Under the pieces are notes generated by a model. That model was given only the letters and a program-made list of their open reading frames with translations, had not been told where the DNA came from and searched no databases. A stretch of 63,281 nucleotides of DNA from NCBI GenBank assembly GCA_030445775.1, contig JASUTC010000003.1, forward strand, positions 1 through 63,281, in the 5' to 3' direction. This document shows, one piece after another, positions 1 to 63,281 of the stretch. Position 1 is the first letter of the stretch. Every line of letters begins with the position of its first letter. Both the position numbers and the translations under genes were made by a program. This stretch comes from Thermotogaceae bacterium. GTDB lineage: Bacteria; Thermotogota; Thermotogae; MWEM01.

Positions 1-188
1 TGGCTTCAAGTAAATCTCCCATCATCACATTTATCACGCCGGATGTTGATAAAATGTATCACTATCTCATTGAAAAAGGTGTAGAGATCGAGAAGAAACC
101 TGAAAAGAACCCGTATTTTCCGATCTATCACTTTTTCCTCCAAGATCCCAATGGCTATACGGTGGAAATTCAAAAATTCTTAGATTAG
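1..188 (+). CDS. VOC-family (glyoxalase-like) protein, C-terminal fragment
   Basis: The window opens inside this gene; reading from base 3 gives about 61 residues to a TAG at 186-188. The end carries the DPNGYTVEI pattern typical of the last strand of vicinal-oxygen-chelate domains (glyoxalase I, dioxygenases, fosfomycin-resistance proteins), where the Glu is usually a metal ligand. The start and the N-terminal half lie outside the window, so the substrate cannot be judged. It runs towards the minus-strand glycosylase gene with only 15 bases between the stops, and no clear terminator is visible there. Confidence 0.7.
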   Translation, partial: ASSKSPIITFITPDVDKMYHYLIEKGVEIEKKPEKNPYFPIYHFFLQDPNGYTVEIQKFLD

Positions 189-203
189 GGACTGCTGATT
201 TAA

Positions 204-902
204 TCAAACGACTAATACTTGACAGGCTTCATGACAAGATTCTTTCAGGATGCACGCTTCACAAAGAGGTTTGCTTTTACAGACCTCTTTGGAGTGTTTA
301 ACGATGAGGGCATGAAATTCATTGTAAAGCTGCAATTCGTTCGGCAAGAGTTTTTCAAAAAAACACTTTAATTCATCATAAGTAATTCTTTTCATCCAGT
401 CCCACTTGGGATTGAGCCGGGAAAAGAGCCTTCTGGTATATGCATCGACTACAAAAGTCCTTTTTTCAAGTGCATAAAGAAGAATACTATCTGCCGTTTC
501 AGGGCCAATTCCGTTTATCTCAAGCAGTTCTTCTCTTAAAGATTCAATAGGTTCTTTTCGCATGGAATAGAAATCAAGTTCTTTTTTCATCAAAAAATCC
601 AAAAAGTTCTTCAGACGTTTGGCTTTTATATTATAATAACCTGCTTGAACGATTAAAGATGCCAATCTCTTTTCGCTTGCCAGATACATTTTTCGAGGTT
701 CTAAGAGTCTTTCCTCTTTCAAGCTTTTAATGGCTTTCTTGACGTTAAACCACTGAGTATTTTGAGTTAATATAGCTCCAACCATTATCTCAAAAATACT
801 ATCACCTGGCCACCAATTCTGCTTTCCATATCTATTATAAAGATTTTCGTAGATATTGATAAAAAAATCTTTATCTAGTTGTTCCTGATTTTTCTTTGTC
901 AA
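204..902 (-). CDS. Endonuclease III-like DNA glycosylase (HhH-GPD, Fe-S)
   Basis: Helix-hairpin-helix base-excision glycosylase of the Nth superfamily, 232 aa from the chosen start. The hairpin is seen as LEINGIGPETADSILLYAL with the catalytic-region Asp following in FVVDAYTRRL. The C-terminus has four cysteines spaced C-X5-C-X2-C-X5-C, close to the [4Fe-4S] loop of endonuclease III. The position where Nth has its catalytic Lys (GxGxKTA) reads GIGPETA, so this is probably a monofunctional or divergent member, as in the endonuclease III-related subgroup. I chose the TTG at 902 because it overlaps the upstream GNAT stop as TTGA, a coupling layout; the frame stays open to 953. The damage recognised is unknown. 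Confidence 0.8.
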   Translation of the reverse strand: MTKKNQEQLDKDFFINIYENLYNRYGKQNWWPGDSIFEIMVGAILTQNTQWFNVKKAIKSLKEERLLEPRKMYLASEKRLASLIVQAGYYNIKAKRLKNFLDFLMKKELDFYSMRKEPIESLREELLEINGIGPETADSILLYALEKRTFVVDAYTRRLFSRLNPKWDWMKRITYDELKCFFEKLLPNELQLYNEFHALIVKHSKEVCKSKPLCEACILKESCHEACQVLVV

Positions 903-1756
903 CGAAGGTTCAACTCCATCTCTATTTGTTTGAAGAGGATTTCTGCGTTGCAACCAACTAAATTTTCAAAAAGATCATCATTTTCAGGAACGTTTGTAAT
1001 AAGACATTTTGTCTTATTGGTTTTGGTTCTGAGAAATCGTTTTACATCCTGGATGATTTGCTTTAAATCATAATCGGGATTGACAGTGTAGGTGTCAATG
1101 ATATAGGCATTGTCGGTATTTTCACCCCATACCAAATAACCAATGGGATGACCCTTATCACTCTTATCATAAATCACTTCTTTATAATATCTGTCCCCTG
1201 AATTACCTAAGGCTGAAGGCATACGCTGCCAATTCAGATGTCTATGAAAAATATTGTTGGCTTGAAGAGATAATTCATGGATAATATGGGTATTGCTATT
1301 TTTATATCGGTACACTTCGGGACTAAAATCATTTAAATCCAACAACAGAGAAAAGAGTTTGCGTTCGTGTGAAAAACCCTGCTTCTCATAAAATCTGACA
1401 GCTCTTTTGTCGCTCTCAATCACCTCGAGCATTACGCTTTCGATCTTTTTCCACTTCAAATTCTCTAATGTGTGCTGAAGCAATAATTCAGCACAACCGG
1501 TCCCCCTGAAGTCATTTTTTACTCCCATTGAATCTATTCTTGCCCGATCATTATTTTTGGCAATGACAATAAACCCTACAGGAATGGAATCTTTAAAGAG
1601 AAAAAATGAATCTTCCAAAGAAATCCGATTCTCTATCATATCCATTTCAAATTCTCTTTCAGTCCAATTTACAGGAATAGGGTAATCATCAAACACCTCG
1701 TTTATCAGTGCTAACAGTGTACTTATTTGATTTTTTTGAATTACTTTGACTTCCAT
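899..1756 (-). CDS. GNAT-family N-acetyltransferase, long form
   Basis: 285 aa. The N-terminal about 150 residues form a GNAT fold: strand 4 and the acetyl-CoA pyrophosphate loop appear as SMGVKNDFRGTGCAELLL (pattern V-x5-RGxG), followed by a FYEKQGF motif near residue 130. The C-terminal half is not a recognisable second active GNAT, but its size and a strand-rich pattern (GYLVWGE, AYIIDTYTV) suggest a degenerate repeat, as in tandem GNAT proteins. Start: ATG at 1756 follows AAGGGGG at a good distance; an upstream in-frame ATG at 1774 lacks a ribosome site. It is first in a two-gene minus operon with the glycosylase. Acceptor substrate unknown. Confidence 0.75.
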   Translation of the reverse strand: MEVKVIQKNQISTLLALINEVFDDYPIPVNWTEREFEMDMIENRISLEDSFFLFKDSIPVGFIVIAKNNDRARIDSMGVKNDFRGTGCAELLLQHTLENLKWKKIESVMLEVIESDKRAVRFYEKQGFSHERKLFSLLLDLNDFSPEVYRYKNSNTHIIHELSLQANNIFHRHLNWQRMPSALGNSGDRYYKEVIYDKSDKGHPIGYLVWGENTDNAYIIDTYTVNPDYDLKQIIQDVKRFLRTKTNKTKCLITNVPENDDLFENLVGCNAEILFKQIEMELNLR

Positions 1757-1850
1757 AAAAATCCCCCTTAACATGATTGATGAAATTCCATTTTAATTGT
1801 TGTTTTCAGAAAGAGTAAATACCGACTTCAAAATAAAGTATATCACGTTA

Positions 1851-1859
1851 TGGTATAAT
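1851..1859 (+). promoter_or_regulatory. Extended -10 promoter TGGTATAAT for the 1898-8313 run
   Basis: A perfect TATAAT at 1854-1859 preceded by TGG gives an extended -10, 39 bases before the TTG start at 1898. No good -35 is seen 16-18 bases upstream. The same TGGTATAAT occurs before recJ at 37341. Confidence 0.6.
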
Positions 1860-1897
1860 TTTTACAGATTTTAAACTGAACCATTTGGAGGCTAAAC

Positions 1898-2953
1898 TTG
1901 AATCAAAATCTTTTTTTAACCATTTTACTTCTTTTATGCTTTTCAGCTGTTCTTTTTGGAGAGCCGTTGGGATTATCGCTGGAGGCACAAAGATTAGACA
2001 TGATAAACGAGGAAAGTATCGATAATTTAATGGGCAAATGTATAAACTATCGTATTGATACACTCTACATTCCCATCGTTTCTTTTATGGAATCCCTTTA
2101 TGAATCAAGAATATTGCCCAGGAGTAATGTGCTGATCAACAACGAAAGCATGTTGACCTTTGACCCCCTTGCATATGCCATGAAAAAGGGGGAGATATTT
2201 GGAATAAGGATTATTCCGGTGGTGGATTTACTCACGGTTTGGCCATCTCAGGATTTACCCAATAACCCCCTCCATTTGTCCAAAAAACAGCCGGATTGGT
2301 TAAGTAGGAATTCAGAGGGCAAATTATTGTACAATCCGGTATTATTAGATCCCGGAGCACCACAAGTCCAAAATTTTATTATTGCTTTGGTAAAAGAAAT
2401 TCTAATTCATTATAAACCCTCTCAACTGGCCTTTTCAAATTTCTATTATCCAAATCCCGAATATGGCTATAATCCATATGCACTAAAGGAATATGAACAA
2501 TATTTGCGGGATAATCATTCACAGATTGCCAATTTTAACAACTTCAGACAAGATACCCTTAATAAACTCATGGTGCGTTTAGATGCACTTGTTCAGACGT
2601 TAGGATTGACTACACGCTTACTCGTCTATCATACCAGTAATTATGAAAATTCTCTCTCTCAGCACTTTCAAGACTGGGTATACTGGTTAAATTCAGATTA
2701 TGTCGATACGGGGATTATGTGGTACTGGTTCACTGACAAAAAAAACGTTGCTCATGATACACAATGGGCACTGGAGCATATAAAGGGTCAAAGGATAATC
2801 CCGGCTTTTTCACCGGATGCTTTACAGTATTCACAGTTTTTGGTAGTAATGAATACAATCCTTGATTTTCCCGTCTCGGGAATAATGGTCGACACTGTCG
2901 ATTCAAGTTTACTGGAAATACTAAATAACAATGAAGTGGGGATACCAAGATGA
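1898..2953 (+). CDS. Exported GHL10/DUF187-like (beta/alpha)8 protein
   Basis: 351 aa, TTG start at 1898 supported by GGAGG at 1887-1891. A signal peptide is visible (hydrophobic residues 5-20, small residues before EPLG). The body resembles the glycosyl-hydrolase-like GHL10 family (YngK group): a DTLYIPI strand, an FDPLAYAMKKG segment, a LDPGAPQVQNF segment and a YYPNPEYGYNP segment, matching the family pattern of 'dP..pevr.yi' followed by 'fDd.fYP'. The catalytic Asp expected before the YP motif is replaced here (FSNFYYP), so it may be an inactive or binding version. It is first of five closely packed genes; its stop overlaps the rhomboid ATG (ATGA). Target polysaccharide unknown. Confidence 0.6.
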   Translation: MNQNLFLTILLLLCFSAVLFGEPLGLSLEAQRLDMINEESIDNLMGKCINYRIDTLYIPIVSFMESLYESRILPRSNVLINNESMLTFDPLAYAMKKGEIFGIRIIPVVDLLTVWPSQDLPNNPLHLSKKQPDWLSRNSEGKLLYNPVLLDPGAPQVQNFIIALVKEILIHYKPSQLAFSNFYYPNPEYGYNPYALKEYEQYLRDNHSQIANFNNFRQDTLNKLMVRLDALVQTLGLTTRLLVYHTSNYENSLSQHFQDWVYWLNSDYVDTGIMWYWFTDKKNVAHDTQWALEHIKGQRIIPAFSPDALQYSQFLVVMNTILDFPVSGIMVDTVDSSLLEILNNNEVGIPR

Positions 2954-3927
2954 ATTATACCAATCGCAATCGTTTTGTCTTTTTGTTTGAACAGGCTCCA
3001 ATGACTATATCCATTCTCATTTTAAATGCAGTTATGTATTTATTAACGGTTATTTTGGGATCGGGAAATATTTGGAATGGGGGATCAACCGGAACGCTGA
3101 TACAATTTGGCGCCCAATACGGACCACTAGTGGCCAGTGGAGAATGGTACAGACTAATAACCGCAAACTTCCTTCATGGTGGGTTAATGCATATTTTTTT
3201 CAACTCCTATGCCCTGTTCTACTTTGGTATTGTTGTGGAAAAGATCTATTCATCTCAAAAGTTTATTTTCATTTATCTCATAACGGGCGTCATGGGAAAT
3301 CTGTTAACTCAGATTTTTTACACGAATGTCCCATCTGTTGGAGCAAGTGGTGCAATATTTGGTTTGGTGGGACTTATGTTTTCTGCCGGAATCAACGGAA
3401 ATATGCGTGGAAGATTAAGCGGCTTCTCAGGTACCGCTTTACTGCCAATGATATTAATCAACCTTTTCTTGGGTTTTACCACTCCGGGAATTAATAATGT
3501 TGCTCATATCGGTGGGTTGGGTACCGGCTTTTTACTCGGTTTTCTAATCTCACCCAATCCGGAGTTCCGGATTTGGCAAAAAAGACTCTGGTTAACTGTG
3601 AAATATGTTTGTATCATCGTGATCATTCTCAGCATTGCCCTAAATTTCATCAACTTCACTCCTTCAGTAGAAAAAGTGATAACTTTTCACAACACCTATA
3701 TTAGAGTGTTATCTGATTTATCAACTTCCTCTGATAAGACAAGATATGCCTATTATCTCAATTTATTAGAACCATTTGATTCGAAAACACGACATTTAAA
3801 AGATCAAATTGAAAAATATATCAACACCAATGGCAGTTTACCCACATTATCTGAAATCTCTTCGGAATTTAAAACTTGGCAGAAAGAGGTGCTGGAAAAA
3901 TACGACCTTCAGTTACAATCCGAATAA
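2950..3927 (+). CDS. Rhomboid-family intramembrane serine protease
   Basis: 325 aa. The rhomboid core covers residues about 15-205: the loop HGGLMHIFFNSYAL, the nucleophile motif GASGAIFG (Ser about 133) and the partner His in NVAHIGGLGTGFLLG (about 186), with six or seven hydrophobic segments. A further membrane segment (about 218-238) and a soluble tail of about 85 residues follow. Rhomboids cut transmembrane substrates inside the bilayer. The ATG overlaps the stop of the upstream gene, so translation is probably coupled. The flanking genes encode exported proteins, which may be relevant to substrate choice, but no substrate can be named. Confidence 0.92.
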   Translation: MNYTNRNRFVFLFEQAPMTISILILNAVMYLLTVILGSGNIWNGGSTGTLIQFGAQYGPLVASGEWYRLITANFLHGGLMHIFFNSYALFYFGIVVEKIYSSQKFIFIYLITGVMGNLLTQIFYTNVPSVGASGAIFGLVGLMFSAGINGNMRGRLSGFSGTALLPMILINLFLGFTTPGINNVAHIGGLGTGFLLGFLISPNPEFRIWQKRLWLTVKYVCIIVIILSIALNFINFTPSVEKVITFHNTYIRVLSDLSTSSDKTRYAYYLNLLEPFDSKTRHLKDQIEKYINTNGSLPTLSEISSEFKTWQKEVLEKYDLQLQSE

Positions 3928-4985
3928 TTATAATAATATTATTAATGACGGCGAGTAACGTTTTTTCACTGTCATTAGTTCATAAAAACGATATCCAAAT
4001 TGGCGGTAAACCCGTCCATTTTTTTTTGGATGAGATTTACCAAAGGATTTTTGTTATCGATTATCAAAATGAAAATATTAAAGTCATTGATGCTCAAACT
4101 GAAGCAATTACAAATATCTTGGAAAAATCCTCTTATCCTGTATTTTGTTCTTTTTCAAAATCATATGTGATTGTATCCGACTTTTGGGGACATAAAATCG
4201 ATTTTTATCAAAGAGATGATTTATCCTTTTCACATTCTGTAAATACAAGAAACGGTCCGGCATACTCGATTGTAAAAGACGATTTGCTTTATTTTGTTTC
4301 TCAAAGGGACTATTTTTTTCAAGTACTTGATATTGAAAGAAGAGGGATCTACCAGGAATTTGAATTAACGGGACGTGTACCCAAATTCTACATCTATGAT
4401 GGGCTTGTCATTCTTCCCTATTATGATAATTATCATACCTGGTCCAGAGACTATGAACTCAAAAATTCAATCAGCATCATTAACCTTTCATCCTTATACC
4501 GTTGGGATATAGAAGGCCTTGTTAAAAAACCTTTATCAGTTTTAAGACTCAAAGAAGGTCGTTATGCTATCAGTGGGTATCTTGATAATGGCATATACGA
4601 AATTAAATGGGGTAGTATGGACACAAAAACACTTGTAAATTGGCCAGATCACTCACATATTTTAGATATGACTTTGTTTCAAAATAATATACTTGTTCCT
4701 TCTATGAGTGACGAGAAGTTGCTTGTCTACGATTTTGATAAAAATACGCTAAAACGCATTGATTGCGCTAAAGGTGTTTTAGATATAGAGTTTTTTAATC
4801 AAGAAGGGATATTGCTTCTATCAAATTTTGATGAAATCCTACAGCTTTTTTCATCAAAGTATGAACTACTTGAAGAGCATAAAGTTGGAAAGTACCCAAT
4901 TAAACTGCTCATTGACAAGGAAAGATTATATGTCTTATGCATGGATAGTGCTGAAATCAACATTTTTAACATTATAAAGGAATGA
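3876..4985 (+). CDS. Exported beta-propeller-like protein, function unknown
   Basis: 369 aa if read from the TTG at 3876, which overlaps the rhomboid gene by 52 bases. After a few residues there is a strongly hydrophobic stretch (IRIIIIILLMTASNVFS) that looks like a signal peptide. The only ATG in this region (3945) would destroy it, so the start is unsure. The mature part shows repeated blade-like units with patterns such as 'vfviDyqnenikviDaqt' and 'lyvlcmdsaeinifni', consistent with an NHL/YVTN-type propeller. It has no catalytic motif. It is encoded between rhomboid and mnmA with 7 bases to mnmA. I do not recognise a named family. Confidence 0.55.
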   Translation: MAERGAGKIRPSVTIRIIIIILLMTASNVFSLSLVHKNDIQIGGKPVHFFLDEIYQRIFVIDYQNENIKVIDAQTEAITNILEKSSYPVFCSFSKSYVIVSDFWGHKIDFYQRDDLSFSHSVNTRNGPAYSIVKDDLLYFVSQRDYFFQVLDIERRGIYQEFELTGRVPKFYIYDGLVILPYYDNYHTWSRDYELKNSISIINLSSLYRWDIEGLVKKPLSVLRLKEGRYAISGYLDNGIYEIKWGSMDTKTLVNWPDHSHILDMTLFQNNILVPSMSDEKLLVYDFDKNTLKRIDCAKGVLDIEFFNQEGILLLSNFDEILQLFSSKYELLEEHKVGKYPIKLLIDKERLYVLCMDSAEINIFNIIKE

Positions 4986-4992
4986 TGAATAA

Positions 4993-6066
4993 ATGAAAAA
5001 GACCGTTATTTTAGCTATGAGCGGAGGGGTAGACAGTTCGGCTGCTTTAAGTCTTCTAATAGAAAGGGGGGATATAGTCAAAGGCGTCACGATGCAAAAT
5101 GGTTATCTTTCTTCTGAAGAATTGTCAAAAGCAGAACAAGTTGCCAAAAAATTTAATGTTGACTGGGAAATTTTATCTGTAGAAAAAGAGTTCGAAGATA
5201 AAGTGATTAACCCATTTATTGATGATTACAATAAAGGATTAACCCCTAATCCCTGTGCAATATGCAATAAAACCATAAAGTTTGGTTTTCTTTTTGATAT
5301 TATGCAACAAAGATACCCTGATTCGTTTTATGCGACCGGACATTATGCCATTATCACTAAAGAACAAGATTCCTTTTTTATCAAAGAAGCGAGGGATACA
5401 AGAAAAGATCAAAGTTATTTTCTCGGAATGATAAGGCCTGAAATATTACCCCGCTTAATTTTCCCCGTCGGTGATTATCTAAAAACTGAGGTAATCGAAT
5501 ATGCCAAAAAAAGAGGGATTATTTCGGGCCATGTATCAGAAAGCCAAGACATTTGCTTCATACAGGATAATGATTATAAAAGCTTTCTTATCAGTAACGG
5601 TATCAAAGAAAAAAAAGGAGAAATCATTCATGAGAACGGAGAATTGTTAGGTTTTCACAATGGAATCTTTAATTATACAATCGGACAAAGGCGTGGATTA
5701 GGAATCTCATATACCGAAAAACTGTTCGTTAAAGAAATCATACCTGAAACAAATACTATTGTATTGGCCTCTTTAAAAAACATGCATAGTAAAGTACTCC
5801 GCGCCTCAAATCTCAACAGATTTATCACTAGCGAGCAAATTTTTGATTTTTCAAAAAAAATGTTAAAATGCAAAGTAAAAAGTGGCAGTCAGAAGTTTGA
5901 TTGCGATATTAAAATGCAGGAAGGCGAAATGAGAGTCTTTTTCAAAGACGACATTTTTGCAGTCACACCCGGGCAATTATGTGTCATTTATAATGATGAA
6001 GGATTGATCGTGTTAAGCGGTATTATTGAAAAGAATATTGATCAAAAAAACGGAACGATTATTTAG
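4993..6066 (+). CDS. mnmA: tRNA-specific 2-thiouridylase MnmA
   Basis: 357 aa, the usual family length. It thiolates U34 of tRNA-Lys, -Glu and -Gln using sulfur relayed from a cysteine desulfurase. Seen: the ATP pyrophosphatase P-loop AMSGGVDSS near the N-terminus, the first catalytic Cys in NPCAICNKTIKFG, the GHYA motif, the second catalytic Cys in SQDICFIQ, and the IGQRRGLGI motif. ATG at 4993 with AAGGA upstream. The family usually has Asn-Asp-Asp-containing loops before NPC; here the segment reads PFIDDYNKGLTPNPC, as expected. The stop TAG lies directly against the ATG of the HD-GYP gene. Confidence 0.96.
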   Translation: MKKTVILAMSGGVDSSAALSLLIERGDIVKGVTMQNGYLSSEELSKAEQVAKKFNVDWEILSVEKEFEDKVINPFIDDYNKGLTPNPCAICNKTIKFGFLFDIMQQRYPDSFYATGHYAIITKEQDSFFIKEARDTRKDQSYFLGMIRPEILPRLIFPVGDYLKTEVIEYAKKRGIISGHVSESQDICFIQDNDYKSFLISNGIKEKKGEIIHENGELLGFHNGIFNYTIGQRRGLGISYTEKLFVKEIIPETNTIVLASLKNMHSKVLRASNLNRFITSEQIFDFSKKMLKCKVKSGSQKFDCDIKMQEGEMRVFFKDDIFAVTPGQLCVIYNDEGLIVLSGIIEKNIDQKNGTII

Positions 6067-8313
6067 ATGATTCAGGATAAAACATTGAAATACAAGCATT
6101 ATCTTCTAAAGAGATTGCTTGTGTTCATCATTTCTTTTACAGTTGCTATATCATTACTTTTTACTGTTGGTTTCTTTATGATCCAATCAAACAAAACCAA
6201 ATCAACTGGCATGGAAATCATAAAAATTCATACTCAAAACATTCAAACATGGCTTCAAAGCAGGAAAATTGAATTAGAAAGTATCATTCAAACGCTTGGC
6301 ACGAATATTAACACACATGATCCGTTAAACGAAAATTTGATAAGAACTTGCAAAGAACGACCGGGTTATTTTGAAACCATTTTTATATCGGATTTAGAGG
6401 GCAGGACAAACGATTGTTTCAAAGAAAATCATACAATCACCAATCGGGATTATTTTCATCGTATTGTTCAAAATAACGAAGAATTTGTAATAAGTGACCC
6501 ATTATTATCTAAAACCAACAACAAACCATCAATTGTCATTGCGACCCGCTTGAGCGAAAAAGATGAACAACTGAAAGGTTTATTCGGTGCAACCATCAAT
6601 TTAAGCATCATCGAAGATTTTCTTAAACAAGTAAACATTGATGATCTTGGAACAGCTGTTTTAATCAATAACGAAGGCCAATTCGTCGCTCATTCTCAAC
6701 TCACCTATTCAATGGAAAATGTCAGCCAATACATTCAAAACATCCCTCCAAGGATAATGGAAGAAATCTTAACATCTCAAAATGGCGTAATAGATTACAC
6801 ATCTGAACAGACAAAGGGTGCAAAGGAACTACTGTTTTTTGAAACACTTGACACAATGCCCAACTGGAAGATGCTCATTCACATCCCCAAGCGGGCATTT
6901 TATTCAGAAATCATCCAAATTACCGTCATTGCATGGAGTCTATTATTTGCATCGATCATCTTGGTGATCATCTTAATGATGCGTGCCAGCAAAAAAATTA
7001 CCGAACCTTTGGAAACAGCTGTGTCTGAAATTAATCGATTCAATCTTAAAAATTTGGAAATATCATTGCCAAAAACAAAAATCAAAGAAATCAATCAGTT
7101 GACGAATACCTTCACAAAGATGTCAAAAGAACTGAAACATTCAATCCATGAATCCAAAAGGTCTCAAGATGAGTTAGCAGCCGCTTATGAAGAATTAAGT
7201 GCAACCAATGAGGACCTTGAACAATCGTATCAGCAATTGGAAAAAATGTCACATAATTTGGAGGAAATCTTTGAAACGGCGACTCAGATTAATCAAGCCG
7301 GTTTAAAATCCGAAGAAGAATATTTGGATTTTTTATTGAAAATGTTAATAGATATCATCGATAGCGCTGAATACGGCAGTGTGGCTTTGTTTGAAAACGA
7401 TAAATGGCGTTTTGTTTCAGCAAAAGGGCATGATCTACAGAAACTGCAACAAATTGACCTGGATAAAGCCTATCATATCAAGACTGAGTCAGTTAAACAA
7501 ATTAATAACATCCTTTCAAATGTTTCGAGAATGCCTGAAGAAAAAATGAAAGAACTTATCAATGCAAGTAAACCTATCGGACATACGATGATCTCCGAAT
7601 TGAAATTTAGAAATACAGTAGTTGGAACAATATCCATCGATTCTCCGCCTGAGGCAAGCCCTTTTACCGAAGCAGATTTAAGGGTTTTTGAGGCATTTAC
7701 TAATTTTGCCACAGCTTTTTTAGGCTTAAAAAGACTATTTAAAGCCCAAACCCAGTTCCAACATCAATTGATTCTCGCCATGATTAAGATTTTGGAAATT
7801 CACGATCCCTATACAAAAGGGCATTCAGAAAAGGTTGGACTCTTATCAGCAGAAATCGCCCGTGAAATGAATTTTGACGAGGAAGAAATCAACGAAATTT
7901 TTGGTGCCGGTTTGGTACATGATATTGGAAAAATTAACATACCCAATACAATACTTTTAAAAGTCGGCAGGTTAACGAAAGAAGAATACGATGAGATTAA
8001 AAAGCACCCGGTTTGGGGTGCGGAAATACTGGATACATCAGAAAATATTGATGTTATTGTCAAGGCAGTACGTCACCATCATGAACGCTGGGATGGCCAT
8101 GGTTATCCTGATGGTCTTTCCAAAACAGACATTCCACTCTATTCCAGGATAATTGCAGTTGCAGATACTTATGACGCCATGACATCTGATAGATCCTACA
8201 AGAAAGCTGTTTCTAAAGACATTGCTATTGAAGAAATCAAAAATAACAGCGGTGAACAATTCGATCCTGAGATTGTAGAAATTTTTTGCCGAATTAAAGT
8301 TAAATCAAAATAA
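6067..8313 (+). CDS. Membrane sensor with Cache, HAMP, GAF and HD-GYP domains
   Basis: 748 aa, probable cyclic-di-GMP phosphodiesterase. Order: TM1 (about 18-38), extracytoplasmic Cache-type sensor (about 45-275), TM2 (about 283-303), HAMP (about 305-360), coiled coil (about 360-410), GAF (about 410-555), HD-GYP (about 565-740). The HD-GYP signature is intact: HDIGK (His about 618, Asp 619), HHERWDGHGYPDGL and the IAVADTYDAMTSDR segment. The start ATG directly follows the mnmA stop. A sensor tied to an HD-GYP output would lower c-di-GMP in response to an external ligand. No GGDEF protein is in the window. The ligand is unknown. Confidence 0.93.
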   Translation: MIQDKTLKYKHYLLKRLLVFIISFTVAISLLFTVGFFMIQSNKTKSTGMEIIKIHTQNIQTWLQSRKIELESIIQTLGTNINTHDPLNENLIRTCKERPGYFETIFISDLEGRTNDCFKENHTITNRDYFHRIVQNNEEFVISDPLLSKTNNKPSIVIATRLSEKDEQLKGLFGATINLSIIEDFLKQVNIDDLGTAVLINNEGQFVAHSQLTYSMENVSQYIQNIPPRIMEEILTSQNGVIDYTSEQTKGAKELLFFETLDTMPNWKMLIHIPKRAFYSEIIQITVIAWSLLFASIILVIILMMRASKKITEPLETAVSEINRFNLKNLEISLPKTKIKEINQLTNTFTKMSKELKHSIHESKRSQDELAAAYEELSATNEDLEQSYQQLEKMSHNLEEIFETATQINQAGLKSEEEYLDFLLKMLIDIIDSAEYGSVALFENDKWRFVSAKGHDLQKLQQIDLDKAYHIKTESVKQINNILSNVSRMPEEKMKELINASKPIGHTMISELKFRNTVVGTISIDSPPEASPFTEADLRVFEAFTNFATAFLGLKRLFKAQTQFQHQLILAMIKILEIHDPYTKGHSEKVGLLSAEIAREMNFDEEEINEIFGAGLVHDIGKINIPNTILLKVGRLTKEEYDEIKKHPVWGAEILDTSENIDVIVKAVRHHHERWDGHGYPDGLSKTDIPLYSRIIAVADTYDAMTSDRSYKKAVSKDIAIEEIKNNSGEQFDPEIVEIFCRIKVKSK

Positions 8314-8347
8314 AGATCAAGTAGTACGAAAAAAGGAGTGATATACT

Positions 8348-9469
8348 TTGGAAGTAACAAATACAATCTATGAAATAGCTAAAAATTATGAAACACCTTT
8401 TGTACTTTTGGATCCAAAACTCCTTGAAACAAATTACAAACGCCTTGCTTCAGTCATGGATAATTTAGAGATTTATTATGCTGTAAAAGCAAACAGTCAC
8501 CCGGAGATTATCAAAACCCTGTTTAATCAGGGATCACATTTTGATATTGCTTCCCGCGGTGAGATAGAATTACTGTTAAGCCTTGGTATCCCAGGTCAAC
8601 TCATGAGTTTTGGCAATACCATCAAAAAGGAAAAAGATATTGCGTTTGCTTATGAAAACAAGATTGAAATGTACTCTGTGGACAGTGAAATGGAACTTGA
8701 AAAGATTGCAAATAATGCACCCGGAAGTAAAGTTTATGCCCGCTTATTAATGAGTTCAGACGATTCAGATTGGCCGTTGTCAAAAAAATTCGGGACAGAT
8801 ATTGACCACGTCATTCAGCTGTTAGTCCATGCAAAAGGATTGGGATTAATCCCTTATGGTGTCTCTTTCCACGTAGGTTCCCAAACCTACAACAAATACA
8901 AGTGGAAGGAAGCAATTGTTCAGGCGGCAGAAATATTCTACCAATTAAAAGAGTACGAAAATATAGAATTGGAGATGATCAATCTTGGGGGTGGAATGCC
9001 AATTCAACACACAAGACCCATCCCACAAATTGAAGAAATAGGTCTGATGATAAAAGAATCCATAGAAGAATACTTTGCGGATGTCAAAAGACTCCGTGTG
9101 ATTGTAGAACCCGGAAGGTCCATGGTGGGTGATATAGGTGTTTTGGTCACTGAAGTCATTCTTCGCTCAAGAAAGCAAAAAGACAACTGGGTGTACATCG
9201 ATGCAGGTGTTTTCCACGGATTGCTGGAGACCATAGAAGATTTCCGATATGAAATCATTGTTGAAGGCAAAGAGGAAGAAGAAACAGGCATTTTCTCACT
9301 TGCGGGCCCTACTTGTGACAGTGTGGATACCATATATGATGAAGTGGAACTACCCGTTTCGATTACAATGGGAGATAAACTATACTTTAAAAATGCCGCT
9401 GCCTATACTGTCGAATACGGAACCACCTTTAACGGGATCAAACCGCCAAAAGCATATATTATACAGTAA
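8348..9469 (+). CDS. Ornithine/lysine/diaminopimelate decarboxylase family (fold type III PLP)
   Basis: 373 aa; TTG start at 8348 behind AAAGGAG. The PLP lysine is in YYAVKANSHP (Lys about 47), the phosphate-binding Gly-rich loop is INLGGGMP, the partner Glu is in VIVEPGRSMVG, and the catalytic Cys in GPTCDSVD (about 323). The short length, the GPTCDS motif and the KKFG segment fit the eukaryotic-type ornithine/lysine decarboxylases better than LysA, which is longer and has a different C-terminal motif. Likely product: putrescine or cadaverine for polyamine synthesis; which one cannot be read from sequence. It sits 34 bases after the HD-GYP gene and is followed by a strong terminator. Confidence 0.85.
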   Translation: MEVTNTIYEIAKNYETPFVLLDPKLLETNYKRLASVMDNLEIYYAVKANSHPEIIKTLFNQGSHFDIASRGEIELLLSLGIPGQLMSFGNTIKKEKDIAFAYENKIEMYSVDSEMELEKIANNAPGSKVYARLLMSSDDSDWPLSKKFGTDIDHVIQLLVHAKGLGLIPYGVSFHVGSQTYNKYKWKEAIVQAAEIFYQLKEYENIELEMINLGGGMPIQHTRPIPQIEEIGLMIKESIEEYFADVKRLRVIVEPGRSMVGDIGVLVTEVILRSRKQKDNWVYIDAGVFHGLLETIEDFRYEIIVEGKEEEETGIFSLAGPTCDSVDTIYDEVELPVSITMGDKLYFKNAAAYTVEYGTTFNGIKPPKAYIIQ

Positions 9470-9492
9470 AAGGGGGCAAAGCCCCCTTTTTT
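9470..9492 (+). terminator. Rho-independent terminator after the decarboxylase gene
   Basis: GGGGGC-AAA-GCCCCC (9472-9486), extended by flanking A/T pairs and followed by a run of six T. It begins at the base after the stop codon. Confidence 0.9.
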
Positions 9493-9575
9493 ATACTGAT
9501 TTTCCCCTAGATTCTACGATAATCTTTTTATACCCATCTTCGTTGACTAAATAAAATAAACGTATAGGCTCACAA

Positions 9576-9593
9576 AATTCCTCTCAAGGAATT
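9576..9593 (-). terminator. Possible weak terminator after the chemoreceptor gene
   Basis: AATTCC-N6-GGAATT inverted repeat overlapping the MCP stop, followed on the minus strand by TTTG only. The stem is AT-rich and the T run short. Confidence 0.3.
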
Positions 9594-11964
9594 ACAATTT
9601 AAAACGGTTGATTTCCTGATTCAACTGTTCTGCCAAAATACTTAGCTTTTCAGTAGACTGTTTAAGGTTTTCAACTGAATTTGTTTGTTTTGCCACCTCG
9701 CTAACCAACGATTCAACCTGTTCGGAGGCATGAACCATGGATTGTGCCGATTGATCCATAGCTCCTGCAATCTCATCTGCTGCTGCGCTTTGTTCTTCTG
9801 ATGTATTTGAAAGATTCTCAACAGAAGTGAGAACTTCGGAGAGATTGTCAGAAATGGCTCCAAATTGTACCAGTGCACTCTGAGCTCTTTCATTCATATC
9901 ATTGACAATATTGACTGTCTTGTCTGAAGCGTCATTAACGGATTGTACGCGGGTACTGATCTCTTTTAGCATCTTTGAAATATCTTCCGTTGCCTTTTGA
10001 CTTTCTTCTGCTAATTTTCTTATTTCATCAGCTACAACTGCAAACCCCTTTCCGGCTTCCCCTGCTCTTGCTGCTTCAATGGCAGCATTTAAGGCCAATA
10101 AATTAGTTTGTTCTGAAATACCCGAGATCGTCTGGACAATTTCACCTACATTTTTCGCTTGTATTTGCAATTCATCAACATATTTAGAAGTTTCTGAAGC
10201 CTGATTTTCCGCATCTTTCACAATTGAGGCCATTTCAGTCAGTTCTGTTTTGCCAGTTTTTGCAGAAATTGTAGTGTCATTGGTTTTTGTATACAGTTCT
10301 TTTGAAATATCAGAAACATTTTTCGCAGAAGCGGCAATTTCTTCAATTCCCGAAGTTACCTCCTCAATAGCTGCGGAAGTATCTTGTATATTTCTATCAG
10401 TAACAGAGGAAATTTCCTTTAACTCAAGAGAAACGCCTGTTGTTTCTTCAGTAATATGATCAAGCTCTTGAGAAGCCCCTTTTACCTCATCCATGGCTGT
10501 TTTTACTTTGCTTAAAGTTGCTTTCATTGAAAGAACAATCTCTTGCATGGCCTGTTCGGCTAATTCAATCTCGTCCTTTCGTTTTTTTGTATCTTCAAAT
10601 TCAACGGTTAAGTCAAGCGCTTTTAGTCTATCGGTTTTTGCCAATAAAGATTTCAGTGATTTACGAATGGTGAAGTGAATGATAGCGGCTACAAGAATAG
10701 CTATAACGATAGAGGCTAAAACAATTATGAGAATGATCACATTACTTGAATAAATGCTGTCTACGCTTTCATCACTTCTTTTCTTGACTGTTTTTAACCC
10801 ACTGTTAAACGCTTTATTTTGTTGAACCGCAATTTCGTCCAACCGTTGAAGTAATTTATTCAAAGTTTGGTTGATATCCTCATTAATGATATTCAACGAA
10901 CCTGCTTTTGCTTCTTCAATATCTGTTTGAACGGTTTCTATATTTCCTTGAATATCACTAAGCTTTGCACTGATTTCAGTGGATCGATTTAGCAACCCTT
11001 TTAATTCTTCAATTTTCTCTACATATTGATCCAAAGACAAAGTAATCAAGACCGTCACAACCGGATCAAAAAGATCAAATCCGTACTTTGAAACAATAAA
11101 TCCTCTTTTACCTTCGGCAAGTACTCCAGATAGCATTTCATTTTTAAAGGTTTTGATCTTTTCCACTTGTTGATCGGCATTTTCCGGTTTGATTAATACC
11201 TCTCGAGTCATCAGTTTGAGTTGTGTCAGTTCTGTAAATGGAACATTTGTTCCCAATATCTTTTCATTCCATAACAGTTCCAGTTCCAACAAACCAAAAT
11301 CTTGCACCCCTGCTTCCACTTTTAATGCCGTCTGTATTTCTTGCTCTTGTTCTTCAGTTAAATCCGTCAACACATTCCCCTCTTCTTTGACTGTCTCGTA
11401 TACGGGGAAAAAGGTATCCATTTTTCCACTGTTTAAACCCTGAAAAGATTCCTCAGGGTTATCCGAAGGCTCAATATAAAGAGCAGAATCGATTTCAGCA
11501 TCAATATTCTCTTTTTCCTTTTGATAATTCAAAATCTCTGCATTCATAGTATTCAAATCGTTGGTTCTATTTATCTCATTACTCTTATAACTGTAAACAC
11601 CTTCTACTTCTTTGGTGATTTCTTCCAAGCTATCTTTCGTATCTTCGTATAAATTTAGTTCTTGTGCTCGTTTTGATATATTGGACTGTTCGGAACTGAG
11701 TTGATCATATAAATCATTCAAATGTTCAAGATCAAAAATATATCCCATTTTTAAAACCGTTTGAAGCATACCGTTAATTTCTGTAGAGAATTCACTCACT
11801 TGTTCATAATTGATAAATTGTTCACTGACCGCATCCACTTCATCTTTGATTTTGCTACCCTCAGCATCGATTTTCCATGATGAAAGCAAGGTTAACACTG
11901 AAATAACAGCAAATAAAGCTACTAATATTGAAAATCCAATGATAACTCTTTTTGAAATTGTCAC
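9592..11964 (-). CDS. Methyl-accepting chemotaxis protein with large extracytoplasmic domain
   Basis: 790 aa; GTG start at 11964 with GGGGGTGG upstream. TM1 is at residues about 7-29; a long mostly helical sensor follows (about 30-405, with heptad-like stretches), then TM2 (about 408-432), HAMP (about 433-490) and the cytoplasmic four-helix signalling hairpin. The conserved tip is clear: [20 protein letters not shown] followed by [18 protein letters not shown]. The sensor is larger than a usual Cache or four-helix domain and matches no ligand domain I recognise. No che gene or other MCP is in the window, so the signalling array must be encoded elsewhere. Confidence 0.95.
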
Positions 11965-12010
11965 CGTAAACCACCCCCGTGAATTAATTTGACATCCTAA
12001 ATGATATATA

Positions 12011-12019
12011 ATTCTACCA
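12011..12019 (-). promoter_or_regulatory. Extended -10 promoter TGGTAGAAT for the chemoreceptor
   Basis: On the minus strand TGG-TAGAAT lies about 47 bases before the GTG start. It is five of six to consensus with the TG extension. No good -35. Confidence 0.45.
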
Positions 12020-12136
12020 CATCAAATTTATCTTTTTTTCATCAATACTAATCAATTACTTGAATCCTTTCAAATATTAATAACTTTCTGTTGATTGTAA
12101 GAACCATATACACCCCTTAATAAAAATCACTCAAAC

Positions 12137-12508
12137 TTATGTTAACGCTGCAAGAACACAATCTTTTACCACATTCATATCAAATTCTTCGGCTAATCGA
12201 TCTATTTCCACACTTCTAGCACCAGGTTGTAACCAGATATTTTTTATCCCAAGTTGTGATACTTGGTGAATAAGCTTTTCACCAATTGACGGATTAACAA
12301 CAAAATCAACAACATCGATTGACTGCGGAATCTCCAGCAAAGTTGGATATACTTTTACACCGCCTATTGCTTTTATTTTTGGGTTAACCGGATAAACATC
12401 ATAACCGTTATTAACGAGTATTTTAAAAATCTTATAACCGTATTTATCCGATTTGTCAGTAGCGCCCAACACTGCCCATCTTTTTAAAGAAAGCATTTTC
12501 TCCTTCAT
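12137..12508 (-). CDS. CoA-binding (YccU/CoA_binding_2) protein
   Basis: 123 aa single-domain Rossmann protein. Visible: WAVLGATDKSDKYGYKIFK nucleotide-binding loop, the VYPVNPK segment, VDFVVNP and the end motif IWLQPGARS. These are typical of the small CoA_binding_2 family related to the N-terminal domain of ADP-forming acyl-CoA synthetases and succinyl-CoA ligase alpha. Its biological role is not established. ATG at 12508 behind GAGGT. It is divergent from the acyl-CoA gene cluster that starts at 12740, with about 230 bases of shared control region; a link with CoA metabolism is tempting but only inferred. Confidence 0.88.
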   Translation of the reverse strand: MKEKMLSLKRWAVLGATDKSDKYGYKIFKILVNNGYDVYPVNPKIKAIGGVKVYPTLLEIPQSIDVVDFVVNPSIGEKLIHQVSQLGIKNIWLQPGARSVEIDRLAEEFDMNVVKDCVLAALT

Positions 12509-12552
12509 TGTATGACCTCACTTTATTTTGAATTTTTTTGCTAAGTAAATAA

Positions 12553-12561
12553 ATTATATCA
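12553..12561 (-). promoter_or_regulatory. Extended -10 promoter TGATATAAT for the CoA-binding gene
   Basis: Minus-strand TGA-TATAAT with perfect hexamer, 45 bases upstream of the ATG at 12508. Confidence 0.6.
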
Positions 12562-12652
12562 TGAAAGAAATGAAAAACTGAGAATTTCGAACTTTTTTAA
12601 AGCTAATCATAATTATTTATCTTAAATCAAACGAGATATCTTCTGATAACAC

Positions 12653-12680
12653 TTGAATATAATTTTGATTGGTATATGAT
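12653..12680 (+). promoter_or_regulatory. Promoter of the acyl-CoA/Liv cluster
   Basis: A -35 TTGAAT (12653-12658) and a -10 TATGAT (12675-12680) are separated by 16 bases. The predicted start of transcription, about 12687, falls inside the inverted repeat at 12685-12704. Confidence 0.55.
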
Positions 12681-12684
12681 ATAG

Positions 12685-12704
12685 ATGTGATGGTTCATTC
12701 ACAT
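12685..12704 (+). promoter_or_regulatory. Candidate operator ATGTGA-N8-TCACAT
   Basis: A perfect 6-bp inverted repeat with an 8-base spacer; beyond the arms ATAG pairs with CTAT after a 2-base slip. It lies 5 bases past the -10 and 36 bases before the first gene, the usual place for a repressor site. The obvious candidate binder is the tandem TetR-like protein encoded as the second gene. The right half (TTCATTCA) resembles half-sites of fatty-acid-responsive TetR regulators, but this likeness is weak. Confidence 0.45.
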
Positions 12705-12739
12705 ATCTATTTTTATCAATATTATGCGGAGGTGTTATT

Positions 12740-13480
12740 TTGAAATTTGAAGGGAAAATTACCGTTATTACCGGGGCTGCAAGGGGAATTGGTAGGGAGA
12801 CAGCCCTGTTATTTGCAAAACATGGATCAAAAGTCATCGCTTGTGATGTTTTAGACGATGATTTACAAACTTTAGAAAATGATTCCAGGGAAATGACCGC
12901 CGGTTCAATTAAAGGTGTCCATTTGGATGTGACCAACAGAAAAGAGATTGACAAAGTAATCGGAGAAATTAAAGAAGAATTCTCAAAAATTGATATACTG
13001 ATCAACAACGCTGGGATTACCCGCGATGCTTTCCTGATGAAAATGACTGAAGAACAATGGGATCAGGTTATTAATGTCAATCTTAAAGGTATCTTTAACA
13101 TGACCCAGGCTTGTTCCAGACTCATGAAAAACGATGGGGGCGTTGTTTTGTCCACCTCTTCGGTAGTTGGTGTTTACGGAAATATTGGTCAAACAAATTA
13201 TGCAGCCACCAAATCAGGTGTCATTGGTATGACCTATACATGGGCAAAAGAATTGGCCAGGTATAAGATTAGAGTAAATGCTGTTGCCCCCGGTTTTATC
13301 AAAACACCGATGACAGAAAATCTTCCACAAAAAGTATTGGATTACATGACAGAAAAAACACCTCTGAAGATGATCGGTGATCCAATCGATATTGCCAATG
13401 CCTTTCTGTTCCTGGCAAGTGATAATGCCAGATATATAACAGGACAAGTACTTGGTGTAGACGGAGGTCTTGTTATTTAA
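12740..13480 (+). CDS. SDR oxidoreductase, FabG/PhaB-like 3-oxoacyl reductase
   Basis: 246 aa classical short-chain dehydrogenase, TTG start at 12740 behind GGAGGTG. Seen: cofactor loop TGAARGIG, NNAG, catalytic Ser in STSSVVG, YAATKSG (Tyr and Lys), and the C-terminal GQVLGVDGG. It would interconvert a 3-oxoacyl and a 3-hydroxyacyl thioester with NAD(P)H. An Asp (CDVLDDD) after the second strand rather than an Arg hints at NAD(H) preference, which would suit the oxidative direction; this is inference. It is first in the eleven-gene cluster that also holds a thiolase and a CoA-transferase, so acyl-CoA rather than ACP is the likelier substrate. Confidence 0.9.
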   Translation: MKFEGKITVITGAARGIGRETALLFAKHGSKVIACDVLDDDLQTLENDSREMTAGSIKGVHLDVTNRKEIDKVIGEIKEEFSKIDILINNAGITRDAFLMKMTEEQWDQVINVNLKGIFNMTQACSRLMKNDGGVVLSTSSVVGVYGNIGQTNYAATKSGVIGMTYTWAKELARYKIRVNAVAPGFIKTPMTENLPQKVLDYMTEKTPLKMIGDPIDIANAFLFLASDNARYITGQVLGVDGGLVI

Positions 13481-14782
13481 ATGATATCCAACAAGGAGAA
13501 ACCAATCAGAAGAATCCCGAAATCAGAGAAGGGTGAAAAAACATGGAAATCCCTTTTTGAAAGTGCACAGCGCATTTTCTTGGAAAAGGGTTATCATAAA
13601 GCTTCTGTATTGGCTATCTCTAAAGACGCCAAGGTCTCTCCTGCAACTTTTTACCAATATTTCAGTTCAAAAAACGAGATCTTTGAAATCATATTGGAAA
13701 CCTTTCAAAATGAATTTTTCAACCTTTTATCCAGCATCATCCATTCAGAATTGACTTTGGAGGAAAAAATAAAGATTCTTATCAACCGAGTTTTTGATAC
13801 ATTTTGGAATTTCAGATATGAGTATAAAGTATTTCGTGAAGCTGAATTTATAGATAAGGAACTCTGTCTTAATTTCCATTTAAAGATAAAAGCTATTTTA
13901 GAAAATAACCCGGACTCTAATTCTCAATCCCAAGACCCTGATCCCTTTTTTTGGTTTTTGTTTGGACCTTTGTTTTACATCGCAGGTTATTGGATTCTTT
14001 GGAATGATTCAAAAGTGCCGGAAGGAACACGAGAAACCCTTTTGCAATTCTATTTAAACGGTCTTTCAATCAGAAAATTCAGCGTGGATGAAAAGGTTTT
14101 CTCCACTCTGAATGCGTTCCGATTAGATGATGAAAATATTCTGAATAAAGGGGAACAGAGTAAAAAGAGATTATTGAATTCAGCTGAATTACTATTTGGA
14201 GAAAAGGGATATTTTGAAACAACCGTTCATGAAATCTGTCAACAATCGAATCTGAGTGCCGGGGCGTTTTACTTGTATTTCCCGGGAAAACAGAATGTGT
14301 TATCTGAGTTAATCAAAAAAACCAGTAAGGAACTCAGATTTGTTTTAAAAAAGTATTCAGAAAGATTTTCAGACAGAAGGGATATGGAAATTGCATCGCT
14401 GAAAGGATTTCTTGAATTTTTCAAAAAACATTCTAACATGTATGGTGTTGTAAGAGAAAGCGAATTTATCGACAATAAAATCACATTGGAATATTACGAT
14501 TCCTTAAAAAAGCCCTATATAAAGGTATTGGATCATGCTAAAGAAAAAGGACAGATTCGAGACTACGATTCCGAAACACTCTCCATGATCTTAATGGGAA
14601 TCGGACATTTATTAGGACAATCTCTTTTGATTTTATCGGATAAATCATCAGAGAAATTTGAAAACTACCTAAAACCACTTTCACACTTGATGATGAATGG
14701 CGTTTCGAAGAACACTCCCTGGAATTTGGTTCACAAATTACACGGGATAGAATCTGAAAGCAATTCAACAACAGAAAAATGA
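13481..14782 (+). CDS. Double TetR-type transcriptional regulator
   Basis: 433 aa, about twice a normal TetR. Two complete TetR N-terminal helix-turn-helix domains are visible: the first at about residues 18-66 (RIFLEKGYHKASVLAISKDA ... TFYQYFSSKNEIF), the second at about 228-276 (LLFGEKGYFETTVHEICQQS ... AFYLYFPGKQNVL). Each is followed by about 140 helical residues of a ligand-binding domain, with a shared REAEFID / RESEFID motif in both halves, which shows internal duplication. ATG at 13481 directly follows the SDR stop. Probably controls this operon through the repeat at 12685-12704, with an acyl-CoA or related ligand; that is inferred. Confidence 0.88.
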   Translation: MISNKEKPIRRIPKSEKGEKTWKSLFESAQRIFLEKGYHKASVLAISKDAKVSPATFYQYFSSKNEIFEIILETFQNEFFNLLSSIIHSELTLEEKIKILINRVFDTFWNFRYEYKVFREAEFIDKELCLNFHLKIKAILENNPDSNSQSQDPDPFFWFLFGPLFYIAGYWILWNDSKVPEGTRETLLQFYLNGLSIRKFSVDEKVFSTLNAFRLDDENILNKGEQSKKRLLNSAELLFGEKGYFETTVHEICQQSNLSAGAFYLYFPGKQNVLSELIKKTSKELRFVLKKYSERFSDRRDMEIASLKGFLEFFKKHSNMYGVVRESEFIDNKITLEYYDSLKKPYIKVLDHAKEKGQIRDYDSETLSMILMGIGHLLGQSLLILSDKSSEKFENYLKPLSHLMMNGVSKNTPWNLVHKLHGIESESNSTTEK

Positions 14783-14792
14783 GGAGGAACGA

Positions 14793-15992
14793 ATGAAAAA
14801 GATCTTTATTACCGGAGCAAAAAGAACAGCCATTGGAACGATGGGAGGCACCCTTAAAAATACATCAGCCGTTGATCTTGGTGTAGTAGCTGCTAAAGCG
14901 GCTATGAAACAATCCGAAATCAATCCTGAAGAAGTAGATGAAACCATAGTCGGAAATATACTTTCCGCCGGTATTGGAATGGGACCGGGAAGACAAGTCA
15001 GCATATACGCCGGTGTACCGGAAGAGAATCCGGGATATTCAGTGAATATGCTATGTGGATCGGGAATGAAATCAGTGATGATTGGAGCCTCAGACATTTT
15101 GCTTGGCGAGGCTGACTGTGTGCTTTGTGGTGGTATAGAAAATATGAGTATGTCACCTTATCTGTTACCAAAAGGGCGTTTTGGATACAGACTGGGAGAT
15201 GGAAAAGTTGTGGACCATATGGTCAACGACGGTTTGACGGATGTTTTCAACCACTATCATATGGGTTTGACTGCAGAGAATATTGCGGAAAAATATACGA
15301 TATCAAGAGAAGAACAAGACCAATTTGCCTATGAAAGTCAGCAAAGGGCTGCAAAGGCCATAGAAGAAGGCAAATTCAAAGACGAGATAGAACCCGTTAT
15401 CATCAAAGGAAGAAAAGGAGATACGGTTTTTGAAGTGGATGAACATCCAAGATTGACCGATTTGGAAAAAATGGCAAAACTGAGACCGGCATTTAAAAAA
15501 GACGGGTCAGTAACGGCCGGAAATGCCTCCGGTATCAATGACGGCGCTTCCATGACCATTTTGATGACGGAGGATAAGTGTGAAAAGCTCGGGGCGAAAC
15601 CATTAGCCGAATTGGTAGCCTTTGCACAGTATGGGGTAGATCCGGCATTTATGGGATTGGGTCCCGTTGGCGCCATCAAAAAAGTTCTTAAAAAAGCCGA
15701 TATGAGTCTTAAAGACATGGACCTTATCGAATTAAACGAAGCCTTTGCCGCTCAGAGCTTGGGTGTCATTAAAGATTTGACGGAAGAACATGATGTTTCG
15801 AAGGAATGGCTCATGGAAAGAACCAATGTGAACGGAGGGGCAATAGCCTTGGGGCATCCCATTGGATGTTCAGGAAACAGAATCATCGTCACCTTATTGT
15901 ATGAGATGAAAAAAAGAAACCTTAAATACGGGCTGGCAAGTCTTTGCATTGGCGGAGGAATGGGAACCGCCGTTATTATTAAGAACGTATAG
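14793..15992 (+). CDS. Acetyl-CoA C-acetyltransferase (thiolase)
   Basis: 399 aa, usual thiolase II length; start ATG at 14793 with AGGAGG. The three active-site motifs are intact: nucleophile Cys about 88 in NMLCGSGMKS, GHPIGCSG (His about 355) and CIGGGMG (Cys about 385). It either condenses two acetyl-CoA to acetoacetyl-CoA or cleaves 3-oxoacyl-CoA with CoA. The loop GMGPGRQVSIYAG and the covering loop are as in biosynthetic-type (PhaA/ThlA) thiolases. In this cluster it can supply or consume the 3-oxoacyl-CoA handled by the SDR enzyme. Confidence 0.94.
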   Translation: MKKIFITGAKRTAIGTMGGTLKNTSAVDLGVVAAKAAMKQSEINPEEVDETIVGNILSAGIGMGPGRQVSIYAGVPEENPGYSVNMLCGSGMKSVMIGASDILLGEADCVLCGGIENMSMSPYLLPKGRFGYRLGDGKVVDHMVNDGLTDVFNHYHMGLTAENIAEKYTISREEQDQFAYESQQRAAKAIEEGKFKDEIEPVIIKGRKGDTVFEVDEHPRLTDLEKMAKLRPAFKKDGSVTAGNASGINDGASMTILMTEDKCEKLGAKPLAELVAFAQYGVDPAFMGLGPVGAIKKVLKKADMSLKDMDLIELNEAFAAQSLGVIKDLTEEHDVSKEWLMERTNVNGGAIALGHPIGCSGNRIIVTLLYEMKKRNLKYGLASLCIGGGMGTAVIIKNV

Positions 15993-16072
15993 TCAATAAC
16001 CTGTTCTAATTTTTTGTTATTTTATTTATTTTTTTATACGATTCAAATTTTTCCGGAGTGGAGGACTTATTT

Positions 16073-17104
16073 ATGTCAAAAGAATTAATTGGTATCAGGG
16101 GAATCGGTACCTATTTCCCCGAGAAAATTGAAACTGCTCAGTATATAGCAGAAGAGACAAACATCCCGCAGGATGTTATAGAAAAGAAATTTGGCGTCTT
16201 GAAAAAAACCGTTCCAGGCCCAGAAGATACCGCCAGTAATATGGGGTTATGGGCTGCTCAAAAGGCGATTAAAAAGGCACAGATAAACCCTGAAGCAATC
16301 GATCTGGTGATATGGAACGGGGCACAGCATAAAGATTTTCCCTGCTGGCTTGCCAGTCTTGATGTTGCCCATCGATTAGGAGCCATTAATGCATGGGGTT
16401 TTGACATGGAAGCCATGTGCGGTTCCATGATGGCAGGTTTTGAGACGGCTAAGAGTCTCATGAGAAACAACGACGAACTGAAAACGGTTTTATTGTGTTC
16501 AGGTTACAGGAATAACGATTTGATCAGTTATCAGGAGCCTTCCTCTTCTTTTATGTTTGATATCGGAGCCAGTGGTGCAGCAGTCGTCTTGGAAAAGGGT
16601 TACAACAAGAATGTGATTCTATCTTCCTCTTTTAAAGGGGATGGATCATTCTCAAGAGGATGTGTTGTCCCGGTGGGAGGCAATGACCGCTGGCCCATGA
16701 AAGAAGAAGATGTCAAAGATTTCCATTTTAAGATCCAAGGAGATCCCAAGGCATTTAAAACCAAACTGGGCGAGAAGACATTACCCAACTTCTTCTGGGT
16801 CATTCGAGATTCTTTAAGAAAATCGGGTTATTCACAAGAAGATATCGATTATCTTGCCATTTTACATTTTAAGCGTTCTGCCCATGACTTAATCTTGGAA
16901 GAATTGAATATCAGCCCGGAAAAGACCACTTATCTCGATGAATATGGTCATATTGGTCAAAATGATCAAATCATTTCATTGGAGATCGGATTAAAGAACA
17001 ATAAAGTGAAAGACGGGGACATTATCGTTATGGTGGGAGCCGGCTTAGGCTTTGTCTGGGCATCTTCAGTGATTCAATGGGGTATATATCAAGGCGGGGA
17101 GTGA
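16073..17104 (+). CDS. KAS III-like (FabH superfamily) enzyme with Cys-His-His triad
   Basis: 343 aa, start ATG at 16073 (GGAGG at 16060-16064; an in-frame GTG at 16058 has no ribosome site). It has the thiolase-fold organisation of FabH: active Cys about 116 in EAMCGSMMAG and His about 265 in AILHFKRS. Where FabH has the catalytic Asn (GNTSAAS) this protein has EYGHIGQND, that is His about 293. Loss of that Asn is seen in FabH relatives that do not run simple decarboxylative condensation (for example acyl transfer or non-decarboxylating Claisen types), so its reaction here is open. It lies between thiolase and CoA-transferase genes, again pointing to acyl-CoA chemistry. Confidence 0.78.
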   Translation: MSKELIGIRGIGTYFPEKIETAQYIAEETNIPQDVIEKKFGVLKKTVPGPEDTASNMGLWAAQKAIKKAQINPEAIDLVIWNGAQHKDFPCWLASLDVAHRLGAINAWGFDMEAMCGSMMAGFETAKSLMRNNDELKTVLLCSGYRNNDLISYQEPSSSFMFDIGASGAAVVLEKGYNKNVILSSSFKGDGSFSRGCVVPVGGNDRWPMKEEDVKDFHFKIQGDPKAFKTKLGEKTLPNFFWVIRDSLRKSGYSQEDIDYLAILHFKRSAHDLILEELNISPEKTTYLDEYGHIGQNDQIISLEIGLKNNKVKDGDIIVMVGAGLGFVWASSVIQWGIYQGGE

Positions 17105-17109
17105 TTTTT

Positions 17110-18411
17110 TTGAACGGATTTTACAAAGATTATGCGGCAAAGAAAACGGATCATCATCATGTTTTATCACAGATCAAATCCAATGATGTAATTGTTTGTG
17201 GCATGGCAGCCACGGAACCTCAACAACTCTTAACCGATTTACACACTATCGCTGACAGGGTAAAAAACGTTGAGGTGTACACATGCCTAAATATGAAAGG
17301 CTATGAGTTTTACATGAAAAAAGAATATGAAGACTCTTTTATCAACAATTCCTGGTTCCATAATGCAGCGATTCGCAGTGCTATTAAGAGTGGTTTAAGA
17401 ACAGCTGCCTATGTCCCAAACAATCTGCATGAAGCCGGTACAAACCTGCTTGCATTACAGGATCCGGACTTTTATGTGGGAATCGCATCTGAAATGGATG
17501 AACATGGTTTTTTTACCTGTTCTCTTAGTGCAACCTATGAGAAAGACGTGATCGAGAAAGCAAAAAAGGTGGTTCTTGAAGTGAACAAAAACGCCCCAAG
17601 GACCCATGGGGATACACAAATTCACATTTCTCAGGTTGATTGGCTGTATGAAGTCGACTATCCCATTCCTGAACTGCCGGATGTACAAGCCAGTGAAACC
17701 GATGAAAAGATTGCCGGTTATATTGCAGAACTCGTACATGATGGCTCAACACTTCAGATTGGTATTGGCGGGATTCCCAATGCGGTTGCCGGATTACTCA
17801 AGGATAAAAGAGATTTGGGGATTCATACTGAAATGTTTACCGAATCCATGATTGACCTTTTTAAATTGGGTGTCATCACAAACAGAAGAAAGACTCTTTG
17901 GCCGGGAAAAGCCATCTGTACTTTTGCATTAGGCTCAAAGAAAATGTACGACTTTATCCAGGACAATCCCGGTGTCTGGTTATTAAGGGGAAGTTATGTC
18001 AATGATCCTTATGTCATTGCCCAAAATGACAATATAGTTAGTGTGAACACAGCCATAATGGTGGATTTGACAGGACAGGTGTGTTCTGAATCAATCGGAA
18101 CAACTCAATTTAGCGGAACGGGTGGTCAGCTGGATACCCACAGAGGTGCTGTCATGAGTAAAGGCGGCAAAGGAGTTATTGCCCTCTCGGCTAGAACTCG
18201 AAAAGGGGCTTCCAAAATCGTTCCCATGCTAAAAGCAGGTTCTGGAGTTACCGTTCCCAGACAGGACTTGGATTGGGTTGTCACGGATTTCGGTATTGCT
18301 AAATTAAGGGGACTTCCAGTGAATAAAAGGGCAAAGGAATTAATCAGAATAGCACATCCCGATGACAGGGATGACTTAAAAAAACAGGCTCATGACATTG
18401 GGCTTTTATAA
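17110..18411 (+). CDS. Family I CoA-transferase (4-hydroxybutyrate CoA-transferase / acetyl-CoA hydrolase type)
   Basis: 433 aa from TTG 17110, chosen because GGAG (17098-17101) sits 8 bases upstream; the frame is open to an ATG at 17077, and a GTG at 17101 is too close to the ribosome site. The active-site Glu that forms the glutamyl-CoA intermediate is in IHTEMFTESM (about 241), close to its position in clostridial 4-hydroxybutyrate CoA-transferase. Gly-rich segments LQIGIGGIPNAV and QFSGTGGQLD and the late motif DLDWVVTDFGIA are typical of the family. It would move CoA from acetyl-CoA or another donor to a carboxylic acid. The exact acid is unknown. Confidence 0.88.
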   Translation: MNGFYKDYAAKKTDHHHVLSQIKSNDVIVCGMAATEPQQLLTDLHTIADRVKNVEVYTCLNMKGYEFYMKKEYEDSFINNSWFHNAAIRSAIKSGLRTAAYVPNNLHEAGTNLLALQDPDFYVGIASEMDEHGFFTCSLSATYEKDVIEKAKKVVLEVNKNAPRTHGDTQIHISQVDWLYEVDYPIPELPDVQASETDEKIAGYIAELVHDGSTLQIGIGGIPNAVAGLLKDKRDLGIHTEMFTESMIDLFKLGVITNRRKTLWPGKAICTFALGSKKMYDFIQDNPGVWLLRGSYVNDPYVIAQNDNIVSVNTAIMVDLTGQVCSESIGTTQFSGTGGQLDTHRGAVMSKGGKGVIALSARTRKGASKIVPMLKAGSGVTVPRQDLDWVVTDFGIAKLRGLPVNKRAKELIRIAHPDDRDDLKKQAHDIGLL

Positions 18412-18428
18412 AAAAGGAGGAAATTAAC

Positions 18429-19622
18429 ATGAAGAAATTGTTATTAATCGTTTTGGTCGCAGCTATGATTTTTTCAACAGGTTTTAGTGCGGAAAATTCA
18501 ACAAACGGAATAACCGACGATTCAGTAAAAATCGGTACATTCCAAGCGCTTTCGGGAGCAGTAGCCTTTATTGGTGTTTCAATGAACAAAGGAATGGAAG
18601 CTTACTTTAACTGGATCAATGAAAATGGTGGTATCTACGGAAGAAAAATCGACCTGATTTCAGTTGACGACCAATTTGTTCCTTCAAAAACAGTCATCGA
18701 AGTAAAAAGACTTGTCGAACAGGACAAAGTATTTGCAATCGTTGGTGGCCTTGGAACACCTGGATGTCTCGCAGTTATGGACTATTTAAATGAAGGTGGG
18801 GTTCCATTTGTATACCAGGGAAGCGGTTCAAGCTTGCTATCTATACCTCCGAAAAAGTATATTTTCTCAGTACAGCCAAACTATTCCATTGAAGCACCCA
18901 TTGTTGGAAAATATCTTACCGAAGTGGCAAACAAAAAGAGAATCGGTATGATTTACAGAGCTGCTGAAGATGGAAAGGAAGCTTATGCTGCACTGAGGGC
19001 ATGGTTAAGGGAAAACGGAAAATCAGATATGTTGGTTAGAGCCATAGCCGTTGATCCTGCACAAACATCCTTTGACAATGAAATCATCAAAATGATGCAA
19101 TCCGGAGTCGATGCAGTTTACCTGTTAACCTTTACCGATCAGACGCCAAACATCCTGAAACAATCCAGAGATTATGGGTTTGAACCATTATTTGTTTCCT
19201 GCTATCCTAATGCTGAACCGAAACTTATTCAGTTAGCTGAAGGAGCCGCAGAAGGAATGGAAGCTATGGCCTGGGTTGATTTAAATGATCCTGAAGCTGA
19301 GAATTATTTAAAATATATGGATATTTTCCAGGCTACATATCCGGATGAAATTCCCGATGCTTATGCTGCAGCAGGATTTATAGCCGCTGAATTGTTCACT
19401 GAAGGACTTAGAAGAGCGGGAGAAAATCCAACCAGAGAATCTTTAGTCGAAGGCCTCGAAAGCTTGAACGGATGGCAAGGTATTATTACACCGATTATAA
19501 CTTATTATCCGTATGATCCTGAAAATGAAAAGGCCAGACTCGGTTTGAATGCCATGTATATCTTACGAGTTGAAGGAGATCAGATGCTAAAGGCAATTGA
19601 CTGGGTAAAAATGGGAGAATGA
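18429..19622 (+). CDS. Liv-type ABC transporter substrate-binding protein
   Basis: 397 aa periplasmic-binding-fold I protein (Peripla_BP_6). A signal peptide spans about 1-20 and lacks a lipobox Cys, so it is either released or retained by other means, notable if the organism has no outer membrane. Seen: VKIGTFQALSGAVAFIG, GRKIDLISVDDQFVPSKTV and the hinge FAIVGGLGTPGC. The ligand pocket of LivJ-type proteins binds the amino-acid ammonium with Asp/Glu and carboxylate with Ser/Thr; I cannot tell whether those contacts remain. The neighbouring acyl-CoA genes suggest a carboxylate or ester rather than leucine. Strong ribosome site (AAGGAGG). Followed by a hairpin that probably limits read-through. 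Confidence 0.9.
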   Translation: MKKLLLIVLVAAMIFSTGFSAENSTNGITDDSVKIGTFQALSGAVAFIGVSMNKGMEAYFNWINENGGIYGRKIDLISVDDQFVPSKTVIEVKRLVEQDKVFAIVGGLGTPGCLAVMDYLNEGGVPFVYQGSGSSLLSIPPKKYIFSVQPNYSIEAPIVGKYLTEVANKKRIGMIYRAAEDGKEAYAALRAWLRENGKSDMLVRAIAVDPAQTSFDNEIIKMMQSGVDAVYLLTFTDQTPNILKQSRDYGFEPLFVSCYPNAEPKLIQLAEGAAEGMEAMAWVDLNDPEAENYLKYMDIFQATYPDEIPDAYAAAGFIAAELFTEGLRRAGENPTRESLVEGLESLNGWQGIITPIITYYPYDPENEKARLGLNAMYILRVEGDQMLKAIDWVKMGE

Positions 19623-19637
19623 TCAATTAACTATTTT

Positions 19638-19675
19638 GGGATTCGGTGTTCGAACCGAATCCCATTACTTTTTTT
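19638..19675 (+). terminator. Intra-operon terminator/attenuator between binding protein and ATPase genes
   Basis: A perfect 10-bp stem GGGATTCGGT / ACCGAATCCC (19638-19647 with 19654-19663), a 6-base loop, then ATTAC and a run of seven T. It should end a share of transcripts after the binding-protein gene, giving more binding protein than membrane parts, a common arrangement for ABC importers. Confidence 0.8.
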
Positions 19676-19705
19676 ATTTATTTTGTTGTTGGCAGGTGAT
19701 AAGGT

Positions 19706-20473
19706 ATGGGTTTAATGGAAGTCAGAGAAGTAACGGTAAGATTTGGAGGTCTCATTGCAGCCTCTGAAATCACCATGGATATAGAAGAAGGAACCATTCA
19801 TTCGTTGATTGGCCCCAACGGGGCTGGAAAAACAACCTTGTTTAACGTAATCACAAGAGTAATTGACCCAAACATCGGCGATGTTCTTTTTAATGGGGAA
19901 AGTTTGTTGAAATCAAAACCTCATGAGATTATAAAAAGCGGAATTGCCAGAACATTCCAAAATCTTGAAATCTTTAAATTGATGACGGTGAGGGACAATT
20001 TTCTAGTTGGGGAACATGTGAATATAGATACTAAATTAACCGCTGAAATGTTTCAAACAAAACATATCCAAACTGAAGAAGCCAATTCAAACACTAAGGC
20101 CGTTCAAATAGCTGAGTTTTTGGGGTTAAAGAATAGATTGAACAGTCTAACCGGAATGCTCCCATATGGATTGCAAAAGATGGTGGAAATCGGAAGGGCA
20201 TTGATTTCTTCTCCAAAACTATTGCTTTTGGATGAACCAGCAGCAGGCTTAAACCCTTCAGAAACCCATTTCCTAAAGGAAGTTATCAGGGAAATCAAAT
20301 CCCAGGGTGTGACCATATTGCTTGTGGAGCATGATATGTCGTTGGTCATGGATATATCAGATTACATTACGGTCATGAATTTCGGAAAGAAGATTGCTGA
20401 AGGGATGCCTGATCAGATTAAAAACGATCCTGAAGTCATCAAGGCCTATTTGGGGGAGAGCAAATATGCTTAA
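19706..20473 (+). CDS. Liv-type ABC transporter ATP-binding protein (LivG-like)
   Basis: 255 aa. Walker A GPNGAGKTT, Q-loop FQNLEIF, Walker B LLLLDEPAAGLNP, H-loop VEHDM. The signature is LPYGLQKMVEIGRAL instead of LSYGQQR, as commonly varied in LivG. The inserted helical segment after the Q-loop (about 95-130) is typical of LivG and longer than in LivF. It energises import together with the LivF-like protein. Start ATG at 19706 after the hairpin; the weak ribosome site GCAGGTGAT lies just upstream. Its last 8 bases overlap the next gene. Confidence 0.93.
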   Translation: MGLMEVREVTVRFGGLIAASEITMDIEEGTIHSLIGPNGAGKTTLFNVITRVIDPNIGDVLFNGESLLKSKPHEIIKSGIARTFQNLEIFKLMTVRDNFLVGEHVNIDTKLTAEMFQTKHIQTEEANSNTKAVQIAEFLGLKNRLNSLTGMLPYGLQKMVEIGRALISSPKLLLLDEPAAGLNPSETHFLKEVIREIKSQGVTILLVEHDMSLVMDISDYITVMNFGKKIAEGMPDQIKNDPEVIKAYLGESKYA

Positions 20474-21170
20474 ACTAAACGATGTTAAACTCAAATACGG
20501 ATATGTTGAAGCACTTAAGGGGATTAACCTTGAGGTCAAAGAAGGATCCATCACCGCTTTACTTGGTGCCAATGGTGCAGGAAAATCAACAACACTTCGT
20601 GCCATATCCGGGCTTAATCACATTTATTCCGGAGAAATCATCTTTTTAGACCAGGTAATTCAAAATCGTTCAACCGATTATATTGTCAAGCAGGGCATCA
20701 TCCATTGCCCGGAGGGCAGAAAACTTTTTCCCGATCTTTCTGTCTATGAAAATCTTTTAACAGGGGCTTATGTGTTAACGGATAAAGAAAGAGTGAAAGA
20801 AAATCTTGAACGTGTTTATACTCTTTTCCCCATTCTTAACGAAAGAAGAAAACAAATGGCCGGAACACTCTCCGGTGGGGAGCAACAAATGCTTGCAGTT
20901 GGAAGATCACTTATGGCTGATCCGAAATTGTTAATGCTTGATGAACCCTCTCTCGGACTGGCTCCGATCATATTTGAACAAATCTTTGATACCTTAATTG
21001 AATTAAAAAAAGCCGGGACGACTATCTTTCTGGTGGAACAAAATGCGAATGCCGCATTACACATATCAGACTATGCTTATATCTTAGAAGTTGGAAAAAT
21101 ACCTCTGGAAGGTCCTGCTTCGGAGTTGTTGAAAAATGATCAAGTCAAACAGAAATATCTGGGGGGATAG
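20466..21170 (+). CDS. Liv-type ABC transporter ATP-binding protein (LivF-like)
   Basis: 234 aa; ATG at 20466 overlapping the LivG-like gene by 8 bases, with GGGGGAG just upstream. An in-frame start 72 bases earlier is rejected because the family begins near MLKLNDVKLKYG. Walker A GANGAGKST, PEGRKLFPDLSV segment specific to LivF, signature LSGGEQQMLAVGRSL, Walker B LLMLDEPSLGLAP and H-loop VEQN are all intact. Confidence 0.94.
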   Translation: MLKLNDVKLKYGYVEALKGINLEVKEGSITALLGANGAGKSTTLRAISGLNHIYSGEIIFLDQVIQNRSTDYIVKQGIIHCPEGRKLFPDLSVYENLLTGAYVLTDKERVKENLERVYTLFPILNERRKQMAGTLSGGEQQMLAVGRSLMADPKLLMLDEPSLGLAPIIFEQIFDTLIELKKAGTTIFLVEQNANAALHISDYAYILEVGKIPLEGPASELLKNDQVKQKYLGG

Positions 21171-21178
21171 GTGATATC

Positions 21179-22054
21179 ATGCAGCAATTAATATTGGGAT
21201 TAAGAGATGGAAGTTTATTTGCGTTGGTTGCTCTGGGTCTTGTTATCATCCACAGGACAACCGGTGTCTTGAATTTTGCTTACGGACATATGGGAATGTT
21301 TGCCGCCTATATTACATTCTCCTGTTATGCCTTCTTTGGATTTCCGCTGTTGTTGGCGATTTTTATGGGGCTTTTATTTGCCGTTATATTGGGAATGTTG
21401 ACAGAGAAATTCCTGTTACGCCCCATCAGAAACCTCTCTAATTCGTCGATGCTCATCATCACGTTGGGAATGCTCATGACTTTGGAAGGGACAGCCCTTT
21501 GGATCTGGAAACAAGATACCCGACAACTTCCAAATTTGATTAATGGTAAGCCTTTAATTGTCAACCTTGGCGAAACATTCTTGGTTATTACACAACAGGA
21601 TTTGTTGATTTTCATCTTAACGGCCATTATTGTTTTCGGGACCTTTTTTTATCTGAAATACACAAAAGTAGGACTGGCGGTCAGGGCATCTTCGCAAAAC
21701 GAAGAAGCTGCCAAACTTATGGGAATACCCGTTGGTGGTGTTTACGGATTTGCCTGGGGTTTTGGAGTTGCTTTAAGTGCTTTGGCAGCTATACTGGCAG
21801 CACCAAAAACATATGTACATCCAAATATGATGGTAGATCTTCAAATACAAGGCCTCACCGCAGCTGTTCTTGGTGGATTTGACAGTTTGCCGGGAGCAAT
21901 TGTAGGTGGTTTATTGCTTGGCGTCATTGAACAATTTGTTGGAGAATGGATCTCAGCGGAGTTGAAACTTGCAGTGGCTTTAATCATCATTATCGTTCTA
22001 CTGTTGATTAAGCCTTCAGGTATTTTAGGTAGATCATCCAAGAGGAGGGTATGA
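21179..22054 (+). CDS. Liv-type ABC transporter permease (LivH-like)
   Basis: 291 aa integral membrane protein with about eight hydrophobic segments. Family features: LILGLRDGSLFALVALGL at the N-terminus, the LNFAYGHMGMF motif, RPIRNLS and the coupling loop RASSQNEEAAKLMGIPV, and the late GGFDSLPGAIVGG motif. It pairs with the LivM-like half to form the import channel. Start ATG at 21179 with GGGGGGATAGG upstream; the stop overlaps the next ATG (ATGA). Confidence 0.94.
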   Translation: MQQLILGLRDGSLFALVALGLVIIHRTTGVLNFAYGHMGMFAAYITFSCYAFFGFPLLLAIFMGLLFAVILGMLTEKFLLRPIRNLSNSSMLIITLGMLMTLEGTALWIWKQDTRQLPNLINGKPLIVNLGETFLVITQQDLLIFILTAIIVFGTFFYLKYTKVGLAVRASSQNEEAAKLMGIPVGGVYGFAWGFGVALSALAAILAAPKTYVHPNMMVDLQIQGLTAAVLGGFDSLPGAIVGGLLLGVIEQFVGEWISAELKLAVALIIIIVLLLIKPSGILGRSSKRRV

Positions 22055-23829
22055 TTATGAAAAACATGAAAAATTTTATACTCTTTGCAGCCGTTCTAGC
22101 CATTTTACCCCTTCTCTTTTTAAATCAGACCTTTTTAATCAGTATTTTTTCTCAGGTGTTGATCTTTTCGATCGCCGCTTTGGGATTGAATGTGTTAATT
22201 GGCTATGCCGGACAAATTTCCATTGGTCATGCCGCTTTTATGGCATTAGGTGCCTATCTGTCAGCTGTACTGACTAAGAATTTTAATTTCCCGTTTTTGA
22301 TAACCATCTTTTTGGCGGGAGGGTTTTCCGGACTCTTTGGTTTGATTCTGGGTTTTCCGGCCTTAAGATTAAAGGGTTTTTATCTCGCCATCGCAACCAT
22401 GGCCTTTGGTGTTGCAGTTGAAAAAATTGTGGCAGCGAGTGATTTTCTGGGAGGCCATACCGGAATGACCAATGTACCCAACCCGGATCTTTTTGGCATC
22501 ACGATTTCCACAGATTTGGGGAAATATTATCTCATCGCCGTCATTACCATTATCTTATTCATCTTTGCTCAAAATCTAATGAAATCCAAAACAGGTAGAG
22601 CTTTTAAAGCCATACGAGAAAGTGAATTTGCAGCCAGATCTTCGGGGATTAACATTTCAAAGTACAAGTTGATCGCCTTTATCATAAGTGCAGTTTACGG
22701 CGGTATTGCCGGAGCACTGTATGCTCACACCATCAATTATATTGCTCCAACCGATTTTGCACTGGGTTTGTCCATCAATCTGTTGGCAATGATCGTCGTG
22801 GGTGGATTGGCTTCCCTTTCCGGAAATGTCATCGGTACTATTTTGATGGTTGCCATTCCTTTCTTTTTCAGTAGAAGCAATGTACCCATGTCGATTATTT
22901 TTGGTGTCATGCTGATTGTTGTTGTTCTGTTCTTCCCAAGAGGACTTAGCTATGCCTTATATATCTTCCAATGGAAATACCTTTGGAGACCCTATGTATG
23001 GATCAGAAAAAAGATTAGAATACTGCGATTTAAGGAGGAAAAATCAATGTTTGTTAACCTGGGTGATAAAAAAATCCATTATGAAACCGGAGGAAATCCT
23101 TCCGGAGAACCTCTGTTCATGGTCCATGGTAATTTTGCTTCGTGGAGATGGTACGAACCTGCCTTGAACAGATTGAAAGATACTCATTTCAGAGGAATCG
23201 CCGTTGATCTACCGGGTTTTGGCGATTCAAGCAACCCTGAAAGAGAAATCACCATTGAAAATTATGCCAAAGAATTGGAAGGATTTATCAACACCTTCAA
23301 TCTGAAAAAGATCAATTTAGTGGGTCATTCTCTCGGTGGTGCGGTATGCTTACGATATGCATTGAACAACCCGGATAAAATCAACCGTTTGTTGTTGATC
23401 GACTCGGCACCTGCGGATGGATTGATTACACCGGAGGAATACTATCCCGTCCTGAATTCCTATCAACATAATCGCGGACTTCTCAAGCTTGCATTGTCAG
23501 GCATGTTTCCTTCAAATGACCCGGACAAAATGCTAAACAAATTAACCGATGATGCCTTGTTGATGGATCCAAGGGCATTCTCGGGTAACGCCAGGGCTTT
23601 GGAAAAATACAATTATCTTGATGAACTATCAAAATTAAAAGCTCCGGTTTTATTCCTGGTGGGTGAAAAAGACACACTGATAACTGAGTCACTTTTAAAA
23701 CCAACGGCTGATCGTCTGCCTAATGCCGAAATAAAAGTCTTGGATAATGCTGGGCATGCGGTGAACGTTGAAGATCCTGAACGATTCATCAACATTCTGA
23801 AAGATTTTTTCGGAGGTAAAGAGGCATGA
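22051..23829 (+). CDS. LivM-like permease fused to an alpha/beta hydrolase
   Basis: 592 aa. Residues 1 to about 305 are a LivM permease: LNVLIGYAGQISIGHAAFMA, RESEFAARSSGINI coupling loop, GGLASLSGNVIGT. After the usual LivM end (FFPRGL) there is a basic linker of about 25 residues and then a complete alpha/beta hydrolase from Met 333: oxyanion strand MVHGN, nucleophile elbow GHSLGG (Ser about 427), acid in GEKDTLIT, and base in NAGHAV. There is no stop between them. The hydrolase ATG (23047) keeps its own AAGGAGG, so both a fusion and a free hydrolase may be made. LivM C-termini face the cytoplasm, which would place the hydrolase at the inner mouth of the importer. A single-base error joining two genes cannot be excluded. 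Confidence 0.88.
   Translation: MIMKNMKNFILFAAVLAILPLLFLNQTFLISIFSQVLIFSIAALGLNVLIGYAGQISIGHAAFMALGAYLSAVLTKNFNFPFLITIFLAGGFSGLFGLILGFPALRLKGFYLAIATMAFGVAVEKIVAASDFLGGHTGMTNVPNPDLFGITISTDLGKYYLIAVITIILFIFAQNLMKSKTGRAFKAIRESEFAARSSGINISKYKLIAFIISAVYGGIAGALYAHTINYIAPTDFALGLSINLLAMIVVGGLASLSGNVIGTILMVAIPFFFSRSNVPMSIIFGVMLIVVVLFFPRGLSYALYIFQWKYLWRPYVWIRKKIRILRFKEEKSMFVNLGDKKIHYETGGNPSGEPLFMVHGNFASWRWYEPALNRLKDTHFRGIAVDLPGFGDSSNPEREITIENYAKELEGFINTFNLKKINLVGHSLGGAVCLRYALNNPDKINRLLLIDSAPADGLITPEEYYPVLNSYQHNRGLLKLALSGMFPSNDPDKMLNKLTDDALLMDPRAFSGNARALEKYNYLDELSKLKAPVLFLVGEKDTLITESLLKPTADRLPNAEIKVLDNAGHAVNVEDPERFINILKDFFGGKEA
23032..23049 (+). promoter_or_regulatory. Internal ribosome binding site and ATG of the hydrolase domain
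   Basis: AAGGAGG at 23032-23038, 8 bases before an ATG at 23047 that is in frame with the LivM-like reading frame (332 codons in). The spacing and strength match the best initiation sites in this window. Confidence 0.7.
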
Positions 23830-24632
23830 ACCTTGAATTAACAAATGGCGGAAAAATATATTACGAAACCTATGGGCAACAAGGTCCATGGGTGGTTTTT
23901 CTCAACGGAATCATGATGAGTACCGCCAGTTGGGAGGGTTTTAAAGAGTCGATATCAAAGGATAATCGCCTGTTGTTGATGGACTTTCGGGATCAGGGAA
24001 ATTCCAGTAAAATCGAGAATCAAGATTATACATGGAAACTACACGTTAACGATCTTTTGGAATTGCTGGATCATCTGAAAATCGATCAAATCCACATGTT
24101 AGGTGTTTCATACGGGGGACAAGTTGCCCTTGAATTCACAAGAGAACATCAGGACCGATTGGCTTCACTGCTCTTGGTAAATGTGACTCCCAAAGTATCT
24201 CGTTTCTTACAAGCGATTAGTGATTCATGGGAGTTAGCGGCCAAGTTAAACAGTGGATCGGATTTTTTTACCATCGCCATTCCACCCATCTATTCAGATG
24301 TATTCTATGAAGAGCAGTACGACTGGCTTCAAAAAAGGCAAGATATCTTCGAAAAAATGCTGACAAAAGAATGGTTTGAGGGTTTCACCAGATTGTCAAA
24401 AAGCGCGAAGGATTTTGATTGCTCGGATCTTATCAGCAAAATCAAAGTTCCAACACTTGTTCTAAGTGCTGAAAAGGACATTCTCACACCTGCTGAGAAA
24501 ATGAATGAAATGGCCTCTCAAATAAAAGATTCTGTCTATCTACAAATCCCCAATGCGGGTCATGCAGCCTTTTATGAAAAACAAAAGGCATTCTTAACAG
24601 CAGTAAAAGGCTTCCTTTCCATAAATAAATAA
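23826..24632 (+). CDS. Alpha/beta hydrolase, last gene of the Liv/acyl-CoA cluster
   Basis: 268 aa, ATG overlapping the previous stop (ATGA) with GGAGGTAAAGAGG upstream. Nucleophile elbow GVSYGG (Ser about 96), acid in SAEKDILTP, base His in NAGHAAF; the oxyanion strand reads FLNGIMMS instead of HG. It is clearly a paralogue-like partner of the hydrolase domain fused to LivM but shares only the fold motifs. Likely a cytoplasmic esterase, lactonase or thioesterase of the imported compound; the substrate is unknown. Confidence 0.88.
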   Translation: MNLELTNGGKIYYETYGQQGPWVVFLNGIMMSTASWEGFKESISKDNRLLLMDFRDQGNSSKIENQDYTWKLHVNDLLELLDHLKIDQIHMLGVSYGGQVALEFTREHQDRLASLLLVNVTPKVSRFLQAISDSWELAAKLNSGSDFFTIAIPPIYSDVFYEEQYDWLQKRQDIFEKMLTKEWFEGFTRLSKSAKDFDCSDLISKIKVPTLVLSAEKDILTPAEKMNEMASQIKDSVYLQIPNAGHAAFYEKQKAFLTAVKGFLSINK

Positions 24633-24647
24633 CCAGCCAAAAATTAG

Positions 24648-24671
24648 GCCCGCTTATGCGGGCTTTTTTTT
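24648..24671. terminator. Terminator closing the acyl-CoA/Liv cluster, possibly bidirectional
   Basis: GCCCGC-TTAT-GCGGGC followed by eight T on the plus strand. On the minus strand the same stem is followed by TAATTTTT and it touches the stop codon of the thioredoxin-rhodanese gene, so it may serve both units. Confidence 0.9.
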
Positions 24672-25734
24672 ATTTCACAAAATCCGAATACCCTCCCGGA
24701 TAATGGTAAATGTACTCAAAGCCAAGATCAGTCATCACTTTAACAGCCGTTATGCTTCTGCCACCGCTCTTGCAATAGACCAAATAGACCCCATTCTTAT
24801 CCATAGATTTAACTCTTTCCTCAAATTCCTCCGAGAGAATGTTGATATTAATGGCGCCTGCTATATGCCCTTCGTCGTATTCTTGAGGGGTTCTTACATC
24901 CAGGATAACCAGTTCTTCCTCTTCTAACAAAAGTTCTTGGACTTGACTTTTATTCACATCAGTCCAAAATCCCACGGGGGTCGTCTCGACTTTTTCTTCC
25001 GTTTGAGTTTCAACACGATGGTAATCTCCCAGCTCTCCTTCATATACATAGACATTTTTAAGGATGGGAGCTTGATCATCCAAAAAGTTTTTAACAGAGT
25101 TGAAAGTTGCTTGTTCGATGATATAATAATCTAAGGGGTTCAATTCATCATAGGATTCTTTAAAGTGTTCAAAGGAGAAGACCTTTATATTGGGTAAAGT
25201 TTCCAAAAACAATTTTGCCGTTTCCATATCCTCTATGAGCTTTAACACTTGACCTTTTGGTCTTTGGTATAACGGGTTGAGTGTCTTGATGGTCTCGAGT
25301 AAAAAGTCGGTCTCATAAAAACCTTGAAGGCGGTTTACGTAATTGCCGTTTTTATCAAAAAAAATCATTGTGGGCGTTCTACTAACTGAAAAATCTTTAA
25401 AGATCGTTGAATAGGGATAATTTTCTGCCTTTTCATCATTTATAGGAAATCTACCAAAATAAATGGGAACAGGATTAATATCCACAATAATAAACCTTTC
25501 TTTTAGAAAAGTAGCTGTCTTTTTATCTGAAAGGGTTTTTTCCTTTAAATCCACACAATCATGACAGCTTTTGATACTGAATAATATGATAAGTGGTTTT
25601 TCAGTTAATTGAGAAAGAGTATAAGCCTCGTTCAATTTGTTATCAATGACATAATCTGAATAAGTCAGCCCGAAAGAAAAAACGAATAACAATAATCCTA
25701 TCATTAATAAAATCTGCTTTTTTGTTAAAATCAT
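24670..25734 (-). CDS. Membrane-anchored thioredoxin-like / rhodanese fusion
   Basis: 354 aa, ATG at 25734 behind AAAGGAG. An N-terminal hydrophobic segment (about 7-25) acts as a signal or anchor. Next is a thioredoxin-like domain with a SCHDC redox pair (SIKSCHDCVDL) and the cis-Pro segment SRTPTMIFF, of the SoxW/thioredoxin_2 type. A middle region (about 155-250) is unassigned. The C-terminus is a rhodanese domain: ILDVRTPQEYDEGHIAGAIN and the active loop YCKSGGRS with catalytic Cys. It suggests outside-facing thiol or sulfane-sulfur handling. Last gene of a minus-strand operon, 11 bases after the GNAT gene. I know of no named family with exactly this order. Confidence 0.85.
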   Translation of the reverse strand: MILTKKQILLMIGLLLFVFSFGLTYSDYVIDNKLNEAYTLSQLTEKPLIILFSIKSCHDCVDLKEKTLSDKKTATFLKERFIIVDINPVPIYFGRFPINDEKAENYPYSTIFKDFSVSRTPTMIFFDKNGNYVNRLQGFYETDFLLETIKTLNPLYQRPKGQVLKLIEDMETAKLFLETLPNIKVFSFEHFKESYDELNPLDYYIIEQATFNSVKNFLDDQAPILKNVYVYEGELGDYHRVETQTEEKVETTPVGFWTDVNKSQVQELLLEEEELVILDVRTPQEYDEGHIAGAININILSEEFEERVKSMDKNGVYLVYCKSGGRSITAVKVMTDLGFEYIYHYPGGYSDFVK

Positions 25735-25745
25735 ACAATTCTCCT

Positions 25746-26198
25746 TTAATCAATCATCATTTTTAGTGTTATTGTACTAATCTCAAATCCAAAGTCCCTG
25801 TAAAAATCAACGACTTGTTCATTGCCTGCAGCAACCTTTAAATTAATTTCATCTACATTCTCATTTACCAGCCATTTTATAGAATCACTGATGAATTGTT
25901 TACCAACCCCCTTTTTTCTGTATTCGGGCTCTACATAAATAGATTCAATTTCACCTTCATGATCGGTTTTCCCGGTTATACAATAACCTATCAAGTTCTC
26001 TTCATCCTTCGCTGTTAGAATTAAGAGTTTTTCTTTGTTTAGAAGAGCATCTTTCCTGTATTCAAATGAAAATTGTTGAAATCTCTTCTTAAAATGAACG
26101 GATTGGGCTTTATGATGCTCGTTTAAAGCTTCCCAAAGAGGCTTAACCACATCTATCCGTTCTTTTTCTAAAACCTCTATAATAATTTTTTTCTTCAT
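25746..26198 (-). CDS. GNAT-family N-acetyltransferase
   Basis: 150 aa single GNAT domain: YVEPEYRKKGVGKQFISDSI (acetyl-CoA loop R-x-x-G-V-G) and the FYRDFGFEI end motif. ATG at 26198 with GAGGT. Two bases separate it from the upstream ATPase gene. The acceptor is unknown. Confidence 0.88.
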   Translation of the reverse strand: MKKKIIIEVLEKERIDVVKPLWEALNEHHKAQSVHFKKRFQQFSFEYRKDALLNKEKLLILTAKDEENLIGYCITGKTDHEGEIESIYVEPEYRKKGVGKQFISDSIKWLVNENVDEINLKVAAGNEQVVDFYRDFGFEISTITLKMMID

Positions 26199-26200
26199 TA

Positions 26201-26902
26201 TTAAACCTCAATAAAATTATTAACATCCATTTTGATTTTCCCATCTTTCAATTCGATTATCCGATCTGCCATTTGAGCCACTCTTTGATCATGAGTAACC
26301 AATATAAAAGTCGTCTTAAACTCTTTATTTATTTCTCTCAATAAATAATATACGGTTTGTGTGTTTTCAGAATCCAAGTTTCCCGTTGGTTCATCTGCTA
26401 AAACAATAGGTGGATTGTTAATCAGGGAACGAGCTATGGCCGTTCGCTGTTGCTGTCCACCTGAGATATTCGTTGAAGGTTTGTCCTTTACATCTTTAAG
26501 CCCCATCTTCTCCATCAAATAATTGGCCTTGTCAATGATTTCATTTGGAGGATTCATGTTATTCATCCAGTAAGGCATTAGGACGTTTTCATAGGCTGTA
26601 AATTCGGGGAGCAGATAATGAAATTGAAAGATAAACCCGATGGTTTTGTTTCTTATGGTAGAAAGCTCTTTTTGATTTTTTTTGGTGATGTCGATTCCGT
26701 CAATCACAACCTTTCCGGAGGTTGGGTTGTCCAAGGCACCGATGATGTTCAGCAAGGTGCTTTTTCCGCTTCCGGACTGACCAATGATGGCGTTAAATGA
26801 ACCTCTCTCAAATTCCAAATCCAAATCAAACAACGCTTGTGTTTTTACTACTGTTCCGTATATTTTATTCACCTTTTCAAGTTGAAGTACGGTGTTATCC
26901 AT
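26201..26902 (-). CDS. ABC transporter ATPase, LolD/MacB type
   Basis: 233 aa. Walker [11 protein letters not shown]-loop [10 protein letters not shown], signature [15 protein letters not shown], Walker [18 protein letters not shown] and H-loop VTHDQ. Family members act with FtsX-fold permeases in mechanotransmission or lipoprotein/lipid handling rather than simple import. It overlaps the permease gene by 8 bases. The GNAT gene follows. Confidence 0.94.
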
Positions 26903-28067
26903 TCCTGATCACCTCAATTGGACTAAGCTTTGCAGATCTTCTGCCGGGAATGGTTGCTGAAATAACAGCTGATGCAACAGCTATTCCCATTGAAAGAAGA
27001 ATAAAGCCATAATTAACATAGACTGGAACAACGGGCGTTCCGTCCGGATTGACTGCAAATGTTGTGAACATCCAAATAAGACCAACACCCAGAATGGTTC
27101 CCAAAATGGCCCCAAATACGCCTAAAATCAAACCCTCATAAATGAAAATTTGACCAGCCATTGAATTTTTAATACCCATAGCCTTTAATATTCCCAACTG
27201 TTTTGATTTTTGCACCACACTGATAGCCAAAACACTGGCAATAGCCAATGAAACAGAAATAATAACAAATATCTGTATCATAATGCTGGATATACTTTGC
27301 CCATCCAATGCACTCAACAGATCTTCATTTTCGATTTTCCAATTCAGGATTTTGATTTCTTCACCTTTCAAAGCATTTTGAATCCCGGATGCAATTACGT
27401 CCGCTTCAAAGGGTTCCTGTATCTGCATTTCGATTGAAGACGAGGTGTTGGGTTTATTTGTCAGATTTTGAACGGTTTTAATATCTGAAATGATCCATGA
27501 CCGGTTTGCCGTTCCAAGACCCAGCTTGAATATACCTGAAATTTTAACCGTTTTTGGAAAGATCACAACCGGAGGTATGACTACTGATATTTCATCTCCA
27601 ACCTTTAAAGAGAGTTCTTTTGCCATATCCGTTCCGATAATCACTTCATTCGTTTCTTTTGGCATTTCTCCCTCTACAATATTCTGTGCAAATTCATAGA
27701 CTTTATTCGCCTCATCAAAGTCGAACCCACGAATAAAAGACGAAAAATCACGCTTTTCAAGCCGCACAATTCCCGGTGTTTCTGATACCGGAAAAATGCT
27801 GGTAATCTCATTGGCATATTCTGTTTCTTTGATTTTTTCTATCATTGTTTGAGGACTGACAATTACATCATCATCACGAGTTGATCGAACTGTGATTTGA
27901 GAGGCATTCCCGATGGTTTGGTCTACAAGGTTTAACTGAAGGCCCTGAATCAATAAACCGATAAAAATCTGCACGGACACACCAATGGTGATAGCGGAAA
28001 TGATTAGTAATGATTGTCCCCTGGATTCTTTTAGAAATCTCCAAGCGATTTTCAGTGCCAGTCTCAT
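26895..28067 (-). CDS. FtsX/LolC-type ABC permease
   Basis: 390 aa with one N-terminal membrane helix (LLIISAITIGVSVQIFIGLL), a large extracytoplasmic MacB-like domain (about 45-250) and three C-terminal helices, the LolC/E layout. The segment SKQLGILKAMGIKNS before the third helix is the coupling-helix motif of FtsX-fold permeases. I start it at ATG 28067, which has GGTGA 5 bases upstream; earlier in-frame starts overlap the B12-binding gene more and lack a spaced ribosome site. Its partner ATPase follows directly. The cargo is unknown; without sign of an outer membrane here a true Lol role is unsure. Confidence 0.9.
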   Translation of the reverse strand: MRLALKIAWRFLKESRGQSLLIISAITIGVSVQIFIGLLIQGLQLNLVDQTIGNASQITVRSTRDDDVIVSPQTMIEKIKETEYANEITSIFPVSETPGIVRLEKRDFSSFIRGFDFDEANKVYEFAQNIVEGEMPKETNEVIIGTDMAKELSLKVGDEISVVIPPVVIFPKTVKISGIFKLGLGTANRSWIISDIKTVQNLTNKPNTSSSIEMQIQEPFEADVIASGIQNALKGEEIKILNWKIENEDLLSALDGQSISSIMIQIFVIISVSLAIASVLAISVVQKSKQLGILKAMGIKNSMAGQIFIYEGLILGVFGAILGTILGVGLIWMFTTFAVNPDGTPVVPVYVNYGFILLSMGIAVASAVISATIPGRRSAKLSPIEVIRNG

Positions 28068-28068
28068 C

Positions 28069-28734
28069 TCATTCACCATCCCTTTTTTTGCCGACATCCA
28101 CCATCAATGAAGCAGCAAAGGCATCAATATCATCGATATTTTTTAGAAAGACGTCAAAATCCATTGTCTTTACAAAATCATTGTTTTTATTAAAAGCCCT
28201 TCCACCTACAATAATTCCAATCGATGAATCTTTTTCTCTCACCGCATCAATAATATTCTGAGCTTTGTAAAGATTATAGGGATTTGAAACACTTAATCCC
28301 AAATAGTCCGGTTTCTCATAGTCTAAAGCCATAATAAGTGCATTTAAAGGAGTGTTTCCCCCTGCAAAGACGGATTTAAAACCATTCAACTCAAACCAAT
28401 CCGAAACAACCCTTAAGGGAAGTTCATGATATTCCTCCGAAGGACAAGTCATAATAATCTTTTTTCCGTTGAAGGGTTTTCTTTCTTTCAACAAATAAGG
28501 ATAAATTACTTCAATAATCGTTCGGGTCGTGGATGTTCTCACATGCTCTTTCCAAATACAAAGCGGATCTTCTTGAAAAGGACATTCGAAATCTTCAATG
28601 GAAGGCAATATCCTTTCTTTATACAACTCTCTAACACTTACAATCTCTTTATCCAGGGAATCAATCAAAAGGTTGATTAATTGTTCTTTTTCTTCTTTAA
28701 CGATTAAATCATTAAATTGTTCTCGGTTGATCAC
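28069..28734 (-). CDS. Stand-alone cobalamin-binding domain protein
   Basis: 221 aa, GTG at 28734 behind GAGGGGGA. Residues about 1-85 form a helical bundle like the B12_binding_2 domain of CarH-type proteins, with an EH pair in WKEHVRTST. Residues about 95-215 are a Rossmann-like B12-binding domain with the base-on/His-ligand position in PSEEYHELPL, then FAGGNTPLNAL and LGLSVSNPYN. There is no DNA-binding domain and no methyltransferase domain. CarH has Trp ten residues before the EH pair; here that position is Phe. First gene of an operon with an FtsX-type transporter, so it may be a redox, light or cobalamin-status sensor; that is inference. Confidence 0.78.
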   Translation of the reverse strand: MINREQFNDLIVKEEKEQLINLLIDSLDKEIVSVRELYKERILPSIEDFECPFQEDPLCIWKEHVRTSTTRTIIEVIYPYLLKERKPFNGKKIIMTCPSEEYHELPLRVVSDWFELNGFKSVFAGGNTPLNALIMALDYEKPDYLGLSVSNPYNLYKAQNIIDAVREKDSSIGIIVGGRAFNKNNDFVKTMDFDVFLKNIDDIDAFAASLMVDVGKKRDGE

Positions 28735-28767
28735 AAAGTATTCCCCCTCCCTCTTTTCTTTATTACA

Positions 28768-28776
28768 TTTATACCA
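28768..28776 (-). promoter_or_regulatory. Extended -10 promoter TGGTATAAA for the B12/ABC operon
   Basis: Minus-strand TGG-TATAAA about 34 bases before the GTG start at 28734; TATAAA is five of six. Confidence 0.5.
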
Positions 28777-28864
28777 TATGATAAAAAGCAAGTTATAACT
28801 TTTCAAGCCAAGAAAAATATAACTATATAGACGAGTATTAAATAACTTTAATTACGAATAAGAA

Positions 28865-28873
28865 TGATATAAT
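28865..28873 (+). promoter_or_regulatory. Extended -10 promoter TGATATAAT for nadE
   Basis: Perfect TATAAT (28868-28873) with TG at 28865-28866. It gives an unusually long leader of about 105 bases before the nadE ATG. Confidence 0.6.
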
Positions 28874-28985
28874 CTCATGTAAACAAACACTGTTTAATTG
28901 AATTTGTGAAGCAAATTCCCAGGAATGTTCTTCGAAACTCCACTGAATAATGGCTTGAAAACTAAACGAAGGGAGGGTACAAACA
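28874..28985 (+). other. Structured nadE leader
   Basis: The leader holds two short stem-loops: AAACA-N5-TGTTT near 28881-28895 and GAATTTG-N5-CAAATTC at 28900-28918. It ends with GGGAGGG before the ATG. No T-rich terminator and no riboswitch class that I recognise, so regulation is possible but not shown. Confidence 0.35.
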
Positions 28986-29834
28986 ATGCAAAAAGAATGT
29001 ATCGATTTTATACAAAAAACCATAGAAAAATATGATTATGACGGATGTGTCATAGGTATCAGCGGAGGTGTAGATTCTGCGGTAGTTGCTGCTCTTTGCT
29101 GTGAAGCAATTGGCAAAGAAAAAGTACTGGGGTTGTTGTTACCTGAAAGAGATTCAGCTAAAAACACCTTGAATGATTCAGTTGATCTCTGCAATCATTT
29201 GGGAATCCCTTACAAAGTAAAAAAGATCAGCAAAATCTTGAGAAAAACCGGCGCTTATGCCTTGAAACCACCGGCTTCAATCGTACCAAGAAAGATTCAG
29301 GAAAAATATGTCAAAGATAAGTGGAGAGATTTGCCAAAAGAGGACACTTTTATTGAAGACCTTGAAGACAGGGGGAATGAAGAATTTTTAAAAGGGCTTG
29401 CCTTTTATCGGATTAAACACCGAATACGCATGTGCCTGTTTTACCTTGAAGCAGAACAAAGAAATTATGCCGTTATGGGGACAACCAATAAAACAGAAAT
29501 GCTGACGGGTTTTTATGTCAAATGGGGAGACGATTCCACCGACATCGAGCCCATCATGCACCTTTATAAAACACAAGTTTATGAATTGGCAAGGGAGTTA
29601 AAGATTCCTGATTTTATTATCAGCAAACCCCCTTCTCCCGATCTGATACCAGGAATCACCGATGAATTTGCATTGAAGGTCAAATATAAGGATCTCGATC
29701 GCATTTTGATGAAGTTACAGAAGAATCGGGATTTAGATGATGAAAAACCTGAGGATGTACAACGAGTCAAACAAATTCTTAAAGCCGCAGAAAAAAGAAA
29801 GATCAGGAATTTGAATGTGTTGGGAGATGATTGA
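28986..29834 (+). CDS. nadE: NH3-dependent NAD+ synthetase
   Basis: 282 aa. N-type ATP pyrophosphatase: P-loop GISGGVDSAVVAALC, then the deamido-NAD/ATP motifs GTTNKTEMLTGFYVKWGDDSTDIEPI and the KPPSPDL(I/W)PG segment. It amidates nicotinic acid adenine dinucleotide with free ammonia; no glutaminase (nitrilase) domain is present. Length fits the short NadE class, with a slightly longer insert (about 90-135) than the Bacillus enzyme. The stop is followed by ogt after 1 base. Confidence 0.95.
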   Translation: MQKECIDFIQKTIEKYDYDGCVIGISGGVDSAVVAALCCEAIGKEKVLGLLLPERDSAKNTLNDSVDLCNHLGIPYKVKKISKILRKTGAYALKPPASIVPRKIQEKYVKDKWRDLPKEDTFIEDLEDRGNEEFLKGLAFYRIKHRIRMCLFYLEAEQRNYAVMGTTNKTEMLTGFYVKWGDDSTDIEPIMHLYKTQVYELARELKIPDFIISKPPSPDLIPGITDEFALKVKYKDLDRILMKLQKNRDLDDEKPEDVQRVKQILKAAEKRKIRNLNVLGDD

Positions 29835-29835
29835 A

Positions 29836-30360
29836 ATGAATTTTCTGATGCAAACGCCTATTGGGTTTTTTTCAGGTATATTTGAAAAACGGAATTTGTA
29901 TGAAATTTCATTTGTTAAGGCAAACCAGACCATAACCACACGTCAACAATCATTCATTGGAGAAGAGTCAGCGGATTTACTAATCATAGAAGACCAAATC
30001 AAACAATACATCAAAGGTGATAGAAAGGAGTTTAACTTAAACAACTATTTGAAATGGCTCTTCAACGAAGATCACCCCGGCGAAGATTCCCAACATGGCA
30101 CGCAATTTCAAAAAAAGGTATGGCAGGCTTTGTTGACAATTCCTTACGGGACTTGTTGTTCCTATTCGGACGTTGCAGAACAGATTGGTCAGCCAACTGC
30201 CGTTAGAGCCGTTGCAAATGCCATTGGGAGCAATCCACTGCTAATGATTATCCCTTGTCACAGGGTGATCAGAAAAAATGGGGCGTTGGGTGGATTCTCA
30301 GCGGGGTTGGGGTTAAAAAAACGCCTTTTAGAATTGGAAAGGACATATCATTCATCTTGA
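29836..30360 (+). CDS. ogt: Methylated-DNA-[protein]-cysteine S-methyltransferase
   Basis: 174 aa; ATG at 29836 is chosen because GGGAG lies about 10 bases upstream and it directly follows the nadE stop. The acceptor motif IIPCHRVI holds the suicide Cys (about 141); the helix-turn-helix finger reads SYSDVAEQIGQPTAVRAVANAIGSNP. It removes alkyl groups from O6 of guanine irreversibly. It is an Ogt/MGMT-type protein without an Ada domain. It shares a transcript with nadE. Confidence 0.95.
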   Translation: MNFLMQTPIGFFSGIFEKRNLYEISFVKANQTITTRQQSFIGEESADLLIIEDQIKQYIKGDRKEFNLNNYLKWLFNEDHPGEDSQHGTQFQKKVWQALLTIPYGTCCSYSDVAEQIGQPTAVRAVANAIGSNPLLMIIPCHRVIRKNGALGGFSAGLGLKKRLLELERTYHSS

Positions 30361-30545
30361 GGAATAGTCTTCTTCTTTTTTCATCCTTGCTTTAATTGTG
30401 TCTGTGAATTTCAAGTCATCTGAAGGCACACGGCTATCCAACAGGTTTGAAAGAATTACTCCCTTGAAGATATTTATCCTCCATATACCAACTTCTTCAT
30501 TTTCATGTATAATTAATATACAACAGAACAGGTGGAGGGGATAGG

Positions 30546-31223
30546 ATGAACATCATTCCAATTAAACTAAGCATGACGAAAGCAATCCTGATCAAAGATC
30601 AAAAGAACCTTCTGGTGGATACCGGTAATCCAAAGGATTATGCAACATTATGGCATTTCTTGGATGCCAACTTGGAAGACGGAGAACCGTTAGATTATAT
30701 ATTGATTACACATGCTCATTTAGATCATTATGGTTGTGCTGCAGCCTTACACGACAAGACAGGGGCTAAGGTCATCATTCACGAAAGAGATTATGAAACT
30801 ATGAAACTTGGTTATAATTCTCCTATCGTTCCTTTTAGCTTTACGGGTAAACTTCTGTCACCATTTATAAAAAAAGACCCTAAAAAAATCGTGGCAAATC
30901 CTGTCGAAGCTGATATTGTGATCAAAGACGAAGAAACCGATTTACAACCATTCGGAATTGCCGGAAAAGTCGTTGCCACACCTGGTCATACTCCCGGATC
31001 AATTTCTCTGTTTTTAGACGATCAAACAGCCATCGTGGGAGATCTGATGATGAGCTTTTTTATACCTGAAAAGCCTGAGAAACCTCTATTTGCATATAAT
31101 GTAGACGAGTGGAAAAATAGTTTAAAAAAAGTTCTTGAATTTGAACCGAAAAAAATTATCATCACTCATGGAAATTTCTACACTTATAATGATTTTAAAA
31201 GCTTTTGCAAAAAAGTCTTTTAA
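30546..31223 (+). CDS. Metallo-beta-lactamase-fold hydrolase
   Basis: 225 aa. Metal motif THAHLDHYG, then TPGHTPGSI, GDLMMS (bridging Asp) and the last His in THGNFY: a complete set for a binuclear site as in the glyoxalase II-like group. Start ATG at 30546 with AGGTGGAGGGG. The unspecialised N-terminus and length do not name a substrate (thioester, lactone or phosphodiester are possible). A candidate -10 TATAAT lies at 30508-30513. Confidence 0.9.
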   Translation: MNIIPIKLSMTKAILIKDQKNLLVDTGNPKDYATLWHFLDANLEDGEPLDYILITHAHLDHYGCAAALHDKTGAKVIIHERDYETMKLGYNSPIVPFSFTGKLLSPFIKKDPKKIVANPVEADIVIKDEETDLQPFGIAGKVVATPGHTPGSISLFLDDQTAIVGDLMMSFFIPEKPEKPLFAYNVDEWKNSLKKVLEFEPKKIIITHGNFYTYNDFKSFCKKVF

Positions 31224-31298
31224 AAAAAATTGAAATAATGGCATCTATTGAATTTGTTTTTCTGATGCACTTTATTATATTTGGAAGTAGGCGATTTG

Positions 31299-34022
31299 AT
31301 GGATAAACAACAATGGCATACTTATTCAATTGAAGAAACAGCTGAAAAATTGGATACTGATTTAAAATCCGGCATTCAAGAATCTGTTGTTCAACAAAGG
31401 CTTGAAGAATACGGAAAAAACGAATTGGAGGAAAAAAAGGGACGAAACCCAATAAAAATATTCCTCATGCAGTTTACCTCAACCATTGTTATCGTATTAC
31501 TTGTCGCAGCAGTTATAACCGGAATCATTGGTGAATTAAGGGATACAATTGTCATCTCCATCATTCTTATAATCAACGCTTTAATTGGCTTTTCTCAGGA
31601 ATATCGTGCTGAAAAGGCTATGAGTACCTTAAAGAAGCTGTCCATTCCCAAAGTACGTGTAAAAAGATCTGGTACTGAAAAGGTCATCTCATCAACCGAA
31701 ATAGTTCCCGGTGATATTGTTTTTCTTGAAGCCGGCAATTACGTACCTGCAGATATGAGATTGATTGATACCCATAATCTGAAGATTCAGGAATCAGCGC
31801 TTACAGGAGAATCACAACCGGTAGAAAAAGATGCTGATGAAATCTTTGAAAAAGACGCTGATTTAGCCGTGAGAAAAAACATGGCCTACTCGGGAACCGT
31901 TGTCAGTTATGGTAGAGCAGTTGGAATCGTAGTAAGAACAGGTATGAAAACGGAAATCGGAAAGATTGCCGCTATGCTTCAGGAGGATGAAGAAGGCCAG
32001 ACTCCCATGCAAAAAAGGCTTGATAAGCTGGGCAGGATTCTTGCCTTTGCCTCTTTGGTAATCGTTGTCGTCATCTTTTTGATGGGTGTTCTCCGCGGAG
32101 AAGACTTAAAAGTCATGTTCATGACAGCCGTTTCGTTTGCCGTCGCTGCCGTTCCGGAAGGACTTCCGACGGTTGTTACGATTGCATTGGCTCTGGGAGC
32201 CAGACGCATGCTCTCAAGAAATGCCTTGGTGAGACGTTTGATGGCAGTTGAAACGTTGGGATCGGTCAACGTCATCTGCTCAGATAAAACGGGAACCATC
32301 ACAGAAAACCGAATGAGAGTCACTGTCTTGGAATTGGCCGGCAATCGGTTGGATTTTGGAAAAGAAGATGCCGATGACCCTGATTCTCTTCCCGATGATG
32401 ATCAAAGTGCGCTGAGCCTGATGCTTCTTGGGGGGAGTATGTGTAATGATGCTCGCTTGGAACCTTCAAAGAAAAGGAAGGGTGATTTCGATGTGATTGG
32501 TGATCCCACAGAAGGGGCCTTGGTATATGTTGCCAAAAAAGTTGACATGGGAAAAGATGAATATACCGAAATCTTCCCAAGAATCAATGAAATCCCATTC
32601 GAATCGGAAAGAAAGATGATGTCAACTGTTCACGATATTTTGTTTGAACAATTGGATAAAAAAAACACAAGGATTCACAAATATCTCAAACTCTTGGATA
32701 TTGATCACAATGTGGCTTTTACAAAAGGGGCAGTTGACCAACTCATTAAAAATTGCAATCACGTTTTGGATGGTGACGAAATTTTTGAATTGGACGATCA
32801 ATGGAAAAAAAAGATTATGGAAGAACACGACAAACTGGCCAAAAACGGTATGAGAGTCTTGGGGATCGCTTATAAGAATGTTGATTATGAAATTGATGAG
32901 GATTATGAATATAAAGAAAGCGACATGACCTTCATCGGGATGTTCGGCATGATGGATCCCGAAAGAGAAGGCGTAAAAGAAGCCATTGCAACAGCAAAAG
33001 ATGCCGGTATCAGGTCGATCATGATAACGGGAGACCATCCCCTAACAGCCGGTTACATCGCTCAAAAACTGAATATGATTGAAAACAGAGAAGAGGTCAT
33101 CCTGGGAAGAGAATTGGAAGGAAGATCCGATGATGAAATAGACCAAATTGTCAAACAAAAGTCCGTGTATGCAAGGGTCACACCTGAAAATAAAGTCACC
33201 ATCGTTAAGAGTCTACAAAGACAGGGTAAAACGGTATCCATGACAGGAGATGGAGTTAATGATGCCCCCGCACTCAAACGAGCTGATATTGGTCTTGCCA
33301 TGGGTATTACGGGAACGGATGTGTCAAAAGAAGTATCCGATATGGTTTTGCTGGATGATAATTTCTCAACGATTGTTGCCGCTGTAAAAGAAGGCAGAAC
33401 CATTTATGATAACATCCAAAAATTTATTCAATATATACTCGCTTCCAATATGGCTGAGATATGGATCATGCTTTTAGGACCTTTTCTTGGCATACCTTTA
33501 CCGTTATTACCACTTCAAATCCTTTGGGTCAATTTGATCAGTGACGGTCTTCCTGCACTGTCTTTATCAGTAGAACCGGCTGAAAAGAATATCATGAAGC
33601 GGAAACCCAATCCCATCAACGGCAATATCATTGGAACGAAGTGGATTTATTTGATTTTAACCGGTTTAATCATTGCCATTTTTACACTGATCCCCAGTTT
33701 ATCTTTCAAGAACTCGGTGATGGAAGAAGGAACATGGAGAACCGTTCTCTTTAGTATCTTAGTGTTTTCTCAGTTGTTTTTCACCTTTTGCATCAGAAGT
33801 CACAAATCTGTTTTCAAACACGGCTCCGGAAATAATCCTTATTTGTATGGGGCAGTGGGGATTAGTTTTCTCCTACAACTTGTTGTGATTTACGTGCCTT
33901 TTTTCCAAGATATCTTTGGAACAACAGCTTTAAAATTTTCTGAACTAATGATCTCCTTGCTGTTTTCCAGCCTTATTCTGTGGCTCTTTGAAATCATCAA
34001 GCTCTTCAATAAAGATTTATGA
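31299..34022 (+). CDS. P-type Ca2+-transporting ATPase
   Basis: 907 aa from ATG 31299 (AGG 7-10 bases upstream; an in-frame TTG at 31281 is less likely). Order: N-terminal cation-ATPase domain, TM1-2, actuator domain with LTGESQPVEK, TM3-4 with the ion-binding motif VPEGLPTVVT, phosphorylation motif CSDKTGTIT (Asp about 329), nucleotide-binding domain, hinge TGDGVNDAPALKRADIGLAMG, then TM5-10 (SNMAEIW, LWVNLISDGLPALSLS). The PEGL motif and the N/D ligands fit the P2A (SERCA/PMR1) type, exporting Ca2+ or Mn2+. Its stop overlaps the ATG of the EamA transporter gene. Confidence 0.94.
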   Translation: MDKQQWHTYSIEETAEKLDTDLKSGIQESVVQQRLEEYGKNELEEKKGRNPIKIFLMQFTSTIVIVLLVAAVITGIIGELRDTIVISIILIINALIGFSQEYRAEKAMSTLKKLSIPKVRVKRSGTEKVISSTEIVPGDIVFLEAGNYVPADMRLIDTHNLKIQESALTGESQPVEKDADEIFEKDADLAVRKNMAYSGTVVSYGRAVGIVVRTGMKTEIGKIAAMLQEDEEGQTPMQKRLDKLGRILAFASLVIVVVIFLMGVLRGEDLKVMFMTAVSFAVAAVPEGLPTVVTIALALGARRMLSRNALVRRLMAVETLGSVNVICSDKTGTITENRMRVTVLELAGNRLDFGKEDADDPDSLPDDDQSALSLMLLGGSMCNDARLEPSKKRKGDFDVIGDPTEGALVYVAKKVDMGKDEYTEIFPRINEIPFESERKMMSTVHDILFEQLDKKNTRIHKYLKLLDIDHNVAFTKGAVDQLIKNCNHVLDGDEIFELDDQWKKKIMEEHDKLAKNGMRVLGIAYKNVDYEIDEDYEYKESDMTFIGMFGMMDPEREGVKEAIATAKDAGIRSIMITGDHPLTAGYIAQKLNMIENREEVILGRELEGRSDDEIDQIVKQKSVYARVTPENKVTIVKSLQRQGKTVSMTGDGVNDAPALKRADIGLAMGITGTDVSKEVSDMVLLDDNFSTIVAAVKEGRTIYDNIQKFIQYILASNMAEIWIMLLGPFLGIPLPLLPLQILWVNLISDGLPALSLSVEPAEKNIMKRKPNPINGNIIGTKWIYLILTGLIIAIFTLIPSLSFKNSVMEEGTWRTVLFSILVFSQLFFTFCIRSHKSVFKHGSGNNPYLYGAVGISFLLQLVVIYVPFFQDIFGTTALKFSELMISLLFSSLILWLFEIIKLFNKDL

Positions 34023-34930
34023 TCAAAAAACTTAATTCACTTTTCGTTCTCTTGGCAGGTATTGTTTTGTTATCGTCTGCAGGACCTGTAATCAAACTGT
34101 GTGGAGAAGATCCCATTAAAATCGCTTTTTACAGACTTTTTTTTGGATTTCTGTTTTTTTTGTTTTTTTACCTTAAGGATCGGCATAAGAGGGAAAATGT
34201 TGTTTTACTTAATAGAACGGATTTGCTTGTACTGCTAATTTCCGGAATCTCACTGGGACTGCATTTTTTCCTGTGGATTAGGGCATTTACATACACCACT
34301 GTGGCAGGGGGTGTGATCCCCATCCTGATTCAGCCTGTACTGGTCAGTTTTTTGAGCATCCTCTTTTACAAGGAAGCCATGTCAAAGATCATGTTGATCC
34401 CCCTTGCCATCACATCGATTGGAATTGTAATCATGGGAATCGGAGATTTTAACACCAGTACGCATCTGGGAGTTGGAGATCTTTACTCCTCCCTGGGAAT
34501 CGTGATGATCTGTTTCTATTTAGTAGGCGTAAAACGACTGATTGTGAAAATAAGTCCTATTCTTCTAAACATCTTTCTTTATATTATTGCAATGTGCGTG
34601 TTGCTCATTCCAATCCTTATAAACAACAAAGGATTTTTGATTGGAACCACACGAGACTTTCTGTATATCCTTTGGCTGGGAGGCGCCTGTTCCTTCTTGG
34701 GCTATTTGGCAGTCAACCTCTCATTAATCAGATTCAAGGCACCGGAGGTATCCTTTGCCATTGTCGGAGAGCCTATACTAAGCATCATTTGGGCATGGTT
34801 GTTCTTGGGAGAAATCATGAGCCAAAATCAACTCATCGGCTTTATCTTTGGGCTGATTGGCTTTATCATCTTCATCCTTGTTTTACGACATAAATATCAA
34901 CAGAATAACTTTAAAAGAGTTGTTCAATAA
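34019..34930 (+). CDS. EamA/DMT-superfamily transporter
   Basis: 303 aa with ten hydrophobic segments in two EamA repeats; segments such as YRLFFGFLFFLFF and the late SFAIVGEPILSIIWAWLFLGE are typical of the second-repeat EPVxA-type motif. Start ATG overlaps the ATPase stop (ATGA). Substrate unknown; family members export amino acids or other small metabolites. Confidence 0.9.
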   Translation: MIKKLNSLFVLLAGIVLLSSAGPVIKLCGEDPIKIAFYRLFFGFLFFLFFYLKDRHKRENVVLLNRTDLLVLLISGISLGLHFFLWIRAFTYTTVAGGVIPILIQPVLVSFLSILFYKEAMSKIMLIPLAITSIGIVIMGIGDFNTSTHLGVGDLYSSLGIVMICFYLVGVKRLIVKISPILLNIFLYIIAMCVLLIPILINNKGFLIGTTRDFLYILWLGGACSFLGYLAVNLSLIRFKAPEVSFAIVGEPILSIIWAWLFLGEIMSQNQLIGFIFGLIGFIIFILVLRHKYQQNNFKRVVQ

Positions 34931-34944
34931 AACAAAATTCCCCC

Positions 34945-34968
34945 GGACCAACCCACAACACTTGGTCC
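34945..34968. terminator. Hairpin between convergent EamA and nagA genes
   Basis: GGACCAA-N10-TTGGTCC, a perfect 7-bp stem. The plus strand has only TAATTATTT behind it; the minus strand has GGGGGAATTTTGTTTT. Weak as a classical terminator but in the right place for both genes. Confidence 0.5.
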
Positions 34969-36080
34969 TAATTATTTCTTTGATAGACAATTTGTCCATT
35001 TTTTACCGTTTTTACAACCTTCATTTTTCGATCCAAAACCACAAAGTCCGCCTTTTTCCCCACATCAATCATTCCCGAATCAAGGGATGAACTAATCGAG
35101 GGATTTTTCGTCAGACACTTTAAGATATTTCTCAGGGGTAAAGACAGGTGCTTATACACATTTGAAAGAGCTTCGTCAAGTTTCAGAACCGACCCCGCCA
35201 ATGTGCCATCTTCCAATCTGGCTGAATGTTCGTCTACATTCACTTCAAGGCCACCCAGGGTGTATTTCCCCGGTTCAAGTCCGGTGGCTTCCATTGCATC
35301 TGAAATAAAGATGATCTTTTCAGGATCTTTGGCTTTAAAAACCAGTTGAATGGTCTCTTTTGAAAGGTGAATCATATCGCAAATGATTTCTACATAGGCA
35401 TCCGATAGCAATCCCGCTCCTGAAGCTCCCAGGTCTCTGTGATGAACGGGTGTCATGGCATTAAACAAGTGAGTGAATCGAGTAGCACCGGATTGAATAG
35501 CTTCCATGGATTGTTTGTAGTCGGCACAGGTATGTCCAATAGAAACGGTTATTCCTTCAGAAGTAAGGGTTTGGATCACTTCCCTTCCAACAATCTCCGG
35601 AGCCAAGGTGATCACCTTTATGAGATCTTTGTTTTCTAAGATAAAGTCAATTTCTTTTTCATCGGGAGATTTAATGTACTCTGGATTTTGAGCTCCTTTC
35701 TTCTTCAAATTCACAAATGGTCCTTCCAAATGAATCCCGACAATGGAGCTATTCGGTTGTTTTTCTCTATACTCACGAATCAACGCCACTGTTTGTTTTA
35801 TTTTCTCGAACGGAAGTGACAAGGTAGTAGCCAGAACAGTGGTAACACCTCTGGTATAAAGAAATTCCTCCATTCGTTTTAAACCTTTCAAATCGGTGTT
35901 TGAAAAATCCTCACCCATACATCCGTGGTTATGGGAATCTACAAAACCGGGAACCAAAAAATCGTTATTTTCCGAACTTATATTGTTCGTATGAATTTGC
36001 TGGAAAGATTCTTCATATACAACACGGCTATTGGGTATGAAAACATCAGGTGTATAAATATCTACATGATCAATTTTCAT
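34968..36080 (-). CDS. nagA: N-acetylglucosamine-6-phosphate deacetylase
   Basis: 370 aa amidohydrolase. Seen: HNHGCMGEDF (metal site region), the LEGPF motif with the metal Glu, VSIGHTCADY, THLFNAMTPVHHRD and the catalytic Asp in ISDAMEATGL. It converts GlcNAc-6-phosphate to glucosamine-6-phosphate and acetate, in cell-wall sugar recycling or chitin use. ATG at 36080 with GAGGTGA. No nagB or PTS gene is nearby. The neighbouring flippase-like gene is upstream on the same strand. Confidence 0.93.
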   Translation of the reverse strand: MKIDHVDIYTPDVFIPNSRVVYEESFQQIHTNNISSENNDFLVPGFVDSHNHGCMGEDFSNTDLKGLKRMEEFLYTRGVTTVLATTLSLPFEKIKQTVALIREYREKQPNSSIVGIHLEGPFVNLKKKGAQNPEYIKSPDEKEIDFILENKDLIKVITLAPEIVGREVIQTLTSEGITVSIGHTCADYKQSMEAIQSGATRFTHLFNAMTPVHHRDLGASGAGLLSDAYVEIICDMIHLSKETIQLVFKAKDPEKIIFISDAMEATGLEPGKYTLGGLEVNVDEHSARLEDGTLAGSVLKLDEALSNVYKHLSLPLRNILKCLTKNPSISSSLDSGMIDVGKKADFVVLDRKMKVVKTVKNGQIVYQRNN

Positions 36081-36110
36081 TTGTTATCACCTCATCAATA
36101 AAGTAATAAC

Positions 36111-36119
36111 ATTATATCA
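36111..36119 (-). promoter_or_regulatory. Extended -10 promoter TGATATAAT for nagA
   Basis: Perfect TATAAT on the minus strand; the TGA of the extended -10 is at the same time the stop codon of the upstream flippase-like gene. Confidence 0.6.
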
Positions 36120-37193
36120 TACTTTCTTCTTTTTTGGGATTTTCATCGCGAAAGGAGCCCCGATAAAAATATTCATATAATAAGACATAATGCGCCATAA
36201 GATTACCGCACCTGCTATATTTGATGGTGCGAAGAAGTTCTTGAAGAACAGGTAAAAGCCCCCTTCTGCCGCTCCCCCTGCTCCGGGAACAGGCACGAAG
36301 GAAATGATTAAAAACAAGATACCCTGAAATGAAAAGATCTCAGAAAAGGGGACCGTAGGTGGTTCCAACATCCTGTATATGCAATAGGGAATTGAAAAAT
36401 AAAAGAATATCTGTATAGAGGTAAAAAGAAATGCAATGAACAATTTGAAAGGTGCTTTCCCTAAATTTTTCATGGCACTGTGAAATTCACCGATTTTTGT
36501 GATCCATTGCTCTTCGCTTTTTTTCATCTTTTTTCCAAATTTAAACGGGGATACAAGAAAAAGAATCAGATCAAAAATCTTTCTTGTCAATAATGGGCTG
36601 AAAGAAAAGATCAACAAAAAAAAGATTACCGCTGAATTGATCAAGAAACCAAATACAGCTAATATGGAAATGGAAGGCAATGAATTTATCTTATCAAAAA
36701 AAACAAACATAATAAACACCCCCAGGATGGTAATGGTTGTTTGATAAATCAAAAATCGGGATATTAAAACGGCTGTTGCCTTGGATACATCAATGCCAAG
36801 CCTGTATAACCGTAGAATCTGCATGGGTTGTCCACCGGATGCAAAAGGTGTGACAGAATTGTAGAATTGTCCTACCATATTTGTCTCAATCGCTTTCCAC
36901 AACGATAATTTAACACCTGAGATCTTAGCTGTAGTATAAATGGTTAACGATTCGGATAGCCAAAAAATCAAAAGACATATTCCCGATATGGCAAACCAAA
37001 CTAAATCAATACTTTTAAAAACTGCAATGTTTTCTTGAAAATCGCCAATAAAGAAAAAACCAATAACAACGATCAATCCAAGTATGACAGACACCATCAA
37101 CCATTTAAATGAAACCGACTTTTTTTCTTCCGAAGAAAGATCGTTTTCTTTGCTATCTATTATTACAGTAGTTTCGTTTTCCTTAGTTTCCAA
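36117..37193 (-). CDS. Lysylphosphatidylglycerol synthase TM region / UPF0104 membrane protein
   Basis: 358 aa; TTG start at 37193 behind GGGGGAAG. After a charged N-terminus (about 1-27) there are about eight membrane helices. Family motifs are clear: NSVTPFASGGQPMQILRLY and SFVPVPGAGGAAEGGFYLFF. It is the flippase-like part of MprF without the aminoacyl-transfer domain. Related proteins (AglD, YbhN) are thought to move or bind lipids; exact activity unknown. Highly polar N-terminus rich in Glu/Lys. Confidence 0.88.
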   Translation of the reverse strand: METKENETTVIIDSKENDLSSEEKKSVSFKWLMVSVILGLIVVIGFFFIGDFQENIAVFKSIDLVWFAISGICLLIFWLSESLTIYTTAKISGVKLSLWKAIETNMVGQFYNSVTPFASGGQPMQILRLYRLGIDVSKATAVLISRFLIYQTTITILGVFIMFVFFDKINSLPSISILAVFGFLINSAVIFFLLIFSFSPLLTRKIFDLILFLVSPFKFGKKMKKSEEQWITKIGEFHSAMKNLGKAPFKLFIAFLFTSIQIFFYFSIPYCIYRMLEPPTVPFSEIFSFQGILFLIISFVPVPGAGGAAEGGFYLFFKNFFAPSNIAGAVILWRIMSYYMNIFIGAPFAMKIPKKKKV

Positions 37194-37225
37194 AATCTTC
37201 CCCCTAAATACTTCATTCGATAGAT

Positions 37226-37234
37226 ATTATATCA
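37226..37234 (-). promoter_or_regulatory. Extended -10 promoter TGATATAAT for the flippase-like gene
   Basis: Perfect TATAAT at 37226-37231 (minus), TG extension, 33 bases before the TTG start. Confidence 0.6.
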
Positions 37235-37340
37235 GAAAGCTTTGAACTTCTACATCAACTGAAGAAGTAATTCAAAAATCAATTATTTTTACCTTATTAT
37301 TAAAATAAAGGTTAACAAAAGATATGCAATTCCCCCTTTA

Positions 37341-37349
37341 TGGTATAAT
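37341..37349 (+). promoter_or_regulatory. Extended -10 promoter TGGTATAAT for recJ
   Basis: TATAAT at 37344-37349 with TGG before it, 33 bases before the recJ ATG at 37382. Identical to the element at 1851-1859. Confidence 0.6.
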
Positions 37350-37381
37350 CAATGAAAATAAATAAAAAGGAGTCAAGGAGG

Positions 37382-40300
37382 ATGAAATGCGAGTGGATTA
37401 TCCAAGAGCCGGATAAAGAAGAAGTACAACGACTGGTTCAAAAATACGATATCCCGGAGCTTCTTGCTACCATATTTGTGAATAACAAATTAGAGCAACG
37501 GACAAGTGTAACGAAATATCTGAATTTGGAAGAAGAAAAATTCCATGACCCTTTTTTGCTGAAAGGCATGGAAGCATTTGTGGAAACTTTGATGAAGATC
37601 AAAAAAAAGAATGAGACAATTGCCATTTACGGTGATTATGATGTAGATGGTGTGACGTCTACCGCTTTAGTCTATTCAGTTTTGAAAGAATTAGGATGGA
37701 ATGTCATTTATTATATTCCTACCCGTTTGGAGGAGGGTTATGGATTAAGTAAAACAGCTATCATGGAACTGTTTAACAGAAACATTAAAAACATACTTAC
37801 AGTTGACTGCGGGATAACCTCAGTCGAAGAAGTAAAATACGCTAATTTCTTGCAATTCAGAATTATCATTACAGACCATCACGAAGTCCAGGATGAATTA
37901 CCTGAGGCTTGTGCAGTCGTGAATCCGAAGCGTACAGACGATACCTATCCATTTAAGGGTTTGGCAGGTGTGGGTGTTGCTTTTAAATGTATGGACGCCT
38001 TGGTCGAAAGATTGGGGAGACCTATTGACATTGAAAAATACTTGGATTTGGTGGCCTTGGGAACGGTTGCAGATATAGTTCCAATGATTGGTGAAAACAG
38101 AATGATCGTACAAAAGGGAATCAAAAGCCTTGCTGAAACCAAACACATTGGTTTAAGAAGGTTGATGAAAATATCCGGTATTGATACCGACCATTTGCAA
38201 ACACACGACATTGGTTTTAAAATAGCCCCTAAATTAAATGCTGTTGGCAGGCTTGGAAGCGCAGAAACGGCTTTAAAACTGCTTTTAACCGAAGATGAAA
38301 CAGAGGCTCGTGAGCTTTCCAGCTTCTTAATGGAACAAAACAGCAAAAGACAGTATATTGAAAACCAAATTTACACTGAAGCGATGAATATGATACACAA
38401 AAATCCCATTATTGCTGATTCTCCCGTGTTGGTATTAGCAAAAAAAGACTGGCATCCGGGGGTTATTGGAATTGTCTCGTCGCGATTAACGGCGAAATTT
38501 TACAAGCCTACATTAATGATTTCCATTGACGAAAATGGAGTTGGTAGAGGCTCTGCTCGGAGTATTGATCAAGTGAATATAATGGAACTCTTTTCCCATG
38601 TCTCATCTTACTTTGAGGAATTTGGTGGACATCCTATGGCCGCAGGGTTTACCATTGAAAAATCAAACATTGAACGTTTGCGAGAAGATCTGTCCTTTAG
38701 ATTTTATAAATTATACGGGAGCGATTCATTTACATCAAAGATTTATATCGATGCTCAATTGGATATCAGCGAGATCACCGATGAGCTATTGGATAAATTG
38801 GAATTGTTAAGACCATACGGACAATCTAATCATGAACCTGTCTTTTTGATGAAGAATTTATCTGTGGATAAACTCAAGCTTATGGGTTCAAGAAATCAGC
38901 ATATACGGATGATTCTGAAACAAGGGAAGTATTTTATCGACTCTATCGGTTTTAACTTGGCATCGAAAATCGATGAATTCAGATATATTCGCCCAAATTT
39001 ACTCAAATGTGATCTGGTAGGGAATATTAAAACGATTTGGCATTATAAAACCAAACATGTTCAAATCTTTATCAAAGATATTAAATACTTTATTGATCCT
39101 ACCTTTAAAAACGAAGAAACGGATAGGAATTTTGTGTTTGACCTCATCAACAATTGGGAGAGCCAAAATAACACCCATAAGGAACAGGATGTTAACCAGT
39201 TGACCAGAGAATTAAATCACAAACTTCAGACCAAATACCCGGCCTTCTTAAAGGTATTGGATAACAAAATGGGCATAACGGGTTTATTCTCATCATTAAA
39301 GGCGCAGGAATTAATGCTATTTTCAAAAATGATTCAAGCAGAGCAGAAAAAGCAAAGATTGTTGATTGTCTTACCTTCAAATATGTTCCTCTCGTCACGT
39401 TTAAAAACCATTGGCAGATTTGACGCTTTATCCACACAAGTCCTTGTGAATCCTGCTCAAAAATTCCAAGAAACCACATTATTTACCACAGTCCCCTTCC
39501 TCTTAAAACACTTTGATCAGTTCAAAAATATTAAGCAATTTGTCTTTTTGGATTTGGAATATCTTCTTCCGGAAGAAAATAAAACTAAAGGGTTGTTGAA
39601 GCGATTAAGTGATGACATTTCAGAAATGACTGATACCAATATTTTGGTATTATCGGGCATTCTCTCCGATAACGAAAAAAATCAAATGAAAGCATTCTTT
39701 AAATTCGATAAAATCCTGATTGAGCATTTAAAAAAACACAAAAAGGGATTGGTTGACAGAAGGGACCATCCGGAACCGATTAAATACATTCAACAACTTG
39801 TTCAAAACAGCAACTTTACTGCTGTTTTTGTTAATTCAGTAGATAAAACGGTTCACCTCACCCGGATACTGGGAAACATACTCTCTGACAGTTTTCACAA
39901 TGGGGAAGTTGTTTTTTACAACTCATCTCTGAAGCCATTTCAACGCTCCAAGATAGAAGAGCTTATTTCGGTTTCAAAGGTGAAACTATTCATCACAACA
40001 TATGAAATCGGTGGCTCCATGCAATTCCCCAAAGAATCAAATATTTGTCTGTTAGATCCTCCGATGAATCCTATTGACATTTTAACCATTTCAAATCTTG
40101 TGGAAAAAAAGGGGTCCACGTCAATTTTCCATCTACTTTATAACAAATCTGATACAAAAGAACATATAAAAAAGCAGTTTGACTTTCTACCGGATAAAGA
40201 TGATATAATATCATTGATTGAGATTGGTTGTTCCAATGGTTTAAAAGCGCTGGAAAACCTAAAAGCTAATGGTTTTAAAAAATTCTCTTTAAATGAAAAA

Positions 40301-40531
40301 AAGTGGGACTTAATCGTTTCCGTATTAGAAGAAATTGGAATGATCGAAGAACAGGAAATTAAAAATAAAAATTATAATGACTTAGTTGAGAAATTAAACC
40401 ATTCTACCTACATGTTGGAATCAATTATTGATAAGATCGTTATTGATGATTATTTGAAATATTTCATTGGAAAGAGTGGTAGAAAGGTTTTAAACCTGAT
40501 TGATGATCCAATGTTGCCGTTTTTGAAATAG
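37382..40531 (+). CDS. recJ: Single-stranded-DNA exonuclease RecJ with long helicase-like tail
   Basis: 1049 aa; ATG at 37382, AGGAG 9 bases upstream. N-terminal core (about 1-560): DHH motifs IYGDYDVDGVTST, VDCGITS and TDHHEV, then DHHA1 with GRGSARS and FGGHPMAAGFTI, and an OB fold. It degrades single-stranded DNA 5' to 3'. The C-terminal about 470 residues are extra compared with E. coli RecJ (577 aa). They show a decayed SF2-helicase look: LLIVLPSNMF (motif Ia-like), LDLEYLLPEE (motif II-like), a lobe 2 with AVFVNSVDKTVHLTRIL, KPFQRSKIEELI and LFITTYEIGGSMQFP. No Walker A GKT is seen. Firmicute RecJ proteins have a shorter C-terminal domain; the relation is unclear. Confidence 0.93.
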   Translation: MKCEWIIQEPDKEEVQRLVQKYDIPELLATIFVNNKLEQRTSVTKYLNLEEEKFHDPFLLKGMEAFVETLMKIKKKNETIAIYGDYDVDGVTSTALVYSVLKELGWNVIYYIPTRLEEGYGLSKTAIMELFNRNIKNILTVDCGITSVEEVKYANFLQFRIIITDHHEVQDELPEACAVVNPKRTDDTYPFKGLAGVGVAFKCMDALVERLGRPIDIEKYLDLVALGTVADIVPMIGENRMIVQKGIKSLAETKHIGLRRLMKISGIDTDHLQTHDIGFKIAPKLNAVGRLGSAETALKLLLTEDETEARELSSFLMEQNSKRQYIENQIYTEAMNMIHKNPIIADSPVLVLAKKDWHPGVIGIVSSRLTAKFYKPTLMISIDENGVGRGSARSIDQVNIMELFSHVSSYFEEFGGHPMAAGFTIEKSNIERLREDLSFRFYKLYGSDSFTSKIYIDAQLDISEITDELLDKLELLRPYGQSNHEPVFLMKNLSVDKLKLMGSRNQHIRMILKQGKYFIDSIGFNLASKIDEFRYIRPNLLKCDLVGNIKTIWHYKTKHVQIFIKDIKYFIDPTFKNEETDRNFVFDLINNWESQNNTHKEQDVNQLTRELNHKLQTKYPAFLKVLDNKMGITGLFSSLKAQELMLFSKMIQAEQKKQRLLIVLPSNMFLSSRLKTIGRFDALSTQVLVNPAQKFQETTLFTTVPFLLKHFDQFKNIKQFVFLDLEYLLPEENKTKGLLKRLSDDISEMTDTNILVLSGILSDNEKNQMKAFFKFDKILIEHLKKHKKGLVDRRDHPEPIKYIQQLVQNSNFTAVFVNSVDKTVHLTRILGNILSDSFHNGEVVFYNSSLKPFQRSKIEELISVSKVKLFITTYEIGGSMQFPKESNICLLDPPMNPIDILTISNLVEKKGSTSIFHLLYNKSDTKEHIKKQFDFLPDKDDIISLIEIGCSNGLKALENLKANGFKKFSLNEKKWDLIVSVLEEIGMIEEQEIKNKNYNDLVEKLNHSTYMLESIIDKIVIDDYLKYFIGKSGRKVLNLIDDPMLPFLK

Positions 40532-40552
40532 ATGTGGAGGTGCATTTTTCAA

Positions 40553-40834
40553 TTGCAAACTAAATTTATCGCTGCAGATGAATTGAATTCTTTAATGATT
40601 TTTGTCGATTACTCAGAAATGATGAAAGCCTTCGACTTAATTAAGAAAAAAGGTTATTTTGCAAAGATAATTAAGACACCCAAAGAATTTTTTTCCGCTT
40701 CCTCACTGTCAATCGCAGTAAAAAATACAGATTTGGAAGGAATTCAAAAACAGTTCGAGCGGGAATCGGTAAAACCAATAAAAAGCGTTGTTTTAAAAAG
40801 ATGTGCTTTAGATTATTTATTCCGGTCCTATTAA
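40553..40834 (+). CDS. DUF3343 (putative Se/S carrier-like) protein
   Basis: About 93 aa from TTG 40553; GGAGG at 40536-40540 is 12 bases upstream (the ATG at 40532 lies before that site and is unlikely). The shape matches DUF3343: an N-terminal FVDYSEMMKAFDLIKKKGYFAKIIKTPKEF segment, then SLSIAVKN, and a short end VLKRCALDYLF. Some DUF3343 proteins have a Cys in a loop after the first helix and are proposed to carry sulfur or selenium; here that place lacks an obvious Cys, the only one being near the C-terminus. Lies between recJ and ruvX. Confidence 0.55.
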   Translation: MQTKFIAADELNSLMIFVDYSEMMKAFDLIKKKGYFAKIIKTPKEFFSASSLSIAVKNTDLEGIQKQFERESVKPIKSVVLKRCALDYLFRSY

Positions 40835-40846
40835 AAAGTTAATATC

Positions 40847-41530
40847 GTGGAAGTCCTGGCCTTTGATTACGGTGATAAAAGAATAGGCTATGCCGTGGCG
40901 TCAAAAAAAATGAAAATGGCCTTTGCAAAAGGCTTTATTCAAAACGATCATTCGATAACAGATTCCATAAAATCATTAATCTCTCTTTATCAGCCTGATG
41001 AATTAGTTTTGGGATTACCTCTTAGGCAGAATTTATCTTTCACACCGGCAACGGATAAGGCACTACTTTTTGCAAGACAATTGTTTGATATAACAAACTT
41101 GAATGTTTATCTCGTCGATGAAAGATATTCAACTGTTTATTCACAGATAGCCCTCAGGTATGCTGGGCGAACAGTTAAGAATTCAAAAGCAATTATTGAT
41201 TCAGAAAGTGCAAAAAGTATTGCTGAAGTATATATACAATCACCGGCTTGGGTGTTTAAATTTAACTTGGATTGCCTGACGGAAAAGCTCATTAATTATT
41301 GTGTTCAGAGTACGGATACCGATGTTTTATGTTTTATGGGAGCAAAGGATATATTTGATATTCTCCGTAATTATGAGACAAATTTTACCGTTTACGAACT
41401 AAACCCATACATTTACTCATTGGAAAGAAATAAAGAAATCCCGGATAACGTTAAATTTTACGGATTCACTTTTTCAGTCCCTGAAAGTTGTACGTTTTGC
41501 AAACAAAGTGCTCATGGCTCAACTGGATAG
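40847..41530 (+). CDS. ruvX: RuvX/YqgF-type pre-16S rRNA nuclease with C-terminal extension
   Basis: 227 aa; GTG at 40847. Residues about 1-138 are the YqgF RNase H-like fold: FDYGDKRIG (Asp 7), LGLPLRQN, VDERYST and the late acidic IIDSESAKSIAEVYI. These nucleases trim the 5' end of 16S rRNA precursors. Residues about 139-227 are an extension not found in ordinary 138-150 aa YqgF proteins; it contains a strand-rich VLCFMGAKDIFDILRNY and VYELNPYIYSLERN with two Cys in SCTFCKQS. I do not recognise the extension. The reading frame ends inside tRNA-Arg (23 shared bases). Confidence 0.82.
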   Translation: MEVLAFDYGDKRIGYAVASKKMKMAFAKGFIQNDHSITDSIKSLISLYQPDELVLGLPLRQNLSFTPATDKALLFARQLFDITNLNVYLVDERYSTVYSQIALRYAGRTVKNSKAIIDSESAKSIAEVYIQSPAWVFKFNLDCLTEKLINYCVQSTDTDVLCFMGAKDIFDILRNYETNFTVYELNPYIYSLERNKEIPDNVKFYGFTFSVPESCTFCKQSAHGSTG

Positions 41531-41584
41531 AGTATTGGACTCCGGATCCAAAGGTTGCGGGTTCAAATCCCGCTGAGCACACCA
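41508..41584 (+). tRNA. tRNA-Arg(CCG), CCA encoded
   Basis: Acceptor stem GTGCTCA/TGAGCAC pairs perfectly; the anticodon loop CTCCGGA gives CCG for codon CGG; the T arm is GCGGG-TTCAAAT-CCCGC; the discriminator A is followed by an encoded CCA (41582-41584). 77 bases, no intron. Its 5' 23 bases also encode the last codons and the stop of the extended ruvX frame. A nucleosidase gene starts 30 bases after its 3' end, so it probably lies in the recJ-ruvX transcript and is cut out. Confidence 0.97.
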
Positions 41585-41614
41585 TTTATTTCCAACTGAA
41601 TGGAGGGAGTCAAA

Positions 41615-42274
41615 ATGGTTTTAGTATTAAGCGTTTTTGAGAGTGAATTAGAACCAATCACAGAAAACATGATAACTTTCGAAAAGAAAACTCTTTTTGA
41701 AAGAGAAATAAAAAGAGGCTTACTTGGAAGGAATGAAACTGTCACTTGTTCCGGTATTTTCGGTAAGGTTGAATCGGCCTTTATTACACAAAAACTGATA
41801 GATGAATACAAAATCAACAATATTTTTTTGACCTCAGGTGCAGGTGCATTGACAGATGAATTGGAAATTGGAGATGTAGTAATTGGTGAAGCTTATCATG
41901 AATACGACAAGCGCCTCAAGGAAAACGAGTCTAATCCAGCAATAAGAGGCGATTTGGAAACACTTTCAAGTATTAAATTTCAATTTTCAGGTTTAAAACG
42001 AGGGAAAATTATATCCGGCGATCAAATTGTTTCAGAAAAATCATTCAGGGATGAATTATACAATAGATACAGGGCGTTGGCGTTAGACATGGATTCCGCT
42101 GTAATGGCAACAGTCTCCAAGGCAAATAACTGTAAATTTCTTTCAATAAAAGTAATTTTAGACAAATCAAATGAGAAAACAAGCGAAGATTTCAATCAAC
42201 ATTTTTCTGATTATAACACCGTTCCGGCTGAAATATTATGTAAATACTTAAAAAATCATTTTGTTTCCGGCTAA
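41615..42274 (+). CDS. MTA/SAH nucleosidase-like (PNP_UDP_1) protein
   Basis: 219 aa; ATG at 41615 preceded by GGAGGGAG (an ATG at 41600 overlaps that site). Fold signature: VFESELEPITENM at the N-terminus (acid position), TSGAGALTDELEIGDVVIGE and the nucleoside motif ALDMDSAVMATVSK, where MTAN normally has DMEgaA. The purine/ribose-binding Glu of that motif is Asp here. It would hydrolyse methylthioadenosine or S-adenosylhomocysteine, but a related purine nucleosidase role is possible. Its stop overlaps the stop of the convergent PBP gene. Confidence 0.78.
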   Translation: MVLVLSVFESELEPITENMITFEKKTLFEREIKRGLLGRNETVTCSGIFGKVESAFITQKLIDEYKINNIFLTSGAGALTDELEIGDVVIGEAYHEYDKRLKENESNPAIRGDLETLSSIKFQFSGLKRGKIISGDQIVSEKSFRDELYNRYRALALDMDSAVMATVSKANNCKFLSIKVILDKSNEKTSEDFNQHFSDYNTVPAEILCKYLKNHFVSG

Positions 42275-44001
42275 AAGGTTTCGTTTTCTTTTTCAAGAAT
42301 AAAATCAAAAACCTTTCTACCAATCGGTGCAGCATTTTGACCACCATAACCACCGTTTTCAATTAGAACAAATACGGTGTATTTTGGGCGCTCTAAGGGA
42401 TAAAATGCTGCAAAATAAGCATGGTAACGACCTTCAATACCGATTTCTGCCGTACCTGTTTTCCCTGCCAGTTTGTCTTTGTAAGATGCATCTTTAAAGG
42501 CCGGATAAGCAGTTCCACCTGGCTGTGACACAACCGCATTCATTGCCATTTTCAAATAGATCCAATGTGATTTAGGCAGATTTAGATAACGATTTGATAA
42601 TGAAAATGAATTAGCCGTAATATATGATTTTTGTTTGTTTCCCTCCAATGCTATCAATTCAAATAATTTTAGCATTTCAATAGGGGTGAGTCTGACATAA
42701 CCTTGTCCGATAGACGATAGAACAGTATCCCCCAGATACCAATTTTCACCTATTTCCTGCAACTTCCATGAGGTGGAAGGGTATATTCCTGTTTTCTCTT
42801 CGGGTAGATTAATCTGTGATTTCATGGTCAACCCGATGGTATCACTAATACTTTTTAAATAATCAATTCCCAACTCTAATCCTTTATTATAAAAATAGAC
42901 ATTACAAGATTCTTTAACAGCATCAAATAAAGTCACCGTTCCATGACCCGTTGATAGCCAATCATGGTATTTATACTCTGTCTTACCATCGTTGGAATAG
43001 AGCGAAAACTCACCATCACAATACAATCTTTGAGTCACAGCCTTATACACTGAAACGGTATTGTCTGATAATACAGACAAGGCCATAAAAGGCTTAATCA
43101 AACTCCCCGGATTATAGGTAGATGAAATGGCCCGGTTAAGAAAGATATTTCCTTCATCTTTTAACATTAATTGCCATTCTTCTTCAATGATGGGTTTTGT
43201 CATCCTGGAACTTTCATAAAAAGGTTTGGATACCATAGATAATATTTCGCCTGAATCAGGAGAAGAAACAATCACTACCGAAGGATTTTCAATCTCAGCC
43301 AACAGTTCTTCAATATACTGCTGTAATTGTAGATCAACTGACAGGTAAATATCTTGACCTTTTTGAGGTTTTCGAACTGTTTGTTTCTTTAATTGACGAG
43401 TTCTCGAATCAACTTCCACCTGAGTAACACCATTTATACCCTTTAAATAGTCGTTAAAGGTTTTTTCAACCCCTGCAACTCCTACTAAGCCACGATTAAC
43501 ATACCCGATAATGTGAGAAAGAGAACCGTTAAACGGGTAAATTCTCTCAAAATCATACTTCAATGAAATATTGGGATTACTGACTGAAATATCGGGTCTT
43601 ATAAGGATATCTTCATTATGATTAATGGCGTCAGTAATATTTAATTCTGAAATACCCGTTAGTTTTGAGATGTCTTTTACCAAATCTTCTCTCGCCGAAC
43701 CATAAATACCTTTAATGCTCTCCGATAAATCAATATATCGATTGACTTTAGTATATGCTAATAATGTCCCATTACGATCATAAATATTCCCTCGGTAAGC
43801 CGGAATCACTTCTCTCTTTAGCCTGATTGAATCAAAATATTGCGAAAACTCATCAGATTGTTTAATCTGCAAATCATAAGTTCGGTAAACAAAAGCCAAA
43901 AAAACAAAAAGAAGGATAATCCAGAGTAAGATTATCCTTCCGTTACCATGATTCTTTGTTGTTTCCTGAACTTTTATATTTCTAACACTACTTTTCCACA
44001 T
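42271..44001 (-). CDS. Class B penicillin-binding protein (transpeptidase)
   Basis: 576 aa: short cytoplasmic N-terminus, one membrane helix (about 22-42), PBP dimerisation domain starting RGNIYDRNGTLLAYTKV, then the transpeptidase. Active site motifs: SxxK in NPGSLIKPF (Ser about 300), SxN in ESCNVYFY, and KTGTAE. It cross-links peptidoglycan, in either the elongation (PBP2/MrdA) or division (FtsI) class; motif YNPGSLIKPF and length slightly favour the PBP2 type. Start ATG 44001, GGAAGAGGG upstream, overlapping the tdh end by 28 bases. Rod-shape partner genes (rodA, mreC) are absent from the window. Confidence 0.92.
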   Translation of the reverse strand: MWKSSVRNIKVQETTKNHGNGRIILLWIILLFVFLAFVYRTYDLQIKQSDEFSQYFDSIRLKREVIPAYRGNIYDRNGTLLAYTKVNRYIDLSESIKGIYGSAREDLVKDISKLTGISELNITDAINHNEDILIRPDISVSNPNISLKYDFERIYPFNGSLSHIIGYVNRGLVGVAGVEKTFNDYLKGINGVTQVEVDSRTRQLKKQTVRKPQKGQDIYLSVDLQLQQYIEELLAEIENPSVVIVSSPDSGEILSMVSKPFYESSRMTKPIIEEEWQLMLKDEGNIFLNRAISSTYNPGSLIKPFMALSVLSDNTVSVYKAVTQRLYCDGEFSLYSNDGKTEYKYHDWLSTGHGTVTLFDAVKESCNVYFYNKGLELGIDYLKSISDTIGLTMKSQINLPEEKTGIYPSTSWKLQEIGENWYLGDTVLSSIGQGYVRLTPIEMLKLFELIALEGNKQKSYITANSFSLSNRYLNLPKSHWIYLKMAMNAVVSQPGGTAYPAFKDASYKDKLAGKTGTAEIGIEGRYHAYFAAFYPLERPKYTVFVLIENGGYGGQNAAPIGRKVFDFILEKENETF

Positions 44002-45011
44002 TTTCCCTCTTCCATTTTATCAAAGCCTTCTTGCCAATTCTCAAAAGGAATAACATCCGTTATGATCTTATCCAGATCTATCTTTTTTGTATTCAATAAA
44101 CTCGACAATTTATACCAAGTTTCAAACATCTTTCTCCCTGTTATACCATACATGGTGATATTTTTAAAGACTCCGGCATTAATATCAAGGCTGACATTTT
44201 TATCGAACAAACCAAGAATCGATATATGGCCTCCCGGAATCACAGATTTCATACCCAAATTAAAGGCACTCTCATTTCCTGACATTTCCAACACCGCGTC
44301 TACTCCTTCATGTTGGGTTATGTCCATGATTTTCGAATAGGCATCCTCTACAGCTGGATTTACTAAATAGTCAGCCCCGTTCTTTTTTGCCAGATCAAGA
44401 CGGAAATCCTTTACTTCACTTACAATAATCGGTCCTGCTCCAAGGGCTTTTGCAACTTGTACAGCCATAACGCCAATAGGACCGGCTCCAGTAATTAGGA
44501 CACTTTTTCCTGAGACATCACCGCTTGTAACTGTGTAAACAGCGTTGCCAAGGGGTTCTTGAACTGAAGCCATGTGTTGAGGAAGTGAAGGATCGTTCTT
44601 CCACAAGACAACTTCCGGTACTCTGGCATATTCGGCAAATATACCATCTCTGTCTACACCAAGGATTTCCATATTCAAACAGATGTGCATATTGCCGGTT
44701 CGACACATCTTACATCTGGTACAGGGAATATGTGTTTCTGCGGAAACAAAGTCTCCCACTTCAACCAGCTTCACATTTTTCCCTACTTTGATAACTTCAC
44801 CTGAAAATTCATGTCCACCAATTTGAGGGGTTTTAATCCGATTCTGTGCCCATTCATTCCACTGGTAAATGTGGAGGTCCGTTCCGCAGATGGAAGCGTA
44901 TTTAACCTTTATCAGAACTTCGTCTTCTCTTAGTTCTTCGGGTATGTCCACTTCCTTCAGCTTGAATCCTCTTTGAGGTTTTTCTTTGACCAACGCCTTC
45001 ATTTTTCCCAC
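43974..45011 (-). CDS. tdh: L-threonine 3-dehydrogenase
   Basis: 345 aa zinc-dependent medium-chain dehydrogenase. Catalytic zinc ligands in SICGTDLHIY and GGHEFSGEV; structural zinc cysteines in CTRCKMCRTGNMHIC; NAD loop TGAGPIGVMAVQVAK; WNEWAQNRIKTPQIGGHE is distinctive for Tdh. It oxidises threonine to 2-amino-3-ketobutyrate. GTG at 45011 has GGAGG 9 bases upstream; ATG 45002 (MKALVKE) aligns best with family starts, and an ATG at 45020 touches the ribosome site. Any of these overlaps ygiQ by 100-119 bases. No kbl (2-amino-3-ketobutyrate ligase) gene is next to it. Confidence 0.92.
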   Translation of the reverse strand: MGKMKALVKEKPQRGFKLKEVDIPEELREDEVLIKVKYASICGTDLHIYQWNEWAQNRIKTPQIGGHEFSGEVIKVGKNVKLVEVGDFVSAETHIPCTRCKMCRTGNMHICLNMEILGVDRDGIFAEYARVPEVVLWKNDPSLPQHMASVQEPLGNAVYTVTSGDVSGKSVLITGAGPIGVMAVQVAKALGAGPIIVSEVKDFRLDLAKKNGADYLVNPAVEDAYSKIMDITQHEGVDAVLEMSGNESAFNLGMKSVIPGGHISILGLFDKNVSLDINAGVFKNITMYGITGRKMFETWYKLSSLLNTKKIDLDKIITDVIPFENWQEGFDKMEEGKCGKVVLEI

Positions 45012-46731
45012 TGTTACCATCCTCCCGTAATTTTAATAAAGCTCTTTTTTTAAATGCATTTCTATCTTTATCTTTTTTTTCCACTTTTATTCTTTTTCCT
45101 GTAAATGGATCATACCCACTGTAAAAAATCGTAGTCGATACCGTTGAAGGTGTAGGGGTGAAAATTTGGATCGGTTGTTCTCTTTCCTTAAAATAACGGC
45201 GAATGTTTTCAGCCAGTTCAATATTTTCATCTAATCCCTCTCCAGGATGTCCTACCATCAAATAAGCAATGATAAACTGCTTGATACTTTTTTGCTTACA
45301 TAATTGATAAAAGTCGTTATAGAGTTTTTCAAAAGTCGATTTATTGTTTTTTCCCATCACGTTAAGAACGTTTGTTGAAAAATGCTCCGGAGCTAACTTT
45401 AAATACCCGCTAGTGTATTTCAATGTTAGCTGTTTAAGAAATTCACTCCCGTTTTTATGATCTGAGTAAATTAAATCAGGTCTTATTCCGGATGAAATAA
45501 AGACATGTTTAACACCATCAATTTGAGATACAGCTTCCAATAATTCTAAATAATTACCATGATTCGCATTTAAAGCATCACAAACTTCCGGAAATAAACA
45601 TCTTTTATGTTCACAAGGTCCCATCCTTAATTTTCGTTGACACTCAAAACCATACATATTGGCCGTTGGTCCTCCAAGATCGGTTATTGTTCCATTAAAG
45701 GAATCTCTTTGCGTTAATAAAGTGACTTCGTCAACAATAGAAGAAATGGATCTTGACTGGACTGTCCTCCCCTGATGAATAGCAATGGCACAAAAATTAC
45801 ATTCGCCGTAACATCCTCTATGAGTAACTACGGTTGCTCTCACTGCTTCCAAGGCAGATAAGGTTGTACTGTGTCTGAGATTTGGATGAATCTCTTTGTT
45901 ATAGGGTAAAGAATAAACATGATCCATCTCAGATTGTTTTAATGGCCTTGATGGCGGGTTTTGAACAACATATTTATTACCATCAGGTTGATAGATGCCA
46001 TTGCGGTTTGCAGTCGTATTTGTGGAGTAAAACAATCGGTAAGCATGATTATACGCTTTGATATCGCTTGCAATTTCATCAAAAGAATCCATTTTTATAT
46101 ATACTTCAGGAATTTGAGAAGTATTCGTTGTGTAAAAGGCAGTCCCATCAAGGTACTTAATATTGTTAAATGGAACTCCTCTTTTTAGAAGAGAAACAAG
46201 TGATTTTAAAGTCAATTCAGACATACCAAAAATCAACAAATCCGCTTTAGAGTCCAATAAAATAGAATGTCGAACTTTGTTTTGCCACCAATCATAATGA
46301 CCAAATCTTCTTAGACTGGCCTCTAAACCTCCAATTACAATAGGGGTTTCTTTAAATTGAGCTTTTACCCAATTTGAATAGACAATGACCGCGCGATTAG
46401 GTCGCTTCCGTGCCTCATATGCGTATGCATCCGATTTTCTAAGTTTACCCGAAGCGGTGTAATTGGATACCATTGAATCTAAGTTTCCCGAAGTAATTCC
46501 AAAGAAGTATTTTGGTGAAGGATAAAGAGAAATATCTTTTTCAGATTCCGGTTGTGATAAAACCAACACCTTCAATCCTAAATCTTCCAACACTCTAGCC
46601 ACAATGGCAACGCCAAAGGAAGGATGATCCACATAGATATCACCGGTTATTAACGTTACATCGGGTTGAGACCATCCCGTTTGATGAAAAGAATCAAGAT
46701 CAACCGGAATCGTCCATTCACTTTTTGTCAT
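44902..46731 (-). CDS. ygiQ: YgiQ-family radical SAM protein with basic C-terminal tail
   Basis: 609 aa; ATG at 46731, AGAGGT 6 bases upstream. N-terminal YgiQ domain (DVTLITGDIYVDHPSFGVAI, PIVIGGLEASLRRFGHYDWW), then the radical SAM core with CYGECNFC (C-X3-C-X2-C cluster ligands), TDLGGPTANMYG, CEHKRCLFPEVC and AYLMVGHPGEG. Function is not established for the family; it is a large, widely conserved radical SAM protein. The last about 36 codons overlap the tdh start in another frame and encode an Arg/Lys-rich tail (KRIQAEG ... RRTKRRRSSDKG) not expected from the family, so the natural end may have been lost. Confidence 0.9.
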   Translation of the reverse strand: MTKSEWTIPVDLDSFHQTGWSQPDVTLITGDIYVDHPSFGVAIVARVLEDLGLKVLVLSQPESEKDISLYPSPKYFFGITSGNLDSMVSNYTASGKLRKSDAYAYEARKRPNRAVIVYSNWVKAQFKETPIVIGGLEASLRRFGHYDWWQNKVRHSILLDSKADLLIFGMSELTLKSLVSLLKRGVPFNNIKYLDGTAFYTTNTSQIPEVYIKMDSFDEIASDIKAYNHAYRLFYSTNTTANRNGIYQPDGNKYVVQNPPSRPLKQSEMDHVYSLPYNKEIHPNLRHSTTLSALEAVRATVVTHRGCYGECNFCAIAIHQGRTVQSRSISSIVDEVTLLTQRDSFNGTITDLGGPTANMYGFECQRKLRMGPCEHKRCLFPEVCDALNANHGNYLELLEAVSQIDGVKHVFISSGIRPDLIYSDHKNGSEFLKQLTLKYTSGYLKLAPEHFSTNVLNVMGKNNKSTFEKLYNDFYQLCKQKSIKQFIIAYLMVGHPGEGLDENIELAENIRRYFKEREQPIQIFTPTPSTVSTTIFYSGYDPFTGKRIKVEKKDKDRNAFKKRALLKLREDGNSGKNEGVGQRKTSKRIQAEGSGHTRRTKRRRSSDKG

Positions 46732-47371
46732 TACCAACCTCTGACGGAGTGTAATACTCTTTTTCCTTTTCCAATATCTTTTTTAATTTTTTTCTGCATC
46801 TAAGAAGTTTTGTTCCAACGGTTCCAATAGGAATACCCATCTTTTCGGAAATTTCCTTATACTTCATTCCTTCAGCAGATAACAAGAGCATCTCACGACA
46901 ATCTTCAGGTAACCTTTGCAAAATCTTCTTATATTCTTCTATCTTAATCTCTTCAATGGCCAGATCAAGCGGATTATCAGATTTTTCATTCTCTGTAATT
47001 TCAAGGAAAGAATTATCTCCTTCACTGCCCATCTCTGCATCTAATGCAACAGTGTTGGAATCAGCTCTTTTTTTGGCATTTCTTTGTCGATGCATATCAA
47101 TTGAGATGTGTGCTGCCGTCGTTGCTAAAAAGGCCTTTAGATTTTTAACACGGCTTAAATCCTCAAAAGCCATTCTTAAAAAGGTTTCCTGTACAATATC
47201 ATCCGCTGAATCCCTAAAATCAGGGTATTTATAGCCGACAACTGCTTTCAGGTATCTTCCGTATCGATTGTAAATTTCTTCCCAAAAGCGTTTTTCTCCT
47301 ATTTTATCTCTTTTTTTTATCAATTCTTTATCATCAAGATTGTGTATTCTCTTGCCTATCGTTATGGGCAT
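46718..47371 (-). CDS. ECF-type RNA polymerase sigma factor
   Basis: 217 aa; ATG at 47371 chosen with AAGGGTG upstream. Region 2: NRYGRYLKAVVGYKYPDFRDSADDIVQETFLRM; acidic linker; region 4: LPEDCREMLLLSAEGMKYKEISEKMGIPIGTVGTKLLRCRKKLKKIL. No region 1 or 3, so extracytoplasmic-function type. No recognisable anti-sigma gene is next to it; ygiQ overlaps its end. It directs polymerase to a regulon not visible here. Confidence 0.9.
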   Translation of the reverse strand: MPITIGKRIHNLDDKELIKKRDKIGEKRFWEEIYNRYGRYLKAVVGYKYPDFRDSADDIVQETFLRMAFEDLSRVKNLKAFLATTAAHISIDMHRQRNAKKRADSNTVALDAEMGSEGDNSFLEITENEKSDNPLDLAIEEIKIEEYKKILQRLPEDCREMLLLSAEGMKYKEISEKMGIPIGTVGTKLLRCRKKLKKILEKEKEYYTPSEVGNDKK

Positions 47372-47415
47372 ATCCACACCCTTTTCGCATAAATTTATAC
47401 TTTTCTTACACTTAT

Positions 47416-47424
47416 ATTGTACCA
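47416..47424 (-). promoter_or_regulatory. Extended -10 promoter TGGTACAAT for the sigma-ygiQ-tdh-PBP operon
   Basis: Minus-strand TGG-TACAAT, five of six to consensus with the TG extension, 45 bases before the sigma-factor ATG. Confidence 0.5.
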
Positions 47425-47546
47425 TATAATGTAAGTTAGCATTGGCTGTTATAATATGACTAATTATTCTTCGAAAAGTTTTTTTGAAAGGGTTTTATGA
47501 TTTGCAAAATACTCCTAACTTATGAAACTGTCGCATGAGGTTTGTG

Positions 47547-48443
47547 TTATTCAAAATATTCTATTTCAGTTTCCAAAAAAATGCCGGTTTTTTTTAATAT
47601 TAGCTTTTGAAGGTGACTGACGAGTTTCTTAACATCAATGGCTGTTGCATCTTTTTTGTTGATGATAAAACCTGAATGCTTTGTTGAAACACATGCCCCG
47701 CCTATAGTGCAGCCTTTTAATCCAAGCAATTCAATTTCCAATGCGGGGTGAAAGACTTGAGAGGGTTTTTTAAAAACACTCCCTGCAGAGGGGTAATTGA
47801 GGGGTTGTTTTTGAGAACGCTTGACTTCATAACGCTTCATTTCGTTTATTATTTGCTGCTTATTGCGCTTTTTTAAATTCAATTTAATCTCAAGTATTAT
47901 CTGTTTATTATCCATAAAACAACTTTTTCGATAATCAAATTCACATTCTTCTTTGTTGTAAGTGATGATTTTATTGTATTTCCGATGAAAAACCGTTACT
48001 TCTTTAAGATAATCCGAAATAGTATAACCATAAGCGCCGGCATTCATATAAACAGCCCCGCCAACTGTTCCCGGGATTCCGGAAAGCCCTTCTAATCCTG
48101 TTAAATCATTTTCAGAACAAAAATAGCATAGTTCTCTGAGCGAATAACCTGCATCAACTGTTATCTCATTGTTTGAACGTGAGACGTTTTTCACAGATAA
48201 CGTACTGATGACTGCTTCTGTTTTCATTTCATCGGCAAACAGAATATTTGAGGCTCTTCCAATAAGGTGGAACTGGATATGATGTTCGTCAAGTAAGTGA
48301 ATTATATTGATTAACTCCAATTGGCTTTTGGGCTGGAAAAAATATTTGATGACGCCGCCTATCTTAAAAGTGCTAATTTCTTTCAACAAAACATTTTTTG
48401 AGTAGTTAAATTTAGAAAGGTCCAGTGCAGTAATATCCATCAT
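47547..48443 (-). CDS. murB: UDP-N-acetylenolpyruvoylglucosamine reductase
   Basis: 298 aa FAD enzyme of peptidoglycan precursor synthesis. FAD-binding segment TFKIGGVIKYFFQPKSQ, GRASNILFADE, GLEGLSGIPGTVGGAVYMNAGAYG; catalytic-region YPSAGSVFKKP and the ending GGACVSTKHSGFIIN with the substrate-proximal Ser/Glu. The NxGAYG and SAGSxFKxP motifs are typical of type II MurB. ATG 48443 (ATGATG), overlapping the stop of the radical SAM gene. Confidence 0.95.
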   Translation of the reverse strand: MMDITALDLSKFNYSKNVLLKEISTFKIGGVIKYFFQPKSQLELINIIHLLDEHHIQFHLIGRASNILFADEMKTEAVISTLSVKNVSRSNNEITVDAGYSLRELCYFCSENDLTGLEGLSGIPGTVGGAVYMNAGAYGYTISDYLKEVTVFHRKYNKIITYNKEECEFDYRKSCFMDNKQIILEIKLNLKKRNKQQIINEMKRYEVKRSQKQPLNYPSAGSVFKKPSQVFHPALEIELLGLKGCTIGGACVSTKHSGFIINKKDATAIDVKKLVSHLQKLILKKTGIFLETEIEYFE

Positions 48444-49360
48444 CTGTTTAAATAAGTGAATCGTTTGCCCTGATAAGTATTTCTTTCATGCATGCTTCTT
48501 TCAATCTCTTGTATAATTTCTATTTTAAGCATCCCCCAGTTTCCATGGGCGTTTTCTTTTGGAGGTTCCGAACATAATCGGTGAATGACGATAGATGGAT
48601 CAAGATATTCCAAAAAACGAATTTCTCTTTCGACAAATTCATCAAAAGGAAGTAAATCGTATCGGCCTTGTTTGATTCTTCTATCCAGTTCTGTTCCCTC
48701 AACAACATAGAGAGAATGGAGTTTAACCCCATCAACGCCCAATGCACTGAGAATTTGAGCACCTTCAACCACATCTTCCATCGCATCTTGCGGTAAATCC
48801 ACGATCATATGGGCTAAAGTAGTAATTCCCATTTTTTTTGTCCTTAAAACAGCATCGATAAAATCTGCCAGTGTATGGCCTCGGTTCAAATCAACTAGGG
48901 TTTCTCTGTTAACGGATTGCAATCCATATTCAATCAAAATTTCTGCCTTGTCTTTATAGGTGGCAATCAAATCCAATTTTTCCTGCTCAACACAATCGGG
49001 TCTGGTGGATATGTCAAGTACTTTGATTCTTTCGTCTATAAACAAACGATCAAAGATATGTTTCAGTTTTTCCACCGATGCATAAGTATTTGTATAAGAT
49101 TGAAGATAAACGGCAAAATAAATATCTTCACCGTATTTTTTTTCCGTTCTTTGAATCATGGTTTTAATTTGTTCTTCAATGGGAACCGTTGGTGATTCAG
49201 CTGCAAAACCACTACCCGTTGGGTCGCAAAAAATACAACCGTTGATCCCATTTTTTTTCGTCCGATTAGGACACCCCAAACCGGTTGAAACTGGGATTCT
49301 TTGAACCCGTTTACCATATTTCTTTTTCCAAAAAGAATTCAATTGATTATAAGGCTTCAA
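48440..49360 (-). CDS. TIGR01212 (YhcC-like) radical SAM protein
   Basis: 306 aa; TTG at 49360 overlaps the lipoprotein stop (TTGA). Cluster motif CPNRTKKNGINGCIFC (C-X12-C-X2-C), unusual spacing that marks this family, then GLQSVNRETL and the late ELDRRIKQGRYDLLPF. Related to E. coli YhcC; function unknown. Sits between murB and a lipoprotein gene, both with overlapping ends, so co-translated. Confidence 0.9.
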   Translation of the reverse strand: MKPYNQLNSFWKKKYGKRVQRIPVSTGLGCPNRTKKNGINGCIFCDPTGSGFAAESPTVPIEEQIKTMIQRTEKKYGEDIYFAVYLQSYTNTYASVEKLKHIFDRLFIDERIKVLDISTRPDCVEQEKLDLIATYKDKAEILIEYGLQSVNRETLVDLNRGHTLADFIDAVLRTKKMGITTLAHMIVDLPQDAMEDVVEGAQILSALGVDGVKLHSLYVVEGTELDRRIKQGRYDLLPFDEFVEREIRFLEYLDPSIVIHRLCSEPPKENAHGNWGMLKIEIIQEIERSMHERNTYQGKRFTYLNR

Positions 49361-49902
49361 AGCTCTATCACACTTTCATTAATCACTTTTGGGTTTTCTA
49401 AGTAATCGATTAGTTCAATTCGTATCGTTTCAAGATCTTCAGAACTATCACTTTCAATATAAAAAAACCATTTCTCTCTAAACCATGATTCCATATAAAG
49501 ATTGCCTTCCTGAGCTTTATACTCTCCCATCAAAAAGGGAATAGATGTGAAAGAAGATTTAAATAAAGCGTTATTTTCTTTTGCAAGAGCTCTCCAAAGA
49601 TAATAAACCCCTTTTCCGTTTGTAGTGTGTGCAGAAACAATTTTTGCATAGGCACCGTTTTTTCCTGAATAGACAATTGAAATCATGTTTCCCTCAAGTG
49701 AATCATTCTCCAGAAAATCGGACACGCTGTTAAATTCATATTGTGTGGCTTTATAATTTGCAAGTTTAAAATCCACAAGTCTTGAAACGGTAAAATCATC
49801 CCTTTCAGGGACTTCACCACAAGATGTTAAGAATAATAACATGAATACTGTTAATAAAACGGCAAAAAGATTTTTTTTCATCTTATATGTAATTTTTTTC
49901 AT
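49357..49902 (-). CDS. Predicted lipoprotein, family unknown
   Basis: 181 aa; ATG at 49902 behind AAGGTGA (a TTG just before is possible). A signal peptide ends in a lipobox LLFLTSCGE with the Cys at about 27. The mature part is about 150 residues, mixed alpha/beta, with a YEFNSVSDFLEND segment and a WFREKWFFYIES segment. No catalytic motif. I do not recognise the family. It overlaps the following radical SAM gene by 4 bases. Confidence 0.75.
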   Translation of the reverse strand: MKKITYKMKKNLFAVLLTVFMLLFLTSCGEVPERDDFTVSRLVDFKLANYKATQYEFNSVSDFLENDSLEGNMISIVYSGKNGAYAKIVSAHTTNGKGVYYLWRALAKENNALFKSSFTSIPFLMGEYKAQEGNLYMESWFREKWFFYIESDSSEDLETIRIELIDYLENPKVINESVIEL

Positions 49903-49964
49903 CAAATCACCTTCTACTTTCCTGGCTTATTCCTTAGAAAATCATTCTTAATGCTATATAAGTT

Positions 49965-50546
49965 TTACTTCATCTTGTTCAAAATAAACTTTGACCAGTT
50001 CTCCATTGCTTCAATCTCATTAGTTAACTCATCAACTCGTTTCCAAGTATAGTCAAATTTATCCTTTTCGTTGATTCCATAAAATTCAATTTTTACCTTG
50101 TAAGCCATTCCCAAATGCACTTGTCCCACGTTTGTGGAATTATCGTAAATGACACCAAGAAATTCAGGAGTCTCTTTTAACTGTACTTCCACTTCTTCAT
50201 CAATTTCACGTTGCATACCTTTTTTAAACGCTTCCAAGGGTGTTTCTGAATCTTCATTGTTCACATGTCCTCCCACTCCCAGGCTTATTTTGTTATGAAG
50301 TCTTTTTTCACTCTGGGTTGTTAGTCTTTTTAGGGTGAGAATTTCATTCTTTTCATTGACCATGGCAATATAAGGTATGACTTGTTTATAATGCGGATCC
50401 TGTTCAACTCTATCACGCGCTTTGAACAATCCTTTTTTTTCTATTATTCCAAACAGAACCTTCTCGTCTGCATCTTTAAGACCGGGGTCACCCTGGATAA
50501 ATTCTTTGAGGTTCTCAGTTTCTATGACTAAAATATCTTCCTTCAT
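49965..50546 (-). CDS. NUDIX hydrolase
   Basis: 193 aa, ATG at 50546. NUDIX box GGHVNNEDSETPLEAFKKGM...REIDEEVEV (G-x-x-x-x-x-E-x-x-x-x-x-x-x-REx-x-EE) is seen with longer spacing between the first Gly and Glu than the classical box. N-terminal about 60 residues lead into a domain that processes pyrophosphate-linked compounds. Motif QDPHYKQVIPYIAMVNEKNEILTLKR is like the YfcD/ADP-ribose group. Substrate unknown. The same GGTGATTTGATGAA leader is found before the lipoprotein gene. Confidence 0.88.
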   Translation of the reverse strand: MKEDILVIETENLKEFIQGDPGLKDADEKVLFGIIEKKGLFKARDRVEQDPHYKQVIPYIAMVNEKNEILTLKRLTTQSEKRLHNKISLGVGGHVNNEDSETPLEAFKKGMQREIDEEVEVQLKETPEFLGVIYDNSTNVGQVHLGMAYKVKIEFYGINEKDKFDYTWKRVDELTNEIEAMENWSKFILNKMK

Positions 50547-50558
50547 CAAATCACCAAA

Positions 50559-51509
50559 TCAATCGCTGTTTTTTTTATAAAATTGCATTTCTAAGACGAC
50601 TCCTTTGTCCACTTCTGAAACAATAACCATTTTGTCCGAATACCTTTGGATGTTAGGTAATCCCATCCCGGCACCAAATCCCATTTCTCTTATTTGATCC
50701 GTTGCTGTTGAAAATCCTTCTGTCATGGCAATTTCTACATCTGAAATCCCCTTTCCGTGATCTTCAATACGTATTCTGACATAGTCTTCATGAACAAAAC
50801 AGTAAATCGTACCGACATTTCCACTATGAATCACAACGTTAGTCTCCGCTTCATAGGTCGCAATGGCTATCTTTCTGACAATATCTTCAGGAATATCCTT
50901 TTTATTTAATAAAAAATCTTTTAATCTGGCTGCACCAATACCGGAAAGACTGATTTCAGTATAATCAATGGGAAAAACAAAATCAGCCCCTGATTTGTTG
51001 ATCTCCTCACCGGTAATCAAAGACCTGTTTAATGCCTCTCCGTCTAAAACGTCGGACATTCTCTTATCTCTGACGTACAACACCCTGAATTCTTCCAAAA
51101 TACTGCGTAAAATATCTTCTTTTGTAATAATACCAAGAAGGTTATTCGCTTTATCTACGACCGGAAACCGTCCAAATCCATGTCTTGTAAATTGTTCAAA
51201 TATTTTTGGAAGGTTTGCGTCCGGTGAAATAACCTTCAATCTTTTACTCATATGCTTTTCTAACGGTTGTTGTATTTCCCTATTTTCAAGCGCTTTAATA
51301 ATATCCTCTATACTGACCAAACCCACGAGTTTGCCGTCATCAACAACGGGTAATCCCGATATTTTCTTTAGTCTCATGAGCTCTTTTGCTTGTTCCATCG
51401 TTCTATCCGAAGAGATTGTGATTACATTGGAAATCATAATATCCCTTGCCAACAAGTCTTTGAACAACAACTGCATCTGATCAATTAATTTATCGACTGT
51501 CGCCTTCAT
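50559..51509 (-). CDS. CBS-pair protein fused to an anti-sigma-type (GHKL) ATPase
   Basis: 316 aa; ATG 51509 behind AGGAGGAG. Residues about 18-145 are two CBS repeats (DIMISNVITISSDRTMEQA, SGLPVVDDGKLVGLVSIEDI; GRFPVVDKANNLLGIITKEDI). The C-terminal about 120 residues are a GHKL kinase fold: N box YEAETNVVIHSGN, G1 EDHGKGISD, G2 GFGAGMGLPNI. CBS pairs usually bind adenine nucleotides; the kinase part resembles RsbW/SpoIIAB. It is next to a DRTGG protein, a pairing known in several anaerobes, often near [FeFe]-hydrogenase genes, though none is seen here. Target unknown. Confidence 0.85.
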   Translation of the reverse strand: MKATVDKLIDQMQLLFKDLLARDIMISNVITISSDRTMEQAKELMRLKKISGLPVVDDGKLVGLVSIEDIIKALENREIQQPLEKHMSKRLKVISPDANLPKIFEQFTRHGFGRFPVVDKANNLLGIITKEDILRSILEEFRVLYVRDKRMSDVLDGEALNRSLITGEEINKSGADFVFPIDYTEISLSGIGAARLKDFLLNKKDIPEDIVRKIAIATYEAETNVVIHSGNVGTIYCFVHEDYVRIRIEDHGKGISDVEIAMTEGFSTATDQIREMGFGAGMGLPNIQRYSDKMVIVSEVDKGVVLEMQFYKKNSD

Positions 51510-51531
51510 TTAACTCCTCCTCCGCCTGTTT

Positions 51532-51891
51532 TTATAAACTCTTGATATCCTTCATTTTTCTTTCATACAGCCTGCCACAAGCTGTATACATGGCAAGAGG
51601 AGAATGAAGCAAGGGAATACCAAATAATCTGGCAGCTTCAATTGTTGATTCAGGTATTTGTTTCTTTCGTACTATAACCAAAGCCCCAATACCAACAATA
51701 CTGGCTGTCCTGACAACTTGAGCGGTATTCAAACCGGTTATTAAAAGCATCCCGGGTTTTGCAAATGCCAACACATCACTCATCATATCAGCGGCACCTG
51801 CTCTTTCTATTTCCAAATCATCCTTCTTTTCTTCTCCCACTACTATTAATGCTTCCAGTACATCCGCTATTTCTCCCAGTTTCAAATCCAA
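51532..51891 (-). CDS. DRTGG-domain protein
   Basis: 119 aa, essentially one DRTGG domain: GAADMMSDVLAFAKPGMLLITGLNTAQVVRTASIVGIGALV, then IPESTIEAARLFGIPLL. The canonical DRTGG tetrad is not intact, as is usual. TTG at 51891 follows the thyX stop with GGAGAG. Such domains accompany CBS domains in pyrophosphatase-like regulators; with the neighbouring CBS-ATPase it may form a nucleotide-responsive switch, which is inference. Confidence 0.8.
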   Translation of the reverse strand: MDLKLGEIADVLEALIVVGEEKKDDLEIERAGAADMMSDVLAFAKPGMLLITGLNTAQVVRTASIVGIGALVIVRKKQIPESTIEAARLFGIPLLHSPLAMYTACGRLYERKMKDIKSL

Positions 51892-52596
51892 TCACTCTCC
51901 TGTTTTATCGATTAAAAGATCACCTTTGTAATAGTGCTTGATAAAAGATTCATACGTCCAGGGACATTGTTCATTAAAAATGTCAGCAATTACTTTAGCA
52001 TATTCTTGTATTTCATATTGCGCGTGTGAATCTGCACGAAGGTTAAGAAAATTCATGAGACTTCTTACATTAATGGTCCAATACCACTGCGTATAAATAT
52101 TCAAAGGCAAAACCATTCTGGCCATTTCTCTCGCTACTCCTTGATTCAAGAGGCTTTCATAAGTATCATAGCAATTTTCCGTCTGTCTTTTGATCATTTC
52201 TATTGAACTTGATTCTTTCTCATCATCAAAACCAAAAAGACTTCCTTGTCTGTTAACCTTATCCTGTTTCCTCATCTTTTGAGGGTAATAAAACTCATGC
52301 TTGATGATGGAGTACCGACCTGATATTTCATTAAAGCTGGAAATCCTGTGCCTAAACCATTGCCTTGCTACAAACATGGGTGCTTTAACTCTGAAAGTAA
52401 AAACAATATGCTCAAAAGGACTTTCATGACCGTTTTCCATTAAATACTTAATGAGTTTTTTATCCCTTGCTTTACTTGATAAACCTTTTTGAAAAGAAAC
52501 CCTGGCAGCTTCTACTGCTCTAAGATCATTTCCCATCATATCAACAAATTCTACAAAACCTTTATCCAAAACTTCAAACATCTTTTTCTTTTGCAT
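51892..52596 (-). CDS. thyX: FAD-dependent thymidylate synthase ThyX
   Basis: 234 aa. The diagnostic motif [15 protein letters not shown] is intact, with ARQWFRHR before it. It makes dTMP from dUMP with methylenetetrahydrofolate and FAD/NADPH. ATG at 52596 has GGAG 7 bases upstream; another ATG lies 3 bases before. Overlaps the trmFO end by 23-26 bases. No thyA is in the window. Confidence 0.97.
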
Positions 52597-53932
52597 CATT
52601 CAACTCCTGTTTAATTGTTCCTTTCAAAAATTCCTTCATGATATGTAAACCTCTTTTAGATTTTTCAGCTCTTCTCTTCTTTTTTGGCACTCTTATTCTA
52701 AGATCAGGAAGTAAACCAAAGTTAGCATACATGGGTTTTAAGTCATCAGAATGGCTGCAATAATTAAAAAGGCTTCCAATCATCGTTTCCAAAGGAAAAG
52801 TGATTTTCTCCAAACCCATTAACTCTTGATAGATATTCATTCCCACAAAATAGCCTGACGCAATTGATTCCACATAACCTTCAACACCTGTTATTTGACC
52901 GGCAAAATAAAGTCTGGAACACTTTTTTGACGAAAAATCATCGTGTAAAAGAATTGGACTGTTAATATATGCGTTTTTATGCATCACACCATAACGTAGT
53001 ACATCTACATGTTCCAAACCGGGAATCATACGTATAATTCTTTTCTGCTCGGACCATTTCAACCTCGTTTGAAAGCCCACCAAATTATACATTGTTCCAC
53101 TGTTGTTTTCTTTCCTCAATTGAACAACGGCATAGGGTTCTTTACCGGTTCGGGGATCAATTAAACCAACTGGTTTTAACGGTCCAAATCGCATGGCATC
53201 AACACCGCTTTTTGCTATCTCTTCGATGGGTTGGCACCGATCAAAAAGATGCTTTTTCTCAAAATCTTCTACGGGTAAACAATCTGCCTTGATTAAAGCT
53301 TCTTGAAATTGTTCATAAGTATTTTTGTCCATTGGGCAATTTAAATAATCACCGGCTTTTGGTTGATGGAACTCATCAAATTGATCATAACGGTCCGCTG
53401 AAAAGACAATCTCTTTATCAATTTCTTCTGAATCGATGATCGGTGAAACCGCATCGAAAAAAAACAACTCTTCACTTTTAAGAAAAGATGCCAATGAGGC
53501 CATTAACGATTCTGATGTAAGTGGACCGGTAGCCACAACCAAGTATTCGTCTTTTAGATTAAATTTACGTATATCGGTAATTTCTTCCCGGACGATTTCA
53601 ATTCTTTCTTCAACAGCCTGGGTAACTTTTTGTGAAAAGAGATTCCTGTCAACAGCCAAGGCCTTTCCTGCTTTTACGCGACACTGGTTTGCTATATTGA
53701 GTAACCGAGAATTAAGAAGCGTTAATTCATTCTTTAGCATTCCGGATGCGTTTTCTATCATCTCGGATTTTAAAGAATTGGAACAGACCAGTTCTGATAG
53801 GAATGCCGTTTGATGAACAGGTGTCATCTTTACCGGACGCATTTCAAATAATCGAACCTTCACACCTCTTTCTGAAAGGTATAAAGCACATTCACTTCCT
53901 GCAAGTCCTCCCCCTACTATGTTAACCATCAT
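52574..53932 (-). CDS. trmFO: Methylenetetrahydrofolate-tRNA-(uracil-5-)-methyltransferase TrmFO
   Basis: 452 aa. N-terminal FAD loop [21 protein letters not shown], then [10 protein letters not shown], the VATGPLTS motif, [15 protein letters not shown] and [26 protein letters not shown] with the catalytic Cys. It methylates U54 of tRNA to m5U using methylenetetrahydrofolate. It is directly upstream of thyX and overlapping, so two folate/flavin uracil methylases are made together. The last about 20 codons are Lys-rich. Confidence 0.96.
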
Positions 53933-53934
53933 CG

Positions 53935-54357
53935 TTATTTTGCCCCGTCCAAAAAACGCTTTTTCATATATAAAATATTACCGTTTTTGATGGGTTTGTA
54001 TTCTATTTCAGACATAATATTTTTCATCAAATAAACACCCAATCCGTGATCCTTTACATCATCAAGATCACGAGATTCTATTTTACTCACATCAACCGGC
54101 TGCCCCTTATCTTGAATTTCAAAGATACATTCTCTTTTCTCATTATCCCATATGATTTTTAAAATAATAATCTCGTCAGCTGTGTAATTGTACGTATGCT
54201 CAATTACATTTGCCAAGGCTTCGTTAATGGCCAATTCAGTATCAAAGATTTCAGCATCAGAAACCTTTTTCAGTTTTAAAAAGGTTTTTAAAGAAGACCT
54301 TATAACCCTGATGTTATCAATTTTCGCACTAAAAGTAAAAACAAACAATTCAGCCAT
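53935..54357 (-). CDS. RsbW/SpoIIAB-like anti-sigma or switch kinase
   Basis: 140 aa GHKL ATPase: N box ELAINEALANVIEHTY, G1 EIQDKGQPVD, G2 DHGLGVYLMKNIM. ATG at 54357 behind GGAGGT. No anti-anti-sigma (STAS) gene or sigma-B/F is adjacent, so partner unknown. It sits between ogg and trmFO in the long minus operon, 2 bases from trmFO. Confidence 0.88.
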   Translation of the reverse strand: MAELFVFTFSAKIDNIRVIRSSLKTFLKLKKVSDAEIFDTELAINEALANVIEHTYNYTADEIIILKIIWDNEKRECIFEIQDKGQPVDVSKIESRDLDDVKDHGLGVYLMKNIMSEIEYKPIKNGNILYMKKRFLDGAK

Positions 54358-54374
54358 CAATTACCTCCTTGTCA

Positions 54375-55256
54375 TTAACTGCAGCTTGTTCTAATGTAAT
54401 AGAAGATATATTCTTGAATGTATCCACAAAACTCCCCAAAGATATTTTGGCCAACAATCATCAAACTCTCTGCATTTCCCGTTACGTTAAAATGTTGTTT
54501 TAAAAATCTGGATATCCAGACATCAACCGGAAAAGCCCTAAAATCGGAAAACCCAAATAACGCCACACAATTTGCTACCTTGTAACCAATTCCACTGAAA
54601 CCAGTCAAATAATTTAATTTTTGCTCTAATGGCGTGTTTTTTAACGTATAAAATTCTTTAATGTCTATCACATCAACGAGTTCTTTTAGCCATTTTGAAC
54701 GATAACCAAACAACATGGATTGAAAATCAGTTACGTCTAAACGTCTAAGTTGATCGATTGAGGGAAAAAGAAAAAAAGGGTATTCACCAACAAAAACCTG
54801 GTTTTCAGTAAAAAAACTTGCCAAGGTTTCACAACGTTTTTTTATTGTTGGAATGTTAGATTGCGTCGATAATAAATACTCCACCAGCATTTCCCAAGGA
54901 TCCTGTCTTAAAAGTCGTATCCCAATATTAGTATCCACTATTTCGTTGAATAACAATACGAATTCAGGATACGTTTTTTCTACCTGTTTTAAAGCGTTTC
55001 CTTTAATACTTTGAAGTGAATCATTTAACCCAAGATAATGAATGACCCCATTTTCAAGATTTTCCCCATTTATTTCCTCACAATTGGATTGAACGGTTAA
55101 CATACATTTCGTTTTATTGTGGTATAAAATAAGTGGTGTTCTATTGACGACTCCGTACCATTTACCCTTTTTTTTATACCATCTGAAAGTCTGGCCGCAA
55201 TTTAAGGTTTTATCCAAATCCAATGAAACATTGATGGGAATTTCGACTTCAACCAC
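54375..55256 (-). CDS. ogg: 8-oxoguanine DNA glycosylase, OGG1 type
   Basis: 293 aa; GTG at 55256 (weak site; the start is less sure). N-terminal OGG_N domain with LDLDKTLNCGQTFRWYKKKGKWYG, then HhH-GPD: LTGFSGIGYKVANCVALFG, with the catalytic Lys in GIGYKVA and the Asp in AFPVDVWISRFL. It removes 8-oxoguanine and cleaves the strand (bifunctional). It is of the eukaryote/archaeal-like OGG1 kind rather than the MutM type common in bacteria. Confidence 0.92.
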   Translation of the reverse strand: MVEVEIPINVSLDLDKTLNCGQTFRWYKKKGKWYGVVNRTPLILYHNKTKCMLTVQSNCEEINGENLENGVIHYLGLNDSLQSIKGNALKQVEKTYPEFVLLFNEIVDTNIGIRLLRQDPWEMLVEYLLSTQSNIPTIKKRCETLASFFTENQVFVGEYPFFLFPSIDQLRRLDVTDFQSMLFGYRSKWLKELVDVIDIKEFYTLKNTPLEQKLNYLTGFSGIGYKVANCVALFGFSDFRAFPVDVWISRFLKQHFNVTGNAESLMIVGQNIFGEFCGYIQEYIFYYIRTSCS

Positions 55257-55270
55257 TTGTCTTCTGATTG

Positions 55271-55819
55271 TTAATCACCATCTTTATCATATATCGAGTA
55301 TTCACAACCACAGTAATTTTGCCTGTACAAACCAATTAATTTGCTTTTTTTCACACTGTATAAAAAACCATCACTTTTCCTGAACACCTCATGATAATAA
55401 CGAACCCCAATATTCCATTCTATAACATTTCCAACTTTTTTTATCCAATTTACATCCTTATGCGGACTGGTCATCAAAGAGGTTGTAAAAAAGTTAATTC
55501 CGTTCTTTTTTGCTGTTTTCGCGGTTTCCAAAAGATTTAAAAAAATGCATTTTCTGCATCTTGCTCCTCCTTCTGGTAAATCCTCCAACCCTTTCATTTC
55601 TTTTTTCCAGAGCACAGGATCATAATTCCCATAAATTATATCTATAAGATAATAATCCTGCAGAACCGATACAGCCTCTTTTCTTTTCTCATATTCAGAA
55701 AAAGGTTGAATATTTGAATTAGAAAAAAAACCAATAACTTGAAATTTTTCATCAAGTCTTTCGATTGCTGTCGTGGCATCGGGGGCACAACAGATATGAA
55801 GTAAGATCTTATCATTCAA
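55271..55819 (-). CDS. queH: Epoxyqueuosine reductase QueH
   Basis: 182 aa; TTG at 55819 overlaps the dtd stop. DUF208 features: [18 protein letters not shown] at the N-terminus (paired Cys), [14 protein letters not shown], and CGCEYSIYD at the C-terminus, giving the Cys set for an iron-sulfur cluster. It performs the last step of queuosine synthesis on tRNA, as an alternative to QueG. Compare the QueH structure from Thermotoga (TM0731), known from the literature. Confidence 0.92.
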
Positions 55820-56265
55820 AATAATTTCTCCGAATCTAACAAGATGGTTACAGGTCCGTCATTAACCAATGAAAACATCATGTGTTCCTGAAATTTTCCA
55901 TACTCTACTTCAATACCTTCACTTTTAATCATTTCACCACAAACCAGGTATAACTCCTTCGCTTGCTCCAATCCTGCTGCTGCAGTAAAAGAAGGCCTTC
56001 TTCCCTTTCTGGCATCTGCGTATAGTGTAAACTGGGAGATTAACAGGACTTTTCCTTTAATATCCTTGACTGACAAATTGAGCTTTTGATTACCATCCTC
56101 AAATATTCTTAAACCCGAAATTTTTGAAGCAATCCATTGTGCATCGCTCTCATTATCCTGATGTGTAACCCCCAATAAAATAGCCAGCCCTTCATTAATC
56201 CGCCCTGTTATTTCTCCATTAACTTCCACTTTGGCTTTCTTGACCTTTTGTACAACTGCCCGCAT
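55816..56265 (-). CDS. dtd: D-aminoacyl-tRNA deacylase
   Basis: 149 aa; start ATG at 56265 (AGGAGG just upstream) sharing one base with the rel stop. [15 protein letters not shown] at the N-terminus, the SQFTLYAD catalytic loop and NDGPVTI, the Gly-cisPro motif region. It removes D-amino acids (and Gly on tRNA-Ala) mischarged on tRNA. rel-dtd adjacency is common in Gram-positive-type bacteria. Confidence 0.97.
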
Positions 56266-58409
56266 TATTTCCTCCTGGCTCTGTATACTCTGGAAATCCC
56301 CTTTAAACCTTTCCAGTATTCTATAATATCGTTTAATTGTCCGGCTGATCTTACATAAACGGAAATCGTATAGACCACATAGTCCCAATCGTTGAATTTT
56401 GTATTTACCTCTTTCATTTTCAAATTCTTTTCTTTTGTCCTTTGGATAATATCTTTTAAAACTTTACCGGATGTATCTGAGGATTCCAGGACGATTTGAG
56501 CCAAATAAAACTCGTTTTCAGTATCTCCCCATTTAACATCAACCAACTCTCCCTCTTTCACATCCTGTGCATTGGGACAACTTGCCGCGTGAATAGTGAT
56601 ACCCTTTTTACTCATGATACCTACTACCTTATCTCCCGGTAATGGATTACAACAATGAGCTATCTTTACATCTATTCCCGACTCTCCGTTAACAAATACC
56701 GTGTTTTTTGATTTTACTTTTTCCCCATCTACTACGATGGGTTCTTCTTCTTCCTCTTCAGTAAAAAGAGTAATGATTTGTTCTGGTGAATAATTGGCAT
56801 CGCCAATTTTCATTAATATATCATTCTCGGTAAAATTTTGATTTAAATTAAGAAATTCCGTTATTTTTTCAGAAGCCAAGATATCATCAATGGAAAGGTT
56901 CAACCTTTTTGAAGCTTTCCTAAGAATATCCTTCCCCTGGTCAACGAGTCTGTCACTATCTCTTTTTTTAAAAAACCTTCTGATCTTTGCACGGGTACTG
57001 GAAGATCTCGCCCATTTTAGCCAATCTAAACTAGGACCACTTCTATTTTTATTAACGATGATTTCAACGATATCCCCATTCTTCAATTCATAACTGTTTT
57101 GTACGATTTTCCCGTTTACCTTGGCACCGGCAAAATGATGTCCTACTTCAGTATGTACAGAATAGGCAAAATCTATGGTCGTTGCACCTGCCGGTAAATG
57201 CTTTACCTCTCCTTTTGGAGTAAAAATGTATACTTCTTCAACTTGAAGTTCGTTTTGAAAATCTTTGAATCCGGTATATCCTTGTTTATAGTCCTGATGC
57301 CATTCCTCGAGTTTTTTTAACCAGTTCTGCTGGTATTTTGACATCTTCCCTTCTTTATAAAGCCAATGAGCGGCTAATCCGTATTCAGCCTCATTATGCA
57401 TTTCTTTACTTCTAATTTGAATTTCGAGAGGCTCTCCTCGATGGGTGATAACAGTTGTATGCAACGATCGATAACCATTTGATTTAGGTGTTGCAATGTA
57501 ATCTTTAACCCTCCCGGGGATAGGTTTCCAAAGATTATGTACCAACCCCATGACATAATAACACTCTCGTTCAGTTTCGGTTAAAACTCTTAAGGCAATG
57601 AGATCGTATATCTCATCAAAGGTCTTACCCTTTTTTGTCATCTTCTGCCAAATGCTGTAGAAATGCTTCTCTCGGCCTGAAATATCACAATTAATCCCTT
57701 GCCGTGCAAGGGATAATTGCAGCAGGCTTTTGTACTCTTCCGTAATCAATTCCCGATTAGCCCTTTTTTCATCAACCATATCTGCAATTTTTTCGTATTC
57801 ATTTGGATAAAGATGTTTAAAGGCCAAATCTTCAAGTTGCCACTTCAGAGAATGAATTCCCAAGCGATGGGCAATAGGAGAAAAAATTTGGAAAGTTTCC
57901 CTTGACTTTTCTTCCTGTTTTAATCGAGGCATTGAATCAATCGTTCGCATATTATGAAGTCGATCGGCCAATTTCACCAAAATGACTCGGATATCTTGTG
58001 CCATAGCAAAAAACATTTTGAGTATGGTTTCCGCTTTTTTATCAATATTTGTTTTGGAAATATCAATCTTGTCTATCTTTGTCACACCATCAACGATATG
58101 AGCGACTTCCTCACCAAACTTCATTCTTATATCGGCAAGAGTGGCATTCGTATCTTCTGCTACATCGTGTAAAAGTCCTGCTTTGATGCTGACAATATCC
58201 AAATTTAACTCAGCTAGAATCAGAGCGACATTTAAAGGGTGGTTGATATAAGGCTCTCCTGATTTTCTGATTTGGGAGGAATGACAAATCTTAGCGTATT
58301 CATACGCTTCGACAACACTGATTAATTCTTCTTCTGTGTAGTTTTTAAATAAGTATCCCAAGGTTTTACGTAATTCCTCCGGGAGCCTTTCCATCTTCAA
58401 TTTAGTCAT
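56265..58409 (-). CDS. rel: Bifunctional (p)ppGpp synthetase/hydrolase Rel
   Basis: 714 aa from ATG 58409 (AGGGG upstream; an in-frame GTG at 58427 is less likely). HD hydrolase: [16 protein letters not shown] and LLHDVAEDT, with conserved HD; synthetase: [14 protein letters not shown] and [54 protein letters not shown]; zinc-finger region with [12 protein letters not shown] at the C-terminus. Both catalytic halves look intact, so it makes and breaks (p)ppGpp on the ribosome and off it. Confidence 0.96.
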
Positions 58410-58438
58410 AAAATCTTTCCCCTGCACCCTTTTGCTTT

Positions 58439-58447
58439 ATTTTAACA
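58439..58447 (-). promoter_or_regulatory. Possible -10 promoter TGTTAAAAT for rel-dtd and downstream genes
   Basis: Minus-strand TGT-TAAAAT about 30 bases before the rel ATG. Five of six with the TG extension. Confidence 0.4.
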
Positions 58448-58505
58448 TATAAAGAGTTGCTTTTACCTGAAAATAACAATGATGATCCCGTTAAGAACAG
58501 AACTT

Positions 58506-59816
58506 TCAACCACAAATACTCAGAAAGTATTCTTTGACTTTGCTATATTCATTTGGTAATAACTCGGATTTCTCTTTTAATCGTAATCTTTCCTTTAATC
58601 TGACGGGTATTTCGATATTTTTTCCAATGATTTTCTCCATATCTTCTTTGAATTTTGCAGGATGGGCCGTTTCTAACGCTATTCCTTTTATATTTAAAGA
58701 GCAAGAAAATCTTTTAAGTATTTCTTCCAAAGCGAATAACCCAACCGCTCCATGTGGGTCGAGGAGGTAACCTTGATTTTGGAACATATCTTTTATCTTG
58801 AACTTTGTTTGCTCATCTGTAAATGCCAACCCAATGATATCTTCTTTTATTGCTTGATAATCATGCTGATAAAGTTCCAAGATTCGTTCAAAGTTACTTG
58901 GATCCCCCACATCCATCGCATTGGATAATGTTCTTTTTGAAGGTTTCGGAAGATACTCCCCGGTGTTTAGATAATGTGGTACAACATCGTTGACATTTGT
59001 CGCAGCTATGAATTTAAAAATGCATAGTCCCATTTTTTTTGCGATAATCCCCGCACACAAATTTCCGAAATTTCCGCTGGGTACAGATATATAGAGCTTA
59101 TCATATTCTTTAAATTGCGAAACGGCTTTGAAATAATAGACTATCTGTGGCAGCAAACGGGCAATATTGATCGAGTTTGCTGTTGTTATACGGTGCATTT
59201 CATGAATCTGTTGGTCACTTAAAAGCCTTTTCACAATTCTTTGACAATCATCAAAATTCCCTTCTATTTCTAATGGATAGATATTATTCCCATAGGTAGT
59301 AATCTGTTTCTTTTGGATATCACTTATTTTTTTTGAAGGATATAAGATAAAAACACGAATCCCATCTACATTGTAAAAACCACTTGCAACTGCACTCCCT
59401 GTATCTCCTGAAGTGGCCACTACTATGTTAATCATTTGCTTATCATTTTTAATCAATTTTGATAAAAGCCTTGACATAAATCTTGCCCCCACATCTTTAA
59501 AAGCAAGTGTAGGACCATGAAATAATTCCAAGACAGAAATATTATCAGTTATCTTTTTCAGCGGGATATTAAAATTGAGGGCTTCATCTACAACTACTTC
59601 AAAATCAGATTGATTTAAATCATCAACTATGAAATCATGAAGAACAACCTTAGCAATATCGTTGATGGGCATATTCTGAAATTCTGATAAAACATATGAT
59701 GATATTTGAGGAATGTCTACAGGCATATACAACCCCCCATCCGATGGCATCCCTGTTGTAACCACTGTTTTCAAATCAATTTTTAAGCTTCTATCTTTTG
59801 TACTGAAATATTTCAT
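58506..59816 (-). CDS. thrC: Threonine synthase
   Basis: 436 aa PLP enzyme (fold type II, long class without SAM domain). PLP lysine in FHGPTLAFKDVGARFM, phosphate-binding VATSGDTGSAVASGF, PLP-phosphate/Ser region SVPSGNFGNLCAG. It converts O-phosphohomoserine to threonine. ATG 59816 with GGGGGA, 3 bases after the thrB stop. It ends the thr operon. Confidence 0.96.
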   Translation of the reverse strand: MKYFSTKDRSLKIDLKTVVTTGMPSDGGLYMPVDIPQISSYVLSEFQNMPINDIAKVVLHDFIVDDLNQSDFEVVVDEALNFNIPLKKITDNISVLELFHGPTLAFKDVGARFMSRLLSKLIKNDKQMINIVVATSGDTGSAVASGFYNVDGIRVFILYPSKKISDIQKKQITTYGNNIYPLEIEGNFDDCQRIVKRLLSDQQIHEMHRITTANSINIARLLPQIVYYFKAVSQFKEYDKLYISVPSGNFGNLCAGIIAKKMGLCIFKFIAATNVNDVVPHYLNTGEYLPKPSKRTLSNAMDVGDPSNFERILELYQHDYQAIKEDIIGLAFTDEQTKFKIKDMFQNQGYLLDPHGAVGLFALEEILKRFSCSLNIKGIALETAHPAKFKEDMEKIIGKNIEIPVRLKERLRLKEKSELLPNEYSKVKEYFLSICG

Positions 59817-59819
59817 GTT

Positions 59820-60758
59820 TTATTCCCCCATACTTTGGACATAACTTCCCTTGTTATTTAGACGTGAAAGATAAGTTTGGCAACTGATCCCTGTTGCTTC
59901 CAATAACTTTTCAATTTTTTCTTTCTCATTTAGCAGCTTATCATAGCTATCTGAAAATGAAAAAACTGTTGGTCCGGATCCTGAAATTGAGAGATTGAAC
60001 GTGTTGCTTTTATAAGCGATATCCTTCATCTCGTAGAAATGAGGGATAAATGCAGCCCTTTCCTCTTCTATAAGGTAATCATTTAAAGAATCTCTGATTA
60101 GCTTTTTATCTTTTAAACAAAATCCTGTTATCAAAGCTCCTATATTCGACCATTGTTTTACCGCAAGAGAAAGAGGCACGCTTTTAGGAAGAACTGCTCT
60201 TGCGTCTTGCGTATTCACTTCAACTTCAGGGTGAATTAACAAACAATAAAGTTCTTCCGGAATTGGTATCGGAATAACTTTCATCGGATTGGAATGTCTG
60301 ATGAGTATAACTCCTCCATAGAGAGAAGGAGCAATATTATCACCATGAGCTGATCCACAGGCTAATTGCTCACACCTTAATCCGATGTTAAAAAGTTCTT
60401 CTTTAGTTGCCAGATTATCATAGATGGCATTGACTGCCAACAAGGCTGCAACTGAACTGGCAGCACTGGAACCCAACCCACTGCCCAAAGGTAACCGTTT
60501 ATCCAGCTCAACAAATAATCCATCCCCTTGAATCTGGAACAATTTTAAATATTCTTTTACAGCAAAACCCGCTGTGTTTTTATCAGGGTCATTCGGTACT
60601 TTTTTATTGTTAAGGACTTTTAATTTGACTCCTTGAAAGTCAGAACACCGCTTAATTGTCACAACATCATATAAACAATCTACCGAAAAGCCCAAAACGT
60701 CAAAACCACAACCAACATTGGCGACTGTAGCCTTACCCATTGCCTGTGCCCATCTCAT
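59820..60758 (-). CDS. thrB: Homoserine kinase
   Basis: 312 aa GHMP kinase; ATG 60758 shares one base with the thrA stop, with GGTGG 8 bases upstream. ATP loop LPLGSGLGSSAASSVAAL, homoserine site VANVGCGFDVLGF at the N-terminus, third GHMP motif NLSISGSGPTVFSF. It phosphorylates homoserine for threonine synthase. Confidence 0.96.
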   Translation of the reverse strand: MRWAQAMGKATVANVGCGFDVLGFSVDCLYDVVTIKRCSDFQGVKLKVLNNKKVPNDPDKNTAGFAVKEYLKLFQIQGDGLFVELDKRLPLGSGLGSSAASSVAALLAVNAIYDNLATKEELFNIGLRCEQLACGSAHGDNIAPSLYGGVILIRHSNPMKVIPIPIPEELYCLLIHPEVEVNTQDARAVLPKSVPLSLAVKQWSNIGALITGFCLKDKKLIRDSLNDYLIEEERAAFIPHFYEMKDIAYKSNTFNLSISGSGPTVFSFSDSYDKLLNEKEKIEKLLEATGISCQTYLSRLNNKGSYVQSMGE

Positions 60759-63211
60759 TAATAATCCCACCGTTTGTTCATGGCATTTGCGATTCTAAAC
60801 ACATCCGACATTACCCCTCCTGCCGTCACCTCAGCTCCGGCTCCGGCTCCCTTTATAACCAACGGATTTGTGTATCGGTTTGTATAAATGGCAATAATAT
60901 TGTCCGTTCCATTTAAAGTAAAAAAAGGATGTTCATTGCTGACCCATTCAAGTTTGATTGAAGCTCTTCCATTTTCATATTTTCCAATCCAGCGAATGAC
61001 ACACCCTTTTTCCTTGGCTTTTTGCACTAATTGTGAATATCTTTCATCCTCTCCCACAAGCCGTTGATAAAATTCTTGTAAAGAAACATCTTCAGAGGTG
61101 TAAGGCGATAACAGGGGTTCAATACGGATATCCTCAAATTCCATGTCAATTCCGAATTCCCTAACTAACAGGAGAATCTTTCTGGCAAAATCAATACCAG
61201 AGAGATCAACTCGAGGATCCGGTTCTGTATAACCTAAATCTCTTGCTTTTTTTACTATATCACTGAATTTTCCAGATTCGGTAAGTTGATTAAATAAATA
61301 ACTTATGGTTCCGGATAAAATGGCTTCAAATTTTTGGATCTTATCTCCGGTATCCTTTAAATTGCGAATAGTGTCAATTATTGGCAATCCTGCACCTGCA
61401 TTGGTTTCATATAGAAAATGAACCTTGTATTGATTGGCCGTTTTTTTCAACTCCTCATACATACTCATAGGCTTTGTATTGGCTATCTTATTTGCCGCAA
61501 CAAGGGATATCCTGTTTTGCATTAAACTAATGTATGAATCGGCAATCTTCTCGCTGGCGGTACAATCGATAAACACCGTGTTAATAATATTACTTTCATT
61601 CAACATGCTTAATAATTTTCGGGTATCTGAGGTTAGATCAGAATGGATCAATTGCTCCTTCCAATCATTCAAACTAATCCCTTGAGGGTCAACAAGCATT
61701 TTCTTCGAATCAAGTATAGAGATCACCCGAAGTTCAACGCCCTTCTCTTCTAAAAATGTTTTTTTGGTCTTCTTGAGTTGTTTGATCAATTCAGTGCCAA
61801 TTAGTCCTTTACCAGCGACAATCAAGTTGAGAACTCTTCTTTTTGTAAAAAAAGCATTATGAAGGCTGTTCAAAGCCCTTTCCTCATCTTCGTTGCTAAT
61901 AACGATGGAGATGTTAAGTTCTGAAGCTCCCTGTGCGATTGCCACAACGTTGACCCCCTTTTCTCCAAAAGCGTTAAATATTCTCCCGGCAACCCCGGGG
62001 GTATTTCTCATTTTGTCCCCCACCACTGCTACAATAGAGAGATTTGTATCCACTTCAATCTCATCAATCCTCTTTGTCATCATTTCCAATTGGAATTCTT
62101 TTCGAAGGCTATTACATGCCGTTAAAGTTACATCCGGTTGTACAGCCACACAAACCGACTGTTCCGATGATGCCTGACTGATCAAAATGGCGTTGATATC
62201 ATTTTCAGCAAGTGTTCTGAATATTCTGGCCGAAATCCCTCTGACCCCAATCATTCCAGTCCCTTTAATATTGATTAGCGAGACCGAGTCGATGGAGGTA
62301 ATACCTTTGGCAAAATCTTTTAAAGGGACAGTTGCTTTTGAAACTCGTGTACCTTTGAAAGTTTGATCAAAGGTGTTTTTAATGACAATTGGTACACCCT
62401 TTTCTTTTGCCGGCCGGATAGAATGAGGTAACAACACCTTTGCGCCAAAATACGATAATTCAAGCGCTTCGTCATAACTTAATACATCCAAACTAAAGGC
62501 GTCTTTGACCTTATTGGGATCAGCAGACATGAAGCCGTAAACATCTGTCCAAATTTGAACTTCTTCTGCTCTTAAAACCGATCCGATAAATGTTGCAGTT
62601 AGATCTGAACCACCTCTTCCCAATGTAGTAATTACGCCATTTTCAGTTCTTCCGGTAAAACCGGGAACGATTTTTACTGATTTATCTTCAGAAGTTAAGA
62701 CCTCCATAATTTTCTTTGATGATCTTTCAGGGTTAATTCTAGCGTTCCCAAAAACCCCATCTGTATAGATTAGATGATAGGAATCACAAAATTCAGCTTG
62801 TTTATGATTTGCTTTTAAATAACTTGTTAATAATCGAGATGACACTTTCTCTCCAAAGCTCATGACTAAATCTCTCGTCCTACGGGAAAATTCTCTTATT
62901 AAAAAAACTCCTTCCAACATCTTTTCAAGCTCTTTATGTATTTCATCGATTTGTATGATGAGTTCATAGTCATGATCAAGTGAAAGCCTCTCAATTGTCC
63001 GTTGATGTCTTTGTACAATATTATTATAAAGCTTTTTATAGGATTGATCACCGTTAGCTGCTCTTTCTCCGGAATTAATCAAATCATTGGTTATTCCAGA
63101 AAAAGCTGAACAAATGATTACATCTCCTTTTTCTTCCATAATGATTTGAGCAACCCGTTGGATTCCATCGGCATCTGAAAGAGAAGTCCCACCAAATTTC
63201 ATTACTTTCAT
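60758..63211 (-). CDS. thrA: Bifunctional aspartate kinase / homoserine dehydrogenase
   Basis: 817 aa; ATG 63211 (MKVMKFGGTSLSDADG) with AGGTGA 8 bases upstream. Kinase part (about 1-300): KFGGTSLSD and TLGRGGSDLTATFIG; ACT pair (about 310-455): a place for threonine feedback; dehydrogenase (about 460-817): LIVAGKGLIGTELIKQL NAD(P) loop, ANKIANTKPMS, GTISYLF, and ending GAGAGAEVTAGGVMSD. It performs steps 1 and 3 from aspartate to homoserine. thrA-thrB-thrC order as in Thermotoga and enterobacteria. Confidence 0.97.
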   Translation of the reverse strand: MKVMKFGGTSLSDADGIQRVAQIIMEEKGDVIICSAFSGITNDLINSGERAANGDQSYKKLYNNIVQRHQRTIERLSLDHDYELIIQIDEIHKELEKMLEGVFLIREFSRRTRDLVMSFGEKVSSRLLTSYLKANHKQAEFCDSYHLIYTDGVFGNARINPERSSKKIMEVLTSEDKSVKIVPGFTGRTENGVITTLGRGGSDLTATFIGSVLRAEEVQIWTDVYGFMSADPNKVKDAFSLDVLSYDEALELSYFGAKVLLPHSIRPAKEKGVPIVIKNTFDQTFKGTRVSKATVPLKDFAKGITSIDSVSLINIKGTGMIGVRGISARIFRTLAENDINAILISQASSEQSVCVAVQPDVTLTACNSLRKEFQLEMMTKRIDEIEVDTNLSIVAVVGDKMRNTPGVAGRIFNAFGEKGVNVVAIAQGASELNISIVISNEDEERALNSLHNAFFTKRRVLNLIVAGKGLIGTELIKQLKKTKKTFLEEKGVELRVISILDSKKMLVDPQGISLNDWKEQLIHSDLTSDTRKLLSMLNESNIINTVFIDCTASEKIADSYISLMQNRISLVAANKIANTKPMSMYEELKKTANQYKVHFLYETNAGAGLPIIDTIRNLKDTGDKIQKFEAILSGTISYLFNQLTESGKFSDIVKKARDLGYTEPDPRVDLSGIDFARKILLLVREFGIDMEFEDIRIEPLLSPYTSEDVSLQEFYQRLVGEDERYSQLVQKAKEKGCVIRWIGKYENGRASIKLEWVSNEHPFFTLNGTDNIIAIYTNRYTNPLVIKGAGAGAEVTAGGVMSDVFRIANAMNKRWDY

Positions 63212-63248
63212 CGTCATCACCTACCACAGTAGAATCATTAATTTTATA

Positions 63249-63257
63249 AATATACCA
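63249..63257 (-). promoter_or_regulatory. Extended -10 promoter TGGTATATT for the thr operon
   Basis: Minus-strand TGG-TATATT about 38 bases before the thrA ATG; five of six to consensus. The window ends before a leader peptide could be checked. Confidence 0.45.
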
Positions 63258-63281
63258 TATTCTTTTGTGGTGCTAAAATTT

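Follow-up and report, generated by a model that had tools for sequence, protein, structure and literature searches.

What does an open reading frame that runs from an ABC importer permease straight into an ester hydrolase represent, and on what would such a protein act? In the window, the whole 63,281-nucleotide stretch analyzed, the frame in question consists of the following features.

22051..23829, + strand: fused gene encoding a LivM permease, an elbow and an alpha/beta hydrolase (592 amino acids, single frame)
22135..22923, + strand: LivM domain, BPD_transp_2 (residues 29-291; Pfam PF02653, 137.8 bits, E 4.8e-40)
22945..23046, + strand: elbow or linker (residues 299-332), basic and aromatic-rich, with a helix at 299-327 in the model
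23031..23038, + strand: internal Shine-Dalgarno-like sequence TAAGGAGG (AAGGAGG at 23032-23038 plus the preceding T)
23047..23826, + strand: hydrolase domain, from a possible internal start at Met333 to residue 592 (Pfam PF00561)
23329..23331, + strand: predicted catalytic Ser427 (GHSLGG), Ser in 52/52 fused proteins
23671..23673, + strand: predicted catalytic Asp541 (GEKD), Asp in 50/52 fused proteins, the remaining 2 having a gap
23755..23757, + strand: predicted catalytic His569 (NAGH), His in 49/52 fused proteins, the remaining 3 having a gap

The 592-codon frame is free of stops through the domain junction. It overlaps livH upstream and HYD2, a gene for a separate hydrolase, downstream by 4 nt each. 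An earlier description made from the DNA letters alone (the sequence-only reading) had proposed an in-frame LivM-hydrolase fusion with no stop in the linker, which translation and Pfam bear out; the GHSLGG, GEKD and NAGH motifs it listed were all found. Abhydrolase_1 (PF00561) matches residues 354-576 of the fused protein (104.1 bits, E 1.2e-29). The predicted Ser427-Asp541-His569 triad is intact and the hydrolase domain complete.

To see how common the joined gene is, we surveyed related genomes. In a first set of 61, about half gave a full-length match. Among 103 Thermotogota genomes from the phylum, 53 have an unbroken frame across the junction and represent eight families; this count includes G054, whose frame breaks upstream of the junction. 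The distinct fused proteins collected number 52. A single pattern scan, of which the best 80 loci were considered, placed the same fusion in Fervidobacterium, Thermosipho and Pseudothermotoga MAGs and, beyond the Thermotogota, in MAGs labelled Spirochaetales, Bacillota and Deltaproteobacteria (the last placed in Myxococcota). A database search for LivM-hydrolase fusions, which the sequence-only reading had advised, therefore found them in the host phylum and in others. The case it had named as refuting, relatives always having two separate genes, did not occur, as many relatives carry the fusion uninterrupted. Presence in about half of the Thermotogota genomes argues that the joined protein is a real and old device. 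An assembly or sequencing artefact might be considered as the window's genome is fragmented (119 contigs), but the identical fusion on single-contig genomes, including G030, G053, G059, G009 and G058, rules this reading out for practical purposes. Frameshifts or an interruption disrupt the fused gene in two loci, L140 (G054) and L133 (G060), where it may be decaying.

The two domains are joined by an elbow with a conserved character. Between fixed motifs the linker is 55-65 residues long in the fused relatives. In the 52 fused proteins the elbow always has a positive net charge (+2 to +8, median +6) and about one fifth of its residues are aromatic. Its mean identity among fused proteins is 31%, lower than that of the hydrolase (43%) or the permease (54%). 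In the predicted structure of the fused protein (mean pLDDT 90.1, pTM 0.75), a single helix continues from where the permease ends into the elbow (299-327), after which the hydrolase fold begins. By charge and hydropathy, the most basic loops of the permease are the coupling loop and the elbow, and four membrane segments, an even number, fit between them. The positive-inside pattern and the even segment count together indicate that the hydrolase should be cytoplasmic. With the helical elbow of the model, they support as probable the earlier proposal that it sits at the cytoplasmic mouth of the importer. Both ends of RbsC, a member of the same superfamily, are inside. A sequence search for solved relatives of the permease domain returned none at E values up to 10.

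We also examined whether the hydrolase could be made on its own. The internal ribosome site and ATG lie exactly where the sequence-only reading had put them: AAGGAGG with its preceding T matches the Shine-Dalgarno consensus over 8 nt, and 8 nt from AAGGAGG is an in-frame ATG (23047-23049, codon 333). With the most permissive criteria, a ribosome site with an in-frame start is seen in 13 of 46 linkers, against 6.1 expected from synonymous codon shuffling. Sites of at least 7 nt occur in five of the 46 against 0.84 expected by the same shuffling, and such sites with a start in none of 535 stretches of equal size from other parts of these genes. The linkers come from related genes and do not count as independent samples, which leaves the excess suggestive. 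All three members of the window's own family retain AGGAGG ahead of the same Met, although it is read in differing frames and encodes differing residues, a pattern that fits selection on the DNA rather than the protein. Most fused relatives lack the site, which is present in a few lineages beyond this family. Since the site is kept in the family and missing from most relatives, a second, free hydrolase product is plausible here and an internal start as a general feature of the fusion is ruled out. The earlier suggestion that both a fusion and a free hydrolase are made thus holds locally, for this family and a few others, and fails for the majority. One could go further and suppose that the window's family relies mainly on free hydrolase made from 23047, the fused form being a by-product of overlapping genes. 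The strong site, its spacing and its retention despite differing encoded residues speak for this, but no stop separates the domains and most fused relatives are without the site, making it an unlikely account.

The fused gene lies among the genes of a conserved operon, whose other members are as follows.

12740..13480, + strand: SDR of the 3-oxoacyl reductase type (TIGR01830, 299.7 bits, above cut-off)
13481..14782, + strand: tandem TetR-type regulator, two PF00440 (TetR_N) stretches in one chain
14793..15992, + strand: acetyl-CoA C-acyltransferase, or thiolase (TIGR01930, 464 bits)
16073..17104, + strand: FabH-like synthase PRK06840 (NF005308, 451.8 bits, above the curated cut-off of 315)
17107..18411, + strand: CoA-transferase, butyryl-CoA:acetate CoA-transferase-like, below cut-off
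18429..19622, + strand: LivK-type binding protein without the amino-acid pocket residues (PF13458)
19706..20473, + strand: LivG ATPase (open reading frame, conserved order)
20466..21170, + strand: LivF ATPase (open reading frame, conserved order)
21179..22054, + strand: LivH permease (PF02653)
23826..24632, + strand: HYD2, the second, separate alpha/beta hydrolase, present in many syntenic loci
24646..24665, + strand: terminator-like hairpin at the operon end (hairpin analysis)

The set of synthase, reductase, TetR regulator, CoA-transferase, thiolase, LivK, G, F and H, fused LivM and HYD2 is widespread, with gene rearrangements and, in places, some members missing. Locus L118, which is syntenic, also has a two-unit regulator. 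Between livK and livG, at 19637-19664, lies a strong hairpin of 11 bp with a run of T after it, as expected where the output of the binding protein exceeds that of the permeases.

The residues of the E. coli LBP pocket that hold the leucine amino group and carboxylate we take to be S79, T102, Y202 and E226. In the LivK proteins of this group E226 is replaced by Tyr (60/60), T102 by Gly (60/60) and S79 by Thr (54/60). Having lost leucine-holding residues, the importer is unlikely to carry amino acids. Taken with the operon content, the lost pocket points to import of a non-amino-acid ester.

Which ester this might be is suggested by the relatives of the hydrolase. A profile search among solved structures puts PhaZ of Bacillus thuringiensis first at 149 bits, with the next family at 111, and PhaZ (8ynv) also has the fold closest to that of the modelled domain. 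Each of the 12 hydrolase members compared with NF050089, the model for intracellular PHA depolymerases, gave a match. The two enzymes share the GxSxGG serine hydrolase motif, the fold and the order of the triad. They differ in that identity is about 25%, the motif is GHSLGG here and GWSMGG in PhaZ, and the enzyme here is tethered to a permease and scores 122.1 bits, under the curated family cut-off of 300. In L083, an unfused Bacillota MAG operon, the hydrolase scores 311.7 bits, above that cut-off, and its neighbours are the PRK06840 synthase, a reductase, a CoA-transferase, a thiolase and Liv genes. Adjoining this operon (L083 6697-9859) are genes for a Lipase_2 protein with a signal-like start, read by eye, and a rotamase.

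A search of 103 Thermotogota genomes gave no match to the PHA synthase PhaC (PF07167). A PHA store of the cell's own is therefore not the source, mobilisation of its own PHB is ruled out, and the host phylum differs in this from the setting of an intracellular PHA depolymerase. Nor was an extracellular partner matched in the window's genome, which is 86% complete, in a search for PF10503 (Esterase_PHB) and Lipase_2, so oligomers would need to be supplied by others. Our best guess at the substrate is short 3-hydroxyacid oligomers. With a reductase, a CoA-transferase and a thiolase present, their conversion to acetyl-CoA would be the most economical route. The 3-hydroxybutyrate oligomers suggested in the sequence-only reading are thus candidates with indirect support from PhaZ as nearest relative and from the depolymerase in L083. 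Use of 3-hydroxybutyrate leaves the FabH-like synthase and HYD2 unexplained. In the synthase, which is encoded in what looks like a catabolic operon, His replaces the Asn274 of FabH in 26 of 26 members of the cluster.

That His is among the evidence for a different substrate. The hydrolase could instead open a lactone or enol-lactone or cut a C-C bond in a diketo acid, with the FabH-like synthase and thiolase cleaving the resulting keto acid. The 3-oxoadipate enol-lactonase models rank second for the fused hydrolase and first for HYD2, though the scores of both (105.6 and 134 bits) fall short of the TIGR02427 cut-off of 255.85, and the fold neighbours include MCP hydrolases and an acyl-homoserine lactonase. 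Against this, the profile search favours the PhaZ family by 38 bits and the L083 operon has a curated PHA depolymerase. We regard the lactone or diketo acid reading as possible but clearly on the improbable side.

Our preferred reading, to which we give an even chance, is an importer with a cytoplasmic ester hydrolase tethered to LivM, which cuts a non-amino-acid ester, likeliest 3-hydroxyacid oligomers, on or soon after entry and so feeds acetyl-CoA formation. A LivKGFHM-type ABC importer would bring in the small ester, for example 3-hydroxybutyrate oligomers. The C-terminus of LivM would hold the serine ester hydrolase at the inner membrane face through the basic, aromatic-rich helix, and the ester would be cut during or shortly after entry. 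The CoA-transferase, reductase and thiolase of the operon would convert the released acids to acetyl-CoA, and in the window's own family the internal start may supply extra free hydrolase. Such a device would probably let cells import and cut small ester compounds at one site. If the substrate is guessed correctly, it would show an uptake route for hydroxyacid oligomers in these anaerobes; the literature searched describes no importer for them and held no fitting report on 3-hydroxybutyrate oligomer import or PHB use by Thermotogota.

Like the known Liv/HAAT importers (LivKHMGF), this system groups the genes for a binding protein, a pair of BPD_transp_2 permeases and two ATPases, and its LivM matches the BPD_transp_2 and LivM models. 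Unlike them, its LivM bears a hydrolase and scores 165 bits against the LivM subfamily cut-off of 366, and the pocket residues for amino acids are missing from its binding protein. Single chains that combine a transporter with an enzyme for the carried compound include the SLC26-carbonic anhydrase and LplT-acyltransferase fusions. These are secondary carriers, whereas here a permease subunit of an ABC importer is joined to an ester hydrolase. Our literature search found neither a Liv importer nor another permease with a hydrolase fusion of this sort, in agreement with the sequence-only reading, which knew of no described Liv importer with a tethered hydrolase; this absence is weak evidence because most subscription papers and protein-architecture databases lay outside the search. 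A Liv importer with a tethered hydrolase thus appears to be undescribed, within a known kind of importer rather than a new class of machine.

The history of the fusion bears on what the tether is for. The permease tree unites the fused proteins with the split ones of genus g14 in one group (SH-aLRT 82), which adjoins unfused Caldisericota permeases from operons holding most of the same pathway genes. The hydrolase tree agrees, and the identities of the two domains correlate across 1275 pairs (r = 0.81). Both trees are quick searches with support from a likelihood test only. In g14 the permease and hydrolase are separate genes that group with the fused L045 of the same family. The Mesotoga hydrolases nest within the fused group, next to fused proteins of their own family, f9; there the LivM part is lost and the hydrolase stays in an operon with another Liv importer. 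Mesotoga and Kosmotogales are names that we infer for these genomes on a basis that includes kinship. Probably, these trees reflect one old fusion that was later separated twice, split in g14 and undone in Mesotoga. For g14 alone two independent fusions would be equally parsimonious, and the similar elbow in L045 favours a single one. From nesting we also infer transfer of the fusion to the other phyla.

Tethering is not essential, since the hydrolase has outlasted the fusion in two lineages. It is conceivable, though we think it improbable, that joining merely links the expression and amounts of the two proteins, with the hydrolase acting on a cytoplasmic compound of the pathway and its site at the importer having no kinetic role. 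The separate genes of g14, the lone Mesotoga hydrolase and the internal start in some fused lineages, that of the window included, are consistent with this. The fusion and its linker length have nevertheless persisted throughout eight families and following transfer into further phyla, and the charge and aromatic content of the elbow are conserved, which argues against the expression-only account. A stricter form of the tethered device, in which hydrolysis is coupled to import and the ester is cut as it leaves the channel, with a free enzyme from the internal start in some lineages, seems doubtful, a shade more so than the expression-only account. If it is true, the arrangement would trap the product and prevent back-flow, making it the analogue of group translocation among ABC importers. 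Because joined and separated forms occur in close relatives (g14 and Mesotoga versus the rest), the question is testable, and a permease-enzyme fusion found across a phylum offers a direct test of whether capture of a scarce nutrient improves when an enzyme is placed at an ABC importer's mouth.

The Mesotoga hydrolases may differ in location as well. In L134, L135 and L150-L154 they carry an in-frame signal-like N-terminal extension and lie mostly behind a different Liv importer. Of eight N-termini, five are hydrophobic and signal-like with a similar design, two bear a longer extension, also signal-like, and one lacks any. In Mesotoga the hydrolase may therefore be outside the cell, with hydrolysis taking place there. 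Some of these genes also have an internal SD-ATG after the signal-like extension.
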